In this document: piece by piece, positions 1 to 64,000 of the stretch
Numbering within the stretch: position 1 is the first letter of the stretch
How the letters are laid out: every line of letters starts with the position of its first letter
Source of the DNA: Fibrobacter sp. UWB10
GTDB taxonomy: Bacteria; Fibrobacterota; Fibrobacteria; Fibrobacterales; Fibrobacteraceae
DNA: 64,000 nucleotides
Direction: 5' to 3'
NCBI RefSeq assembly: GCF_900182935.1
Contig: NZ_FXUE01000002.1
Coordinates: 682,001 to 746,000, forward strand
The notes under the pieces: generated by a model
What the model was told of the DNA's origin: nothing
Databases searched by the model: none
Seen by the model: only the letters and a program-made list of their open reading frames with translations
Translations under genes and position numbers: made by a program

Positions 1-211
1 GACACTGCGGGAGTTTGCACATCCAGTGGGTGGACTGTTCCTTGAACTTGGGCGTCATCGAGGCGTCCATAATTTTGACGGGCGCGAGTGCGTAAATGCG
101 TGCGACAAAAGCGAGTCCGCCAACAAACAGCAAGAACAGGAACAAGAGAAAGATATGGCTTTGCGAATTCTTTCGCTGCAGCCTTTTCACCTTTCTCGAA
201 AGTCTGGACAT
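1..211 (-). CDS. lepB: Signal peptidase I, N-terminal part (runs off the window)
   Basis: The first 70 codons of a minus-strand gene start 5 bases after the lepA stop, so it is the second gene of a lepA-lepB operon, an arrangement common in bacteria. The visible protein has a basic start (MSRLSRKVKRLQRKN), one membrane segment at about residues 19-36, then an outside-facing stretch with DASMTPKF. That matches the S26 signal peptidase motif, in which the Ser of SM-x-P is the catalytic serine. The catalytic Lys and the rest of the domain lie beyond base 1. It would cleave signal peptides of exported proteins at the inner membrane. The assignment rests on one motif, the topology and the operon context, so it is likely but not proven from the window. 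Confidence 0.72.
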   Translation of the reverse strand, partial: MSRLSRKVKRLQRKNSQSHIFLLFLFLLFVGGLAFVARIYALAPVKIMDASMTPKFKEQSTHWMCKLPQC

Positions 212-216
212 TAGAC

Positions 217-2037
217 TTAGTCCCCGTTGTTGGTGGAGTTGTCGGAAAGCGAAAGCACGGCGAGGAACGCCTTCTGCGGCACTTCGACAGAGCCGATGCT
301 TTTCATGCGCTTCTTACCTTCTTTCTGCTTTTCGAGGAGCTTGCGCTTACGGGTAATGTCACCGCCATAGCACTTGGCAAGCACGTCCTTACGCACAGCC
401 TTCACGGTGGAACGGCTAATGATCTTGCCGCCAATAGCACCCTGGATTGCCACGTCGAATTGCTGGCGCGGAATAAGGTCTTTAAGCTTCACGCAAATAG
501 CGTTTGCATAAGTGTGAGCCTTGTCCTTGTGAATAATCACCGAGAAGGCGTCCACCGGGTCGCCGTTCAAAAGAATGTCGAGCTTCACCAGGTTGTTTCT
601 GCGATATTCGCTCGGGGCGTAGTCGAGGCCTGCATAGCCGCGGCTCACAGATTTCAGACGGTCGTAGAAGTCGAACATGATTTCGGCGAGAGGCAGGTTG
701 TACTTAAGAATCACCTTTTCTTCGTCGAGGTATTCCATGGTCTCGAATTCGCCACGCTTTTCTTCGCAGAGCGTCATGAGTGCGCCAACGAATTCCTTGG
801 GCGTAAAGATCTGCGCCTTCACGTAGGGTTCTTCAATGTGGTCGTAACGGCTGGCATCGGGGAGCTTGGACGGGCTTTCGATTTTCACCATCGTGCCATC
901 ACTCATGTACACGTGGTATTCCACGTTCGGCACCGTCGTAATGATGTCCACGTTAAATTCGCGGTCCAAGCGTTCCTGCACGATTTCCATGTGCAGGAGT
1001 CCCAGGAACCCAGTGCGGAAACCGAAACCCAGGGCTTCAGAAGTTTCCGGTTCCCAGCTGATAGCGGAATCGTTCAGACGGAGCTTTTCCAAAGCTTCGC
1101 GCAAGTCCTTGTAGTCTTCCGGATTGATGGGGTAGATACCGGAATAGATCATCGGTAGAATGTCTTTGTAGCCCGGGAGCGGCTCGGTTGCCGGATTGGC
1201 GGAATCGGTCAGAGTGTCGCCGATTTTCACGTCGCTAATCGTCTTCACGTTTGCGAGCACGTAACCGACCATGCCTTCCGAAAGTTCGGGGCGCGGATCG
1301 CGGCGCATGCTGAATGTACCGACTTCTGTGACCATGTATTCGCCACCGGTTTTCATCATCTTGATTTTCATGCCGGCTTTGAGGGTGCCTTCGACAATGC
1401 GGATGTAGTTAATCACGCCGCGGTAGGAGTCGTAAACGGAATCGAAGATGAGAGCCTTGAGAGGCTTTCCGCTGTCGCCCTTGGGGGCCGGAATTTCGTC
1501 GACAATCTTGTCGAGAACTTGGTCCACGTTCAGGCCCGTCTTTGCCGAAATGCGCGGAATCTTGTCGGGGTCGTAACCGAGAAGGTCGCCCACAAGTTGT
1601 GCCACATGGTCGGGCTGTGCACCCGGAAGGTCCACCTTGTTCAGCACCGGGATAATTTCGAGGTCGTTTTCAAGCGCGAGGTAGAGGTTCGAAAGCGTCT
1701 GGGCTTCGATACCTTGGCTTGCGTCCACCACCAGAATGGCTCCTTCGCAAGCGGCCAGGGAGCGGCTGACTTCGTAGGTGAAGTCCACGTGCCCCGGCGT
1801 ATCGATCATATTCAGAATGTATTCCTTGCCATCTTTTTCGTACACCATGCGGATGGCGTGCGCCTTGATGGTAATGCCGCGTTCGCGTTCCAGGTCCATG
1901 TCGTCCAAGAGCTGATTTGTCATTTCGTTTTTGGCGACAGTCTTGGTCAGTTCGATCATGCGGTCGGCAAGCGTCGATTTGCCGTGGTCGATATGGGCGA
2001 TAATGCTGAAATTTCTAATGTTGTCGTTTTGCGGCAT
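217..2037 (-). CDS. lepA: Elongation factor 4 (ribosome back-translocase LepA)
   Basis: A cytosolic translational GTPase of 606 residues, the usual LepA length (about 600). It binds ribosomes and acts on stalled or mistranslocated complexes. The G1 loop AHIDHGKST is at residues 14-22, followed by the G2 region ([14 protein letters not shown]) and DTPGH (G3). The LepA-specific C-terminal domain is visible in the stretch [16 protein letters not shown] and the basic tail after [19 protein letters not shown]. The frame is open upstream to 2127, but homologues begin at [15 protein letters not shown], so the ATG at 2037 is preferred. The gene lies directly upstream of the signal peptidase gene, with a gap of 5 bases, and both are probably on one transcript. 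Confidence 0.96.
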
Positions 2038-2182
2038 AAGTACAATAAGATTATCGGGCGTAGTAGCCCGGTGAATACTGCTAATTTTTCGGGCTAAATA
2101 TAGAAAATGCACAATGGGCTTTGACAAAAAAAGCTATATTAACAATATAAATCAAAGATGTGCACCATCAATCATGGTTGAT

Positions 2183-2722
2183 ATGAAAAGACCGTTAGTT
2201 TTTATCGCTCTCGTTTCTGCCCTCGTACTCGGCTTTTTCAGTTTTGGATTTGCTGAAGGAAAAGTTTTCAACAAGGATTACTCTGGAATCAAGGCGATTG
2301 AAGCCGTAATCGAAACGCATGAAGGCAAGATTGTGCTTTCGCTCGATTTTAAAGCTGCTCCCAATACCGTGGCCAATTTTGTAGACCTTGCAAACAAGGG
2401 CTTTTACAACGGCCTTACGTTCCATCGCGTGATTCCTGGATTCATGATCCAGGGTGGCGACCCCGAAGGTAATGGCAAGGGTGGCCCGGGCTATACAATT
2501 GATGACGAAATTTCAAAGCTTAAGCATGAAACCGGCGTGATTTCGATGGCCAACCGTGGTCCGAATACGAACGGCTCGCAGTTCTTTATTACGCAGACTC
2601 CGCAGCACCACTTAGATGGCAAGCATACGGTTTTCGGCAAGGTTCTTGAAGGCGAAGATGTCGTTTGCCGCATTGAACCCGATGATAAAATTATTAACAT
2701 CACTATCGTGGAAAAGAAGTAA
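2183..2722 (+). CDS. Exported cyclophilin-type peptidyl-prolyl isomerase
   Basis: A cyclophilin that isomerises X-Pro bonds, probably in the periplasm. Residues 1-25 from the ATG at 2183 form a signal peptide ([20 protein letters not shown]...FA). The cyclophilin core carries [35 protein letters not shown] and [12 protein letters not shown], which include the active-site Arg, Phe, Gln and His residues of the family. It is a short bacterial form of about 179 residues. Alternative in-frame starts exist at 2174 and 2114; they would put a hydrophilic stretch before the signal peptide and are less likely. The next gene begins 3 bases after the stop, so the two are probably co-transcribed. Confidence 0.9.
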
Positions 2723-2725
2723 TCT

Positions 2726-3787
2726 ATGAGTTCTAAAAAAGTATCGTCCAAGGCAAGCAAGGCTCCGGCAAAAAAGCCCGCCGCTAAACCTGCCAAGAAG
2801 GCCGCTCCTGCTAAACCCGCTGCTAAGGCTCCGGCAAAGAAGCCCGCTGCAAAGCCTGCTAAGAAGGCTGCACCGGCAAAGCCTGCCAAGGCTCCGGCAA
2901 AGAAGCCTGCTGCAAAACCGGCAGTAAAGGCTCCGGCAAAACCGGCAAAGCCGGCCCCGAAGGCGAAGGACTCTAAGAAACCGGCACCGAAGGCTGCTCC
3001 GGCAAAGGCCGCTCCTGCTAAGGCAGCAAAGCCTGCTCCGAAGGCCGCCGCTAAGCCCGCCGCAAAGGCTCCGGCACCGAAGGCTGCTCCGGCAAAAGCC
3101 GCTCCTGCTAAGGTCGCTGCAAAGCCTGCTCCGAAGGCTGTCGCCAAGCCCGAACCGAAGGCTCCGGCAAAGCCGGCTGCAAAAGCTCCGGTCGAAAAGG
3201 CTCCGGCAAAGGTTGAAGTTAAGCCGGTTGAAGTCGAACAGCCGGTCGAAACTCCGGTTGCCGAAAAGAAGTCTAAGAATGCTCCGGATTATGCTTACGC
3301 CGTGCTCCTGCAGGGTGTCAAGCGCCTTTCGAAGACCATCATGTTCGTGAAGGTCGACGAATCCGAAGACCGATCCAACAAGAAGAAAATGTCCAGCGAT
3401 GTCAAGAACCTTGACATGAAGCCGACCTCTGCAATCCGCCACAAGTCGTCTCTTGCCGAAGAAACGCAGGAAGAACTGACGGAACGCATTCTTAAGGAAC
3501 TCGAAGAACAGAACAAGATGTTCGAACGCGAAGCCGCCACGCAGATGTGCACGCGCTGCAACCGCAACCTCGTGTCTCCGGAATTCTGGGTCGACAAGCA
3601 TCTCGGCTTCTGCGAAGAATGCGCTGCCATCCTTAAGCTCGGTCAGTCCAAGGAAGCCCGCAAGGTGGAATACCAGCTCGGTGCCATGGACGGCGACTCT
3701 CTGGATGAAGAAGATGACGATATTATCGGACCGGACGCAGACGACCTGAAGGAAGCTGAAGAAGATCTCGCCGAAATGGAAGATTAA
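2726..3787 (+). CDS. Histone-H1-like Lys/Ala/Pro tail fused to a four-Cys zinc finger protein
   Basis: A 353-residue protein in three parts. Residues 1-180 are almost only Lys, Ala and Pro in repeats such as KKPAAKPAKKAAPAKPA, resembling the tail of bacterial histone-H1-like proteins. Residues 185-270 are a mixed, probably helical region. Near residue 272 there is a C4 zinc site, CTRC then CEEC 20 residues later, of the spacing seen in TraR/DksA-type fingers. The last 35 residues are very acidic (DEEDDDIIGPDADD...). No signal peptide is present, so it should be cytosolic. A basic tail that could bind nucleic acid plus a DksA-like finger suggests a nucleoid or RNA-polymerase-associated role, but this is inference. 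It follows the PPIase gene by 3 bases and ends in a terminator. Confidence 0.8.
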   Translation: MSSKKVSSKASKAPAKKPAAKPAKKAAPAKPAAKAPAKKPAAKPAKKAAPAKPAKAPAKKPAAKPAVKAPAKPAKPAPKAKDSKKPAPKAAPAKAAPAKAAKPAPKAAAKPAAKAPAPKAAPAKAAPAKVAAKPAPKAVAKPEPKAPAKPAAKAPVEKAPAKVEVKPVEVEQPVETPVAEKKSKNAPDYAYAVLLQGVKRLSKTIMFVKVDESEDRSNKKKMSSDVKNLDMKPTSAIRHKSSLAEETQEELTERILKELEEQNKMFEREAATQMCTRCNRNLVSPEFWVDKHLGFCEECAAILKLGQSKEARKVEYQLGAMDGDSLDEEDDDIIGPDADDLKEAEEDLAEMED

Positions 3788-3815
3788 TTCCTTTCGGACA
3801 AAGTCAGAAATTAAA

Positions 3816-3853
3816 AATCCGCTCCCGGTTCAACCGAGGGCGGATTTCTTTTA
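3816..3853 (+). terminator. Rho-independent terminator after the histone-tail gene
   Basis: Arms AATCCGCTCCCGG and CCGAGGGCGGATT pair around a TTCAA loop with one mismatch and are followed by T-rich sequence (TTTCTTTT). It ends the PPIase/zinc-finger transcript and, facing convergent lexA, may work both ways. Confidence 0.85.
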
Positions 3854-3907
3854 TAAGCGAGTTTTTCGATGGGCGGGCGAGGGCGCCGTAGTCGGCGCGG
3901 TCTCTAG

Positions 3908-4558
3908 TTAGTTCACCTTACGCATGACGCCGATGAGCTTGCCTGCGATAGAGAAGTGCTTGTCCTTCTTGACAATAATCGGGCGGTAACGCGGGTTGGC
4001 CGGACGCAGTTCGATATGGTCTGCGGCGGGGTGGTAATACTTGACGGTAGCTTCGTTGTCGACCTGGGCCACGATGATTTCACCGCGGTCAGCCGTCTTT
4101 TGCTGGCGAGCGAAAATCAAGTCGCCATCGAGAATGCCTGCATTGATCATGGAGTCGCCCTTGACGCGGAGCGCAAAGACATCGGAACGGCAAGCGAGGA
4201 AGTCGCGGTCGATAGTGACGGTGCCTTCGAGGTTCTGCACAGCAAGAATCGGCGTACCGGCAGCGACGCGGCCCACGATAGGAATTTCAATGGTATTGGT
4301 CGGTGCTTCCGAAGCTTCATTATTGCCGCTGTCGACAACTTCGATACCGCGGCTAAGTCTGGGGGAGCGGTTGATATAGCCCTTCTTGATGAGGGCTGCG
4401 AGGATAGAACGAACGCCGTTTGTCGAAGAAATTTCGAAATGGTTGCCGATTTCGCGGACCGTAGGCGGCATGCGGTTTTCCTTGGAATACTTCTTGATGT
4501 ATTCCAAGATTTCTTCTTGACGAGTGGTTAGCTCTTTGCGTTTGCTGTTGTTTTCCAT
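3908..4558 (-). CDS. lexA: SOS repressor LexA
   Basis: A 216-residue LexA. The N-terminal winged helix (residues 8-75) has the family pattern [22 protein letters not shown] and [19 protein letters not shown]. The self-cleavage site is the Ala-Gly pair in VGRVAAGTP (near residue 100). The S24 peptidase dyad is the Ser in [14 protein letters not shown] and the Lys in NEATVKYY. It represses DNA-damage genes until RecA filaments trigger its autocleavage. A LexA box lies 43-56 bases upstream of the start, so the gene is probably autoregulated. It converges on the zinc-finger gene and is transcribed in the same direction as tmRNA. Confidence 0.96.
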
Positions 4559-4600
4559 AAGTTGGACCTCGCTTTTTGTAAATTACATATACAAATATAA

Positions 4601-4614
4601 TGCACAATTGGGCA
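4601..4614 (-). promoter_or_regulatory. LexA operator upstream of lexA
   Basis: Read on the lexA strand the sequence is TGCCCAATTGTGCA, which fits every fixed base of the F. succinogenes LexA consensus TGCNCNNNNGTGCA. It sits 43 bases upstream of the lexA start codon, an expected place for autorepression. A second dyad, TTGTA-N9-TACAA, lies at 4576-4594 between it and the start; its role is unknown. Confidence 0.88.
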
Positions 4615-4698
4615 ATTGTCAATAGGTTCACTGCACAAAATTTCATTATTTTACAAATTTTATGTTATCAGAAGAGCTGAACGGTCTTTTAATAACAT

Positions 4699-4733
4699 AA
4701 AGAAAAAGGACTCTTAAAGAGTCCTTTTTCTTT
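4699..4733 (-). terminator. tmRNA terminator (symmetric)
   Basis: A perfect inverted repeat: AAAGAAAAAGGACTCT and its complement around a TAA loop. On the minus strand it gives a GC stem closed by A and T runs, 2 bases beyond the mature tmRNA 3' end. The symmetry would let it stop transcription from either side. Confidence 0.88.
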
Positions 4734-4734
4734 A

Positions 4735-5092
4735 TGGAGGTGAGGGGAGTCGAACCCCTGTCCAAAATCACGTCCATGCACGTTCCTACAAGCGTTCCCT
4801 TCGTATTTAAGGTCTCGTCTGATCTACGCCCAAGAAGGTCGGCGCGGACTTTGACCAGCCTAGTGAATCTCGGACTCTAGCCCCAGGCATGCGAGAATCC
4901 TATCCCATATTGCGTCCGGACTTTCACCCCGATGGGAGCGGAATGAGGCCCGGCGTTGCCGTTAATTAGGCAGCGAGTGCGTAGTTTTCGTCAGCACTTA
5001 TTTTTTTTTCAGACTTTTTTACGAGTGCCCTCGTCTGAGACCTCGGCTTGCAACTAACACTTCGGTAACCCTGTCGAAACCAGAGCACCCCC
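4735..5092 (-). ncRNA. ssrA: tmRNA (transfer-messenger RNA), tag ADENYALAA
   Basis: The RNA rescues stalled ribosomes and adds a degradation tag. The 5' end reads GGGGGUGCUCUGGUUUCGAC, the tmRNA signature, and pairs GGGGGUG with CACCUCC at the 3' end to make a 7-bp acceptor stem with discriminator A at 4735. The T arm is the segment with GGGGTTCGACTCCCC. The CCA end is not encoded. The resume codon starts an open frame at 4995 that reads Ala-Asp-Glu-Asn-Tyr-Ala-Leu-Ala-Ala with stop TAA at 4966-4968. Length is 358 nt, normal for one-piece tmRNA. No -10 box is seen directly upstream of 5092; the nearest good one on this strand is TATATT at 5267-5272, beyond a hairpin array, so the primary transcript may carry a long structured leader. 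Confidence 0.95.
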
Positions 5093-5252
5093 GTGCTTCG
5101 CACCGGGGGTGCTCTGGTTTTGACCTGTCGATTAAACGCGACCAAGGGGAGCGTTTAAGCCCTTAAGCTCACTTCGTGAGCGCAAGGCCCCGAAGGGGCG
5201 AGAATAAAGCGGATAGCTTTATTCGAGGCAAACCAAAGCACAATCGGTGCTT
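5077..5252. repeat. Hairpin array overlapping the tmRNA 5' end
   Basis: Consecutive inverted repeats occupy the tmRNA-mfd gap. Arms of 16 bases, 5077-5092 and 5105-5120, are an exact inverted copy of the tmRNA 5' end. Next come TTAAACGC/GCGTTTAA (5132-5139, 5151-5158), GCTCAC-TTC-GTGAGC (5167-5181), GCCCC-GAA-GGGGC (5187-5199), GAATAAAGC/GCTTTATTC (5202-5210, 5216-5224) and AAGCAC/GTGCTT (5236-5252). The order of four of these matches the array beside tRNA-Pro at 38.5 kb. No coding frame fits. Function unknown. Confidence 0.8.
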
Positions 5253-5361
5253 ATTATGTATAGCTTAATATAGAAAAATAATAATTGGATGGAAAGATGC
5301 TTGTGTAACAGCGAAAAGCCTTTTTTGTCGGAAGAATAGCTTTTTTCTATCTTTCGCCTCA

Positions 5362-8300
5362 ATGGTAGAATCCCTTTCAGAATTCATTACGTTTGCCCGC
5401 AGTGAAACGCTAAACCTCTTCAGCAAGGCTGAAGGGGGCGCGATTCATGTAAACGGGGCGACGGTTCCGGCGGCTGCCATGATGGTGGCGACCCGGTTCC
5501 TTAAAAAGCCGAACCCGATTCTGGTGGTGGCGAAGGACTACAAGAGCGCCGAGAATTGGGTTGAAAATCTGGAAGGGCTTCTAGGCGAAAATTTTGTCCG
5601 CTTTTTCCCGTCGATTAGCTTGAAACCTTACGAAAAGAAGGTGCCGTTCGAAGGGGTTGTCGAAGAACGCCTCAAGTTTTTCCGCGATATAGAAAGCGAA
5701 GACCCGTTTATTACGGTGTGTCCGCTGGATTCGTTCTTGATGCGCCTGCCGGCACCGCATACGGTGATGAAGGATTGCCTTGAACTCAAGGTGGGCGGCG
5801 TTGCCGAACCTTCGTCGTTGCGCCCCTGGTTCTTGGATCACGGTTTCGTGGAACAGCCTGTGGTTTCGGGCGTGGGGGAATTCTCCATTCGCGGCTGCAT
5901 TGTCGACGTAAACTGCCTTCTGTACCCGCATCCGATTCGTATTGAATTCTTTGGCGACGAGATTGAATCGATCCGTAGCTTCGATATTTTCTCGCAACGT
6001 TCCGTAGAGACCATGAAGTCGGTGAAACTTTTCCCGATGGGTGAGTTTACGGTCAAGGAACACGAGGCTGCGTGCTACAACGGCGACCTTTCGGGGCTCT
6101 GGTGGCATCGCGGGCGTTACCAGACGCTGAATTCCAGCTTGCTCGACTATTTGCCGAAGGCCTCGTTGGTATTCGAAGAGCTTTCGCTTTTGTCGGAGAA
6201 TGCGGCGAAGTATTATTTGAACTGCGAGAATACCTTCAGGGAAGTTCGCGAAGTCGATACCGAAGCGGTAGACCCGGCGCATACTTGGTTCAAAATGGGC
6301 GAGCTCTCGCGCCAATTTGTGGGCCGCACCTCGATGGATGTTTCTCGCGTGCAGCTCAATGACGGCAACAGCCACGAACTGAATTGCAAACCGCAAGATT
6401 TCTCTTCGAACGGCACGGATTCGGTCGCCAAGGAAATCGAAGAATTTGCCGCCCGGGGCGGATCCGTTTACGTGGTTGCTCCGACGGCGGGTGCGCTTGG
6501 GCGTATCAAGCAGATGCTTGAAGGCTTGCCGGTCGAAGACTACATTGTCGGCAACATGTCCGAAGGTTTCTGGCTCGAAGACGATGGAATTGCCTTCTTG
6601 ACCGAGACCCGCATTTTCAATCGTCATTCGAATAAGACCCGTAAGCGCAAAATCGCAGGCTCCGTTTCGAGCGCTTTGATGATTGAATCGCTGAACCGTG
6701 GCGATTTCGTTTCGCACGAAGATCATGGCGTGGGCAAGTACTTAGGACTTGTACGCGTGAATGTGAATGGCGGTATGGTCGACTGCGCCTTGCTGGAATA
6801 CGCGGGCGGAGACAAACTCAAGTTCCCTGTGGCGGACTTGCAGAAGATTGAACGCCTCGATACGCAGGAAAATGCTCCAAAGCTTGATCGCCTGGGCGGC
6901 AAGGCTTGGGAAAACCTCAAGGAACGCGTCAAGAAAAAGGTTATTCAGATTGCGCGCGAACTGGTGGAACTTTACGCCAAGCGCGAATTGGTGGAAGGTT
7001 TCGATTTCCCGCCTGATGGCAAACTGCAAAAAGAATTTGAAGACGCTTTTGAATACGATCCGACGCCCGACCAGGTGAAGGCTACCGAAGATATCAAGCG
7101 CGACATGGAATCCCGCCGCCCGATGGACCGCCTGATTTGTGGTGACGTGGGCTTTGGAAAGACAGAAGTTGCCATGCGTGCGGCGTTCAAGTGCGTGGTG
7201 AGCAAAAAACAGGTGGTGCTCCTGGTGCCGACGACGATTCTGGCTGCTCAGCACTACGAAAACTTTATGGACCGCTTCGCAGGCTTTGGCGTGAATATCG
7301 CTCTTGTGAACCGCTACAAGAGCGCTAAGGAAAAGAAGGAAATTTTCAAGCAGGTGAGCGAGGGCAAGGTCGACATTCTCGTCGGTACGCATAGTCTGCT
7401 TTCTGAAAAGAACCAGTTCAAGGATTTGGGCCTTCTAATCATCGACGAAGAACAGAAATTCGGCGTGAAGCAGAAGGAAAAACTGCGTGAAATGCGCCTT
7501 GCTGTCGATACGCTCAGCATGAGTGCAACTCCGATTCCGCGCTCGCTGCACTTGAGCATGACTGGCGTTCGCGACATTTCGCTCATTAATACGCCGCCCA
7601 TGAACCGCTTGCCGGTCGAAACCAAGCTCATGAAGCGCGATGACATGGTGATTAAGCAGGCGATTGAAGACGAATTGGCCCGCGGCGGCCAGGTGTTCAT
7701 TGTGAATGACCGCGTTCAAAGCATTTACGAATTGGCTGACGATATTGAACAGCTTGTGCCTGAAGCGCATATCGGTATTGCCCATGGGCAAATGAACGAC
7801 CGCGACCTTGAAAATGCGATGGAAGCCTTTATCTCCCGCAAGTTCGATATCCTTGTCAGTACGAGCATTATCGAATCGGGCCTGGATGTCCCGAATGCGA
7901 ATACGATCATCATCATGAACGCGCATCATTTTGGCATTAGCCAACTTTACCAGATGCGCGGGCGCGTGGGCCGCAGTAGCGTGCTGGCGAAGGCGCTCTT
8001 GGTGATTCCTGCGAAGAATGAAATTTCGGCGGAATCCATGCGCCGCCTTAAGGCTCTGGAACAGTTTACCGATTTGGGTAGCGGTTATCAGCTGGCCATG
8101 CGCGATTTGGAAATCCGCGGTGCGGGTAACTTGCTCGGCCAGGAACAGCATGGCTTCATCGCCGAAGTGGGCTTTGAAACTTATGTGCGCTTGGTGCGCG
8201 AGGCGGTGGAACAGCTGCGCGGTGGACCGTCCGAAAAGCCGATTCAGCCTCGCGTAGAACTCGGCGTAGATGCTTACTTGCCCGAAGACTACATTCAGGA

Positions 8301-8736
8301 TGGCCTCACTCGAATCTCGATGTACCAGCGTATTTCTCGCGTGTCGCATACCGACGAAATCGCGGGCCTTGCGCAGGAACTTGCGGATCGATTCGGGCCG
8401 GTGCCCGAAGCCGCCAAGATGTTGCTCTTGGTCACCGAAATCGGGCTCTTGGCGGGGCGGCTCCGTATTCAAGGCTTGGTGCAGCGCAAGGGAATGCTTG
8501 CGGCCACCTTCGTGGAATTCCCGCCACCCGATCCGCGAATCATCAGCGAGATGTATGCGAATACGCAGTTCCCCATGCGCATTATGGGCGGCTCGCCGCT
8601 GCAAGTCGTGATTGAACTCGGTAAGGGAAATGCCATAGAACTCGCCGAAAAGGCGCTCAAGGAATTCCGAGCGTTTGCGGTGATTAAGGCTGATTCTACT
8701 GTTGTGAAGAGTAATTCGTCAGCTCAGACGAACTAG
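5362..8736 (+). CDS. mfd: Transcription-repair coupling factor Mfd
   Basis: A 1124-residue ATPase that removes RNA polymerase stalled at DNA lesions and recruits UvrA. The N-terminal UvrB-like module is followed by the RNA-polymerase-interaction domain (GDFVSHEDHGVGKYLG, about residue 447). The RecG-like motor has Walker A GDVGFGKTEV (about 594), the DEEQ box IDEEQKFG (about 694), and motif VI region MRGRVGRSS. The C-terminal TRCF domain follows ERISMYQRIS-like sequence (DGLTRISMYQRIS). Length is typical (about 1100-1150). The start ATG at 5362 gives MVESLSEFITFARS. It converges on the TatD-like gene with a 4-base gap, and no terminator is visible between them. Confidence 0.97.
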   Translation: MVESLSEFITFARSETLNLFSKAEGGAIHVNGATVPAAAMMVATRFLKKPNPILVVAKDYKSAENWVENLEGLLGENFVRFFPSISLKPYEKKVPFEGVVEERLKFFRDIESEDPFITVCPLDSFLMRLPAPHTVMKDCLELKVGGVAEPSSLRPWFLDHGFVEQPVVSGVGEFSIRGCIVDVNCLLYPHPIRIEFFGDEIESIRSFDIFSQRSVETMKSVKLFPMGEFTVKEHEAACYNGDLSGLWWHRGRYQTLNSSLLDYLPKASLVFEELSLLSENAAKYYLNCENTFREVREVDTEAVDPAHTWFKMGELSRQFVGRTSMDVSRVQLNDGNSHELNCKPQDFSSNGTDSVAKEIEEFAARGGSVYVVAPTAGALGRIKQMLEGLPVEDYIVGNMSEGFWLEDDGIAFLTETRIFNRHSNKTRKRKIAGSVSSALMIESLNRGDFVSHEDHGVGKYLGLVRVNVNGGMVDCALLEYAGGDKLKFPVADLQKIERLDTQENAPKLDRLGGKAWENLKERVKKKVIQIARELVELYAKRELVEGFDFPPDGKLQKEFEDAFEYDPTPDQVKATEDIKRDMESRRPMDRLICGDVGFGKTEVAMRAAFKCVVSKKQVVLLVPTTILAAQHYENFMDRFAGFGVNIALVNRYKSAKEKKEIFKQVSEGKVDILVGTHSLLSEKNQFKDLGLLIIDEEQKFGVKQKEKLREMRLAVDTLSMSATPIPRSLHLSMTGVRDISLINTPPMNRLPVETKLMKRDDMVIKQAIEDELARGGQVFIVNDRVQSIYELADDIEQLVPEAHIGIAHGQMNDRDLENAMEAFISRKFDILVSTSIIESGLDVPNANTIIIMNAHHFGISQLYQMRGRVGRSSVLAKALLVIPAKNEISAESMRRLKALEQFTDLGSGYQLAMRDLEIRGAGNLLGQEQHGFIAEVGFETYVRLVREAVEQLRGGPSEKPIQPRVELGVDAYLPEDYIQDGLTRISMYQRISRVSHTDEIAGLAQELADRFGPVPEAAKMLLLVTEIGLLAGRLRIQGLVQRKGMLAATFVEFPPPDPRIISEMYANTQFPMRIMGGSPLQVVIELGKGNAIELAEKALKEFRAFAVIKADSTVVKSNSSAQTN

Positions 8737-8740
8737 CGAA

Positions 8741-9481
8741 CTAACGAACGAGTTGCTCCGTTTCTTTCAATTGCTCAATTAAGGCTTTCGCAATCTTTTC
8801 GACGGATTCGTTCTTGAGAAGGTTTGCTGAGCAGAACGTTTCGTCTGCATCGGTTTCGAAACGGATTTGTTCTCCAGGAATCTGCGGAATGGCGGCAAGG
8901 GTCGATTTCTTATGGAAGGAATCGAGGTGCAGCGAGAAAATCGGATTGAGTTCCTGCGATGCTTTTACAATCGAAATATCGCCACCAAAGCGGTGGAATG
9001 TCACATGGACTTTCGGAGCTCTTTGGCGAGACTTGATATTCGATTTTTTGCCGGGATAACCGCATTCTTCGAGAATCTTGATAATGCGCCCGTAATCGCC
9101 TACGCAGTGAATATGCAAATCGCGGTGCAGGTTGCGAGCGAGTTCGACTTGTCTTCTGAAAGCCTGTTCCTGAATGCCGCCTTCGGCGTAACCATCGTAG
9201 CGCTTGTCTAATCCGCATTCACCCACATTAGCGTCGGGGTAGTTGTCCAGAAGCGATTCCAGGCGTTCCCAGTCGGCTTCGGTGACATCGGTCGCTGATA
9301 CGGGATGAATGCCGTAACTGCGGGTAGAACCTTCGAAAAGGTTTGCATCCATTTTTTGCAGGACTTCCCATTCAGTGGGTTCACAAGCAATCGCATTGAA
9401 GCACAACCCCTTCTTCTGAAGGGCTCGTGCAAGCATCATGGGCTGCGGTAACCTTGCTAAATGTAAATGAAAGTCGAACAT
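8741..9481 (-). CDS. TatD-family metal-dependent hydrolase
   Basis: A 246-residue amidohydrolase-fold protein. Metal ligands expected for the TatD family are visible: FHLHL at residues 3-7 (the HxH pair), the Glu in VGECGLDKRY, His in DLHIHCV, His in VTFHRFGG and the Asp in FETDADETF. The family removes nucleotides from DNA 3' ends or hydrolyses other phosphoesters, so a DNase role is likely but the substrate cannot be read from sequence. The stretch between strands is slightly shorter than in Escherichia coli TatD (about 260). The gene is monocistronic and converges on mfd. Confidence 0.82.
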   Translation of the reverse strand: MFDFHLHLARLPQPMMLARALQKKGLCFNAIACEPTEWEVLQKMDANLFEGSTRSYGIHPVSATDVTEADWERLESLLDNYPDANVGECGLDKRYDGYAEGGIQEQAFRRQVELARNLHRDLHIHCVGDYGRIIKILEECGYPGKKSNIKSRQRAPKVHVTFHRFGGDISIVKASQELNPIFSLHLDSFHKKSTLAAIPQIPGEQIRFETDADETFCSANLLKNESVEKIAKALIEQLKETEQLVR

Positions 9482-9603
9482 ACCATTAATATACTCCCAA
9501 AATTCACTTTTTATCCAAATAAATCCAAAAAAGTTCTTGTTTTTTTGTTAGAAAAAGCCTAATTTAAGGGTAATGATGTTTCTAGCGTTAAAAAGGAGTT
9601 TTT

Positions 9604-9801
9604 ATGCGCGATCTTTTGGAAAAAGCCTTAAATAAGGGTCTAGGTGTTTCTTTTACGAATGAAGGCGGCTTTGCTGTAATCCGCATTACTAAAGGGGCCG
9701 ATGTCGTTGCGTCCTGCAGCCTCGGTTCGGCTGATTTCCGCACCACCGTTGAAGATTCCTTGCAGTCCCTTTTGCTTGACTTGGAACGCAAAGGCTTGTA
9801 A
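9604..9801 (+). CDS. Small protein of unknown function (65 aa)
   Basis: Not recognised. It starts MRDLLEKALNKGLGVSF and has no signal peptide, no Cys pair and no membrane segment; the pattern of hydrophobic residues suggests one alpha helix, a beta hairpin (FAVIRITKGADVVASCSLG) and a C-terminal helix. GGAG lies a short distance upstream of the ATG (AAAAAGGAGTTTTT), a clear ribosome site, and a strong terminator follows the stop, so it is a real stand-alone gene. Probably cytosolic. Confidence 0.75.
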   Translation: MRDLLEKALNKGLGVSFTNEGGFAVIRITKGADVVASCSLGSADFRTTVEDSLQSLLLDLERKGL

Positions 9802-9825
9802 TATTCCAATTTGAAATAGGAAATG

Positions 9826-9857
9826 AAAAGTCCCGCGGAATTTTCCGCGGGACTTTT
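9826..9857 (+). terminator. Strong terminator after the 65-aa gene
   Basis: AAAAGTCCCGCGGA pairs perfectly with TCCGCGGGACTTTT around a short loop. The T tail follows on the plus strand; the A run before it allows use on the minus strand too. Confidence 0.9.
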
Positions 9858-9885
9858 GTATTAAGCTTTTTAAATGCTTCTGTGA

Positions 9886-9920
9886 GCAACAAACGCCTCG
9901 TATTAACGAGGCGTGGTTGC
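9886..9920. repeat. Nested inverted repeat downstream of the porin gene
   Basis: ACGCCTCGT (9893-9901) and ACGAGGCGT (9906-9914) form a 9-bp stem with an ATTA loop, and GCAAC (9886-9890) with GTTGC (9916-9920) encloses it. It sits 50 bases past the porin stop on the minus strand and may be a terminator or mRNA-stabilising stem; it lacks a T run. Confidence 0.6.
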
Positions 9921-9972
9921 GAGAGCGAGGCGATATCACATTTTTATTTATGCAATAGAGCCGAGCAGTCTT

Positions 9973-11523
9973 TTAGTTGATACGGCCAACCAAGTTACCC
10001 GAGATGGTGTAGTCCTTGGTGCAGCCGAAGCTGTGGATACCGGCAGACAGGCTGAAGCGGCTGGTGAAAGCCTTTTCCAGGTAGAATGCACCGAGAACAT
10101 CCTTCACGTGCTTCGGCTTCTTATTCATGCCCCAGAAGTCCTTGTGGTCATAACGGTCGCCAACGTATTCGGCTTCGAGGAGGATGCGGTCTACAACAGG
10201 CGTGTAGATGGCGATACCACCGGTCACCGGAATCACGAGGTCGTCAGACATATCCATGAGAGCGGCTTCTGCGAAGATGTCGAACTTGTTCGGGACAACC
10301 GGCAGGTTGGCCTTCAAAGAAGCGTTGTGCTTGATGTCAGCCTTGCTGTCATACACGGCATCGAACAGGTTGCTACGATAAGCAAGCTGAACCTTCAGGG
10401 CAGAAATGCCTGCGAGACCGTGGAAGTTGAATGCAGCACGCAGGTCACCCTTGTCGAGGTTTTCAGACTTGCTGATCAAGGAAATGAATGCGGACATGTT
10501 GTCAGACGGAGTGAAACCGAACATCAACTGGTTTTCAGACGGCTGGGTAGAAAGGAATCCGGCCAGGTAACCATCGATGTAACCACCGAAGTAGTCACCG
10601 CTCTTGTCCGTGTTGTCCCAACGACCGACCTTGAACGTGAACAGGTCGGTTTCCTGCATGGCCCATGCTTCGTCCAGAGAGTAGTAGTCATCACCATACT
10701 GGCGAGTACCTTCGCGGAGCTGTTCCTTCTTGACAGACTTGTCGAGATTGTCATCGGATCTCAGATCACCGGGGTAGAATGCAACTGCAATCTTGCCCTT
10801 GAAGTCTTCAGCTTCGGCGATAACGGCAAAGTTAGCTTCGCCATTCCAGGTTTCAAAGTTGTCGCCCATTTCGTCGTCTTCGGTAGCCCAAAGAACCTTG
10901 CCGGCTTCGAGTTCAAAGTCAGCATTGATGTCGAAGTTGATCTGGTTCACCGACATCACGGCGTTCTGAATCAATTTTTTCTTTTTGCGTTTTTTCTTCT
11001 TGGCCGGCTTCTGTTCCGGTTCTGCGGCTGCGACTTCGGCTGCCGGAGCGGCTTCTTCAGCCTTCACTTCTTCTGCCTTTGCTTCTTCCTTCGGCTGTTC
11101 TGCAACGGCTTCAGCAGGTGCAGCTTCTTCGGCCTTCGGCTCTTCAGCCTTTGCCTGTTCAGCCTTCGGTTCTTCTGCCTTTACTTCGGCGGGCTTTGCT
11201 TCTGCCTTGGCGGGTTCAGCAGCCTTAGCTTCAGCCTTCGGCTGTTCTGCCTTGGCTTCGGTCTTAGCGGGTTCAGCTACCTTAGCTTCAGCCTTCGGCT
11301 GTTCTGCCTTGGCTTCGGTCTTAGCGGGAGCGGCTGCCTTAGCTTCAGCCTTCGGCTGTTCTGCCTTGGCTTCAGTCTTAGCGGGAGCGGCGGCAGGCTT
11401 GGCGTCAGCCTTGACTTCGGTCTTGGCCGGAGCGGCTGCCGGTGCTGCTGCAGGTGCGTTTGCAGTCGGTGCTGCAAATACGGCTGCTGCCATAATGCAA
11501 GAGGCAATAAACATTTTCTTCAT
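9973..11523 (-). CDS. Outer-membrane porin-like barrel with Ala/Lys/Glu repeat region
   Basis: A 516-residue exported protein. Residues 1-22 are a signal peptide (MKKMFIASCIMAAAVFAAPTANA). Residues 23-175 are low-complexity Ala, Lys, Glu and Pro, with a 19-residue unit (AKAEQPKAEAKAAAPAKTE) repeated three times nearly exactly; it probably spans the periplasm or binds peptidoglycan. After a basic stretch (KKKKRKKKK) comes a beta-rich domain of about 330 residues with alternating aromatic pattern, ending GNLVGRIN, typical of porin-like barrels. It could be a major channel of the outer membrane. The repeats make the frame prone to length change. The barrel call is inferred from pattern, not from a named family motif. 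Confidence 0.7.
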   Translation of the reverse strand: MKKMFIASCIMAAAVFAAPTANAPAAAPAAAPAKTEVKADAKPAAAPAKTEAKAEQPKAEAKAAAPAKTEAKAEQPKAEAKVAEPAKTEAKAEQPKAEAKAAEPAKAEAKPAEVKAEEPKAEQAKAEEPKAEEAAPAEAVAEQPKEEAKAEEVKAEEAAPAAEVAAAEPEQKPAKKKKRKKKKLIQNAVMSVNQINFDINADFELEAGKVLWATEDDEMGDNFETWNGEANFAVIAEAEDFKGKIAVAFYPGDLRSDDNLDKSVKKEQLREGTRQYGDDYYSLDEAWAMQETDLFTFKVGRWDNTDKSGDYFGGYIDGYLAGFLSTQPSENQLMFGFTPSDNMSAFISLISKSENLDKGDLRAAFNFHGLAGISALKVQLAYRSNLFDAVYDSKADIKHNASLKANLPVVPNKFDIFAEAALMDMSDDLVIPVTGGIAIYTPVVDRILLEAEYVGDRYDHKDFWGMNKKPKHVKDVLGAFYLEKAFTSRFSLSAGIHSFGCTKDYTISGNLVGRIN

Positions 11524-11623
11524 AAAAGGAACTCCTTTATATATTCCACATGTTAAATTTTAGTAAAATATTCCTTCTTTCGACAATAAAAAGTTAACTT
11601 TACTCCCACAAAGAGGTTAAGTT

Positions 11624-12706
11624 TTGAAAAAAGTTCATTTTTTTACGGTTTTGATTTCGCTCTGTTGCTCACTTTCGTTTGCTCAGGAAACTTTGACAGT
11701 TTATAAGAAAACCGCTACCGGTATCGATGAAAATTCTCCTGCAGGTTCACTTGTCTTTACTGACCAAATTCGGGAACTCCCGCCTCCGATGGATTCAGTC
11801 AAAAAGGTAATAGTCGTTAAAGATACAATTGAAGTGAAAGATCGCAAGGGTAATGTCAAAAAAGACAAAAAAGGCCGCCCCAAAATCAAGGTGAAAAGAC
11901 GCCGTGTCATTACTTGGGAAAAGGTCGAACCCAAGGAACCGCCCCGTTTTGTGCCGATTCAGTGCAAATTGGGCGAAGTTTGGGTTAAGCGTGCAGACTT
12001 GGCTCGATTCCAGCAGGCATCTATTGATTTGAGCGGTGAATATGCTTCGGGCACTGGTAGCGTTTACCTTAAGAAGTCTCCGACGAATCCGCGTTATTTC
12101 TCGTTTGTGATTCAGAATGGTCCTTTTGCAAATCGTGCCGAACTCGAAGCGAGCAACCTGGAACTTCGCGAAGCGAATGGTCATGCCCGCTTGACTTATT
12201 CTGAAGATGGTTGTACCGTCGATATCGCTGTGGTGGATCGCAAGGTGAAGGTTGCCCAGCGCGGTTGCGAAGAATATAATGCCGGCAGGTATAAGCTTGA
12301 AGGCGAATACAATATCTACAAGGGAAATCACCGTACTGTAGAAACCTTCAATATGCCTGAACAGAGCTTCAAGTATAAAAAGTACTTGTGGTGCGGGAGC
12401 GGCTTTGATAGCTGTGAAAAGGTCAAAGACGACAATGGCACCGTGACGATTACCTGGAGTAAGGGCGGCAATGGATTCATTGAACGCGCTGCAGGCGAAG
12501 ACGTGCATACGTATCGTCCGTTCGAAAACGTAATCCCGCACAAGCGCGACTTCTTTAACGGCGAAAAGCCGATTGCCATCAAGACCAAGCGTACCGATAT
12601 GGCGGGCGAGTGGATGATTTGGTACTTCTACCCGAAGGCGGAACGCTTCAAGATGGTTCGTGCAGGCATGCGCGAAGACATTGCCTACATGGAAATTTAT
12701 GAATAA
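11624..12706 (+). CDS. Secreted protein of unknown function (360 aa)
   Basis: Not recognised. A signal peptide (MKKVHFFTVLISLCCSLSFA) is followed by about 60 residues rich in Lys and Val (VKDTIEVKDRKGNVKKDKKG), then a folded region of about 260 residues with four to five Cys (for example DGCTVDIAVVDRK, QRGCEEYNAG, WCGSGFDSCEKV) that could form disulfides in the periplasm. The start at 11624 is a TTG preceded by GAGG. Its stop overlaps the start of the PIN gene, so the two are translated as a coupled pair. Confidence 0.75.
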   Translation: MKKVHFFTVLISLCCSLSFAQETLTVYKKTATGIDENSPAGSLVFTDQIRELPPPMDSVKKVIVVKDTIEVKDRKGNVKKDKKGRPKIKVKRRRVITWEKVEPKEPPRFVPIQCKLGEVWVKRADLARFQQASIDLSGEYASGTGSVYLKKSPTNPRYFSFVIQNGPFANRAELEASNLELREANGHARLTYSEDGCTVDIAVVDRKVKVAQRGCEEYNAGRYKLEGEYNIYKGNHRTVETFNMPEQSFKYKKYLWCGSGFDSCEKVKDDNGTVTITWSKGGNGFIERAAGEDVHTYRPFENVIPHKRDFFNGEKPIAIKTKRTDMAGEWMIWYFYPKAERFKMVRAGMREDIAYMEIYE

Positions 12707-13133
12707 GGCAATTGAAAAATCGAGAGTGCTTTTTTTAGACACGGGCGCCGTTGTGCGCCTGCTGCAGATGCATCCGGATTATTATCCGGTGGTATCTTCG
12801 GTGCTCGATTATGCCTACGAAAATAATCTGACGGTTCTGGTTTCGGACGTTACCTTGTTTGAAATTTCAAAGAAGGCCTTTGCCGCAGGCGAAGGTCTTT
12901 TGTCGCGCCAGTACCGTGAATTCTTTGAGCATTCCCGCAACGTCAAGCCCTGCGAGGTGACAGGCGAAATTGCCGTGAAGGCGGCTGAACTTGCCACAAA
13001 GAATTTGACGACAGAAGAATCACTGCGCCTTGCTACGGCCTTTGTATGCGGAGCCGATTGCATTTTGACAGATTCTGCTGCGTTTACTGACCTGACAGAT
13101 ATTCCGGTTGTCCTGCTCGACGACGTAGAGTAG
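12699..13133 (+). CDS. PIN-domain protein
   Basis: A 144-residue cytosolic PIN-fold protein, a family of metal-dependent RNases. The start ATG at 12699 overlaps the previous stop. Acidic residues in family positions are seen in LFLDTGAVV (first Asp, near residue 13), VTLFEISKK (Glu), and CGADCILTDSAAF (two Asp near residue 120-125), ending DIPVVLLDDVE. PIN proteins of this size are usually toxins of VapBC type, but no antitoxin gene lies next to it; instead it is coupled to a secreted protein. It may therefore be a maintenance RNase or a solitary toxin. A heptamer array begins at the base after its stop codon. Confidence 0.8.
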   Translation: MNKAIEKSRVLFLDTGAVVRLLQMHPDYYPVVSSVLDYAYENNLTVLVSDVTLFEISKKAFAAGEGLLSRQYREFFEHSRNVKPCEVTGEIAVKAAELATKNLTTEESLRLATAFVCGADCILTDSAAFTDLTDIPVVLLDDVE

Positions 13134-13182
13134 TGTGCAATGTGGAATGTGAAATTAATCATCTCACATCTCACATTATATC
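13134..13182. repeat. Heptanucleotide array between the PIN gene and yraN
   Basis: Seven units in 7-base phase: TGTGCAA, TGTGGAA, TGTGAAA, TTAATCA, TCTCACA, TCTCACA, TTATATC. The first half is roughly the complement of the second, so it can fold. It starts directly after the PIN stop and runs into the last codons of yraN on the other strand. Confidence 0.8.
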
Positions 13183-13607
13183 TGCGGGATCACCTGCGTG
13201 CCTTCGAAGGCATTCTTGTAGTGTGTGAACTGAAGTGGCTTTTGGTAAGCTCGCGCGGTCAGCACATCGAAACGGCAAGGGGTGTCAAATCCTTGGGGAG
13301 CCTCGTCTTTTTGTGTGGCTAGAAAATGGCAGGCTGTTTTCCAAATTTTTTTCTGTTTTAAAGCGTTGACTCTTGCGGCAGGATTTCCTTGCTGGTTGTT
13401 CCATACGGACTTGACTTCGACAAATACAAGCGTTTTCCCGTCGCGGGCGATTATGTCTAATTCGCCGCCCTTGTAGGCGTAATTGCGGGCGACAATCTGG
13501 TAGCCTTCGCGGCATAAATACGCCGAGGCAAGAGTCTCGATGTAGTTGCCCTTAGGTTTGTTGTAGGGTTTGTTGTTTTCTTTCGAAGTTTCGTTGTTGG
13601 TTTCCAT
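13176..13607 (-). CDS. yraN: YraN family (UPF0102) nuclease-fold protein
   Basis: A 143-residue protein. After a hydrophilic N-terminal stretch rich in Asn and Lys, the conserved core runs GNYIETLASAYLCREGYQIVARNY and GGELDIIARDGKTLVFVEVKS, with the restriction-endonuclease-like Glu, Asp and ExK residues (GELD, VEVK) of the UPF0102 family. The family is predicted to act on DNA or RNA ends; its role is not established. The 3' end overlaps the heptamer array, so the last residues (VIPQI) are encoded partly by repeat sequence. N-terminal extension relative to most homologues is about 18 residues. Confidence 0.88.
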   Translation of the reverse strand: METNNETSKENNKPYNKPKGNYIETLASAYLCREGYQIVARNYAYKGGELDIIARDGKTLVFVEVKSVWNNQQGNPAARVNALKQKKIWKTACHFLATQKDEAPQGFDTPCRFDVLTARAYQKPLQFTHYKNAFEGTQVIPQI

Positions 13608-13633
13608 ACCATTCTCCGTAGATAAAAAGATTA

Positions 13634-13658
13634 ATATGCAAAAGAGTATTTTGCATAT
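13634..13658. terminator. Stem-loop between yraN and the kinase gene
   Basis: ATATGCAAAA and TTTTGCATAT pair around GAGTA. It lies past the kinase stop on the minus strand. AT-rich, so a weak terminator or processing site. Confidence 0.55.
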
Positions 13659-13713
13659 CCCCTTGGTTGTTTTTAGTTGAATCTAGGAATGATATAAAAA
13701 CGGTCTTCTTGGA

Positions 13714-15216
13714 TTATGGAAGTTCCATACCCAAGAGACGGATTTCGGAAATAGCGAAGTCTTCATTTTCTCCGTCGTAGATATCGTCCAGATAAATCTT
13801 GAGTTCGCTTGTTTCCATAGCTTGAATGCTCGGGTATTGCATACCGCGAATGTTATCAAGCTTGATTCTCTGCTTGAAGCCGTCCTTGGTTTCCAGCGTG
13901 ATGGCCTTAGGCTTCTTGAAAATGCGGAAGCGGTCGCCGAAGGCGTCGTCGACAGACTTTTGGTAACCGATGGCGATGCCGAAATGCGTCACGATTGCAT
14001 TGCCGTCGAAGTAGAGCGTGAGTACCGGATTCTGCGGCTTTTGCGGCATCGTGTAGAGCCATGCCGTTTTAAGATCGTTGTCGTTCAAGTTCTTGAGTGG
14101 GTAGCCGTTGCTTTCGTCAATTTCGAGAGCCTTGGTTTCGTAGTTGCCAAGAGCTTCGCTCCATTCCAGCTCGCGCAAGGTGCTTTCGGGCTTGTGCGTC
14201 AGCATCAGCAAAATCAAGAGCATGATGATGAGCGGGAAAATGAAAATGGCAAGAGCCGTGAGCTTCTTTTGAAGCATGCGGGCGCGCGGCGTGATGATGT
14301 TTGCCATTTCGGCAATTGAAGCCGTGCGGCGGCGGAGCGGTGTGTGGCCCATGGTGGGGCGTTGTACCGTCTTTTCGGTGGGGAACACCTGGTCGCATGC
14401 GTCCAAAAATTCTTGCATGTCGTGGAAACGCTCGTTCAGCTTTTTCCTTAAGCACTTGAGAATCAACTTCGAAAGTCCGGGAGGCATGTCCTTGCGGAAA
14501 AGTTCCGGTGCAGGCGGCTGTTCCTGAACGTGCTTCAGGGCGATTTCTACCGGGCGATTGCCTTCGAAGGGGAGGCGGCCGCAGGTCATTTCGAAAAGAA
14601 TCACGCCCATGCTGTAAATGTCAGACTGAATGGTCACGTTATCGCCGTGGCACTGTTCAGGGCTCATGTATTCGGGTGTACCCATGGTCATGCCCGTGCG
14701 CGTGAGTCTGTCCTTTTCCATTTCCTGGATGTAGGAAATGCCGAAGTCCATGATGTAGACTCGGTTGTCGCGGGTAAGCATGATGTTCGATGGTTTCACG
14801 TCGCGGTGAACAATGCCCTTGCTATGAGCGTAAAGAAGACCGCGGGCAATCTGACGGATAATGACTTCGATTGCTTCGAACGAAAGCTGTTCTTTCTTGT
14901 GCAGAATGTCGGCAAGGTTAATGCCTTCCACATAAGTCATGGCAATAAAGAGCTGGTTCTTTTCTTGACCGAAGTCGAACACGTGAACGATATTCTGGTG
15001 ATCCAGTTCCTTCATCGCCTGCGCTTCCATGTAGAAACGCTTGATCGCTTCTTCATCGGAAGAGGCGTCCAAAATCTTGAATGCGACTTCGCGTCCGAGC
15101 CTCTTGTCTAGGGCTTTGTAAACATTTCCCATGCCCCCTTTACCAAGGGTGCCAATGAGATCATAGTTTTCGTTAAAAGGACGCGGAAATAATTCAGACT
15201 TTTGCGGGGCGATCAT
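13714..15216 (-). CDS. Membrane Ser/Thr protein kinase with extracytoplasmic discoidin-like domain
   Basis: A 500-residue Hanks-type kinase. The catalytic domain (residues 18-290) has all key residues: Gly loop GKGGMG (25-30), ATP Lys47 (VAFKIL), HRDVKPSN with catalytic Asp139, and DFG (157-159). A single membrane segment at about 315-338 (LTALAIFIFPLIIMLLILLML) is followed by a 160-residue outside domain with FDGNAIVTHFGIAIGY and SELKIYLDDIYDG, similar in pattern to discoidin or NADase-type glycan-binding folds. So it may sense a surface glycan or ligand and phosphorylate cytosolic targets. Its start overlaps the stop of the upstream FHA-ABC gene by 4 bases (ATGA), which makes that protein a natural phospho-partner. 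Confidence 0.93.
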   Translation of the reverse strand: MIAPQKSELFPRPFNENYDLIGTLGKGGMGNVYKALDKRLGREVAFKILDASSDEEAIKRFYMEAQAMKELDHQNIVHVFDFGQEKNQLFIAMTYVEGINLADILHKKEQLSFEAIEVIIRQIARGLLYAHSKGIVHRDVKPSNIMLTRDNRVYIMDFGISYIQEMEKDRLTRTGMTMGTPEYMSPEQCHGDNVTIQSDIYSMGVILFEMTCGRLPFEGNRPVEIALKHVQEQPPAPELFRKDMPPGLSKLILKCLRKKLNERFHDMQEFLDACDQVFPTEKTVQRPTMGHTPLRRRTASIAEMANIITPRARMLQKKLTALAIFIFPLIIMLLILLMLTHKPESTLRELEWSEALGNYETKALEIDESNGYPLKNLNDNDLKTAWLYTMPQKPQNPVLTLYFDGNAIVTHFGIAIGYQKSVDDAFGDRFRIFKKPKAITLETKDGFKQRIKLDNIRGMQYPSIQAMETSELKIYLDDIYDGENEDFAISEIRLLGMELP

Positions 15217-17303
15217 TTTGCTTTCTTAGACCAGTTTAGTTTTATTGCAACCACAATATAAAAACATAATGTGATGCCGAGGGCGAGAATTGTGTTTTCG
15301 ATAGCGTCTTTACGCTCTAGGAGCAGGTTTAAAAGGCTTGCCTGGTTGTAGCGGGACCAAATAATGGTCGAAAGAATGCGCCCGATGGCTTGCATTTGGT
15401 CCAAGGGTACCAGGGCTCCGGCCAAGGCAACTTGTGGAATAATCAAAAGCGGGAGCATGGCGTTTGCCTGTCCGGCGTTTTTAGAAAGCGAACTTACGGC
15501 AAGACCAACGGCAACAGGTGGCAGAACCATCAGCAGAATCACGACTAAAAGCTGCAGGGGGGAGGGCCAAATGGTGGTACGGAAACCGACAAAGGCAAAT
15601 ACAATCAATGTTTGTATGAAGGCGACTAAGGTGGGGAGCACCGCTTTGGCAAGGAGTGTTGAAAGAATGGGTACGCCTTTACGGAATTCCGCCTGCAAGA
15701 TTTCTTTTTCCTGTACGATTTCTCGGATCGAGAGTGAAAGCGAAAGCCAGTTTGCCGAGAGTATGATTGCAAACGCGACAATCCAAAGGGATGTCATGTT
15801 CGAGAATATCTGCGAGAATAAAAAGCCGATAATGAGCGGTTGCAAAAGAAGCGTCAAGAATTTGCCCTTGTCCCTGAACCATTGCTTGGCAGTGAGCGAA
15901 ATCTTGTAGAAGAAAACGGGCGATAAGTTGGTCTTCGGGAAAAAGCTTGGTACAAGAGCTTCTATGACAGATGTGCTTCTTGCGGGGCCGACACGATTCT
16001 GTAGAATGGTTTGCCAGTTTGATGCGGTGTCGTCGTTCAAGTTCGTGAGAATTGTTTCGGGATCTTCGCTATCGAAATAGCGGAACGCTTCTTTGGGGGT
16101 GCCATAGAAAGCCTGCTTGCCCTGGTGCAATACGAGAACCTTGTCGGCGATTTCGAGCGCTTCGTAGCTGTGCGTAGTCAGGATAATCGTGTGCCCGAGA
16201 AAGGCGAGCTGCTTTAAATGCGTGCAGAGAATTTTGGAATTGTAGGGGTCGAGGCCAGAAAGCGGTTCGTCGAGAATAATCAGGCCCGGATTTCCCATGA
16301 GTTCTTTGGCGAGGGCGACTCGGCGGCATTCACCGCCGCTGAGCGTGCGGATGGGGTTGTCGAGACGCGCGCTCAGCCCGAAAAGTTCAGAGAACTTTTC
16401 GAGTCGCCCGTTCGCATTGCGCTTGAAGTCGAGCTTCGACATTCCGACTCTTGCGCCGTCCAAGAGTGTTTCTTTAACGGTCAAGTCGCGGCGCAGTTCC
16501 GGATCTTGTTCCAAGAAGGCGATATGCTTTCGGATTTCTTCATTGCGGTAATCGAGATTCCCGATGCTTACAAAAGAATCTTTCCCGCTTTTATGCTTGC
16601 CTTGCAGCAGGCGCAAAAGGGTCGACTTGCCTTGGCCCGAGCGTCCGATAATGGCGAGAATTTCTCCGGCGGGGAGTTTGAATTCGATGCCTGAAAGCAA
16701 TTGCTTTTTGCCGGCGAAAACATCTAGGTTCTCGACTTCGACATCGAATCCGAGCGGCAAGTTCTTGCAAGTGAGTTCGCCTTGCGAGTAGCTCATGGTG
16801 CAGCCGGGAAGGCGAATCATTCGGCCTTCTTCAAGCTGAATCTGGCGGGTCGATTTTCCTTGCGTGTTGACGATTTTGTCTTTGAACGCAATTTCGGCCT
16901 TGCCGGCATTTATCCTTGCGCAACAGCCTTCGGGAATGTCCATGTGCAGACTGTCCAGCTTGTTCCAAGAATTACTCAAACTGATGGTTTGCACAAGGTC
17001 TCGTTCGACCGATTCCATCAGCAGTAACTGCAAGTGCCCGCGTTTTAATGTCGCGCGCAGCTGCAAAGGGCCAATTTGAATGGTGTCGCCGTCTTCGAGA
17101 GTCTTATCTTCGACGTCAGTTCCGTTAACTTGGGTGACGCTGTTCTGCGTGAGGTTCTTTAGAATCCATTCGCGCTCCGCATTTTCGATGACGGCGTGGT
17201 AACGCGAAACCATCGGGTTGTCAAGTACCAGATTGTTGTCTGGCTTACGACCGATGGTAAACGGTTCGCCTACTCGCGGAGTGATGATTCTAAACGACTG
17301 CAT
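15213..17303 (-). CDS. FHA domain-ABC ATPase-ABC-2 permease fusion
   Basis: A 696-residue single-chain half transporter. Residues 16-70 form a forkhead-associated domain (FTIGRKPDNNLVLDNPMVSRYHAVI, with the phosphothreonine-binding Arg and Ser-Arg-x-His). Residues about 190-400 form an ABC ATPase: Walker A GRSGQGKST (about 217), signature LSGGECRRVALAKEL, Walker B LIILDEPLSGLD. Residues about 465-690 are six hydrophobic segments of ABC-2 type. It resembles ABCG/WHITE-like exporters with N-terminal FHA, as in mycobacterial Rv1747, which is controlled by a Ser/Thr kinase. Overlap with the kinase gene suggests the same wiring here. Substrate unknown. Confidence 0.92.
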   Translation of the reverse strand: MQSFRIITPRVGEPFTIGRKPDNNLVLDNPMVSRYHAVIENAEREWILKNLTQNSVTQVNGTDVEDKTLEDGDTIQIGPLQLRATLKRGHLQLLLMESVERDLVQTISLSNSWNKLDSLHMDIPEGCCARINAGKAEIAFKDKIVNTQGKSTRQIQLEEGRMIRLPGCTMSYSQGELTCKNLPLGFDVEVENLDVFAGKKQLLSGIEFKLPAGEILAIIGRSGQGKSTLLRLLQGKHKSGKDSFVSIGNLDYRNEEIRKHIAFLEQDPELRRDLTVKETLLDGARVGMSKLDFKRNANGRLEKFSELFGLSARLDNPIRTLSGGECRRVALAKELMGNPGLIILDEPLSGLDPYNSKILCTHLKQLAFLGHTIILTTHSYEALEIADKVLVLHQGKQAFYGTPKEAFRYFDSEDPETILTNLNDDTASNWQTILQNRVGPARSTSVIEALVPSFFPKTNLSPVFFYKISLTAKQWFRDKGKFLTLLLQPLIIGFLFSQIFSNMTSLWIVAFAIILSANWLSLSLSIREIVQEKEILQAEFRKGVPILSTLLAKAVLPTLVAFIQTLIVFAFVGFRTTIWPSPLQLLVVILLMVLPPVAVGLAVSSLSKNAGQANAMLPLLIIPQVALAGALVPLDQMQAIGRILSTIIWSRYNQASLLNLLLERKDAIENTILALGITLCFYIVVAIKLNWSKKAK

Positions 17304-17369
17304 AACAATAGAACTTAGTTGGCAGAAAATAGTTGATGAAACTAAGTTCTGCAGGGCCGAAGGACCGAA

Positions 17370-18563
17370 CTATTTTAACTCCTTTAATCCTCTAATAAAT
17401 CTGTCACATGCTTTCTGCAAGGTTTCGTCGCTGGCGGCATAAGAGAATCGCACGCAACTGTCGTCACCGAAGGCTGCTCCCGGCACAATGGCGAGCCCCT
17501 GCGACTGCAATAGGTATTCGCAAAGCTCGATAGAGCCATTGATGGTCTTGCCTTCAGGCGTTTTCTTGCCGTAGAAGCTCTTGACGGGCGCGAACAGGTA
17601 GAATGCACCTTCGGGAGCGCGGCACGGTTCCGGCAGGATTTCGGCGGTGCGCTTGAGCATGTAGTCGCGGCGCTTGCGGAAGGCTGCTTGCATGGCGTGA
17701 ACATTGCTCTTGTCCATCTGCAAGGCACCGAGGGCTGCATACTGCGCCACATTGCTCGGGTGGTGCGTTGCCTGGCCCTGAATCTTTCCGATAATCTTTG
17801 CGATTTCGGCAGGGGCGGCATCGTAACCGATACGCCAACCGGTCATGCAGTGCGACTTGGAAAATCCGTTAATCACGATGGTGCGTTCGGCCATGCCGGG
17901 GAGGGCGGCTGCAGAGCAAAATTCTGTGTCGTAAGTGAAGTATTCGTACACTTCGTCTGAAATGCAGTAAATGTCGCCTTCGACAATCACCTTGGCAAGG
18001 GCTTCAAGTTCTGCCTTGCTGTAAACGGCACCCGTGGGGTTGCAGGGATTGTTCAAGAGGATTGCCTTAGTCTTTGCGTTAATGGCGGCCTTCAAGGCTT
18101 CGGGCTTGATCTTGAATCCATCTTCAATCTTGGTGTTTACAATCACCGGCTTTCCGCCGAGCCATTTCACCAGTTCCGGGTATGTCACCCAGTACGGGGC
18201 AGGGATAATCACTTCGTCGCCTTCGTTCACCAAGGCTGCAAGCGAATTGAATACGGCGTGCTTGGCACCGCTCGTCATGATGATTTGTTCGGGCTTATAG
18301 TCCAGACCGTTTTCAACCTTCAGTTTTTCGGCAACGGCCTTGCGGACTTCTAGAATTCCTACGGGAGCGGTGTAGCGGGTCTTTCCTTCGCGAATGGCCT
18401 TGCAGGCAGCATCTTGAATCGGTGTCGGAGTCGGAAAATCGGGTTCGCCTGCACCCAGGCTTACAACGTCCTTGCCGTCGGCAATCATCTGTTTTGCCAA
18501 GGTGTCGATGGCGACGGTTAAAGAAGCGGCGATATTAAGAGTTCTTGTGGATAAGTCTTTCAT
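17370..18563 (-). CDS. Aspartate aminotransferase (class I, PLP-dependent)
   Basis: A 397-residue type I fold aminotransferase, probably swapping amino groups between aspartate and 2-oxoglutarate in the cytosol. The PLP Lys is in GFSKSHCMTGWRIGY (about residue 236). Other family marks are GAGEPDFPTP, YTAPVGILEVRKAV, the LNNPCNPTGAVY segment with the Asn that contacts PLP, and CISDEVYEYF. It groups by motif with the I-gamma subgroup (thermophile and Bacillus-like AspC), which can include prephenate or other substrates. The start ATG lies within the last 10 codons of the upstream transporter, an overlap of 29 bases, so translation is likely coupled. Confidence 0.92.
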   Translation of the reverse strand: MKDLSTRTLNIAASLTVAIDTLAKQMIADGKDVVSLGAGEPDFPTPTPIQDAACKAIREGKTRYTAPVGILEVRKAVAEKLKVENGLDYKPEQIIMTSGAKHAVFNSLAALVNEGDEVIIPAPYWVTYPELVKWLGGKPVIVNTKIEDGFKIKPEALKAAINAKTKAILLNNPCNPTGAVYSKAELEALAKVIVEGDIYCISDEVYEYFTYDTEFCSAAALPGMAERTIVINGFSKSHCMTGWRIGYDAAPAEIAKIIGKIQGQATHHPSNVAQYAALGALQMDKSNVHAMQAAFRKRRDYMLKRTAEILPEPCRAPEGAFYLFAPVKSFYGKKTPEGKTINGSIELCEYLLQSQGLAIVPGAAFGDDSCVRFSYAASDETLQKACDRFIRGLKELK

Positions 18564-20955
18564 GTCTGAGTTTAGCCTTTTTCAAAATGCGGTAGGCGTC
18601 CAAGGTGCTGGCCACCAAGGGGTAAATGGTAAAATGCGAAATAAAGATGCAAATAAGTCCGAGCGCTGCAACGAGTCCCACGCCGTTAATTCCCGGGTGT
18701 GACGAGAACAGCATGGCGATTGCACCGATAAACGAAGCGCCCTGCGCAATCATGACAGAAATCAATTTCGTTTGCAAAACACTCCAAGCATTTCCGCCTT
18801 GCTTTTCGTAGTACGAAGACCAAAGTTGCAATGATCCGTCAACACTGGCGCCAATCAAGAGGACAAACGCGATAGAACTGTATGCCGAAATCTGGATGTT
18901 GAACACGTGAACCAGAATGGTTACCCAGCTCATGGCAAATAGCGACGGCAGCAAGGTAAAGAAGGCGCGGCTCAATTTGTTGTAGAACATCAAGAGAATG
19001 ATCCAGAGCAGTACGGTGCCCAAGAGTATGGACTTGTTGATGTTTCCGAGAACGGTGTCCAAAAGCGAGGCTCTCAAAATCGGGGTGCCGCAAATCTTGA
19101 AGGTCTTGTCGTGGATTCCGTCAAGTTGCATCAACTGCTTTGCAATGTGGCGGCAGGTGAGTCCGTTGTTCGGGTCGGAACTGGGAATAATGAAGGCGAA
19201 TACGCCCGGATTGTCTTTTTTGTCTGCAAACTTGCGACGTATGTTTTCGGACAACACAAAATCCTTGATGTCGTTTTCGTAATTCTCGAACATTTCGACA
19301 ATCGCAGAACTGTCTTTCGGGTTAAGCCGAGAAAGAATGTCTTCGGAAATGAGTTTCTTTAGAGTTTCAATCTTGTGCTTCTTTTCGACGCTCGCTTTAG
19401 GCAGGAACTGGTATTGGGTATAAATTCTAGCGAGGTCTTTAAGGCGACCTTTCTGTTGTAAGTGTTCGAAGTTTTCGACCAAGTCGTCGTTGTAAGAGGA
19501 ATCGGGCAACATGACGATAATCGGGTCGTATGCCGAAAAGCCGGTTTCTGCAATCAGGGCTCTTGCTTCGCGTTCGTCCAACTGCATTTCGGTCTTTTTA
19601 AAGTCGTAAAGGAATCTCAGGTTGATTCCGCTGTAAAGCCAAGCCACCGCACTTACAATGCTGATAACGATAATGATAATCCAGTTGGTCTTGAACGAAA
19701 ACAGGCGCTTGCGGTAATTGGGCGTAATGCTGTTGAAAGTGATTTCAAAGGGCTTTTTGCGCTGCAGAAGCAATAAAAGCGATGCCGTAAGTAGCGGGCA
19801 GACAATCAGGTTGAGCACGCTTCCGATAGCGCCTAGAATCCCGAATTCGCGAAGCCCAGGCAGGGGAACCAGAATGAAGGCGATAAACAGGCTCGCCATC
19901 ACAAGCGACGATGCAGCGACTACCGGACCGATTCCAAGCAGAGCGCTTTCGATACAGAGGGCGGGGCTCAGCTTCTTTTCGCGTTCATGGAAGTACCTTG
20001 TGTAGACATGCGTTAGAACCTGGCAGGCATGCCCAGGGAGCAAAAGGCCAAGAGAAAGCGTAAACAGGTTGATTCGTCCGAAAAGCAGGTAGGCGCAGGC
20101 GAGCGTGAATACAGTCGGAATCGCAAGCGGAACCGCCGAAATGAAAATCAGCTGCGGCTGGCGGTAGAAATTGATAATCAAAAGGACAAGGATAATGAGG
20201 GCGGCGATGGCTCCCGCGAATTTGGCTTGAGGGAGCAAAGTTTTGCCGGCCTTAATCGAATCGTAGACCTTTCCGGTGTAGTAGACGTTAATACCGTTAC
20301 CGTTTTCTTCGACGAATCTCTTGACTTTCTTTAAAAGCTCTCTGTTGGCCTGCAAGTCCGAAACCGAGGTCGTGGGGTAGACATCGATAACGCGAATAGA
20401 TCCTTGCTGGTTCGAAAAATCTTGTTGCAGGCTTTTGAAGTATTTGTTTTCAATCTGCGAGATGATTTCAATGGAATCTCGTGCCGGGGCTTCCGGTGCA
20501 GGGGCGTCGGTCAAGTCCACCAGAAGAGGATTGTTCCTGTTGATTTCGGCTGCCTTTAGGCTATCAAGCTTTTCAATGACCTGGTCCAGATCGCTTTCGC
20601 TTGCGTACAGGAGTCGATTCTTCTTGAAAAAGTCCAAATCGGTCGTGTAGTCGGCGTAATGGACTTGAGGGTCGTTCTCAAGGTACTTGGCGAGATTTTC
20701 TGCAAACTTGAAATTGGCAGCACTGTCTTTGGACTGAATGACGATGGTCAGGCTTCCGAGTCCGCCAAAGGCGCTTTCGATTGCCTGGTAGTCGACTTCA
20801 ACTTCGTGTCCTCTGAGGGTGTCTTGCAACTGGATTTCCCAACGAAGGTTTTCGATAGGGTAAATGCACAAGAGCGTAACGGCAAGAAAAAGCCCAATAG
20901 TCGCTTTAGGATAGTGGGCTATCTTACGGATTAATTTGGCAAAAGCCGAAAACAT
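18535..20955 (-). CDS. RND-superfamily exporter (MMPL/HpnN-like)
   Basis: About 806 residues. Two repeats of one membrane segment, a large outside loop and five more segments are visible: first helix near residue 15-33 (ATIGLFLAVTLLCIYPI), then a block at about 230-385, another lone helix at about 415, and a block at about 625-790. The Asp-rich motif in the membrane repeat (LLIGASVDGSLQLWSSYYEK) resembles MMPL proteins. Family members export lipids or hydrophobic molecules with proton force. The start at 20955 (MFSAFAKLIRK) is preferred because a TATATT box on this strand lies just upstream, between it and the alternative ATG at 20988. Divergent from the barrel gene at 21011. Confidence 0.82.
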   Translation of the reverse strand: MFSAFAKLIRKIAHYPKATIGLFLAVTLLCIYPIENLRWEIQLQDTLRGHEVEVDYQAIESAFGGLGSLTIVIQSKDSAANFKFAENLAKYLENDPQVHYADYTTDLDFFKKNRLLYASESDLDQVIEKLDSLKAAEINRNNPLLVDLTDAPAPEAPARDSIEIISQIENKYFKSLQQDFSNQQGSIRVIDVYPTTSVSDLQANRELLKKVKRFVEENGNGINVYYTGKVYDSIKAGKTLLPQAKFAGAIAALIILVLLIINFYRQPQLIFISAVPLAIPTVFTLACAYLLFGRINLFTLSLGLLLPGHACQVLTHVYTRYFHEREKKLSPALCIESALLGIGPVVAASSLVMASLFIAFILVPLPGLREFGILGAIGSVLNLIVCPLLTASLLLLLQRKKPFEITFNSITPNYRKRLFSFKTNWIIIIVISIVSAVAWLYSGINLRFLYDFKKTEMQLDEREARALIAETGFSAYDPIIVMLPDSSYNDDLVENFEHLQQKGRLKDLARIYTQYQFLPKASVEKKHKIETLKKLISEDILSRLNPKDSSAIVEMFENYENDIKDFVLSENIRRKFADKKDNPGVFAFIIPSSDPNNGLTCRHIAKQLMQLDGIHDKTFKICGTPILRASLLDTVLGNINKSILLGTVLLWIILLMFYNKLSRAFFTLLPSLFAMSWVTILVHVFNIQISAYSSIAFVLLIGASVDGSLQLWSSYYEKQGGNAWSVLQTKLISVMIAQGASFIGAIAMLFSSHPGINGVGLVAALGLICIFISHFTIYPLVASTLDAYRILKKAKLRHERLIHKNS

Positions 20956-21010
20956 ACAAATAATATAACTATTATCGCCTTTGTTCAAATTATTAAACTA
21001 AATTAAGGAC

Positions 21011-22570
21011 ATGGTAAAAAGGGAGTCTAACAGTCTCTTTGTTTGGGTGTTGTCCGCGCTATGTTTTTTTTGCGTGGTGTCCGCCCATGCACAAGATGAA
21101 ACTCCCTCAGATTCGACTGAACAAACAGAAACTCTTTCGGATTCTACCGAACAAACTGAAGTTTCTTTGGATTCTGCCGAAGAATCGTCTGCCGAAGAAT
21201 CTTCTGCTGAACAAGCGTCTGAAAAATCGTTTTGGACTTGGCCGCTAGAATACATTATCCAGCCGTTCCTGAATGGCTTGATTTATCCGGTGGCAAAGCC
21301 TATGGACTACGCTATCAAGAACGGAATTATTGAAAAGTCCGTCGAATTGATTTCTTTTGGCGAAGACTACAAAATCATGGTTTACCCGAGCTTCAATTTC
21401 AAGCCGGGTTCACGTACCATGGTGGGTGCCAATTACCGCCATCGTAGTGCGTTCTTGAGCAAGGACTACTTGGTTGTGCAAGGGGAATACTACGCCAATG
21501 GCGATGTCAGCTTGACTGCACGCTATACAAAGCATGCTCTGTTTGGAACGCGCTTGTTTGGTGGATTCCGCTACGATCTTGACTTGGACCGCGATAAGCG
21601 TTTTACCGTTCCTGAAACAAAGAGCAGTTATTTGCAGCCTGACTCAAGTTACGAGTTTACGTGGCGCTTGGGAGCTCCTATAACCAGCACGTCAAATTGG
21701 AATGCCGAAATTTGGGCGTCGTTGTATTGCAGTCGCGCAAGTCACCCCGATATTGAAGAAGACTCGGTCTTGATTAGCGACGATTATAAAATCGAAGACA
21801 GAGGTTTGTACCAGAATGTAACACAGGTTCCGGTAGGTCTTTCGTTTGTGTATGACAATCTTGATTTGCCTTATGCCCCGTCTCGCGGAAATCGTATTGT
21901 GCTGAATGGTTATTACACGTTTGTGGGTAAGTATTCGGGTGTGCGTTACGAAGATTTGGGCATTACTCCCGAAGAAGGGCAAGGGGATAAAATTAAGGAC
22001 GGTGGCTTAAATCACGATTTCTTTACTACGGAATTCATTTTCCAGCATTACTTCTATCTTGGTCGCTCTAAAAATTACGTGCTTTCGGCAAAAGAGGCTC
22101 GCGAAAATCGCAGGTTCTACACGGACTTCTCGTGGGATGAGGCTGTTCGTATTTGGCGACCGGAACAGGTCATGAACACCTTGTTTGAACGTCGTGTCAT
22201 TGCTCTCCAGTTCCGTATGGTGAATCTTTGGGAAATGGAAGAAGGTGGAGCCCCGCACGATGCGTTTATCAATTTGAATTCCAAAGCGCCTTTGCGTGGT
22301 TACGATGACAAATGGACGACCCATAACTTGATGTCGTTGAGTTTGGAATACCGCTGGCCGGTCGACCGTTTGATCGATGGTGTGCTTTTTAATGAATATG
22401 CCATGATTGCGCCCAAAATTAATAAGTGGAGTTTTGATCATTACTACAATTCTTGGGGCTTCGGTATCCGTGTTCGCCAGCCGAACCTCTACCTTTTCCG
22501 CCTGCAGTTCGGTTTCCATGGCTTGCATGGCGTGAATATGATTATGACGATCGCGCCTGAATTCAAGTAG
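21011..22570 (+). CDS. Omp85/surface-antigen-like outer-membrane barrel
   Basis: A 519-residue exported protein. Signal peptide to about residue 27 (..VVSAHAQ), then a Ser/Glu/Thr-rich spacer with DSTEQTETLSDSTEQTE repeats, then a barrel of about 430 residues. The C-terminal half has the D15/BamA pattern: VIALQFRMVNLW, APLRGYDDKWTTHNLMSLSLEYRWPV and a terminal strand ending MIMTIAPEFK. No POTRA domains are visible, so it is a barrel-only member rather than BamA itself. It may move lipids or small proteins, or be structural. It is divergent from the RND exporter, which could supply it with a lipid substrate (inference). Confidence 0.78.
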   Translation: MVKRESNSLFVWVLSALCFFCVVSAHAQDETPSDSTEQTETLSDSTEQTEVSLDSAEESSAEESSAEQASEKSFWTWPLEYIIQPFLNGLIYPVAKPMDYAIKNGIIEKSVELISFGEDYKIMVYPSFNFKPGSRTMVGANYRHRSAFLSKDYLVVQGEYYANGDVSLTARYTKHALFGTRLFGGFRYDLDLDRDKRFTVPETKSSYLQPDSSYEFTWRLGAPITSTSNWNAEIWASLYCSRASHPDIEEDSVLISDDYKIEDRGLYQNVTQVPVGLSFVYDNLDLPYAPSRGNRIVLNGYYTFVGKYSGVRYEDLGITPEEGQGDKIKDGGLNHDFFTTEFIFQHYFYLGRSKNYVLSAKEARENRRFYTDFSWDEAVRIWRPEQVMNTLFERRVIALQFRMVNLWEMEEGGAPHDAFINLNSKAPLRGYDDKWTTHNLMSLSLEYRWPVDRLIDGVLFNEYAMIAPKINKWSFDHYYNSWGFGIRVRQPNLYLFRLQFGFHGLHGVNMIMTIAPEFK

Positions 22571-22637
22571 ACACGAATGTGTCATCTTGGAGCGTAGCAA
22601 TTGGATTACTACCTGGAGTAGTATTCCATTTTTTTCT
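22570..22637 (+). terminator. Mini-hairpin and terminator after the Omp85-like gene
   Basis: GACAC-GAAT-GTGTC (22570-22583) starts on the last base of the stop codon. A second, imperfect stem pairs TGGATTACTACC (22602-22613) with GGAGTAGTATTCCA and is followed by seven T, a typical rho-independent terminator. Between them is GGAGCGTAGCAA, similar to the loop of a hairpin at 38.57 kb. Confidence 0.75.
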
Positions 22638-22674
22638 AAATTTCCTCCAGTAAAATTTCAACAAGGATAAAAAT

Positions 22675-24117
22675 ATGCGCGATCAGTTCGAAAGCCCGCT
22701 TATCAAGCGTTATGCTAGCAAGGAAATGAGTTTCATCTTCAGCCCGCAGTACAAGTTCCAGACTTGGCGCAAGCTGTGGATTTACCTCGCCGAATCCGAA
22801 ATGGAGCTCGGCCTCCCGATTACGCAGGAGCAGGTGGACGAACTGAAGGCCCACGAAAAGGATATCAACTTCGAAGTTGCCGAAGAAGAAGAAAAGCGCC
22901 GCCGTCACGACGTGATGAGCCACGTTTACGCTTACGGCGTGCAGTGCCCGAAGGCTAAGGGCATTATTCACCTCGGTGCAACGTCTGCATTTGTGGGCGA
23001 CAACACTGACCTTATCCAGATGCAGCAGGCTATGATTCTCGTGCGCAAGCGTCTTTGCCGCGTGATGGACAAGCTTTCCAAGTTTGCTATGGAATACAAG
23101 GACATGGCCCAGCTCGGTGCCACGCACTTCCAGGCCGCCCAGCTCACGACCGTGGGTAAGCGCGCTTGCCTCTGGCTCCAGGACATGCTCATCGACCTCG
23201 AAGAATTGAACTTCCTCATCGAAGTGCTTCCGTTCCGCGGCGTGAAGGGCACGACCGGTACGCAGGCCAGCTTCATGGACTTGTTCAATGGCGACGAAGA
23301 AAAGATTATGGAACTCGACCGCCGCGTGACCGCCAAGGCTGGCTTCAAGCGCGTGCTCACCATCACCGGTCAGACTTACACTCGTAAGTGGGACAACCGC
23401 GTGAACCAGGTGCTCAGCTCCATCGCTCAGTCTCTGCACAAGTTTGCTACCGACATGCGCCTCATGCAGGGCGTGAAGGAAGTGGAAGAACCGTTCGAAA
23501 AGACTCAGATTGGTTCCAGCGCCATGGCTTACAAGCGTAACCCGATGCGTAGCGAACGTATTTGCTCTCTCGCTCGTTTCGTGATGGCTCAGGTCAACAG
23601 CACCGCCTTCACGCAGGCAACGCAGTGGTTCGAACGTACGCTCGATGACAGCGCCAACAAGCGCCTCGCCATTCCGGAAGCATTCCTCGCTATGGATGCT
23701 ATGCTCATCATCGCTGAAAATGTGACCAACGGCCTCGTGGTTTACCCGAAGGTTATCGAAAAGCGCATCATGGCCGAACTCCCGTTCATGGCTACCGAAA
23801 ACATCATTATGGAAGGTGTGAAGAATGGCGGCGACCGTCAGGAACTCCACGAAGAAATCCGCGTGATGTCTATGGAAGCCGGTAAGGTTGTGAAGGAACA
23901 GGGTAAGGACAACGACTTGCTCGAACGCGTGCTGAAGAACGAAAAGTTCCAGAAGCTCGGCATCACCGAAGCTAAGCTCAAGGAAATCCTCGACCTCCGC
24001 AAGTTCGTGGGCCGCGCTCCTGGTCAGGTCGTGAAGTTCGTGACCGAAGAAGTCCGCCCGGCTATCGAAGCTGTGAAGGACTGGGCGAACATCGACGCTG
24101 GCGAACTCAAGGTCTAA
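22675..24117 (+). CDS. purB: Adenylosuccinate lyase
   Basis: A 480-residue enzyme of the fumarase/aspartase superfamily. It splits SAICAR to AICAR and adenylosuccinate to AMP, both with release of fumarate, in purine synthesis. The signature loop [16 protein letters not shown] is at about residue 280-295, with the catalytic Ser; [15 protein letters not shown] and [16 protein letters not shown] supply the active-site His and Thr residues. Length agrees with the longer, human-like PurB branch. Codon use is strongly biased to GC-ending codons, as in other highly expressed genes of the window (PEP carboxykinase, cellobiose phosphorylase). The ruvX gene follows after 6 bases. Confidence 0.96.
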
Positions 24118-24123
24118 TTACCC

Positions 24124-24534
24124 TTGAACTACCTTGCGCTTGATTATGGTGAACACCGCGTCGGGGTCGCATTTGCCGATTCCGAGTTTCGGATGGCTTT
24201 TTCGCGAGAAACGATTGACCAGAAGACGACGAATTTGTTCGTGCGGCTCGACGAGCTGGTGAAAATCAACAAGGTAGATGCCTTTGTGGTGGGAATGCCG
24301 TATCACCCTGATGGCCGTAAAGACGGCAAGAATGTGGTGGTGGAAAAGTTCATTGAGGACTTGAAAACGCGTTTCCCGGGTATGCCTGTGTACACGCAGG
24401 ATGAATCGTATTCCAGCGTGCAGGCGCAAGAAAAAACTTCTTACTTTAGCAAGAAGAAAAAGCAAAAGAATAAGGCGGTCATCGATCAACTCGCTGCCGC
24501 CATAATTCTACAAAGATGGCTAGATGAAAACTAG
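24124..24534 (+). CDS. ruvX: RuvX/YqgF Holliday-junction resolvase-like nuclease
   Basis: A 136-residue RNase H-fold protein. LALDYGEHRVGVAFAD at the N-terminus holds the first catalytic Asp of the DxGxxRxGxA motif; the middle motif VDAFVVGMP and YTQDESYSS carry the other acidic residues. YqgF proteins are linked to 16S rRNA 5' maturation and to junction resolution. The start is a TTG at 24124, 6 bases after purB, so translation depends on purB transcription. Its stop overlaps the fabF stop on the other strand (tag and cta share bases 24532-24533). Confidence 0.9.
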   Translation: MNYLALDYGEHRVGVAFADSEFRMAFSRETIDQKTTNLFVRLDELVKINKVDAFVVGMPYHPDGRKDGKNVVVEKFIEDLKTRFPGMPVYTQDESYSSVQAQEKTSYFSKKKKQKNKAVIDQLAAAIILQRWLDEN

Positions 24535-25781
24535 CCGTTGTATTTCTTGATAATCACGACGCCATTGTGACCGCCGAAGCCGAGAGAGGCCGAGGCGGCG
24601 ACGTCGATATTCCCTTCGACACCCTTGTTCGGTACGTAATCCAGGTCGCATTCCGGATCCGGGGTTTCGTAGTTGATGGTGGCGGGGTAGAACGAGTCGC
24701 GAATTGCAAGCGTCGAGACGATGGCTTCGCATACGCCAGCGGCACCCACGCAGTGGCCCGTCATGCTCTTGGTGCTAGACACCTTGATTTTGTAGGCGTG
24801 TTCACCGAGGGCAACCTTGAGCATTGCAGTTTCGGTTGCATCGTTCAGGTGCGTCGAGGTACCGTGTGCGTTGTAGTAGTTAATGTCGGTCGGGGCAATG
24901 CCTGCGTCCTTGATGGCGCGGGTAAGTGCCTTCGCGCAGGTTTCTCCACCCGGGCGCGGGCTTGTAATGTGGTAGGCATCGGCAGAAGCACCGTAGCCGG
25001 CGAGTTCGGCGTAAATCTTGGCGCCGCGGGCCTTGGCGTGTTCCAATTCTTCGAGAATCATCACGGCACCGCCTTCACCCATCACGAATCCGGAGCGGTT
25101 CAAGTCGAACGGGCGAGAAGCCTTTTCCGGGCAGTCGTTGAATTTGTCAGTGAGGGCGTGCATGCCAGCAAAGCTCTTGATGCTGTAATCGGTAATGCCG
25201 CTTTCGGAACCGCCAGCAAGGCAGATATCCAAGCGACCCGAGCGAATCGCGTCGAGGGCGACACCGATAGCGTCGGTGCCCGAAGCGCAGGCGGTGCAGA
25301 CCGTGTGGGCCTGGCCCGTGATGCCGAGGGCGATAGAAACGTTTGCGCCCGCTTCGTTCGGAATCAGCTGCGGCATGGCGAGCGGCGAAACCTTGCGCTT
25401 GCCGCCGTTCATGTACTGCGTGTAGGTGGAATCGACGATGTCGAGGCCGCCGAGACCGGTGCCTGCCACGATGCCTGTGGTATCCTGGGCGAGGTCTTCG
25501 GGCGTAAGGCTTGCGTCTGCAACCGCTTCCTTGGAGGCGGCGAGCAGGAACTGCGTGAAGCGGGCCATGCGGCGGGCTTCTTTCGGGTCAATGTCGTGTT
25601 CTTCGGGCTTGAAATCCTTGACTTCGGCAGCAATCTTTACCGGGCAATTGCTTGCGTCAAAAAGGGTGATGGGAGCGACTCCGCACTTGCCTGCGCGAAT
25701 GGCTGCCCAAAAATCGTTAATGTTCTTGCCAATGGGAGTCACGGCTCCCATACCAGTGATTACTACGCGTCTTTTAGTCAT
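24531..25781 (-). CDS. fabF: 3-oxoacyl-ACP synthase II
   Basis: A 416-residue condensing enzyme that elongates acyl-ACP with malonyl-ACP. The active-site Cys is in VCTACASGTDA (about residue 163); the two His are in YNAHGTSTHLND and MTGHCVGAAG; the C-terminal GFGGHNGVVIIKK closes the fold. The start ATG at 25781 (MTKRRVVITGMG) fits homologues; a GTG two codons earlier is also open. It stands alone rather than in a fab cluster, so it may serve housekeeping fatty-acid synthesis or a specialised acyl chain made with the acyl-CoA synthetase that is transcribed in the same direction upstream. Confidence 0.94.
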   Translation of the reverse strand: MTKRRVVITGMGAVTPIGKNINDFWAAIRAGKCGVAPITLFDASNCPVKIAAEVKDFKPEEHDIDPKEARRMARFTQFLLAASKEAVADASLTPEDLAQDTTGIVAGTGLGGLDIVDSTYTQYMNGGKRKVSPLAMPQLIPNEAGANVSIALGITGQAHTVCTACASGTDAIGVALDAIRSGRLDICLAGGSESGITDYSIKSFAGMHALTDKFNDCPEKASRPFDLNRSGFVMGEGGAVMILEELEHAKARGAKIYAELAGYGASADAYHITSPRPGGETCAKALTRAIKDAGIAPTDINYYNAHGTSTHLNDATETAMLKVALGEHAYKIKVSSTKSMTGHCVGAAGVCEAIVSTLAIRDSFYPATINYETPDPECDLDYVPNKGVEGNIDVAASASLGFGGHNGVVIIKKYNG

Positions 25782-25881
25782 GCGCACAAAGATAGAAAAA
25801 CATCATTTTATGCCGGTTGAAAAGTCTTGTTTTTGTTCATTTCCTCAATAATTTATTCCGAGAATAAAGAAAATAATGAAC

Positions 25882-25995
25882 CACACGGATTAGAAATGCC
25901 TAACGGCATTTTAGAAAAAATATATAAACTGATTTTGCGTTAGCAAAATCGAATCCGTGTGACACTACCGGGGGGGGGGGGAGGGGCGAAGCCCC
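25882..25995. repeat. Nested hairpin element with a 12-G tract
   Basis: Outer arms CACACGGATT (25882-25891) and AATCCGTGTG (25952-25961) enclose two hairpins: AAATGCC-TAAC-GGCATTT (25894-25911) and GATTTTGC-GTTA-GCAAAATC (25931-25950). After it come 12 consecutive G (25970-25981) and GGGGC-GAA-GCCCC (25983-25995), which ends 4 bases short of the acyl-CoA synthetase stop codon. This fills the fabF/synthetase gap; no gene is seen in it. Confidence 0.78.
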
Positions 25996-25998
25996 CTC

Positions 25999-27732
25999 TT
26001 ACCCTTCAGACTTTTCTTCGGTCTTGGACTGTTCCGTGTTGGCGGTGTCCTTGGCTGCATTAGCGGCGTTGGCGTCTTCCTTATCCTTGTCGCGGATAGA
26101 GGCGCGGCGGATTTTTCCGCTGATGGTCTTCGGCAGTTCCGACACGAAGTCGATGATGCGTGGGCTCTTGTAAGAGGCAGCCACGTTCTTTGCGAACAGC
26201 TGGATTTCTTTGGCGAGTTCCTTCGAGGCTTCATAGCCCTTCTGGAGCACGACGGTTGCCTTCACGGCCTGTCCGCGAGACTGGTCTTCGACGCCTGTGA
26301 CGGCCACTTCCAAGACGGCCGGGTGCTTGTGGAGCACTTCTTCGACTTCGAAGGGGCTGATGCGGTAGCCGGAACTCTTGATCAAGTCATCGGTACGGCC
26401 CACGAACCAGAAGAAACCATCCTTGTCGCGGGTAGCGGTGTCGCCGGTGTGGTAGACGCCGCCCTCGAAAACTTTCTGGGTGCGTTCTTCGTCGCGGTAG
26501 TAGCCCCCGAACATGCCGAAGGGCTTGCCTTCGTCAATCTTGATGATGATTTCGCCGACTTCATCGGGGCCGCAGCTCTTGCCGTCGGCATCCACGATGT
26601 CCATGCGGTAGCCCGGAGAGGGCTTGCCCATAGAACCGGGGCGCGCTTCCATCCATTCGAAGTTGCCCGTAGTGAGAGTCAGTTCGGTTTGGCCGTAGCC
26701 TTCGTGCAGGCGGAGCCCCGTCTTTTCGAAGAACTTCTTGTAAATGTCCAAGTTCAACGCCTCGCCTGCGGTGGTGCAGTACTTGAGGCTGGAAAGGTTG
26801 TACTTTTCGACGCCATGCTGCAGAATGTAGCGGTAAACGGTCGGCGGCGCACAGAAGGTGGTCACCTTGTATTCCTGCATCTTTTCGAGCAGCTTGCCCG
26901 GAATGAACACGTTCATGTCGTAGGTGAATACGGCAGAACCTGCAATCCACTGTCCATAAATCTTGCCCCAGAGCGCCTTGGCCCAGCCGGTTTCGGCAAC
27001 GGTCAGGTGGCGGCCGCCGTCAATCACGTTCTGCCAGTACTTGGCGGTCACGATGTGGCCAAGCGGGTAGCTGAAGGTGTGGGCGACCATTTTCGGGTTG
27101 CTGCTGGTGCCGCTGGTAAAGTAGACAATCATGATGTCGTCATTGTGCGTGGCGGCATCTCCTGTGGGGCGCGGGAAACTTGGCGGGCAGATTTCGTAGT
27201 CGTCGTAGAAGTTGATCCAGTTCTGACGGGACTGCCCGATGGTCACGAGCGTTTCGACAATGCGCGTGTGTTCGCAGGCGGTGTCGATTTCCTTTTGGAG
27301 TGCCGGATCGTCGTAAGAGACGACCATCTTGATGTCGGCGGCCTTAAAGCGGTATTCCAGGTCTTCGGCGGCGAGCATGTTCGTTGCCGGAATGGCAATT
27401 GCACCAATGCGGTGGAGCGCCAAGAGGAAGAACCAGAATTCGTAGCGGCGGCGCAAAATCAGCATCACGCGGTCGCCCTTCTTGATTCCCTTTTTTACCA
27501 AAAAGTTCGCGGTGCGCTGCGAGGCAATCGAAAGATCCTTGAAGGTAAAAATATGGCTTTCGTCGTTGTCGTCGCACCAGACTAATGCTTCTCGCTTTGG
27601 TTCGGTCTTCGCGTATTCGTCGACCACGTCGTAGGCGAAGTTAAAGTCTTCGGGAATATTGAGCTTAAAGTTTTCGTAGAGGTCCTCGTAAGAGGAATAC
27701 TCGGTTCGTGCTAGGAATCTATTGAGTATCAT
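25999..27732 (-). CDS. Acyl-CoA synthetase (AMP-forming)
   Basis: A 577-residue ANL-superfamily enzyme that activates a carboxylic acid to acyl-CoA through an acyl-AMP. The phosphate loop is YFTSGTSSNPKMV (about residue 170-182), with GYGQTELT (about 345), the hinge/Asp region YHTGDTATRDKDGFFWFVGRTDD and the C-terminal Lys loop PKTISGKIRRASIRDKD. The sequence follows the medium-chain or acetyl-like branch (MACS family) rather than long-chain FadD. A Glu/Ala/Asn-rich tail of about 25 residues extends the C-terminus. It shares an operon with the DUF2334 gene upstream (19 bases apart). Possible roles are branched-chain or volatile fatty-acid uptake, which ruminal Fibrobacter require; this is inference. 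Confidence 0.88.
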   Translation of the reverse strand: MILNRFLARTEYSSYEDLYENFKLNIPEDFNFAYDVVDEYAKTEPKREALVWCDDNDESHIFTFKDLSIASQRTANFLVKKGIKKGDRVMLILRRRYEFWFFLLALHRIGAIAIPATNMLAAEDLEYRFKAADIKMVVSYDDPALQKEIDTACEHTRIVETLVTIGQSRQNWINFYDDYEICPPSFPRPTGDAATHNDDIMIVYFTSGTSSNPKMVAHTFSYPLGHIVTAKYWQNVIDGGRHLTVAETGWAKALWGKIYGQWIAGSAVFTYDMNVFIPGKLLEKMQEYKVTTFCAPPTVYRYILQHGVEKYNLSSLKYCTTAGEALNLDIYKKFFEKTGLRLHEGYGQTELTLTTGNFEWMEARPGSMGKPSPGYRMDIVDADGKSCGPDEVGEIIIKIDEGKPFGMFGGYYRDEERTQKVFEGGVYHTGDTATRDKDGFFWFVGRTDDLIKSSGYRISPFEVEEVLHKHPAVLEVAVTGVEDQSRGQAVKATVVLQKGYEASKELAKEIQLFAKNVAASYKSPRIIDFVSELPKTISGKIRRASIRDKDKEDANAANAAKDTANTEQSKTEEKSEG

Positions 27733-27750
27733 TTGTGTCTCTCCGGTCTC

Positions 27751-28521
27751 TTATAGATCCTGGTACATGATCTTTTCGCGGTGGTTCGAGGCAAATTTTA
27801 CGAGCGAGAGAAGATTTTGTTCGCCCATGGCCTTCATGTCACCGGCGTGAATCACCAGGCGGGGGGTTCCGCGGTAGAGGAGTAGTGCAATGCGTGAGAA
27901 TACCTGCATGGCACCGAGGAGTGCCTGCGGGAAAATAGAGAAGGTCAAAATCTGCGAGAACGACGGCTTGATTTTTTTACCGACCTTGCGGTAAATGTAG
28001 AGCATGTCTTCGTAAAAGTTGAATTCTTCGAGTACCTGTTTTTTGAGGTGCTTGTTGTCGAGCCAGACTGGCGCGATAAATCCGGAGGGGCGGCCAAAAC
28101 CGTGGGCCTTCCAGAGGGCGATGCTACGGTTTAAAAGCATCTGGGAAACTTTCTTGTTCAGGCCCGCAAATTCGGCACCATTGTGCGAAATGGTGAGCGC
28201 GAGCTTGCCGATGGGATTACGCTTGATGAACAGGTCTGCGTTGTGGCGCACACCGTGGAGCAAGATTTCGTAGCCTTCCTGCACGAATTTTCCGATTTCT
28301 TCACGGAAAGCGTCTGCTTCGGATTCAGGGACGCCCCCGATAGAGGGTACGACGGCAATCGAGATGGGCGAACCTGCGGCTGCGGCAATCTTTCGGATTT
28401 CTTCGGCAGATTTCTTGCAGTTCTTCACGTTAAAATTATGATAGCACAGCAGGTACTTCTTCTTTTTATGAAGAATAGCTTCGGCGGCGCGGATGTCGGC
28501 AATGTCCTTGTTGATTTCCAT
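27751..28521 (-). CDS. DUF2334-like polysaccharide deacetylase-fold protein
   Basis: A 256-residue protein of the NodB/carbohydrate-esterase fold. Marks are YLLCYHNFNV at the N-terminus, EILLHGVRHN with the metal His pair, RPSGFIAPVWLDN and LVIHAGDM near the end, as in DUF2334. No signal peptide is present. The family is predicted to remove acetyl or other acyl groups from glycans or lipids. Next to an acyl-CoA synthetase it may act in lipid-linked sugar or envelope metabolism, but substrate is unknown. Upstream of it in the same direction is ligA, 46 bases away. Confidence 0.75.
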   Translation of the reverse strand: MEINKDIADIRAAEAILHKKKKYLLCYHNFNVKNCKKSAEEIRKIAAAAGSPISIAVVPSIGGVPESEADAFREEIGKFVQEGYEILLHGVRHNADLFIKRNPIGKLALTISHNGAEFAGLNKKVSQMLLNRSIALWKAHGFGRPSGFIAPVWLDNKHLKKQVLEEFNFYEDMLYIYRKVGKKIKPSFSQILTFSIFPQALLGAMQVFSRIALLLYRGTPRLVIHAGDMKAMGEQNLLSLVKFASNHREKIMYQDL

Positions 28522-28567
28522 AAGGGTAACCTAATTGAATTTTACGCCATATATATAGAAAATGTGG

Positions 28568-30748
<2,181 letters not shown>

Positions 30749-30750
30749 TT

Positions 30751-30821
30751 AAGGTAGTGAGGTGTGGGCTCGTGCCTGCGGCACTTTGAGGTATGGGCTA
30801 TATTATCGGCGTGCCGAAGGC
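30751..30821. repeat. Heptamer/mini-hairpin element between mntP and ligA
   Basis: Seven heptamers from 30751 to 30799 (AAGGTAG, TGAGGTG, TGGGCTC, GTGCCTG, CGGCACT, TTGAGGT, ATGGGCT) with a central stem GTGCC-TGC-GGCAC, then a second mini-hairpin GCC-GAA-GGC at 30813-30821 beside the mntP stop. Its order, heptamers-stem-TTTG-heptamers, copies that of the array inside ligA 370 bases away. Confidence 0.75.
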
Positions 30822-30822
30822 G

Positions 30823-31386
30823 TTATACAAACATTTTGATTCCGATTGAAATCAAAATAATTCCTGCGATGATTTCGGGAATCTTGGTCTTGAAACGCTT
30901 GGCGGCGTGACGGCCGATTTCATACCCGATAACGCCCATGATAAAGCTTGCAAGCGCAATGGCGCTAGTGGCAAGAACCATGTTCGCGTTCAAGAATGCA
31001 AACGAAATTCCGACGGCGAATGCGTCAATACTTGTCGCAACCGAAAGCAGCAAGATATTTGCAATTGTCAAGTTTTTTGCGGCAATCTGTTCGCCTTCCT
31101 CTTCGCCTGCGTCACCACGAATGGCTCCCCAAATCATGCGCCCGCCCAGAATGCAAAGAATGGTGCAGGCGATAGGCGTTCCCACAGAATTGAACCAGCG
31201 TTCAGCAAAACTCCCGAGGAAATATCCGAGCAGAGTCATGCCACCTTGGAAAACGCCAAAGCTAACTGCCTGGAGCATGGCGCGGCTGTATTTGATACCT
31301 TTTTTTGAAAGGCCTGTGGCAATCGAGACGGCGAAGCAGTCCATCGCTTCTACAATCGCGATAATGATGATTTCAATAATGCCCAT
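30823..31386 (-). CDS. mntP: Manganese efflux pump MntP
   Basis: A 187-residue inner-membrane protein with six predicted segments in two repeats of three, the DUF204 layout. The acidic and neighbouring residues that define the ion path are present in both halves: AIVEAMDCFAVSIATGL in helix 1 and SVATSIDAFAVGISFAF in helix 4. It exports Mn(II) and protects from manganese excess. Its start is 2 bases from the stop of the upstream exported protein, so they form an operon. No yybP-ykoY riboswitch-like sequence could be recognised upstream. Confidence 0.93.
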   Translation of the reverse strand: MGIIEIIIIAIVEAMDCFAVSIATGLSKKGIKYSRAMLQAVSFGVFQGGMTLLGYFLGSFAERWFNSVGTPIACTILCILGGRMIWGAIRGDAGEEEGEQIAAKNLTIANILLLSVATSIDAFAVGISFAFLNANMVLATSAIALASFIMGVIGYEIGRHAAKRFKTKIPEIIAGIILISIGIKMFV

Positions 31387-31388
31387 GA

Positions 31389-32189
31389 TTACTTCGTAAA
31401 CTTGTAGCGGCCCAACAGGTCAAAATACCTAGCTTTCGGCGAAATCTTTACCGCCGGACGTTGCTTGCGAATGGCCGTGGTGGCGTTAGAATTTACAAAG
31501 AAGAATTCTCGCAAATAATATCCAACAGAAGATTCGTCTAGATATTTAAGCATGAATCCGTTATCTGTTTTGATGTATTCTATAGTTTCATTAAGTTCTG
31601 CAATTCCGTTTTGCACCGCGTAATCATAACACTTAAAATCGTTTGTCGAATCGCCAATGGTAAAACTAGTATCTGGTCTAGGATTGTTGGATTCATAATC
31701 ATATATATTTTTCTCGAATAAAGTGTCGTTCGAGAAATAAAGTTCTTTAAAGGAGTTGTACTCTGAATTCAATGTGGACATGTATGAGTCTGTTATCTTT
31801 GCCGTATAGGAGCCCCCAAATTCTCTGTTGGAATAGACTTTTTCATTAAGTATGATTGTATCGCCTGATGTTTCCTGAAAAATGACTCTCTCCGAACCTT
31901 TGCCAGAGATTTTTTCGTCGGAATTCCAATAGTAATGAGTAACTCTAAGGGCTTCACCATCTTCCATCGGGTCCATGACTAAACTGTCAATTTTCCCGTT
32001 AGTGTAATATATTTTGTGAGACCATTCGTTTTTATGGGTGTAGTTCTCTACAAAATACGAGGAGTCGTGATATGCTATGTCTTGGGTAATGTCCAAGCTT
32101 CCTTTGCTGAGTATAAAAATTGCTTCGGTGCACGTATTCGCTGCGGCAAAACCCGCCAAAAGCATTAGGCAGAATAAGAAATTTTTCAT
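31389..32189 (-). CDS. Exported protein with a C-terminal FDLLGR motif
   Basis: A 266-residue protein of unknown function. Signal peptide at residues 1-17 (MKNFLFCLMLLAGFAAA), then a Thr/Ser/Tyr-rich body with repeated YYTNG, YYWNSD and YSNREF patterns that suggest beta repeats. The end, AVKISPKARYFDLLGRYKFTK, resembles the short terminal motif of many Fibrobacter secreted proteins and of type IX secretion sorting domains (YDLLGR). It may therefore be surface-anchored or secreted by such a pathway; this is inference. It is the first gene of an operon with mntP and is divergent from the cytochrome operon. Confidence 0.72.
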   Translation of the reverse strand: MKNFLFCLMLLAGFAAANTCTEAIFILSKGSLDITQDIAYHDSSYFVENYTHKNEWSHKIYYTNGKIDSLVMDPMEDGEALRVTHYYWNSDEKISGKGSERVIFQETSGDTIILNEKVYSNREFGGSYTAKITDSYMSTLNSEYNSFKELYFSNDTLFEKNIYDYESNNPRPDTSFTIGDSTNDFKCYDYAVQNGIAELNETIEYIKTDNGFMLKYLDESSVGYYLREFFFVNSNATTAIRKQRPAVKISPKARYFDLLGRYKFTK

Positions 32190-32276
32190 TTGTGTCTCCT
32201 AGACCTAAAAATAGGAATATATTTGAAAAAAAATGTTTATATTTAAGAAGAATTTTGTATTCAAAAGGATGGTGTT

Positions 32277-32642
32277 TTGAAACTGCGGGTGGCAGTCATT
32301 GTTTTTGTGGCGGTATGTGCTTTATTTGCGGTAGAGGCATTTGTGCTTCCGCCGGTTACGCCCGAACTCAAAACACAAGCTCACGAATATTTTGAAAACG
32401 AATGCCGCGGTTGCCACCGCTGGGCTCGCAAGTTTGCAGCACCCCCGATGCGCGACAATGTGGCAAATTATGCTGAAAATCCGGAAGGTATGGTGCGTTA
32501 CCTGATGCATCCGACTCCACAGCACCCCGAAGAATGGCCAGCCATGGAAATCACTCCGCTTACCGAAGAGCAGGCGAAAATGATGACGGCGTGGCTCTTG
32601 TACATTCTCAAGAATCCCGATGACCCGGGACGACCCAAATAG
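32277..32642 (+). CDS. Mono-haem c-type cytochrome (first gene of a redox operon)
   Basis: A 121-residue exported protein. A TTG start at 32277 gives MKLRVAVIVFVAVCALFAVEA, a signal peptide or membrane anchor. The haem c site CRGCH is at residues 43-47, and a downstream Met in AMEITPLTEEQ is a candidate sixth ligand. It resembles the small mono-haem subunit of alternative complex III (ActE-like). A -10 box TATATT at 32238-32243 is well placed for the operon. The next gene overlaps its 3' end by 23 bases if the ATG at 32620 is used. Confidence 0.82.
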   Translation: MKLRVAVIVFVAVCALFAVEAFVLPPVTPELKTQAHEYFENECRGCHRWARKFAAPPMRDNVANYAENPEGMVRYLMHPTPQHPEEWPAMEITPLTEEQAKMMTAWLLYILKNPDDPGRPK

Positions 32643-33198
32643 GCGAGAGAACGTGAGAAGGGAGAAAAATACAAGAATATTTAAATGGTCGGCGATTTGT
32701 TTTGCCGTTGTATTCTCCTTTTTCTTGGCGGATTTCTTGATGGGGGAGCCGCGCGTTCCTGAACGTGCCGTGGGTTCGATTCCTTTTGACCATGCGTTGC
32801 ACGGCGATTCAATCGGTTTGGACTGTGCCGCCTGCCATACGGGCTCGCGCGCCTCGGCGAATGCCTTTATGCCCTCGAAAGCTGACTGCATGGACTGCCA
32901 CAGGCTCCCGCTGACCGAAAATCCGGGAATCGAAACGCTGGATTCTATGCTTGCAAAAGCTGATGACCGCCCATGGTCCCACAAGCGCCATTTGCCGGAT
33001 CATGTAGTGTTTCACCATGGTGTGCATGCCGCTGCAGGCGTCGCTTGCGCCGATTGTCATGGCCGGGGCTATATGCAGAACCGCTACGGCGCAGAATTGT
33101 TCAATATGCAAAGTTGCCTCAAGTGCCACAGGGGCGAAACTTTCAAAGAAAAAGGCTTTAAGCCGGCGGCCACGTACTGCGCCGCTTGCCACCGCTGA
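32620..33198 (+). CDS. Penta-haem cytochrome c, ActA/QrcA-like
   Basis: A 192-residue membrane-anchored cytochrome. A single hydrophobic helix (residues 23-41) follows a basic N-terminus. Five CxxCH sites are at residues 69, 90, 143, 166 and 187, with extra His pairs (PFDHALH, WSHKRH, VFHHGVH) that fit bis-His ligation as in cytochrome c3/c7 and in the penta-haem subunits of alternative complex III, Qrc and NrfB. It would pass electrons between the Fe-S subunit and a periplasmic carrier. A GTG at 32653 is an alternative start that avoids the overlap with the preceding gene. Confidence 0.88.
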   Translation: MTRDDPNRRENVRREKNTRIFKWSAICFAVVFSFFLADFLMGEPRVPERAVGSIPFDHALHGDSIGLDCAACHTGSRASANAFMPSKADCMDCHRLPLTENPGIETLDSMLAKADDRPWSHKRHLPDHVVFHHGVHAAAGVACADCHGRGYMQNRYGAELFNMQSCLKCHRGETFKEKGFKPAATYCAACHR

Positions 33199-33214
33199 TT
33201 CGTGAAGGTATCTT

Positions 33215-34102
33215 ATGGGTATGGATCGTCGCGAATTCATCAAGAGTTGTTCTCTGGTAGCGGTAATGGGGCTGCTGTTTGGCTGCCGCAAGATTCCGCT
33301 CGAAGAACTCGCCGGCGACTTGCCTAGCCTCAAACGTTTTGAAGACGAAGTCAAGCTTGCCCTATCGCAGACGAAAAAATCCCTCGACCTCGTGAAAGTC
33401 CCGACTCCGGGTGCCCTCAAGATTCCGGGGGCCTCGACTCTCAACCGTTTCGGCATGGCCATCGACCTGGATGCCTGCGATGGTTGCGGCAAGTGCATTC
33501 TGGCCTGCAACCTCGAAAACAACGTGCCGCTGGTTCCCGACGAAGATGCTGCCCGCGGGCGTTTTATGCACTGGGTCGACATGCGCGGCAGCGCCCCCTT
33601 CATGTGCGCGCACTGTGGCAATGCCCCGTGCGAACGCGTCTGCCCGACGGGGGCCGCCAATCACACGCCCGATGGCCTGAGCGCCATGATGTACAAGCGT
33701 TGTACGGGAAGCCGTTTCTGCGGCGCAAATTGCCCCGTTCAGGCTCGAAAGTTCAATTTTAACGATGCCCAAAAACTCGGGCTTGCCCGACAGTTCAATC
33801 GCGAAGTTCCGCTCCGCGACAAGGGCGTCATGGAAAAATGCAGCCTTTGCCTGCACCGCCTGCAGAACGACCGCCTAAAATTCAAGACCTCGCTTACCGT
33901 TGACGCCTCTGCTGAAGAATGGCGAGGTCGTGGCGTCAAAACCGCTTGCGCCGAAGCTTGCCCCAAGAACGCCATCATCTTTGGCAACTGGCTCGACGAA
34001 AAGTCGCCGCTGGTAAAGCTTACCAAGAATCGAGAACTGTACGCGCCGCGAGAACTAGCCGACCTTGATCCTTCCGTGGTATTTATGCGGGGGAGGCGCT
34101 AA
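33215..34102 (+). CDS. Periplasmic Fe-S subunit of ActB/NrfC/QrcC type
   Basis: A 295-residue ferredoxin-like subunit. MDRREFIK is a twin-arginine signal and LLFGC (Cys24) a possible lipobox, so it is exported folded and perhaps lipid-anchored. Cys ligands stand at 88, 91, 94, 98, 131, 134, 139, 143, 163, 169, 173, 209, 212, 245 and 249. Fifteen ligands fit three [4Fe-4S] and one [3Fe-4S] cluster, the set reported for ActB. The motif YKRCTGSRFCGANCP closely matches ActB-type sequences. The molybdopterin-fold half of ActB is absent. The stop overlaps the next start by one base (TAATG). Confidence 0.92.
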   Translation: MGMDRREFIKSCSLVAVMGLLFGCRKIPLEELAGDLPSLKRFEDEVKLALSQTKKSLDLVKVPTPGALKIPGASTLNRFGMAIDLDACDGCGKCILACNLENNVPLVPDEDAARGRFMHWVDMRGSAPFMCAHCGNAPCERVCPTGAANHTPDGLSAMMYKRCTGSRFCGANCPVQARKFNFNDAQKLGLARQFNREVPLRDKGVMEKCSLCLHRLQNDRLKFKTSLTVDASAEEWRGRGVKTACAEACPKNAIIFGNWLDEKSPLVKLTKNRELYAPRELADLDPSVVFMRGRR

Positions 34103-35892
34103 TGTTCAAGTACTTGATGCTTGCAGGCCTTGCGCTGTTCTTGCCGGGGCTTTATGCGCTGGGTTATTCGATTTTCGAAGGCCCTTCTGCCTGGATGGTG
34201 GATTCTCGCACCTTCTGGGGCACGCCTATCAGCTTGTTCGTTTTTTGGATTGGGCTTGCCCATGCTGGCACGCTTTTGTCGGCAATTTTCCTTGCGCTCG
34301 ATATTAAGCTTGACCGCCGTACTGCATTGATTGCAGAACTTTCGACGCTTGTATGCCTTGTGTTTGCGGGAATCTTCCCGCTCATGCACTTGGGCGTCAT
34401 CAACAACTTTTACATGGTCATGCCGCTTCTAGATGCCCGCGGGAATTTTGCGAATGTCGGTTCGCCCTTGGTTTGGGATTTCTGCTGCATTGCGGTGTAC
34501 GCGTTCCTTTCGCTCGTGTTTTTCATGACGCATCTCAAAACGCGCGAAATCCCGGCCCTCGATAAATACCGCAAGCCTATGGCGTGGCTCTTGTTCCCGC
34601 TGGTGCTCTGGGTGCATACGGTGGTGAGTCTCGATTTTGCGACCACATTTGTGCCTGAGTGGCGCGGGGCATTTTTTCCGGTTTACTTTATTGCGGGAGC
34701 CATATTCTCGGGCCTTGCTCTCATGAATTTGCTCCTGTGTTCCGAGGGCTACCGAGTGCGTCTTTTGGAGCGCTTGCAGTTGATCTTCTCTTGGTTCATG
34801 TGCGCCATTTGGGTTTGGGACTTGATGCTGAAAGGCTCCCTTTGCACTTCGGCGTTTATTTTTGCGGGCGTCTTGCCGCAGTTCCGCATGATTGCGGTCA
34901 TTCGCGAAAACAAGTGGGGCCGAATCGCGCTTTCGTTGAGCGTATTAATCGGACTTTTCTTGGAACGCCTTTACATCGTTTCGCCAGAATTCGGCTCGTA
35001 TGCGGCATCGCCCTTGAATTGGATTGACTGGGGCCTTATCGCCTTCTCGGTAGGTGGCTTTATGCTGCTCTTCTTTGGAATTCGCCGCTGTCTAAATTGG
35101 AAAATGGAAGGCGCCGGTTCTTATTTTGGCGAAGTTGATGGCACTGATTTGGCCGACGCCGAACAGCAGGAACTTGAAAAAGAGGGGGCGCGCGGTATTG
35201 AAAAGCCCAAGAAAGGCTTTTACATTCAGCCGTGGGCTTCCGAAGAATACCATGTGTTGCGCCTCCCATTGCTTGTGGGTTTTGCCTTTGCGTTGGTCTA
35301 CTCGATTTGGGTTTTGAACCAGAGTGTTTTTGCAAACGTTGAATTTTCGTTTGCAAACATTGTCCCGCTTTTGTATCCGGTTATCGCCTTGGTGACGACG
35401 GTGACATTGTATCTCCGAGCCTACTTTGTGGAGCATGCGTTTACCTTGCCTCGTCATGAAAAGTGGATGGCTGCTATTTTGCTTGTGCTTGTGGCGGCTT
35501 GTGCGGGCACATTCTTTGCCGGCGGCTCTTCTCACAATTCAACGAATACGATTGATTCGCAATCCATAGGCGTTGACGCTCCGATTTCTCAAAGTCATGC
35601 TCGCTTGCTTTGGAATGCCCGCTGTGCCACTTGTCACGGCGTTGATGGCAAATTCAACGAAAAATTTGTGCGTGAATTTTATCCGGTGCCGCAAAAGCTC
35701 GATACACAACGCCTCGATAGCTTGGGCGTAGATTCCTTGGTCAAGGTGATTTTGAACGGTCGCAACAATATGAATGCTTACGCGGGCCGCTTGACTCCGA
35801 GCGAAGCTCTGGGTCTTGTGAATTACATGCGGACTCTGGCAAAATCAGCTACTGAATCGGCAAAGGAGGGCGATAATGACTCCGCTCGCTAA
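34102..35892 (+). CDS. NrfD/ActC-like quinone-interacting membrane subunit fused to cytochrome c
   Basis: A 596-residue protein. Residues 1-340 hold eight to nine membrane segments of the NrfD family (for example FWIGLAHAGTLLSAIFLAL and AGIFPLMHLG), which take electrons from quinol. A charged linker (residues 340-380) leads to two or three more segments, and the C-terminal 90 residues (from about 500) are a mono-haem cytochrome c with CATCHG at about 510. Such a fusion joins quinol oxidation to a tethered haem. Start overlaps the Fe-S gene by one base and the end overlaps the next gene by 17 bases: a tightly coupled operon. Confidence 0.9.
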   Translation: MFKYLMLAGLALFLPGLYALGYSIFEGPSAWMVDSRTFWGTPISLFVFWIGLAHAGTLLSAIFLALDIKLDRRTALIAELSTLVCLVFAGIFPLMHLGVINNFYMVMPLLDARGNFANVGSPLVWDFCCIAVYAFLSLVFFMTHLKTREIPALDKYRKPMAWLLFPLVLWVHTVVSLDFATTFVPEWRGAFFPVYFIAGAIFSGLALMNLLLCSEGYRVRLLERLQLIFSWFMCAIWVWDLMLKGSLCTSAFIFAGVLPQFRMIAVIRENKWGRIALSLSVLIGLFLERLYIVSPEFGSYAASPLNWIDWGLIAFSVGGFMLLFFGIRRCLNWKMEGAGSYFGEVDGTDLADAEQQELEKEGARGIEKPKKGFYIQPWASEEYHVLRLPLLVGFAFALVYSIWVLNQSVFANVEFSFANIVPLLYPVIALVTTVTLYLRAYFVEHAFTLPRHEKWMAAILLVLVAACAGTFFAGGSSHNSTNTIDSQSIGVDAPISQSHARLLWNARCATCHGVDGKFNEKFVREFYPVPQKLDTQRLDSLGVDSLVKVILNGRNNMNAYAGRLTPSEALGLVNYMRTLAKSATESAKEGDNDSAR

Positions 35893-36322
35893 TTCGCTTT
35901 CGTGCCTGATCGCTCTTGGCTGCGCTTCGTTCCTGTGGCGCAAGGGTTCGTCACCGTACCGCAACGGTGCGCTTCTGTCTGTATTCTTGGTGCTGTTCAG
36001 TGTGTTCTGCTATTTTGCCGGTGATATCAACGACCCGACGATTGAACATTATCCGTTCCGCATGCTCGCTCTCTGCCTCTGCCTTTCGACCACATCGCTT
36101 TCGTTTTACCGCAGGCGTTACCTGGTGCTTGCTCAGTCGCTCTGGTGCTGGATTGAACTTTTTGGCGGAATTTCGCTCTATTACCACGGAATTGATATTG
36201 CTTGGACTCGCATCGCGGCTTTGCTCTGCATGACCCTTTGCAGCACGTTCCTTTCTAAAATTTCGAAAGAAATGGAATTCTGCCTAATGGTCTTCTGGCT
36301 CGCTGTTTGGGTATTCTTTTAG
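35876..36322 (+). CDS. Small integral membrane protein of the redox operon
   Basis: A 148-residue protein with four to five hydrophobic segments (LANSLSCLIALGCASFLW, ALLSVFLVLFSVFCYFAGDI, FRMLALCLCLSTTSLSF, YLVLAQSLWCWIELFGGISLYY, FCLMVFWLAVWVFF). Not recognised as a named family. Position at the end of the operon and overlap with the NrfD-cytochrome gene suggest an accessory subunit, comparable in place to ActD/ActF, but no sequence mark proves it. A heptamer array begins on the last base of its stop codon. Confidence 0.75.
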   Translation: MTPLANSLSCLIALGCASFLWRKGSSPYRNGALLSVFLVLFSVFCYFAGDINDPTIEHYPFRMLALCLCLSTTSLSFYRRRYLVLAQSLWCWIELFGGISLYYHGIDIAWTRIAALLCMTLCSTFLSKISKEMEFCLMVFWLAVWVFF

Positions 36323-36391
36323 AATGTGAAGTGTGAGATGTAAAATGTTTAATTCCACATTCCACATTACACATTGCACATTATATCTTTC
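36322..36391. repeat. Heptanucleotide array after the redox operon
   Basis: Ten units in 7-base phase, starting GAATGTG, AAGTGTG, AGATGTA, AAATGTT, TAATTCC and continuing ACATTCC, ACATTAC, ACATTGC, ACATTAT, ATCTTTC. The two halves are roughly complementary, so the region can fold. It overlaps the last codons of the glycosyltransferase-like gene. The end CACATTATATCT is shared with the array at 13.17 kb. Confidence 0.82.
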
Positions 36392-37101
36392 AGGTATTCT
36401 GCAGAAAGTTTCGAGAGCGATGTTGCCTTGTCGCGCTTGAACTGACGGCGTTTTTTGCCTTTGTCGAGCCCCAAGAATTTTGGGAGCATGGTCAGATGGC
36501 GGAACGTGAAGGCTGATAGCAGGCCAACGGGGAGGCTCTTGTAATAGATTTCCCACAACGCTTCGACCTGATTTAGGCGGCTAGCGTCGATAAGTTGCGA
36601 CGTTCTTGCCACAAGATACGGCACGCTAAACATTTTACCGCCCGCGTGAGCCATACGCAGCGTGTAGTCAATCAGTCTGAATTCGGGCGGCAAGTCCAAG
36701 TCAAACAGGCCGGTGCGTTGAATAATCCGGCTCGAAAACACCGCAATCATCGGATTCGGGGCCGCAACAAATCGCATTTTCTCGTTTTCTGAAATCGGGG
36801 CGAATCCTTTGCTCTTGTTAAGCAACAGTCCGCCGTAAAAATGCCCGTTATTCTTGACCCTCGGCGCGAATGCGTCGGCCATCGGGAATCCTTCAATCAC
36901 TTCTGCTAAGTTGTTCAGAAAGTCTCGGTCAATCGTTACCGCAGGCTGCGCAATTATGACCCATTCGGCATCGATGCTTTGCAACGGGCGGTTCCAGTCG
37001 CTGTCGTGCGACCAGCCTAATGCAGGGTCTTCAAAAGGGGGAGTCCAGTTATCGAATTGCGGAGAGTTTTCTTCTAGAACAATGACGTCAAACTGCCGCA
37101 T
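36367..37101 (-). CDS. Glycosyltransferase-family-2-like protein
   Basis: A 244-residue protein with the outline of a GT-A fold: [27 protein letters not shown] stands where a GT2 enzyme has its DxD region, followed by AFAPRVKNNGHFYGG and GLFDLDLPPEFRLIDYTLRMAHAGGKMFSVP, which resembles the acceptor-side ED motif of GT2 enzymes. The N-terminal nucleotide-binding strand is short and the DxD is replaced, so it may be degenerate or use a different metal site. C-terminal 60 residues are basic and perhaps amphipathic. The last codons lie in a heptamer array (YLKDIMCNV). It follows the PorV/PorQ-like gene by 12 bases in the same direction. Confidence 0.6.
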   Translation of the reverse strand: MRQFDVIVLEENSPQFDNWTPPFEDPALGWSHDSDWNRPLQSIDAEWVIIAQPAVTIDRDFLNNLAEVIEGFPMADAFAPRVKNNGHFYGGLLLNKSKGFAPISENEKMRFVAAPNPMIAVFSSRIIQRTGLFDLDLPPEFRLIDYTLRMAHAGGKMFSVPYLVARTSQLIDASRLNQVEALWEIYYKSLPVGLLSAFTFRHLTMLPKFLGLDKGKKRRQFKRDKATSLSKLSAEYLKDIMCNV

Positions 37102-37113
37102 CGCACGCCTGAA

Positions 37114-38124
37114 TTAGAAATTCACACGAACGCCAAGTCTGTGTTCGTGGCCCATTCCTTGAGCAAGGTACGAAAAACTGTAGTCGAGGGCGAACAAGTC
37201 CATGGCATAGCCAAGACCAGCGCTCAACATGTGGGCGTTGTTTGTTTCATCCGGGCGATCTTCAGACGCAAATAGTTCCTTGGCGTCGCGAGTCAAGTCG
37301 AGCCACGTGCGCTGGAAACCGGCGCGGACAAAGAAATGCTGGCCAAGTGCGTATTCGCCACCCAAGCTCAAGAACGCTTCTTGGTAGCGCGGAAACTCAT
37401 TGTCTACGAAAATCGTAAGGCGGGGGAGAACCTTAGGCTTGAAAAAGCCTGCAATCGCAAACGTCTGCGACATCGGGTAGTATTCGTCTTCGCCGTCGTC
37501 TACGTAGTCGCGCAACAGGCAACCGAAATCACGTGCCATGAAAGAAAAACCGTAACGCTTGCTTTCGGACTGCCAAGCGATACCCCAGTCGAATGCGGCA
37601 CCAAGAGCGGTGCGGTCACCTGCTTCGTCAGTCAGTTTGTCGGCTGCAAATTTAAGCGTCGCACCGAAGCGGAAATACTTCATGGGGAAAGCGATTGTTG
37701 CCGTAGCCAACTGGCTGAACGGTTCGTAAGTCTTGCCCGTTGCTTCGCCATATTCGTCGTAGCCGTCGATATCACCATACGAAAGCCAGTTATACGAAAC
37801 CTGGAATATGTATTTGTCATAGTGTCCAGTGTAGTAAATGCTTCCCTGGTTGTCGGCCATGTCGCCCGTTTGCCAGTGAACTGCAGCTATGTGGTTCTTG
37901 CCTTCGGGCAAAATGACTGCGGCTGGGTTCAACTGCGTAATCGTCGGATCGGTCGAAATGACTGCGCCGGCAGACTTTTCGAGAGCCGCATTACGCGGGC
38001 TATCAAACGTGTTGATGAACGAAAACACTTCTTGTCCGGCATCGCCTTGAGTGAAGTAGGCATGGCTTGCTACAGGGATTGTGAGCAGCGAAAAAGCCGT
38101 AATCAAAAAGTGCTTGAAAGTCAT
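37114..38124 (-). CDS. PorV/PorQ-like outer-membrane barrel
   Basis: A 336-residue exported barrel. Signal peptide at residues 1-22 (..PVASHA). The start of the mature protein, FINTFDSPRNAALEKSAGAV...DPTITQLNPAAVILPEG, matches the opening motif of UPF0164/PorV/PorQ proteins, FadL-like barrels of which some attach cargo in type IX secretion. The rest is a run of aromatic amphipathic strands ending GHEHRLGVRVNF, with a terminal Phe. It may be part of a type IX or related system, consistent with the FDLLGR ends on secreted proteins nearby. The glycosyltransferase-like gene follows in the same operon. Confidence 0.75.
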   Translation of the reverse strand: MTFKHFLITAFSLLTIPVASHAYFTQGDAGQEVFSFINTFDSPRNAALEKSAGAVISTDPTITQLNPAAVILPEGKNHIAAVHWQTGDMADNQGSIYYTGHYDKYIFQVSYNWLSYGDIDGYDEYGEATGKTYEPFSQLATATIAFPMKYFRFGATLKFAADKLTDEAGDRTALGAAFDWGIAWQSESKRYGFSFMARDFGCLLRDYVDDGEDEYYPMSQTFAIAGFFKPKVLPRLTIFVDNEFPRYQEAFLSLGGEYALGQHFFVRAGFQRTWLDLTRDAKELFASEDRPDETNNAHMLSAGLGYAMDLFALDYSFSYLAQGMGHEHRLGVRVNF

Positions 38125-38210
38125 GGTTGAAATTTACAAATATTGCGGCCGCGCGGGTGTAATTTTTGGCAAAAAAGCGTTAATTTTTACGAATAAATGC
38201 AAGATTTGCC

Positions 38211-38239
38211 TTTACAAAAGGCGAAACGTTTAATATATT
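38211..38239 (+). promoter_or_regulatory. Promoter of tRNA-Lys
   Basis: TTTACA (38211-38216), a 17-base spacer and TATATT (38234-38239), 11 bases before the tRNA. TATATT also stands 9 bases before tRNA-Pro (38395-38400), so the two tRNAs have separate promoters. Confidence 0.75.
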
Positions 38240-38250
38240 TGGGTGCGTTC

Positions 38251-38323
38251 GGGCTACTAGCTCAGTTGGTAGAGCAACGCCCTTTTAAGGCGTGGGTCGA
38301 AGGTTCGAGCCCTTCGTAGCTCA
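38251..38323 (+). tRNA. tRNA-Lys (anticodon TTT)
   Basis: A 73-base cloverleaf. Acceptor GGGCTAC pairs with GTAGCTC, discriminator A; D arm GCTCAGTTGGTAGAGC; anticodon loop CTTTTAA with TTT; T arm with GGTTCGAGCCC. CCA is not encoded. Confidence 0.97.
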
Positions 38324-38325
38324 GG

Positions 38326-38360
38326 AAACCGATTCTAGATTTCTAGAATCGGTTTTTCTT
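38326..38360 (+). terminator. Terminator after tRNA-Lys
   Basis: AAACCGATTCTAGA pairs with TCTAGAATCGGTTT, followed by TTCTTTT. Confidence 0.9.
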
Positions 38361-38409
38361 TTGAAAAATACTCCTCAAACGGATGTTATTTTATTATATT
38401 TGTCGCACT

Positions 38410-38483
38410 CGGGGTGTAGCTCAGCCTGGTAGAGCGTCTGCTTTGGGAGCAGAATGTCGTCAGTTCGAATCTGGCTACCCCGA
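38410..38483 (+). tRNA. tRNA-Pro (anticodon TGG)
   Basis: A 74-base cloverleaf. Acceptor CGGGGTG pairs with TACCCCG (one G-U), discriminator A; D arm GCTCAGCCTGGTAGAGC; anticodon loop TTTGGGA with TGG; T arm with AGTTCGAATCT. CCA is not encoded. The 3' half, from 38459 on, is repeated in inverted form at 38531-38546. Confidence 0.97.
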
Positions 38484-38522
38484 TACAAAACGCGACCCCT
38501 TCAGGGGGTCGCTTTTTGTATC
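38482..38522 (+). terminator. Terminator after tRNA-Pro
   Basis: GATACAAAA and GCGACCCC on the left pair with GGGGTCGC and TTTTTGTATC on the right around a TTCAG loop. The outer part starts inside the tRNA discriminator region. Confidence 0.88.
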
Positions 38523-38530
38523 GAGCTAAC

Positions 38531-38750
38531 GCCAGATTGAACTGACCAGTTCGACTAAAACCATCGAGAGCGTAGCGAACTCAGATGGTTTTAGGCCTTA
38601 ACTTGAACGAAGTTCAAGTAAGCCCGAAGGGCAAAATACGAAACAAAGTGAGTATTTTGGCAATCTGGTTACCCCGATACAAGATAAGCCCCCTTTTGGG
38701 GGCTTTTCTTGTATCTTAGGTAACCAGATTAGCTTCACCGAAGGTGCAGC
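38531..38750. repeat. Hairpin array with copies of the tRNA-Pro 3' end
   Basis: In order: an inverted copy of the tRNA-Pro T arm (38531-38546); CTAAAACCATC/GATGGTTTTAG (38555-38565, 38584-38594); ACTTGAAC-GAA-GTTCAAGT (38601-38619); GCCC-GAA-GGGC (38622-38632); AAAATAC/GTATTTT (38633-38639, 38652-38658); then a second copy of the tRNA end and terminator (AATCTGGTTACCCCGATACAA from 38662) whose stem AGCCCCC/GGGGGCT differs from the first but still pairs; the inverted GGTAACCAGATT (38719-38730); and CACC-GAA-GGTG (38736-38746). No reading frame. It is 230 bases between tRNA-Pro and the lipoprotein gene. Confidence 0.82.
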
Positions 38751-38757
38751 CTCTCTC

Positions 38758-39690
38758 TCAATCTAAAAGATCAGGCAACAAAATATCTGGATCGCCAGGC
38801 CTATTAACCCCAAGGTAAATTCCCCTCATTTGCATTTTCTGGGTCGTCTCCAAATCGCAAACTGCCAAGACCTCGGAACGGTCTATATAGGCCTCCTTGC
38901 AACCAAGTTCCAAAGCCATGCTTTTACAACCAAAGACCTTGTCATCGCAGTACATTATCAAATCAAGAGTGTGGTCCTCGTTCAAGTCTGATTCGCTTAC
39001 AATCGTTCTTCGATGACCGGCCGTATCCGGATAGAATGCGTTAAAGAAGTCTGGCACGTTTGCCTTGAGTTCCGCCTTGGTGATAGGAACCGCCGCGCGC
39101 ACGGATTCAGCATCTATATCGCCATGTCTATCAGCATATTTGCGGTTGTATATGCCTATGGATGCTAGCTGGTCTATGTATGTCATGGTGAGCCCGCCCG
39201 GATTGCGCAGCAAATAGAAATCTCCGTAAAAAGATTCCGTAGAATCGCTTCCGTCGTAGGCCCCGATAATCTGGCAACCGCCATACACATTGAATCGGTA
39301 GAAGTGTGCCGAATCAGCCAATCTTTCGTTCATGCCTACAGGGCATTCCTCTTCAATAAAGTTGGCGCATCGCCCGGTTTCGGGATTGCAGGCCTCAGCA
39401 ATGTCGCAGAGTTCAGACCGGCAAATGCAGGCGCCATACAGGAACTGCCCTCCAGACGCGGTGCAGGAATCTTCAAAGAATTCAGGAATAGCGGGAAATT
39501 CGCTGCTGGATGACTGGTCCACGGGTAATTCGCTGGAGGAACTAGTCTGTAAATCACTTGAAGAACTTATTAACGAATTGGAGGAAGATTCTGGTGATGG
39601 ATCGTCTGTAGCTTTGCTTACGTCGTCGCTGGAACAGGCGACAACGCAAATAAATGTGAAGGGTAGAACAATCCCGTATTTGAATTTCAT
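38758..39690 (-). CDS. Lipoprotein with polyserine linker, unknown function
   Basis: A 310-residue lipoprotein. Start at 39690 (MKFKYGIVLPFTFICVVACSSD) because GGAGG lies 8 bases upstream and the lipobox VVAC follows. Residues 20-70 are a Ser/Asp/Pro linker with several SSSS blocks, the style of Fibrobacter surface proteins. The folded part has about 12 Cys in pairs (for example CTASGGQFLYGACICRSELC), then a beta-rich region with FYGDFYLLRNPGGLTMTYID and ESDLNEDHTLDLIMYCDD. Probably outer-membrane anchored. It is single and is followed on the minus strand by the hairpin array beside tRNA-Pro. Confidence 0.8.
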   Translation of the reverse strand: MKFKYGIVLPFTFICVVACSSDDVSKATDDPSPESSSNSLISSSSDLQTSSSSELPVDQSSSSEFPAIPEFFEDSCTASGGQFLYGACICRSELCDIAEACNPETGRCANFIEEECPVGMNERLADSAHFYRFNVYGGCQIIGAYDGSDSTESFYGDFYLLRNPGGLTMTYIDQLASIGIYNRKYADRHGDIDAESVRAAVPITKAELKANVPDFFNAFYPDTAGHRRTIVSESDLNEDHTLDLIMYCDDKVFGCKSMALELGCKEAYIDRSEVLAVCDLETTQKMQMRGIYLGVNRPGDPDILLPDLLD

Positions 39691-39789
39691 ATTTCCTCCA
39701 TTATTAATGGAATATACCTTTTTAGGGGAGAATATGAAGGAAAAATGAAAATCAGACAATTTTTTGTGATTTGTCTGCTGTATCCAAGA

Positions 39790-41121
39790 CTAGACTATCT
39801 TCCTATCCGCAATCCACTTTCGGACAGATTCTTCGGCGCGAGCCGCAAGAATCTCTTTTTTATTTTTTTTCTTGAGACCTTCGTGGTGGGGGAGCAGCCC
39901 GAAATTGAAATTCATGGGCTGGAAGTCTTCGTTTTCTTCCACCAGGCGGTTCATGAGCGAGCCGATGCAGCTTTCGTCCGGCAGCGGGTCGGCATGCCCG
40001 TGTAGGATCGTCTGTGCCATATTCCAGGCGGCGTACCAGCCAGTGGCGACCGCTTCGGTGTAGCCTTCGGAACCCGTAATCTGGCCCGCAAACCATGTAG
40101 GCGGAATGTTCTTGGCGCATTCAAGATCCGGGCGCAGGCGGAGTGTCTTGTCCAGGAATTTGGGAGATTCAATGAAGGTGTTGCGGTGCATGCAGCCGAG
40201 GCGTGCAAATTTCGCATTGCGGAGTGCCGGCACCATGGTGAAGATTTCCTTTTGCGTGCCCCATTTGAGGCGCGTCTGGAAACCCACCATATTGAACAAA
40301 GTCTTTTGCTTGTTTTCGGCGCGGAGCTGGATCACCGCGTACCACAATTTTCCGTTGTTGCCGAGACCAAGGCCAATCGGACGCATGGGACCGTGGCGGA
40401 GCGTTTCAAAACCGCGGCGGGCCATTTCTTCTACTGGCAAGCAACCTTCGAACAGCTCGTTCTTTTCGAACGGGCGCGGCTCGGTGCTTTCGGCTTCGCA
40501 GAGTTTGCGCACAAATTCGGTGTAGGTTTCCTTGTCCAGCGGGCAGTTGATAAAGTCAGCCGTTTCGCCCTTTTCCCAACGGTTGCGGTAAAAGGCGTGG
40601 TCAAAGTCGATACTGTCGGTTTCGACAACCGGAGCGATGGCGTCAAAAAAGTGTAGACGATTGCTGCCGAGGCGCTTGAAAATGTCGTCGGCAAGCGCGT
40701 CACTAGCCAAGGGGCCTGCGGCTACGAGAGTCGGACAGTCGCCTTCGAGGCTTGTGACTTCTTCGCGGTGGAGTGTAATGTTTGGCGATTCAGCAATCTT
40801 TTTTTCGACCGATTCGCTGAAAATATCGCGGTTAACAGTGAGCGAGTCGCCTGCGGGCACGGCCGCTTCGCGGGCCGAATCCAGCAAAAAACTCCCGAGC
40901 ATCGTGAGTTCTTGCTTTAAAAGTCCGTGAGCACTTGTAATGCCCAAAGCCTTAAAGCTGTTGGAACAAACTAATTGTGCCAAATGGCCGTCCTTGTGGG
41001 CAGGAGTCTGCCTTACCGGGCGCATTTCGTACAAATCAACCTTAAAACCGCGACTTGCAAGTTGCAAAGCCGCTTCGCAGCCAGCAAGGCCGCCACCAAT
41101 TACACGAACTTTTTGAGTCAT
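39790..41121 (-). CDS. trmFO: tRNA uridine(54) C5-methyltransferase, folate/FAD-dependent
   Basis: A 443-residue flavoprotein that makes ribothymidine at tRNA position 54 with methylene-tetrahydrofolate as carbon donor. The FAD site VRVIGGGLAGCEAALQLA is at residues 5-22, followed by the TrmFO signature EMRPVRQTPAHKDGHLAQLVCSN and, near the C-terminus, FAGQITGSEGYTEAVATGWYAA. Length is normal (about 440). Upstream, a 28-base gap holding four heptamers separates it from a small gene in the same direction, so the pair with the AICAR transformylase gene further up may be one operon of folate-dependent enzymes. Confidence 0.95.
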   Translation of the reverse strand: MTQKVRVIGGGLAGCEAALQLASRGFKVDLYEMRPVRQTPAHKDGHLAQLVCSNSFKALGITSAHGLLKQELTMLGSFLLDSAREAAVPAGDSLTVNRDIFSESVEKKIAESPNITLHREEVTSLEGDCPTLVAAGPLASDALADDIFKRLGSNRLHFFDAIAPVVETDSIDFDHAFYRNRWEKGETADFINCPLDKETYTEFVRKLCEAESTEPRPFEKNELFEGCLPVEEMARRGFETLRHGPMRPIGLGLGNNGKLWYAVIQLRAENKQKTLFNMVGFQTRLKWGTQKEIFTMVPALRNAKFARLGCMHRNTFIESPKFLDKTLRLRPDLECAKNIPPTWFAGQITGSEGYTEAVATGWYAAWNMAQTILHGHADPLPDESCIGSLMNRLVEENEDFQPMNFNFGLLPHHEGLKKKNKKEILAARAEESVRKWIADRKIV

Positions 41122-41149
41122 CTAAGATCTAAGCTCTAAGTTCTTCTAA
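41122..41149. repeat. Heptanucleotide array filling the gap before trmFO
   Basis: CTAAGAT, CTAAGCT, CTAAGTT, CTTCTAA: four 7-base units occupy exactly the 28 bases between the trmFO start and the stop of the 151-aa gene. Confidence 0.78.
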
Positions 41150-41605
41150 CTAATTCGTCACCATCTTGCGGTAGCTTTTGGCATTCCCGATCCAGAGCTT
41201 TACAAGCAGTTCTTCGAGCGAGGCCGAAGTCACGTACTCGGGGTCTGCGTCCTGGATCTCGTCGGAAATCATGTTCGCCTGGGTCGGATTCAGCATGCCG
41301 TAATACAATGCTTCCATGAGCTGCGAAAGGAACTCGGGCGATACGCGTGCCACGTATTCCATGTCGTTGAGCGGGGGGAGCTGGGTCTTGTCGGGGCTGA
41401 ACTGGTCCAGGTTGTCCATGGTCCACAAGTCAGCGGCCTTACCCATATCGGCAGACATGGCAACACTCTTGATGGCGGAACGGTATTCGTCCCACTCCTT
41501 CGCGGTAGTCTTGCCTGCCTTACGAATTTTTTTCAGGAAGGAAAGGACCGTGTAGTACAGGTCCTTTTCCCGCTGATTGATTTCCTTCTGAGAAGTCGGA
41601 ACCAT
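41150..41605 (-). CDS. Conserved-looking cytosolic protein of unknown function (151 aa)
   Basis: Not recognised. All-alpha by composition: charged helices such as QREKDLYYTVLSFLKKIRKAG and SPEFLSQLMEALYYGMLNPTQANMISDEI, a C-terminal helix LEELLVKLWIGNAKSYRKM, no Cys, no signal and no membrane segment. It lies between the AICAR transformylase gene (9 bases upstream) and trmFO, in the same direction and without promoter space, so it should be expressed with both. Coding is supported by strict codon bias like its neighbours. Confidence 0.78.
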   Translation of the reverse strand: MVPTSQKEINQREKDLYYTVLSFLKKIRKAGKTTAKEWDEYRSAIKSVAMSADMGKAADLWTMDNLDQFSPDKTQLPPLNDMEYVARVSPEFLSQLMEALYYGMLNPTQANMISDEIQDADPEYVTSASLEELLVKLWIGNAKSYRKMVTN

Positions 41606-41614
41606 AGGCGACCC

Positions 41615-42667
41615 TTAGTGGCGGAAGTGCCTCATGCCGGTGAACACCATGGCAATGCCGAATTCGTCGCACTTCTCGATAGAGAGGTCGTCCTTCTTGG
41701 AACCACCCGGCTGCACAATGTAGCGCACGCCAGCATCGTGGGCGGCTTCGACGTTGTCCGGGAACGGGAAGAATGCGTCGGAACCCATCACGACTTCGCC
41801 GAACACCTTCTTTTCGAGGGCCTTGAGGCCGGCTTCGTTGATGAGCTTGCCGTTTTCGTCGAAGAATGCCTTGGCTTCTTCCATGCGGGCGACGTTGTCA
41901 CGCACGCGCGGCTGGCAAAGACGGAGGTTGGAGTCAATGCGGTTCGGCTGGCCGGGGCCAAGACCCATCACCTGGAAGTAGCCGGGCTTGTATTCGTAGC
42001 CCATCACGATGGCGTTGGACTTGGTGTGCTTGGTCACGAGCCAAGTAAAGCGGGCGAGGTCTTCCTTGTTCTTCGGGAACTGGGCCTTCGTCACGCATTC
42101 AAACTTTTCGTAGGTGTCCACGTCGCGGTCCTGAACGAGCATGCCGCCAATCACGTGCTTGTACACCTTGCAGTGGGTTGCCTTCTTGATTTCGCCCACT
42201 TCGAGGAGGCGAATGTCCTTGGACTTGTTCTTCAGGAATTCGAGAGCGTCGTCGTCGAATGCCGGAGCGAGCAAGATTTCTACAAAGCGGCCCTTCAAGA
42301 ATTCAGCAGTCTTGAGGTCTACCTTGCGGGTCACGGCAATTACGGAACCGAACGCCGACACCGGGTCACCTGCCCAAGCGGCTTCCATGGCTTCACGGAG
42401 GCTTTCGCCGGTAGCAAGTCCGCACGGGTTCATGTGCTTCACGATCACGACGGCGTTGGTTTCGCTAAATTCGCGGGCCATTTCGAGGGCGGCGTCTGCG
42501 TCTACGATGTTGTTGTAAGAAAGTTCCTTACCCCAGAGCTGCTTTGCGGTAGCGAGGCTTGCTTCGGTGCAAGTCGGGTCGCGGTAGAATACTGCGGACT
42601 GGTGGGAATTTTCACCGTAGCGCATCGGCTTCGGGTCTACGAATTTCAAAACGAGTTCTTCGGACAT
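41615..42667 (-). CDS. purH: Stand-alone AICAR transformylase (PurH C-terminal domain)
   Basis: A 350-residue protein that matches only the transformylase half of bifunctional PurH, which formylates AICAR with 10-formyl-tetrahydrofolate. It begins with the domain's own opening, RYGENSHQSAVFY, and includes the NAVVIVKHMNPCGLATG segment with the catalytic Lys-His and DAFFPFPDNVEAAHDAGVRYIVQPGGSKKD, which carries further substrate-binding residues. The end GMRHFRH is the family C-terminus. The N-terminal MGS-like IMP cyclohydrolase domain (about 190 residues) is absent, so the last step to IMP must be done by another protein. In this genome AICAR arises from PurB (22.7 kb). Confidence 0.92.
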   Translation of the reverse strand: MSEELVLKFVDPKPMRYGENSHQSAVFYRDPTCTEASLATAKQLWGKELSYNNIVDADAALEMAREFSETNAVVIVKHMNPCGLATGESLREAMEAAWAGDPVSAFGSVIAVTRKVDLKTAEFLKGRFVEILLAPAFDDDALEFLKNKSKDIRLLEVGEIKKATHCKVYKHVIGGMLVQDRDVDTYEKFECVTKAQFPKNKEDLARFTWLVTKHTKSNAIVMGYEYKPGYFQVMGLGPGQPNRIDSNLRLCQPRVRDNVARMEEAKAFFDENGKLINEAGLKALEKKVFGEVVMGSDAFFPFPDNVEAAHDAGVRYIVQPGGSKKDDLSIEKCDEFGIAMVFTGMRHFRH

Positions 42668-42705
42668 AAGGTTTCCTTTGTTGTTTTCAAACTTTAATAT
42701 AAAAT

Positions 42706-43545
42706 TTAGAAAAGGCTGGGGGGAGGATTGTTATCGTCTAATCCGGCCAAATTTCGGTCCGCATCGGACATTTCGTTTTGCTGGATGTTGTCGAGCGGGT
42801 CTTCGGGTTCTACAATCAGGTTGTAGTACACGTTGTTCTTGAGTTCGTCTTCGATATAGAAGAGCGTTCCACCCATGGCAGAACCGCAACCGGCGCAGGC
42901 ACCCTGGTAGCGGATTTTCAAGCGGTTGTCTTCGGTCAAGTCGAGAATTTCAACGTCGCCGCCGTCGCCTTGGAGCATGCCGCGCACGGACTGGTGCAAC
43001 CAGGCTTCGATCTTTTCGATTTTCTGAATCTTGGTGAGGGCGTTCCATTCGGCGTCCGCTTCGGCACGGCCTTCGGCGGTTTGCGTGCGGTACTTGATGC
43101 GTTCCATCTTTTCGCGCACTAGAATGGCGGTCGCCTTCTTTTCGGGGTAAACGTCGTAAACGCGCTTGATCAGCGTGTTCATCTGCTTGATTTCAGGAGC
43201 ATTTTCGGCAATGGCCGGCACGTCCGGCGTGTCGCGGAGTTCCAGTTCCAAACTTTCGGCGGTAATTGCGCAAGCTTCGTCGATGGTTGCCATCTGGATT
43301 TTCTTGCAGAAGGTGTCTGCAAGGGCGGTGAAAATCGGGCCACCGTAGGTAAAGAATCTCGTTTCCAAAATCTTGTCGCATTCCGGGTCAATCATCAAGT
43401 AGACCTTCAGGCTAGCTTCCTTCACGTCTACGAGTGCAAGTCCCTTTTCGTCGGCTTCAATCTGGAAAATGGCTCCACGGTACTTGGGGGCCTTGGCTAT
43501 GTCTTGTAATTTTTTCGATAAGTTTGCGCTCAATTCTTCACTCAT
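42706..43545 (-). CDS. NifU-like Fe-S scaffold with degenerate IscU-like N-domain
   Basis: A 279-residue protein. Residues 25-105 align in pattern with IscU/NifU-N (LKVYLMIDPECDKILETRFFTYGGPIFTALADTF), but the cluster Cys of FGCGSA is replaced by Tyr-Gly-Gly and the other two Cys are absent. A central region (105-180) holds conserved-looking helices. Residues 180-245 are a true NifU C-terminal domain with GDGGDVEILDL and the cluster-binding CAGCGSAMGGTLFYIEDEL. So only the C-domain can hold a cluster; the N-part may be a docking module. An acidic 30-residue tail ends the protein. The gene is 38 bases upstream of the transformylase gene. Confidence 0.85.
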   Translation of the reverse strand: MSEELSANLSKKLQDIAKAPKYRGAIFQIEADEKGLALVDVKEASLKVYLMIDPECDKILETRFFTYGGPIFTALADTFCKKIQMATIDEACAITAESLELELRDTPDVPAIAENAPEIKQMNTLIKRVYDVYPEKKATAILVREKMERIKYRTQTAEGRAEADAEWNALTKIQKIEKIEAWLHQSVRGMLQGDGGDVEILDLTEDNRLKIRYQGACAGCGSAMGGTLFYIEDELKNNVYYNLIVEPEDPLDNIQQNEMSDADRNLAGLDDNNPPPSLF

Positions 43546-43690
43546 GTGCCCAAATTTAGAAAATTTAGACTGTTTTGAAGATTCTATTTGAATGATGTTG
43601 GTGTGTTAAACAACAGAATTTAATTTACAAAACAACCCTTTTTCTTACGGAAAAATATTTTACTCCGTAGAGTTTCAAAAGGAGTGATGT

Positions 43691-44515
43691 ATGAATCTCA
43701 AAAAATTAAGTCTCGCGGTTCTAGCCGCTTCGGTATTCACATTCATAGCTTGCGATGATTCCGCATCGGCAAGTAGCGACGATTCCAAGGGTGAAACCCA
43801 GCAAATTGTCTCTAGTGATTCCAATGATGGTGGCGACAAGACTGCTGCAAGTTCTTCCAGTGAAGAAAGTGTAAAAAGCTCGGAATCTAAGAAGGAAGAT
43901 GCCGGTTCTGGTACAAAGGAAGAGGGGACTGTTCCTGAAACGAATCCGGGCTCAGAAACGACTGAACCGGTAACGGAACCTCCGGCAGAAAGTTCTTCGA
44001 GCGAAGGCGGATCCGCTTTTACTCCGGATACAAGCTTCAATTATACGGACTACATGAAGTGTGACGAAGAAGGTGCCACTCGGGATCAGTATGGCATGAC
44101 GCAGACTTGTAAGGATGGCCAGTGGACCGTCGATTCTACCGCTATCATGAATATGATGAAGTGCGATGAAGAAGGTGCCACTCAGAATATGATGGGTATG
44201 GCAACGATGGTTTGCAAAAACGGCCAGTGGGAATATGATTCTACGGCAACAGCCGAAGCCAACAAGTGCACCGAAGAAGGTGCCACGAAGACTGAAACCA
44301 TGGAAATGATGGGTAACCAGATTGAAATGACCTACGTCTGCAAAGACGGAAAGTGGGGCATTGATATGGGCAGCTTCGGCGGAGGCGACTTCGGCGGAGG
44401 CGACTTCGGTGGCGGCGACTTCGGTGGCGGCGACTTCGGTGGCGGCAACTTCGGTGGCGGCAACTACGGTGGTGGCGCTGGCGAAATTCCTGCAGAAACC
44501 CCGGGCCAACAATAG
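43691..44515 (+). CDS. Lipoprotein with three Cys-repeat modules and a Gly-rich tail
   Basis: A 274-residue lipoprotein: signal with lipobox FIAC (Cys21), a Ser/Asp/Glu linker (residues 22-115), then three modules of about 28-36 residues, each opening KCxEEGAT and closing CK(D/N)G(Q/K)W plus Asp. The pair of Cys in each module suggests one disulfide per module. The end has five FGGGD, two (F/N)GGGN-type and YGGGA units, encoded by 15-base tandem repeats. It should be on the cell surface; the modules may bind or cross-link. The ribosome site AAAGGAG is clear. A terminator follows. Unknown family. Confidence 0.85.
   Translation: MNLKKLSLAVLAASVFTFIACDDSASASSDDSKGETQQIVSSDSNDGGDKTAASSSSEESVKSSESKKEDAGSGTKEEGTVPETNPGSETTEPVTEPPAESSSSEGGSAFTPDTSFNYTDYMKCDEEGATRDQYGMTQTCKDGQWTVDSTAIMNMMKCDEEGATQNMMGMATMVCKNGQWEYDSTATAEANKCTEEGATKTETMEMMGNQIEMTYVCKDGKWGIDMGSFGGGDFGGGDFGGGDFGGGDFGGGNFGGGNYGGGAGEIPAETPGQQ
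44375..44479 (+). repeat. Seven 15-bp tandem repeats encoding FGGG(D/N)
   Basis: Units TTCGGCGGAGGCGAC (two), TTCGGTGGCGGCGAC (two), TTCGGTGGCGGCAAC (two) and a diverged TACGGTGGTGGCGCT. The pairs look like recent copies, so the copy number may vary between strains without breaking the frame. Confidence 0.85.
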
Positions 44516-44546
44516 TTTTCTCTTCAAAATAATACCTCACTAACAA

Positions 44547-44576
44547 GGCCTCGACTTTTTAGTCGGGGTCTTTTTA
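44547..44576 (+). terminator. Terminator after the Cys-repeat lipoprotein
   Basis: GGCCTCGACT pairs with AGTCGGGGTC (two wobble pairs), loop TTTT, tail TTTTT. Confidence 0.88.
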
Positions 44577-44651
44577 ATTTTTTTAACATTTTCTGTTGCT
44601 TTTTTTGTTACAAAAAGTTATCTTTCTAGCAAACTTATTCGAAAGGAGCTC

Positions 44652-45065
44652 ATGATGAGTATGAAAAAATGGGGCGTTGCCCTCTTGTTGGCCGGTGCAT
44701 TCGGTCTGGTCGGTTGCGAATCTACAACCGAAGCATCTAGTGATAATGAAATCTCTTGCAAGATTACCTCGGATGCCAATTCGGTAACGCAGACTTATCG
44801 TTATCTGGGTATGAAGTATACAGAGGAATATCGTCTCCAGGATGATTACGCTGTTACGACTAAGACCTATAAGAATGTTCCTCAGGCCGATATCGATGAT
44901 GATTGCTATGATGACACCTATGATTTCGGAAGTGAATATGTGACTTGTAGTGGCAATACCATCGTGATCTATGATTACTATCCATTATCGCTTGGTCAGA
45001 TTGAGTCTTCCCTCCAGGCACAATGTAATGCTATGATGGATGGTGGTGACGATTACGCTTACTAA
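44652..45065 (+). CDS. Small lipoprotein of unknown function (137 aa)
   Basis: Signal and lipobox MKKWGVALLLAGAFGLVGC, mature from Cys at about residue 22. The body has about 5 further Cys (ISCKIT, DDDCYDD, VTCSGN, AQCNAM), suggesting disulfides, and is rich in Asp and Tyr. The middle, QTYRYLGMKYTEEYRLQDDYAVTT, may be beta-rich. GAAAGGAG is a good ribosome site for the ATG pair at 44652 and 44655. It is alone between two terminators and so has its own promoter. Probably a surface or periplasmic protein typical of the lineage. Confidence 0.8.
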   Translation: MMSMKKWGVALLLAGAFGLVGCESTTEASSDNEISCKITSDANSVTQTYRYLGMKYTEEYRLQDDYAVTTKTYKNVPQADIDDDCYDDTYDFGSEYVTCSGNTIVIYDYYPLSLGQIESSLQAQCNAMMDGGDDYAY

Positions 45066-45092
45066 TCGTATCTAGCTTTACTTAGAGAATTC

Positions 45093-45126
45093 AAAAAAAG
45101 GCCCCGACTTAATGTCGGGGTTTTTC
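45093..45126 (+). terminator. Terminator after the 137-aa lipoprotein
   Basis: CCCCGAC and GTCGGGG pair around TTAAT, with A run before and T run after, so it can serve the convergent glgC transcript as well. Confidence 0.9.
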
Positions 45127-45136
45127 TTGTTGTTTT

Positions 45137-45163
45137 TAGATCCTTCGACAGGCTCAGGATGAC
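45137..45163. repeat. Intergenic palindromic repeat, copy 1
   Basis: ATCCTTCGACAGGCTCAGGAT followed by GACTA lies between the convergent lipoprotein and glgC genes. Related copies at 56.5 and 59.3 kb are also between convergent genes. Confidence 0.75.
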
Positions 45164-45165
45164 TA

Positions 45166-46416
45166 TTAGGCTTTAATGATGGTATCCTTCGCAAGGACGA
45201 CGATTCCGGACTCGGTTACGTGGAACAGCTTCTTGTCACGTTCCAAGTCGTAGCCAATCTGGAAGCCGGCCGGAATGTGCAGGCCCTTTTCGATGATGGC
45301 ACGGCGCACCTTGGCACCCGGGCCAATCGTCACGTTCGGGAAGAGAATGGATTCTTCGACCAGGGCGTCCTTCTGGATAGAAACGCCGGGGGAGAGAATG
45401 CTCTTGACAACCGTACCGCCGCCAATGATACAGCCCGAAGACACGATGGAGTCAATAGCTGCGCCCTGGTGAGCATCGCCGTCGCCAGCGAAGAATCTTG
45501 CAGGCGGCTGGTTCCAGTTAAACGTGCGAATCGGCCAGTAGTTGTTGTAAAGGTCGAACGGCGGGTTTTCGGAGCAGAGGTCCATGTTCGCTTCGAAGAA
45601 GGCATCGAGCGTTCCCACGTCGCGCCAGTATCCCTTGGTGCTGGCCTGTTCGCCGCGCACGATATTGGTGTTGAAGTCGTACACGTAAACGGGGTAGTCC
45701 TTGTACAGGCTCGGAATAATATGCTTGCCGAAGTCGGTTGCGCCGTTTTGTGCGCCCTTCAAGAGTTCACGCACCAGGAACTTGCTCGTAAAGATGTAGT
45801 TGCCCATGCTGGCCAAGCAGTAGCCGGGGTTGCCGGGCATTTCTTTCGGGTTCTTGGGCTTTTCTTCGAAACCGATCATGCGGTTGTCGGCATCCACTTC
45901 GATAATACCGAATTCAGAGGCTTCGGAAACCGGCACCGGAATGGCGGCAATCGTCAAAAGGGCGGCGCGGCTCAGGTGGAAATCAATCATCTGGTTGATG
46001 TCCATCTTATAAATATGGTCGCCACCGAAAATCGCCACGAGGTCCGGACGTTCGTCCGTAATCAAGTTGATGTTCTGGAAAATGGCGTCGGCAGTGCCCT
46101 TGTACCAGTCGTCGCCTGTGCGCATCTGTGCAGGCACCAGGTCCACGTACTGGTCGAGACTTGCGTTCAGGTTCCAGGCGGCAGAAATGTGCTTGTTCAA
46201 GGAATCGCTCTTGAACTGGGTCAAGACCTTGATTTTAAAGATGCCGGAGTTGATGAAGTTGTTGAGCACAAAGTCGATAATGCGGTAAGTTCCGCCAAAA
46301 TGGACGGCAGGCTTCGCGCGGTCGCGGGTGAGGGGCTGTAAACGGCTGCCTTGACCGCCGGCCATGATCATGCAAAGGATGTTTTTCTGGTGTTCTCTAG
46401 AATAAGACCAACTCAT
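45166..46416 (-). CDS. glgC: Glucose-1-phosphate adenylyltransferase
   Basis: A 416-residue enzyme that makes ADP-glucose for glycogen, the main reserve of Fibrobacter. The nucleotide-binding start AGGQGSRLQPLTRDRAKPAV is at residues 18-37, GTADAIFQN in the middle, and the glucose-1-phosphate site includes GFEEKPKNP and Lys in that stretch. The C-terminal left-handed beta helix is visible from about residue 320 (GGGTVVKSILSPGVSIQKDALVEESILFPNVTIG). It faces PEP carboxykinase across a 270-base gap that should hold both promoters. Confidence 0.96.
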   Translation of the reverse strand: MSWSYSREHQKNILCMIMAGGQGSRLQPLTRDRAKPAVHFGGTYRIIDFVLNNFINSGIFKIKVLTQFKSDSLNKHISAAWNLNASLDQYVDLVPAQMRTGDDWYKGTADAIFQNINLITDERPDLVAIFGGDHIYKMDINQMIDFHLSRAALLTIAAIPVPVSEASEFGIIEVDADNRMIGFEEKPKNPKEMPGNPGYCLASMGNYIFTSKFLVRELLKGAQNGATDFGKHIIPSLYKDYPVYVYDFNTNIVRGEQASTKGYWRDVGTLDAFFEANMDLCSENPPFDLYNNYWPIRTFNWNQPPARFFAGDGDAHQGAAIDSIVSSGCIIGGGTVVKSILSPGVSIQKDALVEESILFPNVTIGPGAKVRRAIIEKGLHIPAGFQIGYDLERDKKLFHVTESGIVVLAKDTIIKA

Positions 46417-46686
46417 ATAGCAATAACCTTATAATGAGGGCTAAAACGCCCTTTTCGTGTATACAAGCCTAATTTATGTAATTTTAGGCTAAATGAAAAG
46501 ATTTTTACAAAAAAAATCGAATTTTTTTTGCGCTTGTCTGTATAGGGCGGACTGCGTGTGGCGGATGGATGGGGTGATTTAGTTCAAAAAATTGCCAACG
46601 CCCCTGCAATTTGGACATTGTTTTTTGTAAATTTTACCGCGTTCGAAATTATCGAAACTTAACGTTAAACCAAACAGGAGCTCATA
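46417..46686. other. Divergent promoter region of glgC and PEP carboxykinase
   Basis: A 270-base AT-rich gap without an open frame of note. CAGGAGCTCATA gives pckG a clear ribosome site. Poly-T and poly-A runs (46501-46527) suggest bent DNA. No dyad operator could be named. Confidence 0.5.
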
Positions 46687-48546
46687 ATGAGTCTTACCCT
46701 TAACGATATCAAGCACCCGAAGATCAGTACTTGGGTGAATGAAATGATTGCCATGTGCGAACCGGACAACGTCGTTGTCGTTGACGGCTCCAAGGAAGAA
46801 TACGATGCCCTTATGCAGAAGTGCGTCAAGGCTGGCCTCGCCACGAAGCTCGCCAAGAAGGAAAACTGCTACCTGTTCCGTTCTCTCCCGTCTGACGTGG
46901 CCCGCGTCGAATCCCGTACCTTCATTTCCTCTGTGAAGGAAGAAGATGCAGGTCCGACCAACCACTGGATCGACCCGTCTGAACTCAAGCAGACGATGCG
47001 TAAGCTCTATAAGGGTTGTATGCACGGCCGTACCATGTACGTGATTCCGTTCTGCATGGGCCCGCTCGGCTCCCCGATTTCCAAGAACGGTATCGAAGTC
47101 ACTGACTCCGAATACGTTGTTCTCAACATGGACATCATGACTCGCGCCGGTAAGAAGGTTCTCGACATCTTCAATGCAGACGTGAACGCTGAATTCGTTC
47201 CGTGCCTCCACTCCGTTGGTAAGCCGCTCCGCGAATGCGAAAGCGACAACGGCATCTGGCCCTGCGCAGACGTTGAATACAAGTACATCACTCAGTTCCC
47301 CGAAGAACGCCTCATTTGGTCCTACGGTTCGGGCTACGGTGGAAACGCTCTTCTCGGTAAGAAGTGCTTCGCTCTCCGTATCGCTACCGTTCTCGCTCGC
47401 GACGAAGGCTGGCTCGCTGAACACATGCTCATCCTCAAGCTCACCAACCCGAAGGGCGAAGTCAAGTACGTGACTGGCGCATTCCCGTCTGCTTGCGGTA
47501 AGACGAACCTCGCCATGCTCATCCCGACTATCCCGGGCTGGAAGGTCGAAACCATCGGTGACGACATTGCATGGATGAAGTTTGGTAAGGATGGCCGTCT
47601 CTACGCTATCAACCCGGAAGCCGGCTTCTTCGGCGTTGCTCCGGGCACCTCTGCAGAATCCAACAAGAACGCTCTTATCTCTGCAGAAAAGAACACCATT
47701 TACACCAACTGCGCCCTCACTGAAGACGGCGACATCTGGTGGGAAGGCATCGGCTACCCGGCTAAGGGCAAGCTCGTTGACTGGAAGGGCAAGACCCGTG
47801 ACGCTCTCCCGAAGGACAAGGCTCCTAAGGGCGAAGAAATGGCTCACCCGAACGCTCGCTTCACCGCTCCGGCCAAGCAGTGCCCCTGCATCGCCAAGGA
47901 ATGGGAAGATCCTGCTGGCGTGCCTATCGACGCTATCCTCTTCGGTGGCCGTCGTCCGTCCACCATTCCTCTGGTTCACCAGTCCCTCAGCTGGAACCAC
48001 GGCGTGTTCCTCGGCTCCATCGTGGGTTCCGAAATCACGGCTGCCTCTACGATTGACGCCTCTCAGGTCGGTAAGATCCGTCGCGACCCGTTCGCAATCC
48101 TCCCGTTCTGCGGCTACAACATGGGTGACTACTTCAAGCACTGGATCGAAATCGGTAAGAAGTCTACCGAAGACAAGCTCCCGAAGATCTTCTACGTGAA
48201 CTGGTTCCGTAAGGATGCCAACAACGAAAAGCTTCCGGGTGGCTTCATGTGGCCGGGTTACGGCGACAACAGCCGCGTGCTCGCTTGGATCTTCGACCGT
48301 TGCAACGGCGATAACTCCAACGTTGTTGAAACCGCTATCGGTTACATGCCGAAGACCCTCAACACCGATGGTCTCGCTGACTACTACAAGGAAACCCTCC
48401 CGGAAATCCTCAAGGTTGATGTGGAAGGCTGGAAGAAGGAACTCGCCGACGTTAAGGAAAATCACTATCCGAAGTTCGGCAAGCACCTCCCGAAGGAACT
48501 CTCTGACATCATCGAAATGATCCAGGATCGTTTGAATAAGGCTTAA
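46687..48546 (+). CDS. pckG: Phosphoenolpyruvate carboxykinase (GTP)
   Basis: A 619-residue GTP-type PEPCK. It binds CO2 and PEP to oxaloacetate in the succinate pathway, or works in the reverse sense. Marks: substrate loop with [20 protein letters not shown], kinase-1a P-loop [15 protein letters not shown] with the hyper-reactive Cys, [10 protein letters not shown] (metal) and [10 protein letters not shown] near residue 430. Length is typical (about 600-620). Codon use is extremely biased, as expected of one of the most abundant enzymes in a succinate-forming fermenter. Ends in a strong terminator. Confidence 0.97.
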
Positions 48547-48574
48547 TCAACCTTATTTTCCAAACGGAATTCCT

Positions 48575-48620
48575 TAAAGAAACCGCGACTAGCTTTCAGC
48601 TGGCCGCGGTTCTTTTAAAA
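48575..48620 (+). terminator. Terminator after pckG
   Basis: AAAGAAACCGCG...TAGCT pairs with AGCT...CCGCGGTTCTTTT around TTC, with one small bulge, then T and A runs. Confidence 0.88.
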
Positions 48621-48838
48621 AATTGACCTGTAACAGGTCTGTGAAAAATCGTAATCAGTGGTTCCTTTATAGCCGTAGAGAACTTCTGTCAAATGTGGAG
48701 CCCTTTACACAAATCTTTTGAAAAAGATTCTTTTTTTATATATTTAAAAAAAGATGCTTAAAATGAAAAATGGAACGCGTGAACTTACCGCAGACAAAAA
48801 AAATAAAAGTAAATTAAAGAAATAGAAATGGTGTCTAA
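48621..48838. other. Intergenic region with palindrome and hairpin before the AT-rich island
   Basis: Contains a perfect 15-base palindrome GACCTGTAACAGGTC (48625-48639) and a hairpin AATCTTT-TGAA-AAAGATT followed by seven T (48713-48737). The A/T content rises sharply from about 48.7 kb. No coding frame is supported. Confidence 0.55.
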
Positions 48839-49444
48839 ATGATGCGCAAGAATTTGACTTTAAATCGTCTTATGCTCGGTAGATTACTTATCTGCTTTTT
48901 ACTGCTGATTTTCGTAGGCTGTGAGGAAAGTGAAGATAGTTCCTGTCCACCTTCCTTTGACAGTATAACGATAAATCGATGCAAGCAATGCATGAATGAC
49001 GAAAATACCTATTCGGCTTTTGAACATTTTCTGAGATATTACTTTGGACATTTTGATGACATTTTTTCTTTAGATGATGATCTTGTGATTTATATGTTCC
49101 CGGCGAATGATGGCTATTTTATGTATTCTAAAAACAAAAAAGTCAATCGGGTCTGGTCTAGCGTTTGCGGTGTTTATGAGGATCTATCACCGGAACAGAT
49201 GAAAAGATTAATTAGTATTGAAAATAAAGTGAGAGCTGTGACGCAAGAAGTGCCATCAAAAAATGGACCAAGGATTTCTTTGTTCGTGTGGAAGGGGAAA
49301 AGCAATAAGAATGCTTCATTAAAAGATAGATTTGAGTTTTTCCCGGGCAACGAAGAAATCAGAGGAAAAGACAACATGTACAATTTCTTTGCAAAAGAAG
49401 TATTTGTTCATGGATGTAAAAAACATCTTCTCTTGACCTTTTGA
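48839..49444 (+). CDS. Putative lipoprotein of unknown function (201 aa)
   Basis: Signal with lipobox LICFLLLIFVGC (Cys at about residue 28), then EESEDSSCPPSF. The body has two Cys near the start (RCKQCMNDENTYSAFEHFL), an aromatic middle (FGHFDDIFSLDDDLVIYMFPANDG) and VHGCKKHLLLTF at the end. Not recognised. AT-rich, with AT-ending codons unlike pckG next to it, and without an obvious strong ribosome site, which points to low expression or to transfer. First of three small exported-protein genes in the same direction. Confidence 0.68.
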   Translation: MMRKNLTLNRLMLGRLLICFLLLIFVGCEESEDSSCPPSFDSITINRCKQCMNDENTYSAFEHFLRYYFGHFDDIFSLDDDLVIYMFPANDGYFMYSKNKKVNRVWSSVCGVYEDLSPEQMKRLISIENKVRAVTQEVPSKNGPRISLFVWKGKSNKNASLKDRFEFFPGNEEIRGKDNMYNFFAKEVFVHGCKKHLLLTF

Positions 49445-49506
49445 ATGATTAGCGATTTAGATTCATGACCGGCTTGCTGATAGAAATGGAAAAGGAGACG
49501 ATATTT

Positions 49507-50025
49507 ATGTTGATGCGGAAGAATTTGTTCCTATTGGCCCTTAGTTGCATCTTTCTCCATTGTGCAGTGAGCGCTCAGGAAAAAACATGTTGGAATTCAT
49601 CTATGGATACATTGTTTTTTGACTACATTTGCACCGGACAACCTGATTGTGAAACTAATTATGGTCATCCAGAAGATGTTGTTTATGGCGTTGAACCGTC
49701 AAAGGTTAGTTGCCTTATTGATTCACTTGCAAAATATGAATCTGGCTTGACTATAGATGAACTTTATTTAATTAAAGATATTCCCAATTCTGTTTTTAAA
49801 ATATCCGATAAAGCTATAGAAAGAATAAAAAATGATAAAGATTCTTGTTTTAGGGAGGCTGCTTTAGTCGCGTTATCTGAAAAAAATGTTATTACATATG
49901 AGTTTAAAAATATTTGTCATATAAAAAAATTCAGGGGAAAAAAGAGTGTTTCTCTAAAAGATCTTGGAGATTTTTGGCTATATGAATACAAAGGTAAGAA
50001 TACTATTAGTACAAGGGTGCGTTAA
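49507..50025 (+). CDS. Exported protein of unknown function (172 aa)
   Basis: Start at 49507 (MLMRKNLFLLALSCIFLHCAVSAQ), supported by AAAAGGAG upstream; an in-frame ATG at 49465 would add 14 hydrophilic residues. The signal peptide ends at SAQ; LHC is not followed by a proper lipobox context, so the protein may be soluble in the periplasm. Six Cys in the body (KTCWNSS, DYICTGQPDCETN, VSCLID, DSCFREA, NICHIK) suggest disulfides. AT-rich codon use. Unknown family; second gene of the island. Confidence 0.66.
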   Translation: MLMRKNLFLLALSCIFLHCAVSAQEKTCWNSSMDTLFFDYICTGQPDCETNYGHPEDVVYGVEPSKVSCLIDSLAKYESGLTIDELYLIKDIPNSVFKISDKAIERIKNDKDSCFREAALVALSEKNVITYEFKNICHIKKFRGKKSVSLKDLGDFWLYEYKGKNTISTRVR

Positions 50026-50217
50026 TTAATGCTGTTCATTTTTTCTATGATTTGAGAGGTTAGGAAAAACAAACTACAGAGAATGCTGCATATGAATAGG
50101 TTTATAGTGTTTGTTTCTGTAGAAAGATATGTCAAGGATTTCTGTCTAAAGAAATAATTTTGATCATATTTTATACGGTTCCGAAGGAAAAACTAGAACA
50201 CAGAAATAAGGTTAGAG

Positions 50218-50595
50218 ATGAAGAAATTTGGAAAGAAATTTTTTATAGTATTATTTTTAATATTTCTCTTTATATTTGCTTATATAAAGTATGAAAGATC
50301 TCCAATAAAAAGTGATTGGGGGTCAGGTTATTTCTATGTTTCTACAACAGCGAATTGCCATTCTTGTATATCACTTGAAGATGCTTTATTTCTTGAAGAT
50401 CAATCACAAAAAATATATAAAGACACTGTTCAATTAGATATACATTATTATGGCATTGATGGTGTAATTGGAGTTGTCAAGTATGAAGGAGGACAATATG
50501 TAGATTTTTTGAATGGTTTTGAATCTAAATCATATTATTTTAATGTCTGCAACATCTATTTAGGTCCTTTTGGTGAAAGGATAGTTACGTATTGA
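50218..50595 (+). CDS. Membrane-anchored small protein of unknown function (125 aa)
   Basis: One N-terminal membrane segment after a basic start (MKKFGKKFFIVLFLIFLFIFAYIKYE), so anchored with the rest outside. The body contains ANCHSCISLEDALF (two Cys) and a probable beta sheet, DTVQLDIHYYGIDGVIGVVKYEGGQYVDF. AT-rich and not recognised. A gap of 192 bases lies before it, with no feature except AT-rich sequence. Its stop lies 4 bases before the first 30-bp direct repeat that borders the AlbA_2 cassette. Confidence 0.65.
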   Translation: MKKFGKKFFIVLFLIFLFIFAYIKYERSPIKSDWGSGYFYVSTTANCHSCISLEDALFLEDQSQKIYKDTVQLDIHYYGIDGVIGVVKYEGGQYVDFLNGFESKSYYFNVCNIYLGPFGERIVTY

Positions 50596-50599
50596 ATCG

Positions 50600-50629
50600 C
50601 TATGATTGGAGAGGTATGCCAGTCGAGTT
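50600..50629 (+). repeat. Direct repeat, left border of the AlbA_2 cassette
   Basis: CTATGATTGGAGAGGTATGC and the next ten bases recur at 52253-52282 with two mismatches in 30. Read in one frame both encode YDWRGMP(V/I)EF; the differences are synonymous or conservative, as in a once-coding segment. The left copy continues open for 17 more codons to a stop at 50688. Confidence 0.82.
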
Positions 50630-50672
50630 TAAAATCAATAATAAGGGGATTTTCGAAGACGGTTTGGTATTT

Positions 50673-50778
50673 TTAACGAAAACTTGACGAATTTTTAATG
50701 AAAAATGAGTGAATTTGACGAAAAGTATTGATTTTTGACGAATTTTTGATTAAATTTAACGAAAAAGGGATTCGTCAA
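50673..50778 (+). promoter_or_regulatory. Operator-like array of TTRACGAA motifs before the AlbA_2 gene
   Basis: TTAACGAA or TTGACGAA begins at 50673, 50684, 50715, 50735 and 50756, and the inverse TTCGTCAA at 50771, just before the start codon at 50781. Spacings are 11, 31, 20 and 21 bases, all near whole turns of B-DNA, so the sites would lie on one face. This looks like an autoregulatory operator of the downstream protein, which has a winged-helix-like end. Confidence 0.72.
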
Positions 50779-50780
50779 AA

Positions 50781-52223
50781 ATGCTCAAAAAGAAACTTGA
50801 CTCGATTATCAGAACCATCCTTGAGCAGAAATGCGAGAACAGCCACATTGAAATCAAGAAAGCCGGGGCGGGCTGCCCAAGGCTTTTTGATACACTGTCC
50901 TCGTTCTCGAATCAAAAGGACGGAGGGGTGATTCTTTTCGGTATCGACGAAAAAAACGATTTCCAGGTCTGCGGGGTATATGACGCTGCCGACCTCATAA
51001 AAAAGATATCGGAACAGTGCCTGCAGATGGAGCCGCCCGTAAAGGCACTCTGCACGACGACGGTCTTTGACGGAAAGGCGGTTGTAAGTGCGGAAATCCC
51101 CGAGATAGACGACTTCCAGAAACCCTGCTTTTACAAGGGTGGCGGCAGGTTGCGCGGATCCTTTGTCCGTGTCGGCGAAAGCGACCGCCAGATGACCGAA
51201 TACGAGGTCTATACCTATGAGGCGTTCAAGAAAAAAATCGAGGACGAGTTGCGGGTCGTGGAACGCGCCGGCGAAAAGGAACTGAGAACGGACGCCCTGA
51301 AAAAATATATGCTGGAGCTGCGGGAAAAGAAGCCCGCCATCGCCTCGCTTCCCATGGAACGCTGCCTGAGTTTGCAAGGATTCGTAGCGAACGGCCACCC
51401 GACTGTTACGGGACTCCTTATGTTCGGGGTTTATCCGCAGGGATTCTTCCCCGGGCTCTGCATCACGGCAGTTTCCGTCGCGGGGACAGAAATCGGCACT
51501 GTCGGAGAATCCGGAGCCAGGTTCATCGACAACAAACGTATCGAAGGATCGGTCCGTCAAATGCGTGACGAGGCCGTGGCGTTCGTCATGCGCAACATGA
51601 AGACCTGCACCACGATTGATGAACGGACGGGAAACCGCGTGGACAGGCCGGAATATCCGGTTGTCGCCATCCGCGAAATCATCATCAACGCGCTTGTCCA
51701 CAGGGACTACAGCATCCATACGGACAATTGCCCGGTCACCATCAGGATGTTTTCTGACAGGATCGAGGTGGAAAACCCCGGAGGGCTTTATGGACGGAAC
51801 CGCATCGAGACGCTGGGAGAGTTCGGCGCGGATACGCGAAACCCATACCTGGCAAATGCCCTCGAAGTCATAGGGCAGACGGAAAACCGCTATAGCGGTA
51901 TTCCCACAATAAAGCGTGCCATGGAGGAGGCCGGCCTGCAGCCACCCAAGTTCGAGAGCTCCTACGGAGTGTTTCGCGTTACGTTGTACAACACTATCGC
52001 GAAAAAAGAAGAACCCTTGACCCCGTTCCAGCAGAGTATCCTTGATTTTTGCACAAGGCCAAGGACACGCGGCGAACTGGAAGAACGCTTCAAGGATGAT
52101 ATCACCATTGCCTACCTCATGACAAGGCACATTTTCCCGATGGTAGAGCGGGGCTTGTTGAAGTTGTCCATACCGGACAAGCCCAAGAGCAAGAAACAGC
52201 AATTCGTGACGGTGAAGCCCTGA
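50781..52223 (+). CDS. AlbA_2 (Schlafen-type) domain ATPase-like regulator
   Basis: A 480-residue protein of the 'divergent AAA/RecG-like' group. Residues 18-130 match the AlbA_2/Schlafen nucleic-acid domain (HIEIKKAGAGCPRLFDTLSSFSNQKDGGVILFGID). Residues 225-400 contain a GHKL-like ATP site: EIIINALVHRDYSIH with the Asn and His-Arg-Asp, and RIEVENPGGLYG. The last 70 residues (PFQQSILDFCTRPRTRGELEERF) look like a winged helix. Such proteins are found as stand-alone regulators and in anti-phage loci. The GC-ending codons differ from the AT-rich genes before it. Flanking direct repeats and the phased motifs upstream suggest a self-contained, mobile or inserted unit. Confidence 0.85.
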   Translation: MLKKKLDSIIRTILEQKCENSHIEIKKAGAGCPRLFDTLSSFSNQKDGGVILFGIDEKNDFQVCGVYDAADLIKKISEQCLQMEPPVKALCTTTVFDGKAVVSAEIPEIDDFQKPCFYKGGGRLRGSFVRVGESDRQMTEYEVYTYEAFKKKIEDELRVVERAGEKELRTDALKKYMLELREKKPAIASLPMERCLSLQGFVANGHPTVTGLLMFGVYPQGFFPGLCITAVSVAGTEIGTVGESGARFIDNKRIEGSVRQMRDEAVAFVMRNMKTCTTIDERTGNRVDRPEYPVVAIREIIINALVHRDYSIHTDNCPVTIRMFSDRIEVENPGGLYGRNRIETLGEFGADTRNPYLANALEVIGQTENRYSGIPTIKRAMEEAGLQPPKFESSYGVFRVTLYNTIAKKEEPLTPFQQSILDFCTRPRTRGELEERFKDDITIAYLMTRHIFPMVERGLLKLSIPDKPKSKKQQFVTVKP

Positions 52224-52252
52224 TGCTAGCGTGTTGATTGTCTGAAAAATTC

Positions 52253-52282
52253 CTATGATTGGAGAGGTATGCCTATCGAGTT
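52253..52282 (+). repeat. Direct repeat, right border of the AlbA_2 cassette
   Basis: Matches 50600-50629 in 28 of 30 bases. In the same frame it reads YDWRGMPIEF and then stops after six more codons. Confidence 0.82.
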
Positions 52283-52450
52283 CACACAGACGCATTGACG
52301 CGGCTGAAGCCGCGAAGTTACATTGAAAATGGCGAATTCACGTTGAAAGAGAACTAAGCCCATGTAATTGAAATATATCCACAATCGCGGTTCTTTTTGC
52401 TGTTATAGTCAAAAATTATAGCCGTGTGTACACTTTTTTTGGGAAAAAAA
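52283..52450. other. Intergenic region between AlbA_2 cassette and padR
   Basis: The gap between the two genes is 323 bases. Besides the direct repeat it holds one mini-hairpin, CGCGGC-TGAA-GCCGCG (52299-52314), and AT-rich sequence. No gene is supported. Confidence 0.5.
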
Positions 52451-52492
52451 TGTCGCAACACGACAAATTTTAGTTATATTCCAAGTTGGAAT
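52451..52492 (+). promoter_or_regulatory. padR promoter with two dyads over the -10 box
   Basis: TGTCG-CAACA-CGACA (52451-52465) lies just upstream of TATATT (52475-52480), and the perfect 15-base palindrome ATTCCAAGTTGGAAT (52478-52492) covers the -10 and start region. Both are fit to be operators for PadR itself. The leader to the start codon at 52547 is about 55-60 bases. Confidence 0.7.
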
Positions 52493-52546
52493 AGTCCAAT
52501 AAGTGAACCTTAATGGATTTTTTCTGGAATAAGAAGAAGGGTATAT

Positions 52547-53146
52547 ATGAATCGTTATGACTTGGTACTTCTGGGCCTGATCCTGGAAAAGGAGCGCAGC
52601 GGTTACGACATCATTACCGAAGTGCGCAATCGCGAACTGGACCGCTGGGCAAACCTCAGCACGTCGACCGTTTACAACAGGCTTGCGACACTCGAAAAGC
52701 ATGGTGACATTGCTGGCCGTAGCGAACGCGATGGTAACCGCCCTGAACGCGTGGTTTTCTCGATTACTGAAAAAGGTCGAGAAACTTTGCGCAAGGAAGT
52801 GCTAAAGCATTTGACCGGCTTTAACGATGATCCGAGAACGCTCGGTTTTGCCTTCCTTTTCGGTGCCGAACAAAAGGAATTGATCCGCACACTGGAAGCG
52901 CATGAACGTCGACTGGTGAAAGAGGTTGAACGCTTGGAACAGATGATTGCCGAAGAACCGCGCCCGACCCTTTTTGCCGAAGGTCCGTTCCTCAACTGCA
53001 TGAGCCGCGACCACATTCTGGTGGAACTCAAGTACGTGCGCGCCGCTATCGGAATCTTGCGCGATCCGGTACGCAACAAGAAGCTTAACGGCTACTTCTA
53101 CATCAATTTCGGTAACAGAGATTTTGTGGATAAGAAAAAGGATTAA
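52547..53146 (+). CDS. PadR-family transcriptional regulator
   Basis: A 199-residue winged-helix repressor. N-terminal PadR domain: DLVLLGLILEKERSGYDIITEV, STSTVYNRLATLEKHGDIAGRSERDG and RVVFSITEKGRETLRKEV (residues 5-85). The C-terminal half is the Vir-type helical dimerisation domain (KELIRTLEAHERRLVKEVERLEQMI, ILVELKYVRAAIGILRD). PadR proteins often sense small molecules. It lies 117 bases upstream of cellobiose phosphorylase in the same direction, and may control that gene as well as its own promoter, with a sugar as a possible ligand (inference). Confidence 0.92.
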   Translation: MNRYDLVLLGLILEKERSGYDIITEVRNRELDRWANLSTSTVYNRLATLEKHGDIAGRSERDGNRPERVVFSITEKGRETLRKEVLKHLTGFNDDPRTLGFAFLFGAEQKELIRTLEAHERRLVKEVERLEQMIAEEPRPTLFAEGPFLNCMSRDHILVELKYVRAAIGILRDPVRNKKLNGYFYINFGNRDFVDKKKD

Positions 53147-53147
53147 T

Positions 53148-53217
53148 GAATGTGTAATGTGGAATGTGTAATGTGAAATTTAGGATCTCTCATTTCACAT
53201 TTCTCATCTCACATTTT
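53148..53217. repeat. Heptanucleotide array between padR and cellobiose phosphorylase
   Basis: Ten units in strict 7-base phase: GAATGTG, TAATGTG, GAATGTG, TAATGTG, AAATTTA, GGATCTC, TCATTTC, ACATTTC, TCATCTC, ACATTTT. Left and right halves are approximate complements. It begins 2 bases after the padR stop and ends at the -10 box TATATT (53219-53224) of the next gene. Confidence 0.88.
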
Positions 53218-53263
53218 TTATATTTACACCCGGAATTTAACAACCCCCTCTTACGGAGAAACA

Positions 53264-55783
53264 ATGGCTACAAAACAGACCAAGAAGAGCGCCCCGAAGG
53301 CCAAGAAGGTTGCAGCTAAGACTGCTGCAAAGTACGGCTACTTTGACGACGCCAAGAAAGAATACGTGCTTACCACGCCGGCAACCCCGATCAAGTGGTG
53401 CAACTATGTTGGTACTTTGAACTTTGGTGGTATCGTGGATACTACTGGCGGTACCCTCGTTTGCAAGGGCGACCCGGCCCTGAACCGTATCACCAAGTAC
53501 ATCGCCCAGATGCCTTGCTCTGACTTTAAGGCCAGCACCATCTATATCCGCGTGAAGAACGCCAAGGGTTATACCGTGTTCTCTCCGTTCGTGGTTCCGA
53601 CTCTCACCAAGATGAAGAAGTGGGAATGCCACGTGGGTCTTTCTTACATGCGCTGGATCGCCGAATGCGAAGGCCTCCGTACGCAGGTGACGATTTTCGT
53701 GCCGACTGGCTCCAACACACTCCTCCAGGATATCCAGGTCACGAACCTCGACAAGGCTTCCAAGGAAGTGGATATTATCCCGGTTTATGAATTCAGCCAC
53801 TTCGAAGCTGAAAAGCAGCTCACCAACGCCGACTGGGTTCCGCAGACCATGACCCTCAAGGGCCACTGGGAAAAGGACGGCCACGTGGTGCTCGAACAGT
53901 ACGCTTACATGAAGCGTGACTTCGCCGTGAACTATGTGACTGCAAACTGCAAGGTCGGTAGCTTCGATGGCGACCGCCGCGTGTTCCTCGGCGCAAACGA
54001 AATGGGTTCCTGGGCTGCTCCGCTCAGCCTCGCCAACAAAGAACTTTCCAACAGCGAATGCGATCGTGGCGACAACATTGCCGCTCTCATGATCCACGCT
54101 GGCAAGATTGCCGCTAACAAGACCTTCCGCACCTGCACCCAGCTCGGTCAGGAACAGAGCCTGAAGGTTGCTTCTAAGGCAATCGCCAAGTACCGCGACT
54201 TGAAGAACGTCGACAAGGCTTTCGACGAACTCGCCAAGTTCTGGGAAAAGTACCTCTCTACGATCCAGGTGCAGACTCCGGATGCAGCGTTCAACTCCAT
54301 GGTGAACGTGCACAACCCGCGTCAGTGCCACACCACCAAGAACTGGAGCCGCTACCTGTCCCTGTATCAGCTGGGCTACGGCACCAGCCGCGGTATCGGT
54401 TACCGTGACTCCAGCCAGGACCTCATGGGCGTGATGAGCCACATGCCGGAAGAAGCATTGGAACTCGCCTTGAACCTGCTCTCTGTGCAGCGTCCTGAAG
54501 GTAACGCCATGCACCAGTACGCTCCGCTTGCCCTTGCTGAAGACAACGGCAACGAAGCTAACGCCGGTGACTCCCGCGAAAAGAAGGGTGTGCTCGATGA
54601 AAACGGCAACCCGGCTTACGCTGACTGGTACGGCGACGACCACCTGTGGATTGTGCTCACCATTGCTAACTACCTCAAGGAAACCGGCAAGATGGACCTC
54701 CTCAAGAAGGAAGTTCCGTTCTACGAAGCCGGCAAGAAGCGCGCCCAGCGTGAAAAGGGCTCCGTGCTCGAACACCTCAAGCGTTCTCTCAACTTTACCC
54801 GTACTCACCTTGGTAAGCACGGCCTTCCGCTCCTCGGCTTTGCCGACTGGAACGACTGCATGAACCTCCCGCTCGGTGCAGAATCCTCCTTCAACACGGG
54901 CCTGTATGCTAAGGCTCTCCTTGAAATGATGGACATCTGCGAAGCTCTCGGCGACACCAAGTCTGTCGAAATGTACAAGGGCTGGTACGAAGACGTGAAG
55001 AAGGCCTTCAATGACAGCGCTTGGGACGGCAAGTGGTGGGTCCGCTGGTTCGACAAGCAGGGCAACGCCTACGGCACCAACAAGGCCAAGTACGGTAAGA
55101 TTTACTGCAACAGCCAGTCCTGGTCTGTGATTTCTGGCATTGCTACTGGCGACCGTGCCGTGATGGGCATGGACAGCCTGAACAAGCTCCTCAACACCGC
55201 CAACGGCGTGAAGAGCTCTACTCCGGGCTACCGCGGCTTCGACCCGAACGTGGGTGGCATTTCTACCTATCCTCCTGGAGCCAAGGAAAACGGCGGTATC
55301 TTCCTCCACACCAACCCGTGGGTGATGATTGCCGAAACGATTCTCGGCCGTGGCGACAAGGCCTTCCAGTATTACAGCCAAATTAACCCGGCTGCCAAGA
55401 ACACCAAGCTCGACGAGTTCGAATCTGAACCGTATTGCTATCCGCAGAACATCCTCGGTGACGAACACAAGCAGTTCGGTATGGGCCGTAACGCATGGCT
55501 CTCCGGTACCAGCTCCTGGACTTACCAGGCTGCAACGCAGTTCATCATCGGTGTCCGCGCAAGCTTCAAGGGCCTCATCGTGAATCCCTGCATCCCGAGC
55601 TCTTGGGACGGCTTCAAGGTGACCCGCAAGTTCCGCGGCGCTACCTACGAAATCGAAGTGAAGAACCCGAAGCACGTGTGCAAGGGTGTCGCCGAGATGA
55701 TCGTCGATGGCAAGAAGATTGACGCTGACGTGGCCCCGATTTTCACGAAGGGTACTCATAAAGTTGAGGTTACCCTCGGTTAA
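53264..55783 (+). CDS. GH94 cellobiose phosphorylase
   Basis: An 839-residue inverting phosphorylase that splits cellobiose with phosphate to glucose-1-phosphate and glucose, saving ATP in cellulose use. After a 23-residue Lys/Ala-rich N-terminus comes the GH94 start YGYFDDAKKEYVLTTPATP. GYRDSSQDLMG and GFADWNDCMNLPL lie in the catalytic (alpha/alpha)6 domain; the Asp of ADWNDC is the general acid. The end has the conserved NPCIPSSWDGFKVTRKFRG. No signal peptide: cytosolic. Length agrees with cellobiose phosphorylases (about 810) plus the tail. A PadR gene and a -10 box lie upstream; a terminator follows. Confidence 0.96.
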   Translation: MATKQTKKSAPKAKKVAAKTAAKYGYFDDAKKEYVLTTPATPIKWCNYVGTLNFGGIVDTTGGTLVCKGDPALNRITKYIAQMPCSDFKASTIYIRVKNAKGYTVFSPFVVPTLTKMKKWECHVGLSYMRWIAECEGLRTQVTIFVPTGSNTLLQDIQVTNLDKASKEVDIIPVYEFSHFEAEKQLTNADWVPQTMTLKGHWEKDGHVVLEQYAYMKRDFAVNYVTANCKVGSFDGDRRVFLGANEMGSWAAPLSLANKELSNSECDRGDNIAALMIHAGKIAANKTFRTCTQLGQEQSLKVASKAIAKYRDLKNVDKAFDELAKFWEKYLSTIQVQTPDAAFNSMVNVHNPRQCHTTKNWSRYLSLYQLGYGTSRGIGYRDSSQDLMGVMSHMPEEALELALNLLSVQRPEGNAMHQYAPLALAEDNGNEANAGDSREKKGVLDENGNPAYADWYGDDHLWIVLTIANYLKETGKMDLLKKEVPFYEAGKKRAQREKGSVLEHLKRSLNFTRTHLGKHGLPLLGFADWNDCMNLPLGAESSFNTGLYAKALLEMMDICEALGDTKSVEMYKGWYEDVKKAFNDSAWDGKWWVRWFDKQGNAYGTNKAKYGKIYCNSQSWSVISGIATGDRAVMGMDSLNKLLNTANGVKSSTPGYRGFDPNVGGISTYPPGAKENGGIFLHTNPWVMIAETILGRGDKAFQYYSQINPAAKNTKLDEFESEPYCYPQNILGDEHKQFGMGRNAWLSGTSSWTYQAATQFIIGVRASFKGLIVNPCIPSSWDGFKVTRKFRGATYEIEVKNPKHVCKGVAEMIVDGKKIDADVAPIFTKGTHKVEVTLG

Positions 55784-55828
55784 TTTGAATTAGAATTTAA
55801 GTTCTAATCCAAATTGGGAATTTAAAAG

Positions 55829-55853
55829 TCCGCCTCTCACGAGGCGGATTTTT
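55829..55853 (+). terminator. Terminator after cellobiose phosphorylase
   Basis: TCCGCCTC-TCAC-GAGGCGGA followed by TTTTT. Confidence 0.93.
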
Positions 55854-55868
55854 ATATTTGTGCGCATC

Positions 55869-56504
55869 ATGAAACTCGATACGACGCTTTATTTTATTAC
55901 TGACAGCACGACTGTGCCGGAAGATCGTTTTTTGCCTGTGGTGGAGGCTGCTTGCAAGGGTGGAGCAACCATTATTCAGTTGCGCGAAAAGGATAGGTCT
56001 ACCCGCGAGTATTTGCAGCTGGCCGAGGCGGTGCATGCGATTACGGCTCGTTACGGGATTCCTCTGATTATTGATGACCGCGTGGATGTGGCCTTGGCGA
56101 TTGGTGCCGAGGGCGTTCATGTGGGGCAAAGCGATATGCCGGTGCGTTTGGCCCGTAAGCTTATGGGAGAGGGCAAGATTATAGGTGCTACCGCGAAGAC
56201 GGTACCGCAGGCGCTTGAAGCTTATGAACAGGGCGCAGACTACTTGGGTTGTGGTGCAATTTATCCGACCACGACCCATGTGAAAACGGTGATTACTCCG
56301 GTTGAAACTTTGAAGGATGTTGTGAAGGCGGTGCCAATTCCGGTGAATGCCATTGGCGGGCTTAACAAGGACAATATCTTTGTGCTGAAGGACTCGGGTA
56401 TTGCGGGCATTTGCGCCGTGTCTGCGATTATGAAGGCTGCTGATCCGGAAACTGCTACGCGAGAATTGAAGCAAGCTTTTCTAGAGCTTAAAAATTCGGT
56501 ATAG
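55869..56504 (+). CDS. thiE: Thiamine-phosphate synthase
   Basis: A 211-residue TIM barrel that joins the pyrimidine and thiazole parts to thiamine phosphate. Start ATG at 55869 (MKLDTTLYFITD). Family residues: IIQLREKDRSTREY (pyrophosphate side), IPLIIDDRVDVALAIGAEGVHVGQSDMP with the metal Asp, GATAKTVPQALEAYEQGADYLGCGAIYPTTTH with the Lys/Thr loop, and VNAIGGLNKDNI near the C-terminus. It is alone and far from other thi genes in the window. No TPP riboswitch is recognised upstream: only the terminator of the preceding gene lies there. Confidence 0.95.
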   Translation: MKLDTTLYFITDSTTVPEDRFLPVVEAACKGGATIIQLREKDRSTREYLQLAEAVHAITARYGIPLIIDDRVDVALAIGAEGVHVGQSDMPVRLARKLMGEGKIIGATAKTVPQALEAYEQGADYLGCGAIYPTTTHVKTVITPVETLKDVVKAVPIPVNAIGGLNKDNIFVLKDSGIAGICAVSAIMKAADPETATRELKQAFLELKNSV

Positions 56505-56506
56505 AT

Positions 56507-56552
56507 CCTTCGACAAGAAACCTATGGTTTCTTGCTCAGGATGACACTGCGT
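56507..56552. repeat. Intergenic palindromic repeat, copy 2
   Basis: ATCCTTCGA ... CTCAGGAT with an added inner hairpin CAAGAAACC-TAT-GGTTTCTTG, then GACACTGCGTGTCA, between convergent thiE and the M23 peptidase gene. The last 23 bases are identical to copy 3 at 59.3 kb. Confidence 0.8.
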
Positions 56553-56553
56553 G

Positions 56554-57534
56554 TCATTTACTGCCGCGGAGCTTCTGGCCCACTTTGAGCGGGGCGCCGG
56601 GCTTTAAATCATTGATGCGGCAGAGCGATTCAATCGAAATATTGAACCAGTTGGCGACATCCCCTTGGGAGTCGCCGGCTTGAACAACGTAATAGTTGTT
56701 GTTGATGAGCTTGCTCTGGATTTTGCGGTGCTCGCTGCGAGCCTTTTTCATCGAGAATTTGCTGACGCCCGGCTTTAGCGACCAATGCGGGAAATCGATA
56801 ACGGTAGTCGGGTCAATATTGATTTCGCCGTAGCGGATTTCAAAATGCAAGTGCGCGGCCGACGATCTGCCGGAATTGCCTGCGAGGCCTACGATATCGC
56901 CCGGGAAAACCTTATCGCCAACGTTAAGCAGTCGCTTGGAAAGGTGGGCGTAAAGGGTCTCGATTCCGTTCGGGTGCTTGATCAGTACGTAGTGGCCGTA
57001 ACCGCCCTTGTTGTAACGCGACATGGTGACTTCGCCGGGGTAGGCGGCCACGACGGGTTCGTCTTTAATCACGTTCACGTCTACGCCGCGGTGCAGGCGA
57101 TGACTGCGAATGCCATAGGGCGAGCCAATGAGTGCTTCGTGCGTGATGGGCGGGAGGATTGTCGAAAAATCGAATGTGTTGACTTCTTCGACTTCTTCCT
57201 TCTTTTGGGGAGAATCCTTCTTGGTTTGCTTTTTCTTTTTGGATTCGACGATTTCGTATTCGACGCCCTGTTTGTCGTAGAGCAATGCCTTGGTGAATGC
57301 TTTCGGGTCGTCTTCGCTCAATTTGACTTTCTTGGACTTCTTGGGCTTGGCTTTTTTTGATTTTTTGGAGGACTTTTTGGTGTCGGACTTCTTTTTCGTC
57401 GTTTGGGCCGAGGTTTCCTTTTCGGATTTCTTGGCGGTTGCGGCTTTTGCGTAAGCGGGGGCACTCGTGAAAGAGATTGCCACGATGATCGCGACAAATA
57501 AACCCATCCACTTGTGAAGTCCCAAAAAGCTCAT
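56554..57534 (-). CDS. M23 (LytM) peptidase with LysM domain
   Basis: A 326-residue envelope protein. Signal peptide about residues 1-29 (..SAPAYA), then a very Lys-rich linker (residues 35-120) that may bind teichoic-like or nucleic polymers or simply span the wall. The M23 domain (140-250) has HRGVDVNV with the first zinc His and Asp, YGHYVLIKHPNG, and HLHFEIR with the HxH zinc pair. A LysM motif closes the protein (NYYVVQAGDSQGDVANWFNISIESLCRINDLKPG). All metal residues are present, so it is probably an active peptidoglycan endopeptidase in cell separation or growth. Confidence 0.9.
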   Translation of the reverse strand: MSFLGLHKWMGLFVAIIVAISFTSAPAYAKAATAKKSEKETSAQTTKKKSDTKKSSKKSKKAKPKKSKKVKLSEDDPKAFTKALLYDKQGVEYEIVESKKKKQTKKDSPQKKEEVEEVNTFDFSTILPPITHEALIGSPYGIRSHRLHRGVDVNVIKDEPVVAAYPGEVTMSRYNKGGYGHYVLIKHPNGIETLYAHLSKRLLNVGDKVFPGDIVGLAGNSGRSSAAHLHFEIRYGEINIDPTTVIDFPHWSLKPGVSKFSMKKARSEHRKIQSKLINNNYYVVQAGDSQGDVANWFNISIESLCRINDLKPGAPLKVGQKLRGSK

Positions 57535-57564
57535 GTTTTTAAAGAAAATTCTAGTGAGAGAAAT

Positions 57565-57936
57565 TTACTTTAAAAATGCGAAGAATACGGCGGCCACAGT
57601 GAAAATGAAGGCCACAATATGGTTCCATTGAAGCGCTTCGTTATTGAAGACGGTCGTCGCGATGACGGTAAAGACGGTCAGCGAGATGGCTTCTTGAATC
57701 ACCTTGAGCTGCATCAGGGTGAACGGGCCTCCGTTAATGCGGCTGCCTATGGTATTGGCGGGAATCATGAAGAAGTATTCGATGAGAGCGACGCCCCAGG
57801 AGGCGAGAATCACCAAAATCAGCGGCCAGTCGGTGCTGATGTGCATTTCCTTGAGCTTGAGGTTGCCGTACCAGGCGGCGGTCATAAAGACGTTACTGAT
57901 GATGAGGAGAATGACTGTAAAGATTCCGGCTTTCAT
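57565..57936 (-). CDS. DUF486-family small membrane transporter-like protein
   Basis: A 123-residue protein with four predicted membrane segments (GIFTVILLIISNVFMTAAWYG, WPLILVILASWGVALIEYFFMI, LKVIQEAISLTVFTVIATTVF, HIVAFIFTVAAVFFAF). The motif IEYFFMIPANTIGSR is a mark of DUF486, a branch of the drug/metabolite transporter superfamily with unknown substrate. It is in one direction with the DUF4416 gene, 6 bases downstream of it. Confidence 0.88.
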   Translation of the reverse strand: MKAGIFTVILLIISNVFMTAAWYGNLKLKEMHISTDWPLILVILASWGVALIEYFFMIPANTIGSRINGGPFTLMQLKVIQEAISLTVFTVIATTVFNNEALQWNHIVAFIFTVAAVFFAFLK

Positions 57937-57942
57937 AATTGT

Positions 57943-58509
57943 TTAATGGTTGGTGCGCAGGCGGTAAGGTTTGCCTGTGCTGAGTTGGTAGGCGAGGCGG
58001 GCGCGCACCTGTTCCAGGTAGGTGATATACTTTTCGCTTTGGTAGTCGCGGTAGGTCCAGTCGAAGGCGTGGAAATGTCCGTCCTGAAAGTACAGCGTGG
58101 GTTCTACGAAAATGCCGCGTTGCATGTATACGCGCTGGCGCTGGTCCTTGGTGGTCGCCAAGAAGAATTGCCCAAGCGTCATGTAGCCTGGGTCCAGATT
58201 CACGGGGCGAAGCCCGGGCGTGCCGTTTTGCTTGGCAATTTCGAGTTCGACGTCGTTGCTCCAGAGCTTGATGTCGACTATGGTTTCGCGGTCGACCAGA
58301 GTCTCGTAGCTGAAAAAGGCACGCACGGGGGCGTTCCCGATTTCGTCGACGTAGTAGTTCGTGAAGGTGAACGGGAACGGCGGGAGCGCTAGCTCCTCTT
58401 CGCCAAAGCGGTTGCGGAGTGTGTCGCGCACAGCTTCTACCGCCTGGGAATCTTTCGCGAGAATCCCTACGATTATCTTGACTTTGGCTGGTGTCCTTAA
58501 TTCACCCAT
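57943..58509 (-). CDS. DUF4416-family protein
   Basis: A 188-residue cytosolic protein. The DUF4416 signature is clear: VNLDPGYMTLGQFFLATTKDQRQRVYMQRGIFVEPTL followed by FHAFDWTYRDYQSEKYITYLEQVRARLAYQ. The N-terminus KVKIIVGILAKDSQAVEAV has a strand-helix start. Function unknown; the conserved Asp, Lys-Asp and Arg residues suggest an enzyme. First gene of a pair with the DUF486 gene, divergent from glutaminyl cyclase across a gap made mostly of heptamers. Confidence 0.85.
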   Translation of the reverse strand: MGELRTPAKVKIIVGILAKDSQAVEAVRDTLRNRFGEEELALPPFPFTFTNYYVDEIGNAPVRAFFSYETLVDRETIVDIKLWSNDVELEIAKQNGTPGLRPVNLDPGYMTLGQFFLATTKDQRQRVYMQRGIFVEPTLYFQDGHFHAFDWTYRDYQSEKYITYLEQVRARLAYQLSTGKPYRLRTNH

Positions 58510-58515
58510 GGGCCG

Positions 58516-58550
58516 TAATTTAGTAATTTTTAATTGTTAATTATTCATTT
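58516..58550. repeat. AT-rich heptanucleotide array between divergent genes
   Basis: TAATTTA, GTAATTT, TTAATTG, TTAATTA, TTCATTT: five units in phase within the 47-base gap. The last unit recurs at 58586, exactly 42 bases (six units) on. Confidence 0.7.
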
Positions 58551-58556
58551 CTGACT

Positions 58557-59303
58557 ATGAAACTGTATCTTCGACTAATCCTAGCTTCATTTCTCATCTC
58601 ACATTTCACATTGGTCTTCGCCGAGGCTCCTCGCGTGGTTCCTGAAATTTTGGATTCCATTCCGCATGAAAAGTCTCATTTTACGCAGGGCTTGTTCTTT
58701 GACGGCAAGGAATTGATTGAAACGACGGGCTTGTATGGGCAATCGGGCTTGTACCGCCGTACGCTTGACGGCAAGATTCTGGATTCTGCAAGGCTAGAAG
58801 ACAAGTATTTTGGCGAAGGCTCGATTGCTGTGGGCGACGACATTTTCTACTTGACCTGGAAATCCAAGAAGGCCTTCATTTACAGTCGCAAGCCGTTTGC
58901 GAGAAAGGGCGAATTCAGCATTCCTACCGAGGGCTGGGGCCTTACTTACTGGAAGAGCACTTTGCTTATGAGCAACGGCTCTAGCGAACTTTTGCAGCTG
59001 GCTCTCGGCGGATTCTACGTGGTTGGAGCCATTCCTGTGACCGATGGCGGTCGCCCGGTAAAGCTCTTGAACGAACTTGAAATCGTGGGCGATACGCTTT
59101 ATGCAAACATCTGGCAGACAGGCGCTATTGCTGTCATTTCTCTCCCGAGCGGGAAGGTAATTCGTTATCTGGATTTAAGCCGCAAGGTTGCAGAACTCAA
59201 GCGCAAGCACCCGGATATTGATGTGCTGAATGGCATTGCCTACGACGGCAAGAATCTTTGGATTACCGGCAAGAATTGGCCGCAGATTTATAAACTGAAG
59301 TAA
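58557..59303 (+). CDS. Glutaminyl-peptide cyclotransferase (plant/bacterial five-blade type)
   Basis: A 248-residue exported enzyme that turns N-terminal Gln into pyroglutamate, common where type IX-type exported proteins begin with Gln. The signal peptide (MKLYLRLILASFLISHFTLVFA) is followed by beta-propeller motifs: HEKSHFTQGLFFDGKELIETTGLYGQSGL, FGEGSIAVGDDIFYLTWK, GWGLTYWKSTLLMSNGSSEL, LLNELEIVGDTLYANIWQT and LNGIAYDGKNLWITGKNWP. The active-site Glu (ELE in LLNELE) and Trp are present. Half of the signal peptide hydrophobic core is encoded by a heptamer array. Confidence 0.9.
   Translation: MKLYLRLILASFLISHFTLVFAEAPRVVPEILDSIPHEKSHFTQGLFFDGKELIETTGLYGQSGLYRRTLDGKILDSARLEDKYFGEGSIAVGDDIFYLTWKSKKAFIYSRKPFARKGEFSIPTEGWGLTYWKSTLLMSNGSSELLQLALGGFYVVGAIPVTDGGRPVKLLNELEIVGDTLYANIWQTGAIAVISLPSGKVIRYLDLSRKVAELKRKHPDIDVLNGIAYDGKNLWITGKNWPQIYKLK
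58586..58613 (+). repeat. Heptanucleotide array inside the signal peptide of glutaminyl cyclase
   Basis: TTCATTT, CTCATCT, CACATTT, CACATTG encode Ser-Phe-Leu-Ile-Ser-His-Phe-Thr-Leu. CATTTCTCATCTCACATTT is also found, base for base, in the array at 53.2 kb. Confidence 0.8.
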
Positions 59304-59317
59304 TGAAATGCCGATGC

Positions 59318-59345
59318 TGAGCCGAGCTCAGGATGACACTGCGTG
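59318..59345. repeat. Intergenic palindromic repeat, copy 3
   Basis: CTGAG-CCGAG-CTCAG leads into GGATGACACTGCGTGTCA, abutting the stop of the porin gene and lying between convergent genes as the other copies do. Confidence 0.75.
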
Positions 59346-61382
59346 TCAGTTCCTGAAGGTCCAGACGATGCCGTAGGCGAAGCGGAGGCCTTCGGGCGTG
59401 TAACCGCTAGCAGGCATGTAAATGCTGTGGTTGAAGTTCTCGATTCGGGTGTAAAGTTCGAACGAAAGAATCTGCATGCGGGCTTCAAAGTCAAGCGCCA
59501 AGTACTTTTTCATGAGTTCCAGTTCGGGCCCACCGTGTTCCCCAATCGTGCAGTCGTAGCGTTCGCCGAACCATTGCCAGTCCACACGCACACTCACGCC
59601 CAAGCGATCTGACACAAAGCGATTCTGCCAGTGAATGGAGCCCTTGTAGTAGAGTTCCGGCGTATCGATGAGCTTGAAGCTGCGGTCAAGAGTTTCGCCG
59701 CGTTCCAGGTAGAACTTCCAGTTACCAAGCCTGAAGCCGACTTGCAAAATCCAGTCGAGGCTGTTCACGTTGCTGATGTTGGTCCAAGTGTAAACGTCGT
59801 CGATGGCGTCTGTCGAATCGACGGCTCCATGCTTGACCCAGCGCGGCTTGATCAAGTTGTCGACATCTTCGTAACGGAGCCCGATTCCGTAAAAGACTTC
59901 GCGCTGCTGGTAGCCCAAGTTGAAGGAATAGCGATCGCGTTCTTCGTACTTGAGGTCTTTGCGGGCAAAGGCGAGTCGGCCCGTTTCATTGATTTTGAGT
60001 TGGCCTACATCGGGGAACTTGTTGTCGTGTCGCCAGCCAGCGCTTGCGCGAAAATGGAAGGGCAAGAAGGCGAGTACGTCGGCGGAGTAGGCGGGAGCGT
60101 AATCGACAGAATCACGTACAGAGCTGTTGCGTTGCAAGCCCGTTTGCGTGCGGAAAAGAATTTTATTCCAGAGGGTATCCTTGAGTTCCAGGTAGCCGAT
60201 TTCGCGGTCCTGATAATAGGTATTCGTGGTATCGTTAACGCCCGTGTTGTCGGTGTTCAGGAATTCGTACTTGAACTTGATGGCTGGATTGAAGATGGTG
60301 TGGTAGCCGATGCCGAAGTTGCCGAGCATGGATTGGTAATTCGTCTTCCGTTCTGTGTCGTAGAAAAGCGAATCGCGGTGGAGAACGCCTGCGGTGTCGG
60401 TATATTCGTGAGAACCCTTGTAGATACGGGCGAGTGAATCCAGTTCAATATCGTGTTCGGTGTATTGCAGGTCGGCTGAAAGCGTGAGCTTCTTGGTCGG
60501 GTAGAATTCGACTCCGCCGCCGTAGCCGAAGCTGTGAATCTCGATGACGTAGGGGTCGGTTTGGAAGTTTCGAATTGCCTTGTCGAGCGTGTCGAGCAGA
60601 ACTTTGTGGTTCGTGTTGTCGGCGTTTCGAAGGTTCACATAGTTCAATTTGGCGAAAGCTTTACCGAATCCGAATCTCCAGGTGAGAATCGGCTGGATGT
60701 GCATGCTGTTCATGGCGATGTTACGCCCGCCAAAAGGAATTTGTGTGGAGTCGCGGCCCAGCGCGAAGTACGGCGAGTGCGTCACGTTCTGGTAGCTGTA
60801 TTCTTTGGAATCGACGTCGGAATGGCTGGCGAGTCCGAATTCAAGCGAAACGGAATCGGTCACGAGTCTGCGGAAGTCGAGGCGCAGGGCGTTACCGCCA
60901 AAGGCGGGGCGTTCCCAGTTGAGGTCGGTCACGGGAGTGTCGACCGGGATTCCCTTGCGTTCTTCGGTCAGAATACCGTTTTCACCATTCAGCCCGAGAG
61001 TCGTAGCGTCGTAACCTAGTCGTGTGGTAAAAAGGCCTGCAAGCTTGCTCGGGTAGCGGCTCTGGATTGAGCCCATGCCTAAAAAGTCGGCTTCAAGTTC
61101 CGGTGCGCCAAGAATAGAGGTGCCCAGGAGCCATTCGGATTTCTGGCCCGAAATGTCATAGGTGCGCTGCAGGAGTCCACGGAGCGGGAGCACCCAACGG
61201 CCGGCGTCGGTTTCGCGGGGAGCGGGGTCAATGGCCCAGGGGGTCTTGTAGACGGAATCTTGCGCAGATGGTTTTACGTACTGGTCTGGCTTTAGCGGTT
61301 CAGCAAATAGGGTGGCCGCTAAGAAAATCAAGACGAGAGATGAAAGACGAGAGACGAGAGATGTCATTTTGGTTAGTACCAT
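59346..61382 (-). CDS. Large outer-membrane barrel (putative porin)
   Basis: A 678-residue exported protein. The signal peptide (MVLTKMTSLVSRLSSLVLIFLAATLFAEP) is partly encoded by heptamer repeats. After about 80 residues the protein is a long run of amphipathic aromatic strands (for example FAKLNYVNLR, LSADLQYTEHDIEL, RYSFNLGYQQREVFYGIGLRYED) and ends GLRFAYGIVWTFRN, a barrel-type end like the TonB-receptor/putative porin group of Bacteroidota-type bacteria. No plug domain is visible, so a porin is more likely than a TonB receptor. The start overlaps the stop of the PHP gene upstream; an ATG at 61367 is an alternative. Confidence 0.75.
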   Translation of the reverse strand: MVLTKMTSLVSRLSSLVLIFLAATLFAEPLKPDQYVKPSAQDSVYKTPWAIDPAPRETDAGRWVLPLRGLLQRTYDISGQKSEWLLGTSILGAPELEADFLGMGSIQSRYPSKLAGLFTTRLGYDATTLGLNGENGILTEERKGIPVDTPVTDLNWERPAFGGNALRLDFRRLVTDSVSLEFGLASHSDVDSKEYSYQNVTHSPYFALGRDSTQIPFGGRNIAMNSMHIQPILTWRFGFGKAFAKLNYVNLRNADNTNHKVLLDTLDKAIRNFQTDPYVIEIHSFGYGGGVEFYPTKKLTLSADLQYTEHDIELDSLARIYKGSHEYTDTAGVLHRDSLFYDTERKTNYQSMLGNFGIGYHTIFNPAIKFKYEFLNTDNTGVNDTTNTYYQDREIGYLELKDTLWNKILFRTQTGLQRNSSVRDSVDYAPAYSADVLAFLPFHFRASAGWRHDNKFPDVGQLKINETGRLAFARKDLKYEERDRYSFNLGYQQREVFYGIGLRYEDVDNLIKPRWVKHGAVDSTDAIDDVYTWTNISNVNSLDWILQVGFRLGNWKFYLERGETLDRSFKLIDTPELYYKGSIHWQNRFVSDRLGVSVRVDWQWFGERYDCTIGEHGGPELELMKKYLALDFEARMQILSFELYTRIENFNHSIYMPASGYTPEGLRFAYGIVWTFRN
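61332..61366. repeat. Heptanucleotide array inside the porin signal peptide
   Basis: GACGAGA, GATGAAA, GACGAGA, GACGAGA, GATGTCA: five units in phase. On the coding strand they give TSLVSRLSSLVL, part of the signal peptide. Confidence 0.8.
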
Positions 61383-62245
61383 TCCGCTCTCAGTTTTTCA
61401 CGGCGTTCGCGCAGCGCGTTCACCACAGAGTAAGGCATTTTCATGCAACCCGGCGGGTAGGCCCCTGCTTCGGTATGGAAGTCGGAACCGCCTGTGCCCA
61501 CGAGCCCGAACTTTTGGGCCATTTCTTTGTACTTGCGGCCGACCGCTCCCTTTTGGGCGGGGCTGTAGACTTCGATTCCCTGTACGCCCCATTCCACCAT
61601 GTTTTCGATGAATTCGTCGGAAAGGCCCGACTTGTAGGGGTGGGCGAGTACGGCAATTCCGCCAGCGTTTTCAATGAGCTTGATGGTCTGCTGCGGGTTT
61701 AGGCCTTTCTTTTCGACAAAGGCTACGCAGCCGTCGCCCAGGTACTTGGTGAATGCTTCCGAGAAGTTCGAAATGTATTCTTCGTCGACCATGGACATGG
61801 CGATATGCGGGCGTCCGATGACTTTGCCCTTGCAGTAGGAGACCACCTTTTCGTAGGTGATGTCGATGCCCAGTGCGTTCAGTTTCTTGATGATGGCCTT
61901 TGCGCGGGTGACTCGCTGTTTGGCGAAATCCTGCAGTTCCATGTTCAGGGCGAGATTCGTGGGGTCGCAGAAGTAGCCGAGAATATGAATGTCTTTGCCT
62001 TGCCACACAGCCGAAATTTCGATACCGGGAATGATTTCGAGACCGATTTCCTTGGCCGGTTCGACGGCCAGGTTGTAGCTATCCAAGTTGTCGTGGTCAG
62101 TAATTGAAATGCAACGCAACCCTTTGCGCTTGCAAAGGGTGAGCAGTTCTTCGACCGAGAGGTTTCCATCCGAAAGCTTGGTGTGCATGTGGAGGTCCGC
62201 ATACCCGCCGTTTTCGGTGATGATTGTGGGAAACCCCTTTTGCAT
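61373..62245 (-). CDS. PHP-domain phosphoesterase
   Basis: A 290-residue metal phosphoesterase. The N-terminal PHP motifs are complete: YADLHMHTKLSDGNL (two metal His), ISITDHDNL, PGIEISAVW (Glu), HILGYF; later VIGRPHIAMSMV, VLAHPYKSG and GGSDFHTEAG supply the other ligands. This is the arrangement of RNase AM/YciV-like 3'-5' exonucleases or nucleotide phosphatases. It lies between a small unknown gene (ATG/TAA overlap, TAATG) and the porin gene, all in one direction and overlapping, so the three are probably translated together. Confidence 0.92.
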   Translation of the reverse strand: MQKGFPTIITENGGYADLHMHTKLSDGNLSVEELLTLCKRKGLRCISITDHDNLDSYNLAVEPAKEIGLEIIPGIEISAVWQGKDIHILGYFCDPTNLALNMELQDFAKQRVTRAKAIIKKLNALGIDITYEKVVSYCKGKVIGRPHIAMSMVDEEYISNFSEAFTKYLGDGCVAFVEKKGLNPQQTIKLIENAGGIAVLAHPYKSGLSDEFIENMVEWGVQGIEVYSPAQKGAVGRKYKEMAQKFGLVGTGGSDFHTEAGAYPPGCMKMPYSVVNALRERREKLRAEWY

Positions 62246-62793
62246 TACTTGACCCCGTAGTACTGACTAATCAGGGCGGCTTCGCTCATTTTGTTGGGGC
62301 GCAGACACACGTTCAGGAACGGGAAGCAGTGTTCTTCTGTAAACCCGATGCGGCAGTTTGCGTTGCTTGTCTTGGCCAGGTAAAGGGTTGGCCAGAATAC
62401 TTCGCCAAGGTAAATGCACACTGTCGGGCCGAAGTCTTTGATCTGGTATTGCAATTCTTCGAATGCGGCTTCGCCGAAGCGACATTCGAGGTCGGAATAG
62501 TAGATTGCTTTTGCGTGCTTGGCAGAAACCAAAACTTGCTGCGATTCGTGTGCGCAAATGAGGGCGTTCTTGAAGAACGATTCGGGCATGGCATGCATAA
62601 ATGCCGCCGATTTATCAAGATCGTGCGCAAGGAATATGAGAGTCTTGGGGTTGCCCTGAAGCGATGCCGGAAAATCGAATTCACCGGATTCTTCACCAGC
62701 TTGTTTCAAAAACCAGCGATACAGCTTTTCTGGGCTGTAGAAACGCTTGAAAAAATAACGTAGACGACTTGCAAAATATGGCGATGGTTTCAC
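62245..62793 (-). CDS. Protein of unknown function (182 aa)
   Basis: Not recognised. A basic N-terminal region (MKPSPYFASRLRYFFKRFYSP) is followed by an alpha/beta pattern: PKTLIFLAHDLDKSAAFMHA, NALICAHESQQVLVSA, PTVCIYLGEVFWPTLYLAKTSNANCRIGF. The alternation resembles a Rossmann-like domain such as the acceptor half of a glycosyltransferase-B, but no motif confirms it. No signal peptide. Its stop overlaps the PHP gene start by one base, so it is the first gene of that operon and faces rnhA across a 25-base gap. Confidence 0.7.
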   Translation of the reverse strand: MKPSPYFASRLRYFFKRFYSPEKLYRWFLKQAGEESGEFDFPASLQGNPKTLIFLAHDLDKSAAFMHAMPESFFKNALICAHESQQVLVSAKHAKAIYYSDLECRFGEAAFEELQYQIKDFGPTVCIYLGEVFWPTLYLAKTSNANCRIGFTEEHCFPFLNVCLRPNKMSEAALISQYYGVK

Positions 62794-62818
62794 ACGAAAA
62801 ATATACTAATTTTGGGCT

Positions 62819-63403
62819 ATGCCTAAACAGAAATATTATGCGATAAAGACCCCGAATGAAAGCAAAATTGTCATGACTTGGGCCGAATGCGAAAAATTGA
62901 CCCATGGAGTCAAGGGCGTACTTTTTAAGTCGTTCGGTTCGCGTGCCGAGGCCGAAGCCTGGATTTCTGGAATGGAAGCCCCTGTACCCGATGGAATTCG
63001 CGTGTTTGTGGATGGCTCTTTTTCGCCAGATTTCCCGAAATCGGGCTGGGCATTCGTGGTGACTGAAAACGATGTCGAAATCGCCCGCGGTTCTGGCATT
63101 ACCGCTTTCGATGCTGAAAGCCGCAATATCGACGGCGAAGTGATGGCGTCCTTCCAGGCGATGCGCTGGCTCGATTCTAATGATAAGACGGGTACGATTT
63201 GCCACGACTACGAGGGCATTGCCCGTTGGGCTAAGGGTGAATGGCAAGCGAAAAGCAATATTGCCAAGCGCTATGTGGCGGCAGCTCAGCCTTACTTGCA
63301 CCGAGTGAGTTTTGAAAAGGTCGAAGCGCATACCGGTGTCAAGTGGAATGAGCTTGTAGACAAACTAGCGAAAGAAGCGATTGCCCGCGCAAAGAAGAAA
63401 TAA
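62819..63403 (+). CDS. rnhA: Ribonuclease HI with N-terminal viroplasmin domain
   Basis: A 194-residue RNase H that cuts RNA in RNA-DNA hybrids. Residues 3-50 are a hybrid-binding (caulimovirus viroplasmin/RHBD) domain: KYYAIKTPNESKIVMTWAECEKLTHGVKG...FKSFGSRAEAEAWI. The RNase H core has the catalytic acids in RVFVDGSF (Asp), GEVMASFQAM (Glu), CHDYEGIARW (Asp) and VKWNELVDKLA (Asp), with the His loop at AHTGV. This form, with the extra hybrid-binding domain, is found in Bacillus and eukaryote-like enzymes. Start ATG at 62819. Confidence 0.95.
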   Translation: MPKQKYYAIKTPNESKIVMTWAECEKLTHGVKGVLFKSFGSRAEAEAWISGMEAPVPDGIRVFVDGSFSPDFPKSGWAFVVTENDVEIARGSGITAFDAESRNIDGEVMASFQAMRWLDSNDKTGTICHDYEGIARWAKGEWQAKSNIAKRYVAAAQPYLHRVSFEKVEAHTGVKWNELVDKLAKEAIARAKKK

Positions 63404-63574
63404 TTTTTTTACGAACTTTTGCAATCGGTTGATTGCACGATTTTAAAATACATAGCCTACATTTGTTTCCGCCGGCGAAAGTCGGCGGTTTGTCGTTCAA
63501 CGACGGCGAACATTCAGTTGGGGAGTCCCGCCAATTCTAGGCGCGGCGGGGCTTCTTTTGAAGGCGTAAGAACA
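63404..63574 (+). ncRNA. Structured intergenic region, possible small RNA
   Basis: Three stems in a row: CCGCCG/CGGCGG (63469-63474, 63483-63488), GTCGTT-C-AACGAC (63492-63504), and AGTCCCGCC/GGCGGGGCT (63524-63532, 63545-63553) followed by TTCTTTT, which is a good terminator. TTTTAAAATACAT at 63441 could be a -10 region. It may be a small RNA with its own terminator or just the long 3' end of rnhA. No known RNA family is recognised. Confidence 0.4.
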
Positions 63575-64000
63575 TTACTTCTTGCGGTCTTGCCAGGTGC
63601 TTTCGTTAAAGAGCTGGCCTTCGGAAAGACCGTATTTTTCTTGGATGCCCGCTTCACGGATAGCATCTTCGATAGAAATTTTGCCCTGGATAGCCTGCGT
63701 GTAAATGAGCACCTTGCGGCGCACTGTTTCGGCGTCTTCGGTGAGCATTTCGAGGCGGAAGTGATTCACGCCTGCGGTGCGGAGTCGCGGCAAAAGTTTG
63801 AGGGCCGATTGCGGCTTGCCCACAAAGAGCGTGTTGCGGCATTCGGCATCGCTCTGCAAAAAGTGGCGCTCGCCCTTGTGGTCCAAGATTTCGACCTTGT
63901 GCTTGGTGCAAATCTTGTCGCATTCGGGGAAGCGACGGCCTGTGGTAAGCGCACGGGCGAAGGCGCAGTATTCCGAATGGAAGGCGGGCATGTACTGGTG
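63575..64000 (-). CDS. Peptidase U32 family protein, C-terminal part (runs off the window)
   Basis: 142 codons of a minus-strand gene whose frame is open through base 64000 (the last codons read His-Gln-Tyr-Met-Pro-Ala-Phe-His). The segment MPAFHSEYCAFARAL and the Cys-rich stretch FPECDKICTKHKVEILDHKGERHFL with CRNTLFVGKPQ match the C-terminal region of U32 family proteins, which include RlhA/YegQ-type RNA hydroxylation factors with an Fe-S cluster rather than true proteases. The end, ISIEDAIREAGIQEKYGLSEGQLF, is helical. The start lies outside the window. Confidence 0.85.
   Translation of the reverse strand, partial: HQYMPAFHSEYCAFARALTTGRRFPECDKICTKHKVEILDHKGERHFLQSDAECRNTLFVGKPQSALKLLPRLRTAGVNHFRLEMLTEDAETVRRKVLIYTQAIQGKISIEDAIREAGIQEKYGLSEGQLFNESTWQDRKK

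Follow-up and report, generated by a model that had tools for sequence, protein, structure and literature searches.

Adjoining a tRNA-Pro(TGG) gene, the rumen bacterium Fibrobacter carries a representative of a family of tiny DNA hairpins that is spread through the genus. The gene lies in a window of 64,000 nucleotides, the whole stretch of DNA analysed. In the naming used here, X denotes the T arm's 5' half, up to and including TTCGA, Y is the remainder (from ATCTGG through the acceptor end), and H stands for the four hairpins h1-h4 together. The order at the locus is X and Y, a terminator hairpin, an inverted Y'X', X again, h1-h4, and a second Y with its own terminator, and the unit at 38468-38661 splits the T loop between TTCGA and ATC (TTCGA^ATC). 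The features are given below, with their evidence in brackets.

38409..38484, + strand: intact tRNA-Pro(TGG), with the T loop TTCGA (38464-38468) as insertion point (ARAGORN and Rfam)
38468..38661, + strand: inserted unit of 194 bp, comprising the regenerated tRNA 3' end, terminator, inverted tRNA end, T-stem half and h1-h4 (direct-repeat spacing of 194)
38485..38521, + strand: U1, the new terminator hairpin, GCGACCCC/GGGGTCGC, its arms lengthened by TACAAAA/TTTTGTA (sequence, repeat search, folding)
38522..38546, - strand: Y'X', acceptor end and T arm of the tRNA, copied imperfectly and in inverted orientation (sequence; likewise in relatives)
38547..38554, + strand: X, second direct copy of the T-stem half CAGTTCGA (sequence)
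38555..38594, + strand: hairpin h1, tip GA-GCGTAGC-GA (sequence and folding)
38601..38619, + strand: hairpin h2, ACTTGAAC-GAA-GTTCAAGT (scan for GNA-loop hairpins)
38622..38632, + strand: hairpin h3, GCCC-GAA-GGGC (sequence; aligned units)
38633..38658, + strand: hairpin h4, AAAATACGAAACAAAGTGAGTATTTT (sequence, alignment, folding)
38662..38715, + strand: displaced older tRNA 3' end and older terminator, AGCCCCC/GGGGGCT (repeat search; comparison with relative G036)
38719..38730, - strand: inverted copy of the displaced tRNA end (repeat search)
38733..38749, + strand: remnant hairpin CTTCACC-GAA-GGTGCAG, left from an older unit (G036, G034 and G019 have it intact)

An earlier note on this DNA had described a T arm at 38459-38475 with an inverted copy at 38531-38546, which the sequence and a repeat finder bear out, together with a second direct copy of the tRNA end and terminator from 38662 and a third, inverted copy at 38719. 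Both of the latter were recovered, the direct copy as 41 nt at 80% identity (38468-38508 vs 38662-38702) and the inverted one at 38719-38730; the T-stem half at 38547-38554, the four hairpins at 38555-38658 and the exact split of the T loop go beyond that description. The note had also read the terminator as compensated. Both stem arms do differ, but they belong to two separate terminators, one per unit, and not to one repaired copy. Since the displaced end at 38662 and its AGCCCCC terminator share 97% identity with the intact tRNA end found in G036, the Y beside the tRNA is the new one and the Y at 38662 the old one. Close relatives compared at this spot have no second intact tRNA gene to which the duplicate might belong. 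The X'X pair of relatives forms a perfect palindrome around a GAA loop, CGAACTGAC-GAA-GTCAGTTCGA.

The same arrangement, as the note had claimed, is found at the 5' end of the tmRNA gene, where the two arms (5073-5093 / 5104-5124) are 21 nt each and 95% complementary:

4735..5092, - strand: tmRNA (ARAGORN and Rfam)
5093..5131, + strand: GAA-type turn, then inverted copy of the tmRNA 5' end (5104-5124), then CCTGTCGA (5124-5131) (repeat search, folding)
5132..5229, + strand: H-type hairpins at 5132-5158, 5167-5181, 5187-5199 and 5202-5224 (sequence, hairpin scan, folding)
5230..5241, + strand: what is left of the displaced tmRNA 5' end, a decayed copy (AAACCAAAGCAC, complement strand) (better kept in relative G080)

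The occupant of this tmRNA end is of the H type in G000 and G080, two generations of units being visible in the latter, and of a second type, family B, in G013.

Hairpin families across the genus

Across the genus, more than 150 candidate units of the X-H-Y layout were listed, of which a handful are incomplete or match coding DNA by chance. They occur mainly at tRNA-Ser-CGA, Pro-TGG and Pro-CGG; Gly-CCC, Arg-TCT and Ala-GGC have a few, and each unit carries pieces of its own tRNA. The layout of the tRNA-Pro unit is repeated at tRNA-Gly-GCC in G000, a genome in which a plain terminator stands behind most of the 51 tRNAs, and tRNA-Pro is empty in other relatives (L016, L020, L021, L028). At locus L188 six units stand in tandem, with a terminator hairpin that differs between units and a conserved H; the last terminator there (5926-5965) has the left arm of the first unit and the right arm of the fourth, as if recombined at the hairpin centre. 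A strict pattern (the X'X turn plus h3), applied to the genomes of 84,980 species, returned 62 stretches: 60 in Fibrobacter, one in a short contig labelled Treponema and one in Tardiphaga, which is probably a chance match. The Treponema-labelled contig (L191, 3.7 kb) holds a Fibrobacter-type tRNA-Ser array and is possibly misbinned or the result of a transfer. No mention of such hairpin elements was found in the Fibrobacter literature.

Other disturbed tRNA copies were seen along the way. Extra full copies of tRNA-Pro are interrupted in the T loop at L009 and L015, and copies whose anticodon loop and T loop both contain hairpin elements occur at L008 (reverse complement, 1250-1800), L009 (850-1900) and L366; the interrupted copies of L008, L009 and L366 lie directly upstream of an intact tRNA-Pro. 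Downstream of tRNA-Arg-ACG in G000 (L064), a 28-nt direct copy of the tRNA 3' end lies at 162-189 nt, behind a long hairpin, and is not accompanied by H; it may be an ordinary attachment site.

Family B is defined by the core CGAGYGNCGCG-stem-CATGN'CNGAGC and lies between ordinary genes in 31 genomes, all of them Fibrobacter. The core had no match in the other Fibrobacterota genera searched, nor did its reversed control within the genus. Host sequence (T) stands to the left of the core, its inverted copy (T') directly after it, and often T again in direct orientation after a GNA-loop turn. Arms pairing with the host flank over at least 6 bp were found in 50% of 38 B elements vs 3% with swapped flanks (0/200 shuffles). 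At one site the empty G000 sequence GCGCGCAAATGTAGAAAAAG|TTGTGCC is matched in G003 by an 86-bp insert ending in CAAGATAGAAAAAG (L314 vs L312), in which the direct target copy is exact over 13 bp and an inverted copy lies inside; L362 vs L350 is another such pair. The end of sdhB is filled in G000, G060, G009 and G029 and empty in G003, G034, G036 and G011, the copied T including the stop codon. Insertion of family B elements is therefore proven by filled and empty sites in close relatives.

A third hairpin family (C) has members in the anticodon loops of tRNAs and, in G000, at the end of adk. At L289 (G000:C2, near 660825) the adk 3' end occurs as a tandem repeat, along with an inverted piece and hairpins of this family (CTTTGCTCTCGC...GTCGC...GCTCACGGA). 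An intergenic, repeat-like stretch, CATCCGCGTTAGGGATCGAAGCCCGAAGGGC, lies at L115 1370-1540 (G000:C2:571467), with like wording in L121 and one G029 match, and short intergenic runs (such as GTAGGAAGTAGGAAGTAGG or GACGAGAGACGAGAG) follow the same gene in many Fibrobacter species at the spot of the G003 B element (L321-L330).

Enzymes, carriers and the nature of the hairpins

The H units have end hairpins with matching tips and lie 3' of the fixed pentanucleotide TTCGA (TCGA in tmRNA). End hairpins and insertion 3' of a fixed short target are features of HUH elements (IS200/IS605 type, PATEs). The hairpins could thus be REPIN- or PATE-like transposons that are non-autonomous and depend on a transposase acting in trans, an unrecognised HUH enzyme or another structure-specific one, their inverted copies having arisen later through quasi-palindrome correction, a reading that is judged unlikely. 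Y1_Tnp genes are present in 11 of 37 same-genus genomes, G000 among them, but are missing from the near-complete carriers G003, G029, G009, G013, G028 and G032, and a Y1 transposase was rejected as a conserved agent. Filled sites show direct and inverted target copies, whereas HUH insertion, to our knowledge, makes no copies of its target. No GTAG or CGTC tag is obvious at the hairpin foot in the aligned H units. Reverse transcription was also set aside, as the RVT_1 domain is missing from G000 and the close carriers G003, G009, G019 and G029. Guide-RNA-like targeting was discarded as well: T' varies by site and fits the local host sequence, so that it looks copied and not carried.

Folding of 38485-38735 as single-stranded DNA gives -73.4 kcal/mol vs -26.5 +/- 3.5 for dinucleotide shuffles (z -13.6), with z -12.9 for the other strand and -12.7 as RNA, and the tmRNA side reaches z -10.2; the shuffles rule out a chance origin of the folds on both sides. 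Hairpins with GNA loops are clustered, within the 64-kb window, beside the tRNA-Pro and tmRNA genes. The h3 loop is GNA, with any N, in 133 of 136 units, and C(GAA)G and C(GTA)G are the commonest turns of family B. GNA and GNNA loops are known to give extraordinarily stable, nuclease-resistant DNA mini-hairpins (PMC4686876), and the GNA tips would favour a single-stranded DNA stage over an RNA one.

Double, compensated changes affect 15 of 19 consensus pairs of the stems while the tips are conserved. This pattern, a terminator in every unit and a G080 array that sits between tmRNA and an apparent upstream promoter, where it is probably transcribed, would suit functional RNA elements under selection, with T, T' and T as mutually exclusive hairpins in the manner of an attenuator or terminator cluster, and with compensation as a mark of function. 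Such a role nevertheless appears quite improbable. Presence at the same gene varies among close relatives, T mirrors any local host sequence, stop codons included, and the GNNA loops (GCTA, GCCA) fit DNA and not RNA tetraloop rules. No Rfam family explains the hairpins, the gathering scores of the covariance models being reached by tRNA and tmRNA alone. As multibase compensatory change is also made by template switching (PMC8794818), compensation alone does not prove RNA function.

Template switching acting purely as local mutation at hairpins, with no mobile element involved, has the inverted triplication as its expected footprint (PMC8794818, PMC4689423). It is held to be very improbable as a full account, because the same H tips and B core recur at dozens of unrelated loci, which is impossible by local copying.

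T loops are classic attachment sites, and the tRNA end is regenerated with the unit flanked by direct repeats, so that a remnant of successive tRNA-targeting islands, each brought by a tyrosine integrase and leaving its attachment site, might be imagined. It deserves hardly any credence: a Pfam scan of the nine neighbouring proteins, which are housekeeping or unassigned, gave no integrase; the units (194 bp here, about 190 bp in tandem) contain no ORFs; B insertions place the same device between protein genes away from tRNAs; and neither plasmids nor viral contigs hold the hairpin chain. Phage matches were marginal (28-36 nt), and with no plasmid match and no H pattern in viral contigs a plasmid or phage origin was rejected; 50 family-B matches in viral contigs have no inner stem and were read as chance. 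The idea that an integration site had been used and remade survives in part, as a unit did enter the T loop, with a newly built tRNA end in place of the old one, which was displaced, but there is neither island nor integrase.

A proposed mechanism of insertion

The preferred reading, for which the prospects are about even, is that these are miniature mobile DNA hairpins, confined to Fibrobacter as far as tested, and inserted by two fold-backs using host replication. There is good support for their anatomy and mobility; the mechanism is what we infer from them. A gene-free hairpin chain, on entering a target T, turns it into T - U1 - T' - U2 - T, a formula which, judged from the sequences, may unite the tRNA units and family B. 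In the tRNA units T corresponds to the 3' end of the tRNA, U1 to the terminator hairpin and U2 to the X'X turn plus H; in family B the B hairpin serves as U1 and a short turn with a GNA cap as U2. The H type enters tRNA and tmRNA genes in the T loop, at TCGA^A, or at a site equivalent to it, and the gene end is therefore rebuilt and the old end displaced, repetition giving rise to tandem arrays.

The element would travel as single-stranded or hairpin-capped DNA, and the copies would arise as DNA polymerase makes two U-turns at hairpins by template switching; alternatively, a hairpin-capped duplex of the target may be integrated. Host replication with two U-turns or a capped copy, and not an element-coded enzyme, is favoured because no integrase, RVT_1, consistent Y1_Tnp, or plasmid or phage carrier was found. 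In yeast, a hairpin-capped intermediate leads to inverted triplication with direct-inverted-direct copies (ODIRA, PMC4689423). Direct-inverted-direct copies with inverted-repeat junctions are present at both the tRNA and the family B sites, and the strand-switching repair suggested in the earlier note, which fits them, is likely. The element itself is probably a near-neutral parasite, which would be tolerated since tRNA and tmRNA transcripts have their ends trimmed in any case.

Several observations weigh against insertion through host replication. No moving intermediate, enzyme or excision came to light. Template switching alone does not explain the conserved tips and B cores at unrelated sites, a varying terminator beside a conserved H in one array is not predicted by simple rolling copy, and the inverted copies are often imperfect, including that at 38522-38546. 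Most of the genomes compared are drafts or MAGs. More tentative, and rather unlikely, is the wider proposal of a class of transposase-free mobile DNA in which ultra-stable GNA-capped hairpins turn the host polymerase twice at the target.

Known systems and significance

The Fibrobacter hairpins are best filed with the miniature palindromic mobile elements. REP, REPIN and BIME palindromes (PMC3116915, PMC3733652) are likewise short, palindromic, gene-free, genus-specific and often clustered with alternating orientation; unlike them, the Fibrobacter elements show no dependence on RAYT or Y1, have outer arms copied from the target and enter tRNA T loops specifically. Mitochondrial double-hairpin and repetitive hairpin-forming elements (PMC5910586, PMC2800124) are also tiny mobile hairpins whose mechanism is unknown, but the Fibrobacter elements are bacterial, form chains of four or more hairpins, have GNA tips and copy the target in direct and inverted orientation. 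Template switching and ODIRA (PMC8794818, PMC4689423) share the direct-inverted-direct copies, hairpin turns and multibase compensatory change; their known cases, however, have no conserved cassette, and ODIRA is a kilobase-scale, origin-dependent process of yeast. Islands that integrate at tRNAs through tyrosine integrases resemble the present units in T-loop entry and regeneration of the tRNA end, whereas the Fibrobacter unit is 194 bp long, has no genes or integrase and includes an inverted copy. Downstream of tyrT in E. coli lie 178-bp repeats, each with the tRNA 3' end, and these are alike in being tandem units behind a tRNA that hold a copy of its end. We know of no description of the tyrT repeats as hairpin chains with inverted copies, or as recurring at many tRNAs and tmRNA.

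The way in which the smallest mobile hairpins spread, in bacteria as in organelles, is still an open question, and the target-copy footprint, together with polymorphism among close relatives, makes mechanisms testable here. Compensatory stem changes, which are usually taken as proof of RNA function, may stem from DNA hairpin copying, and these loci offer natural cases. The loci also show repeated entry into a tRNA gene without loss of the gene. If the transposase-free class were real, every insertion would come with a target copy in each orientation, inverted and direct, and would rebuild the gene that it entered, and such transposase-free target-copying would be a new kind of mobile DNA.

Follow-up and report, generated by a model that had tools for sequence, protein, structure and literature searches.

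The short arrays of 7-bp units scattered through this Fibrobacter genome are, on balance, probably small dispersed inverted-repeat elements that belong to the class Fibrobacteria and have arms built of tandem heptamers, resized in 7-nt steps. Between species the unit is swapped while the 7-base step and the polarity of the arms stay fixed – suggesting spreading elements that are copied and resized by seven bases.

Our starting point was a 64-kb window (contig C2, bases 682001-746000) of a 3.48-Mb genome assembled in 10 contigs. We scanned this window together with 1.6 Mb of further stretches (1.66 Mb in all, about half of the genome) using a lag score with no fixed unit (match +1, mismatch -2). 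Relatives were sampled as three congeners at 100 kb each, a genome of the same species at 400 kb, and about 240 further loci, with N runs excluded before lag-7 counts. Genes were called with a simple scorer and families assigned partly by eye; many of the genomes are MAGs, and loci from one slot are non-independent.

Period 7 proved specific. Within the window, lag 7 gave five segments and lags 4, 5, 6, 8, 10, 11, and 13 gave none. Across the 1.66 Mb, 34 lag-7 segments scored at least 12, compared to 1, 1, 0, 0, 0, and 0 segments at lags 4, 5, 6, 8, 10, and 13, and a local shuffle of the same DNA yielded zero lag-7 segments at that score. An earlier note on this DNA, made from the sequence alone, had described the 7-bp arrays and named the lack of a lag-7 excess over lags 5, 6, 8, and 9 as what would refute it; the excess is there (34 vs 0–1 in 1.66 Mb), and the observation is confirmed. 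In intergenic DNA, which makes up 11.7% of the 1.66 Mb, 44 lag-7 segments scored at least 10 (225/Mb), while the other tested lags from 4 to 17 gave 0–9 segments (0–46/Mb), with the exception of lag 14 (154/Mb), a harmonic of period 7. Large counts at lags 12, 15, and 21 – multiples of 3 – lay mostly within coding DNA. The excess of tandem units with a length of exactly 7 bp over those of other periods places the arrays with bacterial heptanucleotide repeats (STRR/long SSR).

The arrays of the window and the genes beside the one at 53148 are as follows:

13134..13176, no strand assigned: family A inverted pair between two convergent stop codons
30339..30402, minus strand: family J heptamer insert, in frame inside ligA, encoding a peptide of 17 residues
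36323..36382, no strand assigned: family A inverted pair between convergent genes, one 7-bp unit shorter in the same-species genome G151
41120..41144, no strand assigned: family B array (CTAAGAT), single arm, between tandem genes
52547..53146, plus strand: PadR-like regulator gene, its stop codon adjoining the 53148 array on the upstream side
53148..53216, plus strand: family A inverted pair that folds back, (AATGTGN)4 followed by a loop and a reverse-complement array
53264..55783, plus strand: glycoside hydrolase family 94 (GH94) gene, downstream of the 53148 array
58524..58549, no strand assigned: AT-rich heptamer array (TAATTNT) in a divergent intergenic region
58587..58612, no strand assigned: family A, C-rich strand, single arm, in the divergent region shared with the 58524 array
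61331..61361, no strand assigned: family C array (GACGAGA), single arm, at the border of two tandem genes

The 53148 array reads GAATGTG TAATGTG GAATGTG TAATGTG, a short loop, then TCTCATT TCACATT TCTCATC TCACATT; downstream of it lie a T run and the promoter region of the GH94 gene. The genes flanking 13134..13176 are UPF0102 and one with a weak PIN-domain match. The earlier note had counted at least nine such loci at gene boundaries. Its description of 53148 stands; the array at 30346/30380 sits inside the ligA coding sequence, and 30751 was not called as a 7-bp array by our scan. Its statement that units differ between loci needs narrowing, as 13134, 36322, 53148, and 58586 have in common the degenerate family AATGTGA. 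An Rfam search of the window matched no array, returning only a tmRNA gene (4732-5092, minus strand) and two tRNA genes (38251-38323 and 38410-38483, plus strand), all ordinary.

Heptamer units belong to recurrent families – A (AATGTGA), B (CTTAGAA), C (GACGAGA), D (AGTAGGA/AGTAGAC), I (AGTGGTT), J (ATGAGGT), K (GAATTCC), and others – each present at many loci. Among 106 arrays in F. succinogenes-like data, whose loci are not all independent, 19 were AATGTGT-like, 17 ACGAGAG-like, 14 AAGTAGG-like, and 8 AACCACT-like. Specific strings of variants are dispersed. Of the 80 genus genomes, 24 contain the family D 20-mer AGTAGGAAGTTAGAAGTAGG, which has an odd unit at a constant position; a single genome has it at as many as 17 sites, and its reversed control had 0 matches. 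Thirty loci with AGTAGGAAGTTAGAAGTAGG that we read have a common outer end, variable spacers and, in many cases, a matching far arm. Non-orthologous family D loci in G000 (this genome) and G004 likewise agree in both arms (31/31 and 22-23 bp), while their spacers differ. For family A, AATGTGNAATGTG has 46 copies in this genome compared to 5 for its reversed control, and 0 in several complete congeners; family A counts reach 81 in G061, 64 in G042, and 48 in G054 and are near zero in the D-rich G004, G005, and G072. Families A and D are thus unevenly distributed across lineages, and particular units spread by lineage. The family A loop GTAATGAATAATTNCACA gave 6 matches in 5 genomes only and is not a widely dispersed motif. 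Terminal inverted repeats and dispersed copies are among the features of MITEs, and both were found.

Two further features of family D came up in these readings. At L226:1500-1650 the array is organized as a higher-order repeat, with a 28-bp block of four heptamers, AGTAGGCAGTAGGAGGTTGGAAGTAGGA, present about three times. Spacers at L230, L238, L246, and L074 contain a recurring hairpin core, TATAATCGCGGC...GCCGCC...ATTATA, which is possibly the original centre of the family D element.

Array length changes in steps of seven. Within arrays, the length differences between close orthologous alleles were 7, 7, 7, 21, and 28 bp only, with other differences (1, 2, 5, and 9) falling in flanking bases; copy number changes by whole units (7, 21, 28 bp), as in heptanucleotide repeats generally. 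The comparison of array lengths between strains that the earlier note called for therefore returned changes only in sevens, both between species and within one (at 36352). In the same-species pair, the 36352 array differs by one unit, another array differs by one within-array substitution, and the 41120 and 53149 arrays are identical – near-identity that marks the arrays as inherited rather than hypervariable. The unit itself can drift in phase. At L135 the D-type series AGTAGAC AGTAGGC AGTAGAC passes into the I-type AGTGGTT AGTGATT with the phase unbroken, and similar drift from D into I is seen at other D loci.

The earlier note had proposed a mechanism that counts 7 bases rather than one spreading sequence. 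Read in this way, the arrays come from locus-by-locus replication slippage with a 7-nt step, starting from any intergenic seed, with families arising by coincidence; a published proposal likewise equates 7 nt with the footprint of the polymerase. That period 7 alone is over-represented, that within-array indels are all multiples of 7, and that units drift in phase along single arrays (D into I at L135, in the 36322 slot) would all be expected under slippage. We nevertheless think slippage by itself unlikely: exact ordered variant strings at up to 17 sites per genome already weaken it, recurrent families are lineage-dependent, and paired arms are of the same family with one polarity. The counting part of the note's proposal agrees with the 7-multiple steps. 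Its exclusion of a spreading sequence fails, as unit families are dispersed (AGTAGGAAGTTAGAAGTAGG in 24/80 genomes), ordered variant strings among them, and family A is uneven across lineages – though no single sequence accounts for all arrays.

Arrays are often paired. Among neighbouring array pairs, 39 of 73 are inverted with at most 2 of 7 mismatches, compared to 17.5% of random arm pairs, and in 45 of 47 distinct inverted pairs the C-poor arm (4.7% C) lies 5' and the C-rich arm 3' (p ~1e-11). In one of the two exceptions, other sequence is mixed into the right arm; the second is actually a direct repeat. Many arrays are single arms. Two arms from one locus resemble each other no more than do arms of one family taken from different loci (p=0.92), and they pair no better. 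That arms match by family, not unit by unit, argues against direct fold-back copying; the copying of one arm from the other is accordingly unsupported.

Placement relative to genes is also biased. Arrays abut a stop codon at 20 of 40 eligible loci, compared to 12.0 expected (p=0.0005), in agreement with the earlier note's remark that many start at or near a stop, and they are depleted next to start codons (4/46 vs 12.0 expected). Near stops the G-rich strand is co-directional with the gene in 24 of 31 cases, and near starts the C-rich strand is in 19 of 26. This arrangement, together with convergent pairs, is the layout of the dispersed intergenic GGGAATC heptamers of Xanthomonas, which form 70-75 convergent inverted pairs per genome, vary in length between species, and have the G-strand sense after stops and antisense before starts, for which action through G-quadruplexes has been proposed (PMC4692102). 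Fibrobacter arrays thus resemble the Xanthomonas repeats in heptamer construction, dispersal, intergenic sites, strand layout, convergent pairs, and length variation. They differ in that Xanthomonas has one G-tract unit, whereas Fibrobacter has many units, family replacement at one site, and no quadruplex-capable array among the 53 tested. The layout must therefore have another cause, at least in Fibrobacter, and quadruplex formation is excluded as a general reason for it.

In close relatives, an orthologous site can lack an array or carry one of another family. For the 53148 slot (between the PadR-like and GH94 genes) we read more than 40 alleles, five of them empty; most filled alleles carry one or more of the families A to L or ordinary hairpins, and where two arms face each other they are nearly always of one family, so that both switch together between sister species. 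On a tree of the flanking genes, well-supported sister pairs differ at this slot: L074 (D) and L096 (C; 100/97), L069 (F) and L128 (E; 99/98), and L097 (J+H) and L102 (D; 100/98). Interspecies recombination could contribute to these family differences. The 36322 slot is empty in L133, L137, L139, and L142, has family A in L131, L132, L134, and L140, D/I in L135, a D-like array in L136, and a REP-like palindrome in L138. At C1:702042, five genomes have D, one has K, and several are array-free. A single comparison of a filled allele (L061) with an empty one (L062), in which the flanks had changed, gave no clear target-site duplication. Some array pairs enclose native promoters (L069, L073, L129, L130) or terminators (C1:702042), which the simple insertion of one element does not explain.

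The exchange extends into a protein. NAD-dependent DNA ligase, the product of ligA, is normally essential, and the array lies in its adenylation-domain region. The same loop has a J-family insert read in frame in seven genomes, C-family inserts in G019, G032, and G070, other repeat-like sequence in G025, G036, and G004, and is short in G003, G048, G034, and G022. The insert of G070 differs by 21 bp from that of G014/G047; 21 bp is three heptamers, so the frame is kept. REP-like palindromes of the form GTCATCCTGAGCG...GGATCC are found in L092 (53148 slot), L138 (36322 slot), and the ligA loop of L315, L316, and L336, again in frame at ligA. Their presence at array slots indicates that those sites accept several kinds of repeat insert.

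Exchange of sequence with retention of structure is also what would be seen if selection kept the arrays as terminators, insulators, or sites for a heptamer-reading protein. Folding of the 53148 array is strong (-23.5 kcal/mol, z -5.8), as is that of 36322 (z -5.3) and 13134 (z -3.5), other species have palindromic REP-like elements or ordinary terminators in these slots, and the arrays have an orientation bias relative to genes. The strong fold and following T run make a terminator role for 53148 plausible on thermodynamic modelling, although a consensus pattern-based terminator scan did not call it. The fold-back that the earlier note described for the larger arrays is strong at these three loci and missing in 4 of the 7 window arrays tested (58586, 61331, 41120, and 30340). 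Those four arrays, the missed call at 53148, the frequency of empty alleles (including in close relatives), the lack of register-specific arm pairing, and insertions also within ligA lead us to regard selection for structure as a decidedly unlikely explanation. We take function to be optional, not defining, for the arrays.

Arrays of this kind range beyond Fibrobacter. Loci of Fibrimonadales gave 12 lag-7 segments compared to 0-2 at other lags except 14, with units ACTCTCA and CCCCATA and C-poor/C-rich pairs at two loci (L125 and L127). One lag-7 segment was found in loci of F. intestinalis-like and other Fibrobacteraceae genomes. G085, from another genus (g8), has the unit AGTGTAA and, at L340, a concentric nesting in which an outer GTGTGGG...CCCACAC surrounds an inner AAAGTGT...CTCTACT. 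The constancy of the period under a varying unit, noted earlier for loci of the window, thus holds across loci and species, and also across genera and even orders. At L340, the two nested heptamer layers are separated by a non-heptamer inverted sequence, agaacttggcagtgca / tgcaccgccgagtt.

Nesting of this sort is one point in favour of telomerase-like addition, in which a template-guided enzyme would put C-poor heptamers on the 3' ends of a break or opened hairpin before the ends are rejoined. The polarity fits 3' addition of the C-poor strand on either side of a break, arms agree in family but are out of register, and a bacterial telomerase-like enzyme that makes tandem-repeat DNA, DRT10, exists (PMC12632851). 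Against it stand the dispersed ordered variants, the conserved outer ends, the native DNA within some pairs, and the lack of an RVT_1 match in this genome or in the array-rich, at least 99% complete G003, G029, G061, and G032; we hold such addition to be highly doubtful. DRT10, a bacterial route to fixed-step tandem-repeat DNA, is a lead only, given that no reverse transcriptase match was found here. It is similarly very unlikely that the arrays are repair scars left by a heptamer-adding 3'-end polymerase at broken or opened palindromes with the ends rejoined. If they were, convergent arrays of one family with constant polarity would follow, as would nested families upon a repeat of the event at the centre, and the arrays would represent telomere-like terminal addition at internal sites of a bacterial chromosome.

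Searches for a mover with two models, Y1_Tnp and RVT_1, returned no shared enzyme. The Y1_Tnp model matched 27 of 80 genomes and was absent from the array-rich, at least 99% complete G003, G061, G029, and G032; RVT_1 had no match in G000, G003, G061, G029, or G032, although divergent reverse transcriptases could escape the model. The copying enzyme suggested in the earlier note was thus not found among RVT_1 and Y1_Tnp matches, and a Y1 transposase/RAYT and a reverse transcriptase of these models are rejected as required movers in array-rich genomes. REP/BIME elements moved by a RAYT-type Y1 transposase – small, dispersed, intergenic palindromes of several families – are exceedingly improbable, largely refuted by the absence of Y1_Tnp from array-rich complete genomes, and REPs are not known to consist of heptamers.

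Under the favoured reading of dispersed, heptamer-armed inverted-repeat elements, one element would run from a C-poor heptamer array, across 0 to ~150 bp of spacer, to a C-rich array of matching family. Period and polarity may come from arm synthesis by 3'-end extension or slippage in 7-nt steps, a synthesis that would make the C-poor strand toward the element centre. Arrays would land broadly and survive where least harmful – after a stop codon, beside a promoter, or in a tolerant protein loop. Some, such as 53148, would afterwards fold into a hairpin ahead of a T run and may contribute to transcription termination.

The parallel that the earlier note drew with the STRR heptamers of cyanobacteria is apt. 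Cyanobacterial STRRs comprise several degenerate heptamer families in which copy number changes by units, and in these respects the Fibrobacter arrays are like those of heterocystous cyanobacteria. They belong to another phylum and have other units, they exchange about ten families in the same slot at several loci, and their strand polarity, as measured in this work, is fixed. In the Nostoc tRNA-Leu intron, both hairpin arms of P6b are heptamers, in two motif classes (PMC3488679). TAACTGA heptamers of Beggiatoaceae, Cyanobacteria, and Bacteroidetes are similarly intergenic arrays with a patchy phylogeny but have one exact unit, lie mostly just 5' of start codons, and include a single inverted case; a genome survey, as cited in the same paper, found that in most genomes no repeat class was commoner than heptamers and proposed a polymerase footprint (PMC4679880). 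Rickettsia palindromic elements (~150 bp) are short and dispersed, form several families, and in some cases lie in frame in metabolic genes (PMC10969869). These and MITEs share with the Fibrobacter arrays short dispersed palindromes, several families, and in-frame insertion, which in Fibrobacter is shown at one locus, ligA; the Rickettsia elements are not described as heptamer-built.

Heptamers are an odd excess repeat class in many bacterial genomes. Fibrobacter offers a natural experiment: the unit has been exchanged repeatedly at the same sites while period, polarity, and placement rule stay, separating effects of sequence from effects of the 7-bp step. In-frame exchange at ligA means that such elements rewrite protein loops, and the Fibrobacter species sets are big enough for direct study of array birth, spread, and loss. 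A second slot lies in the 5' leader of the GH94 gene, in the interval between promoter and RBS (e.g., L084, L100, and L102), where many horse and rumen strains have C-rich arrays (ATCATCA, CTAACCA) of a single strand.
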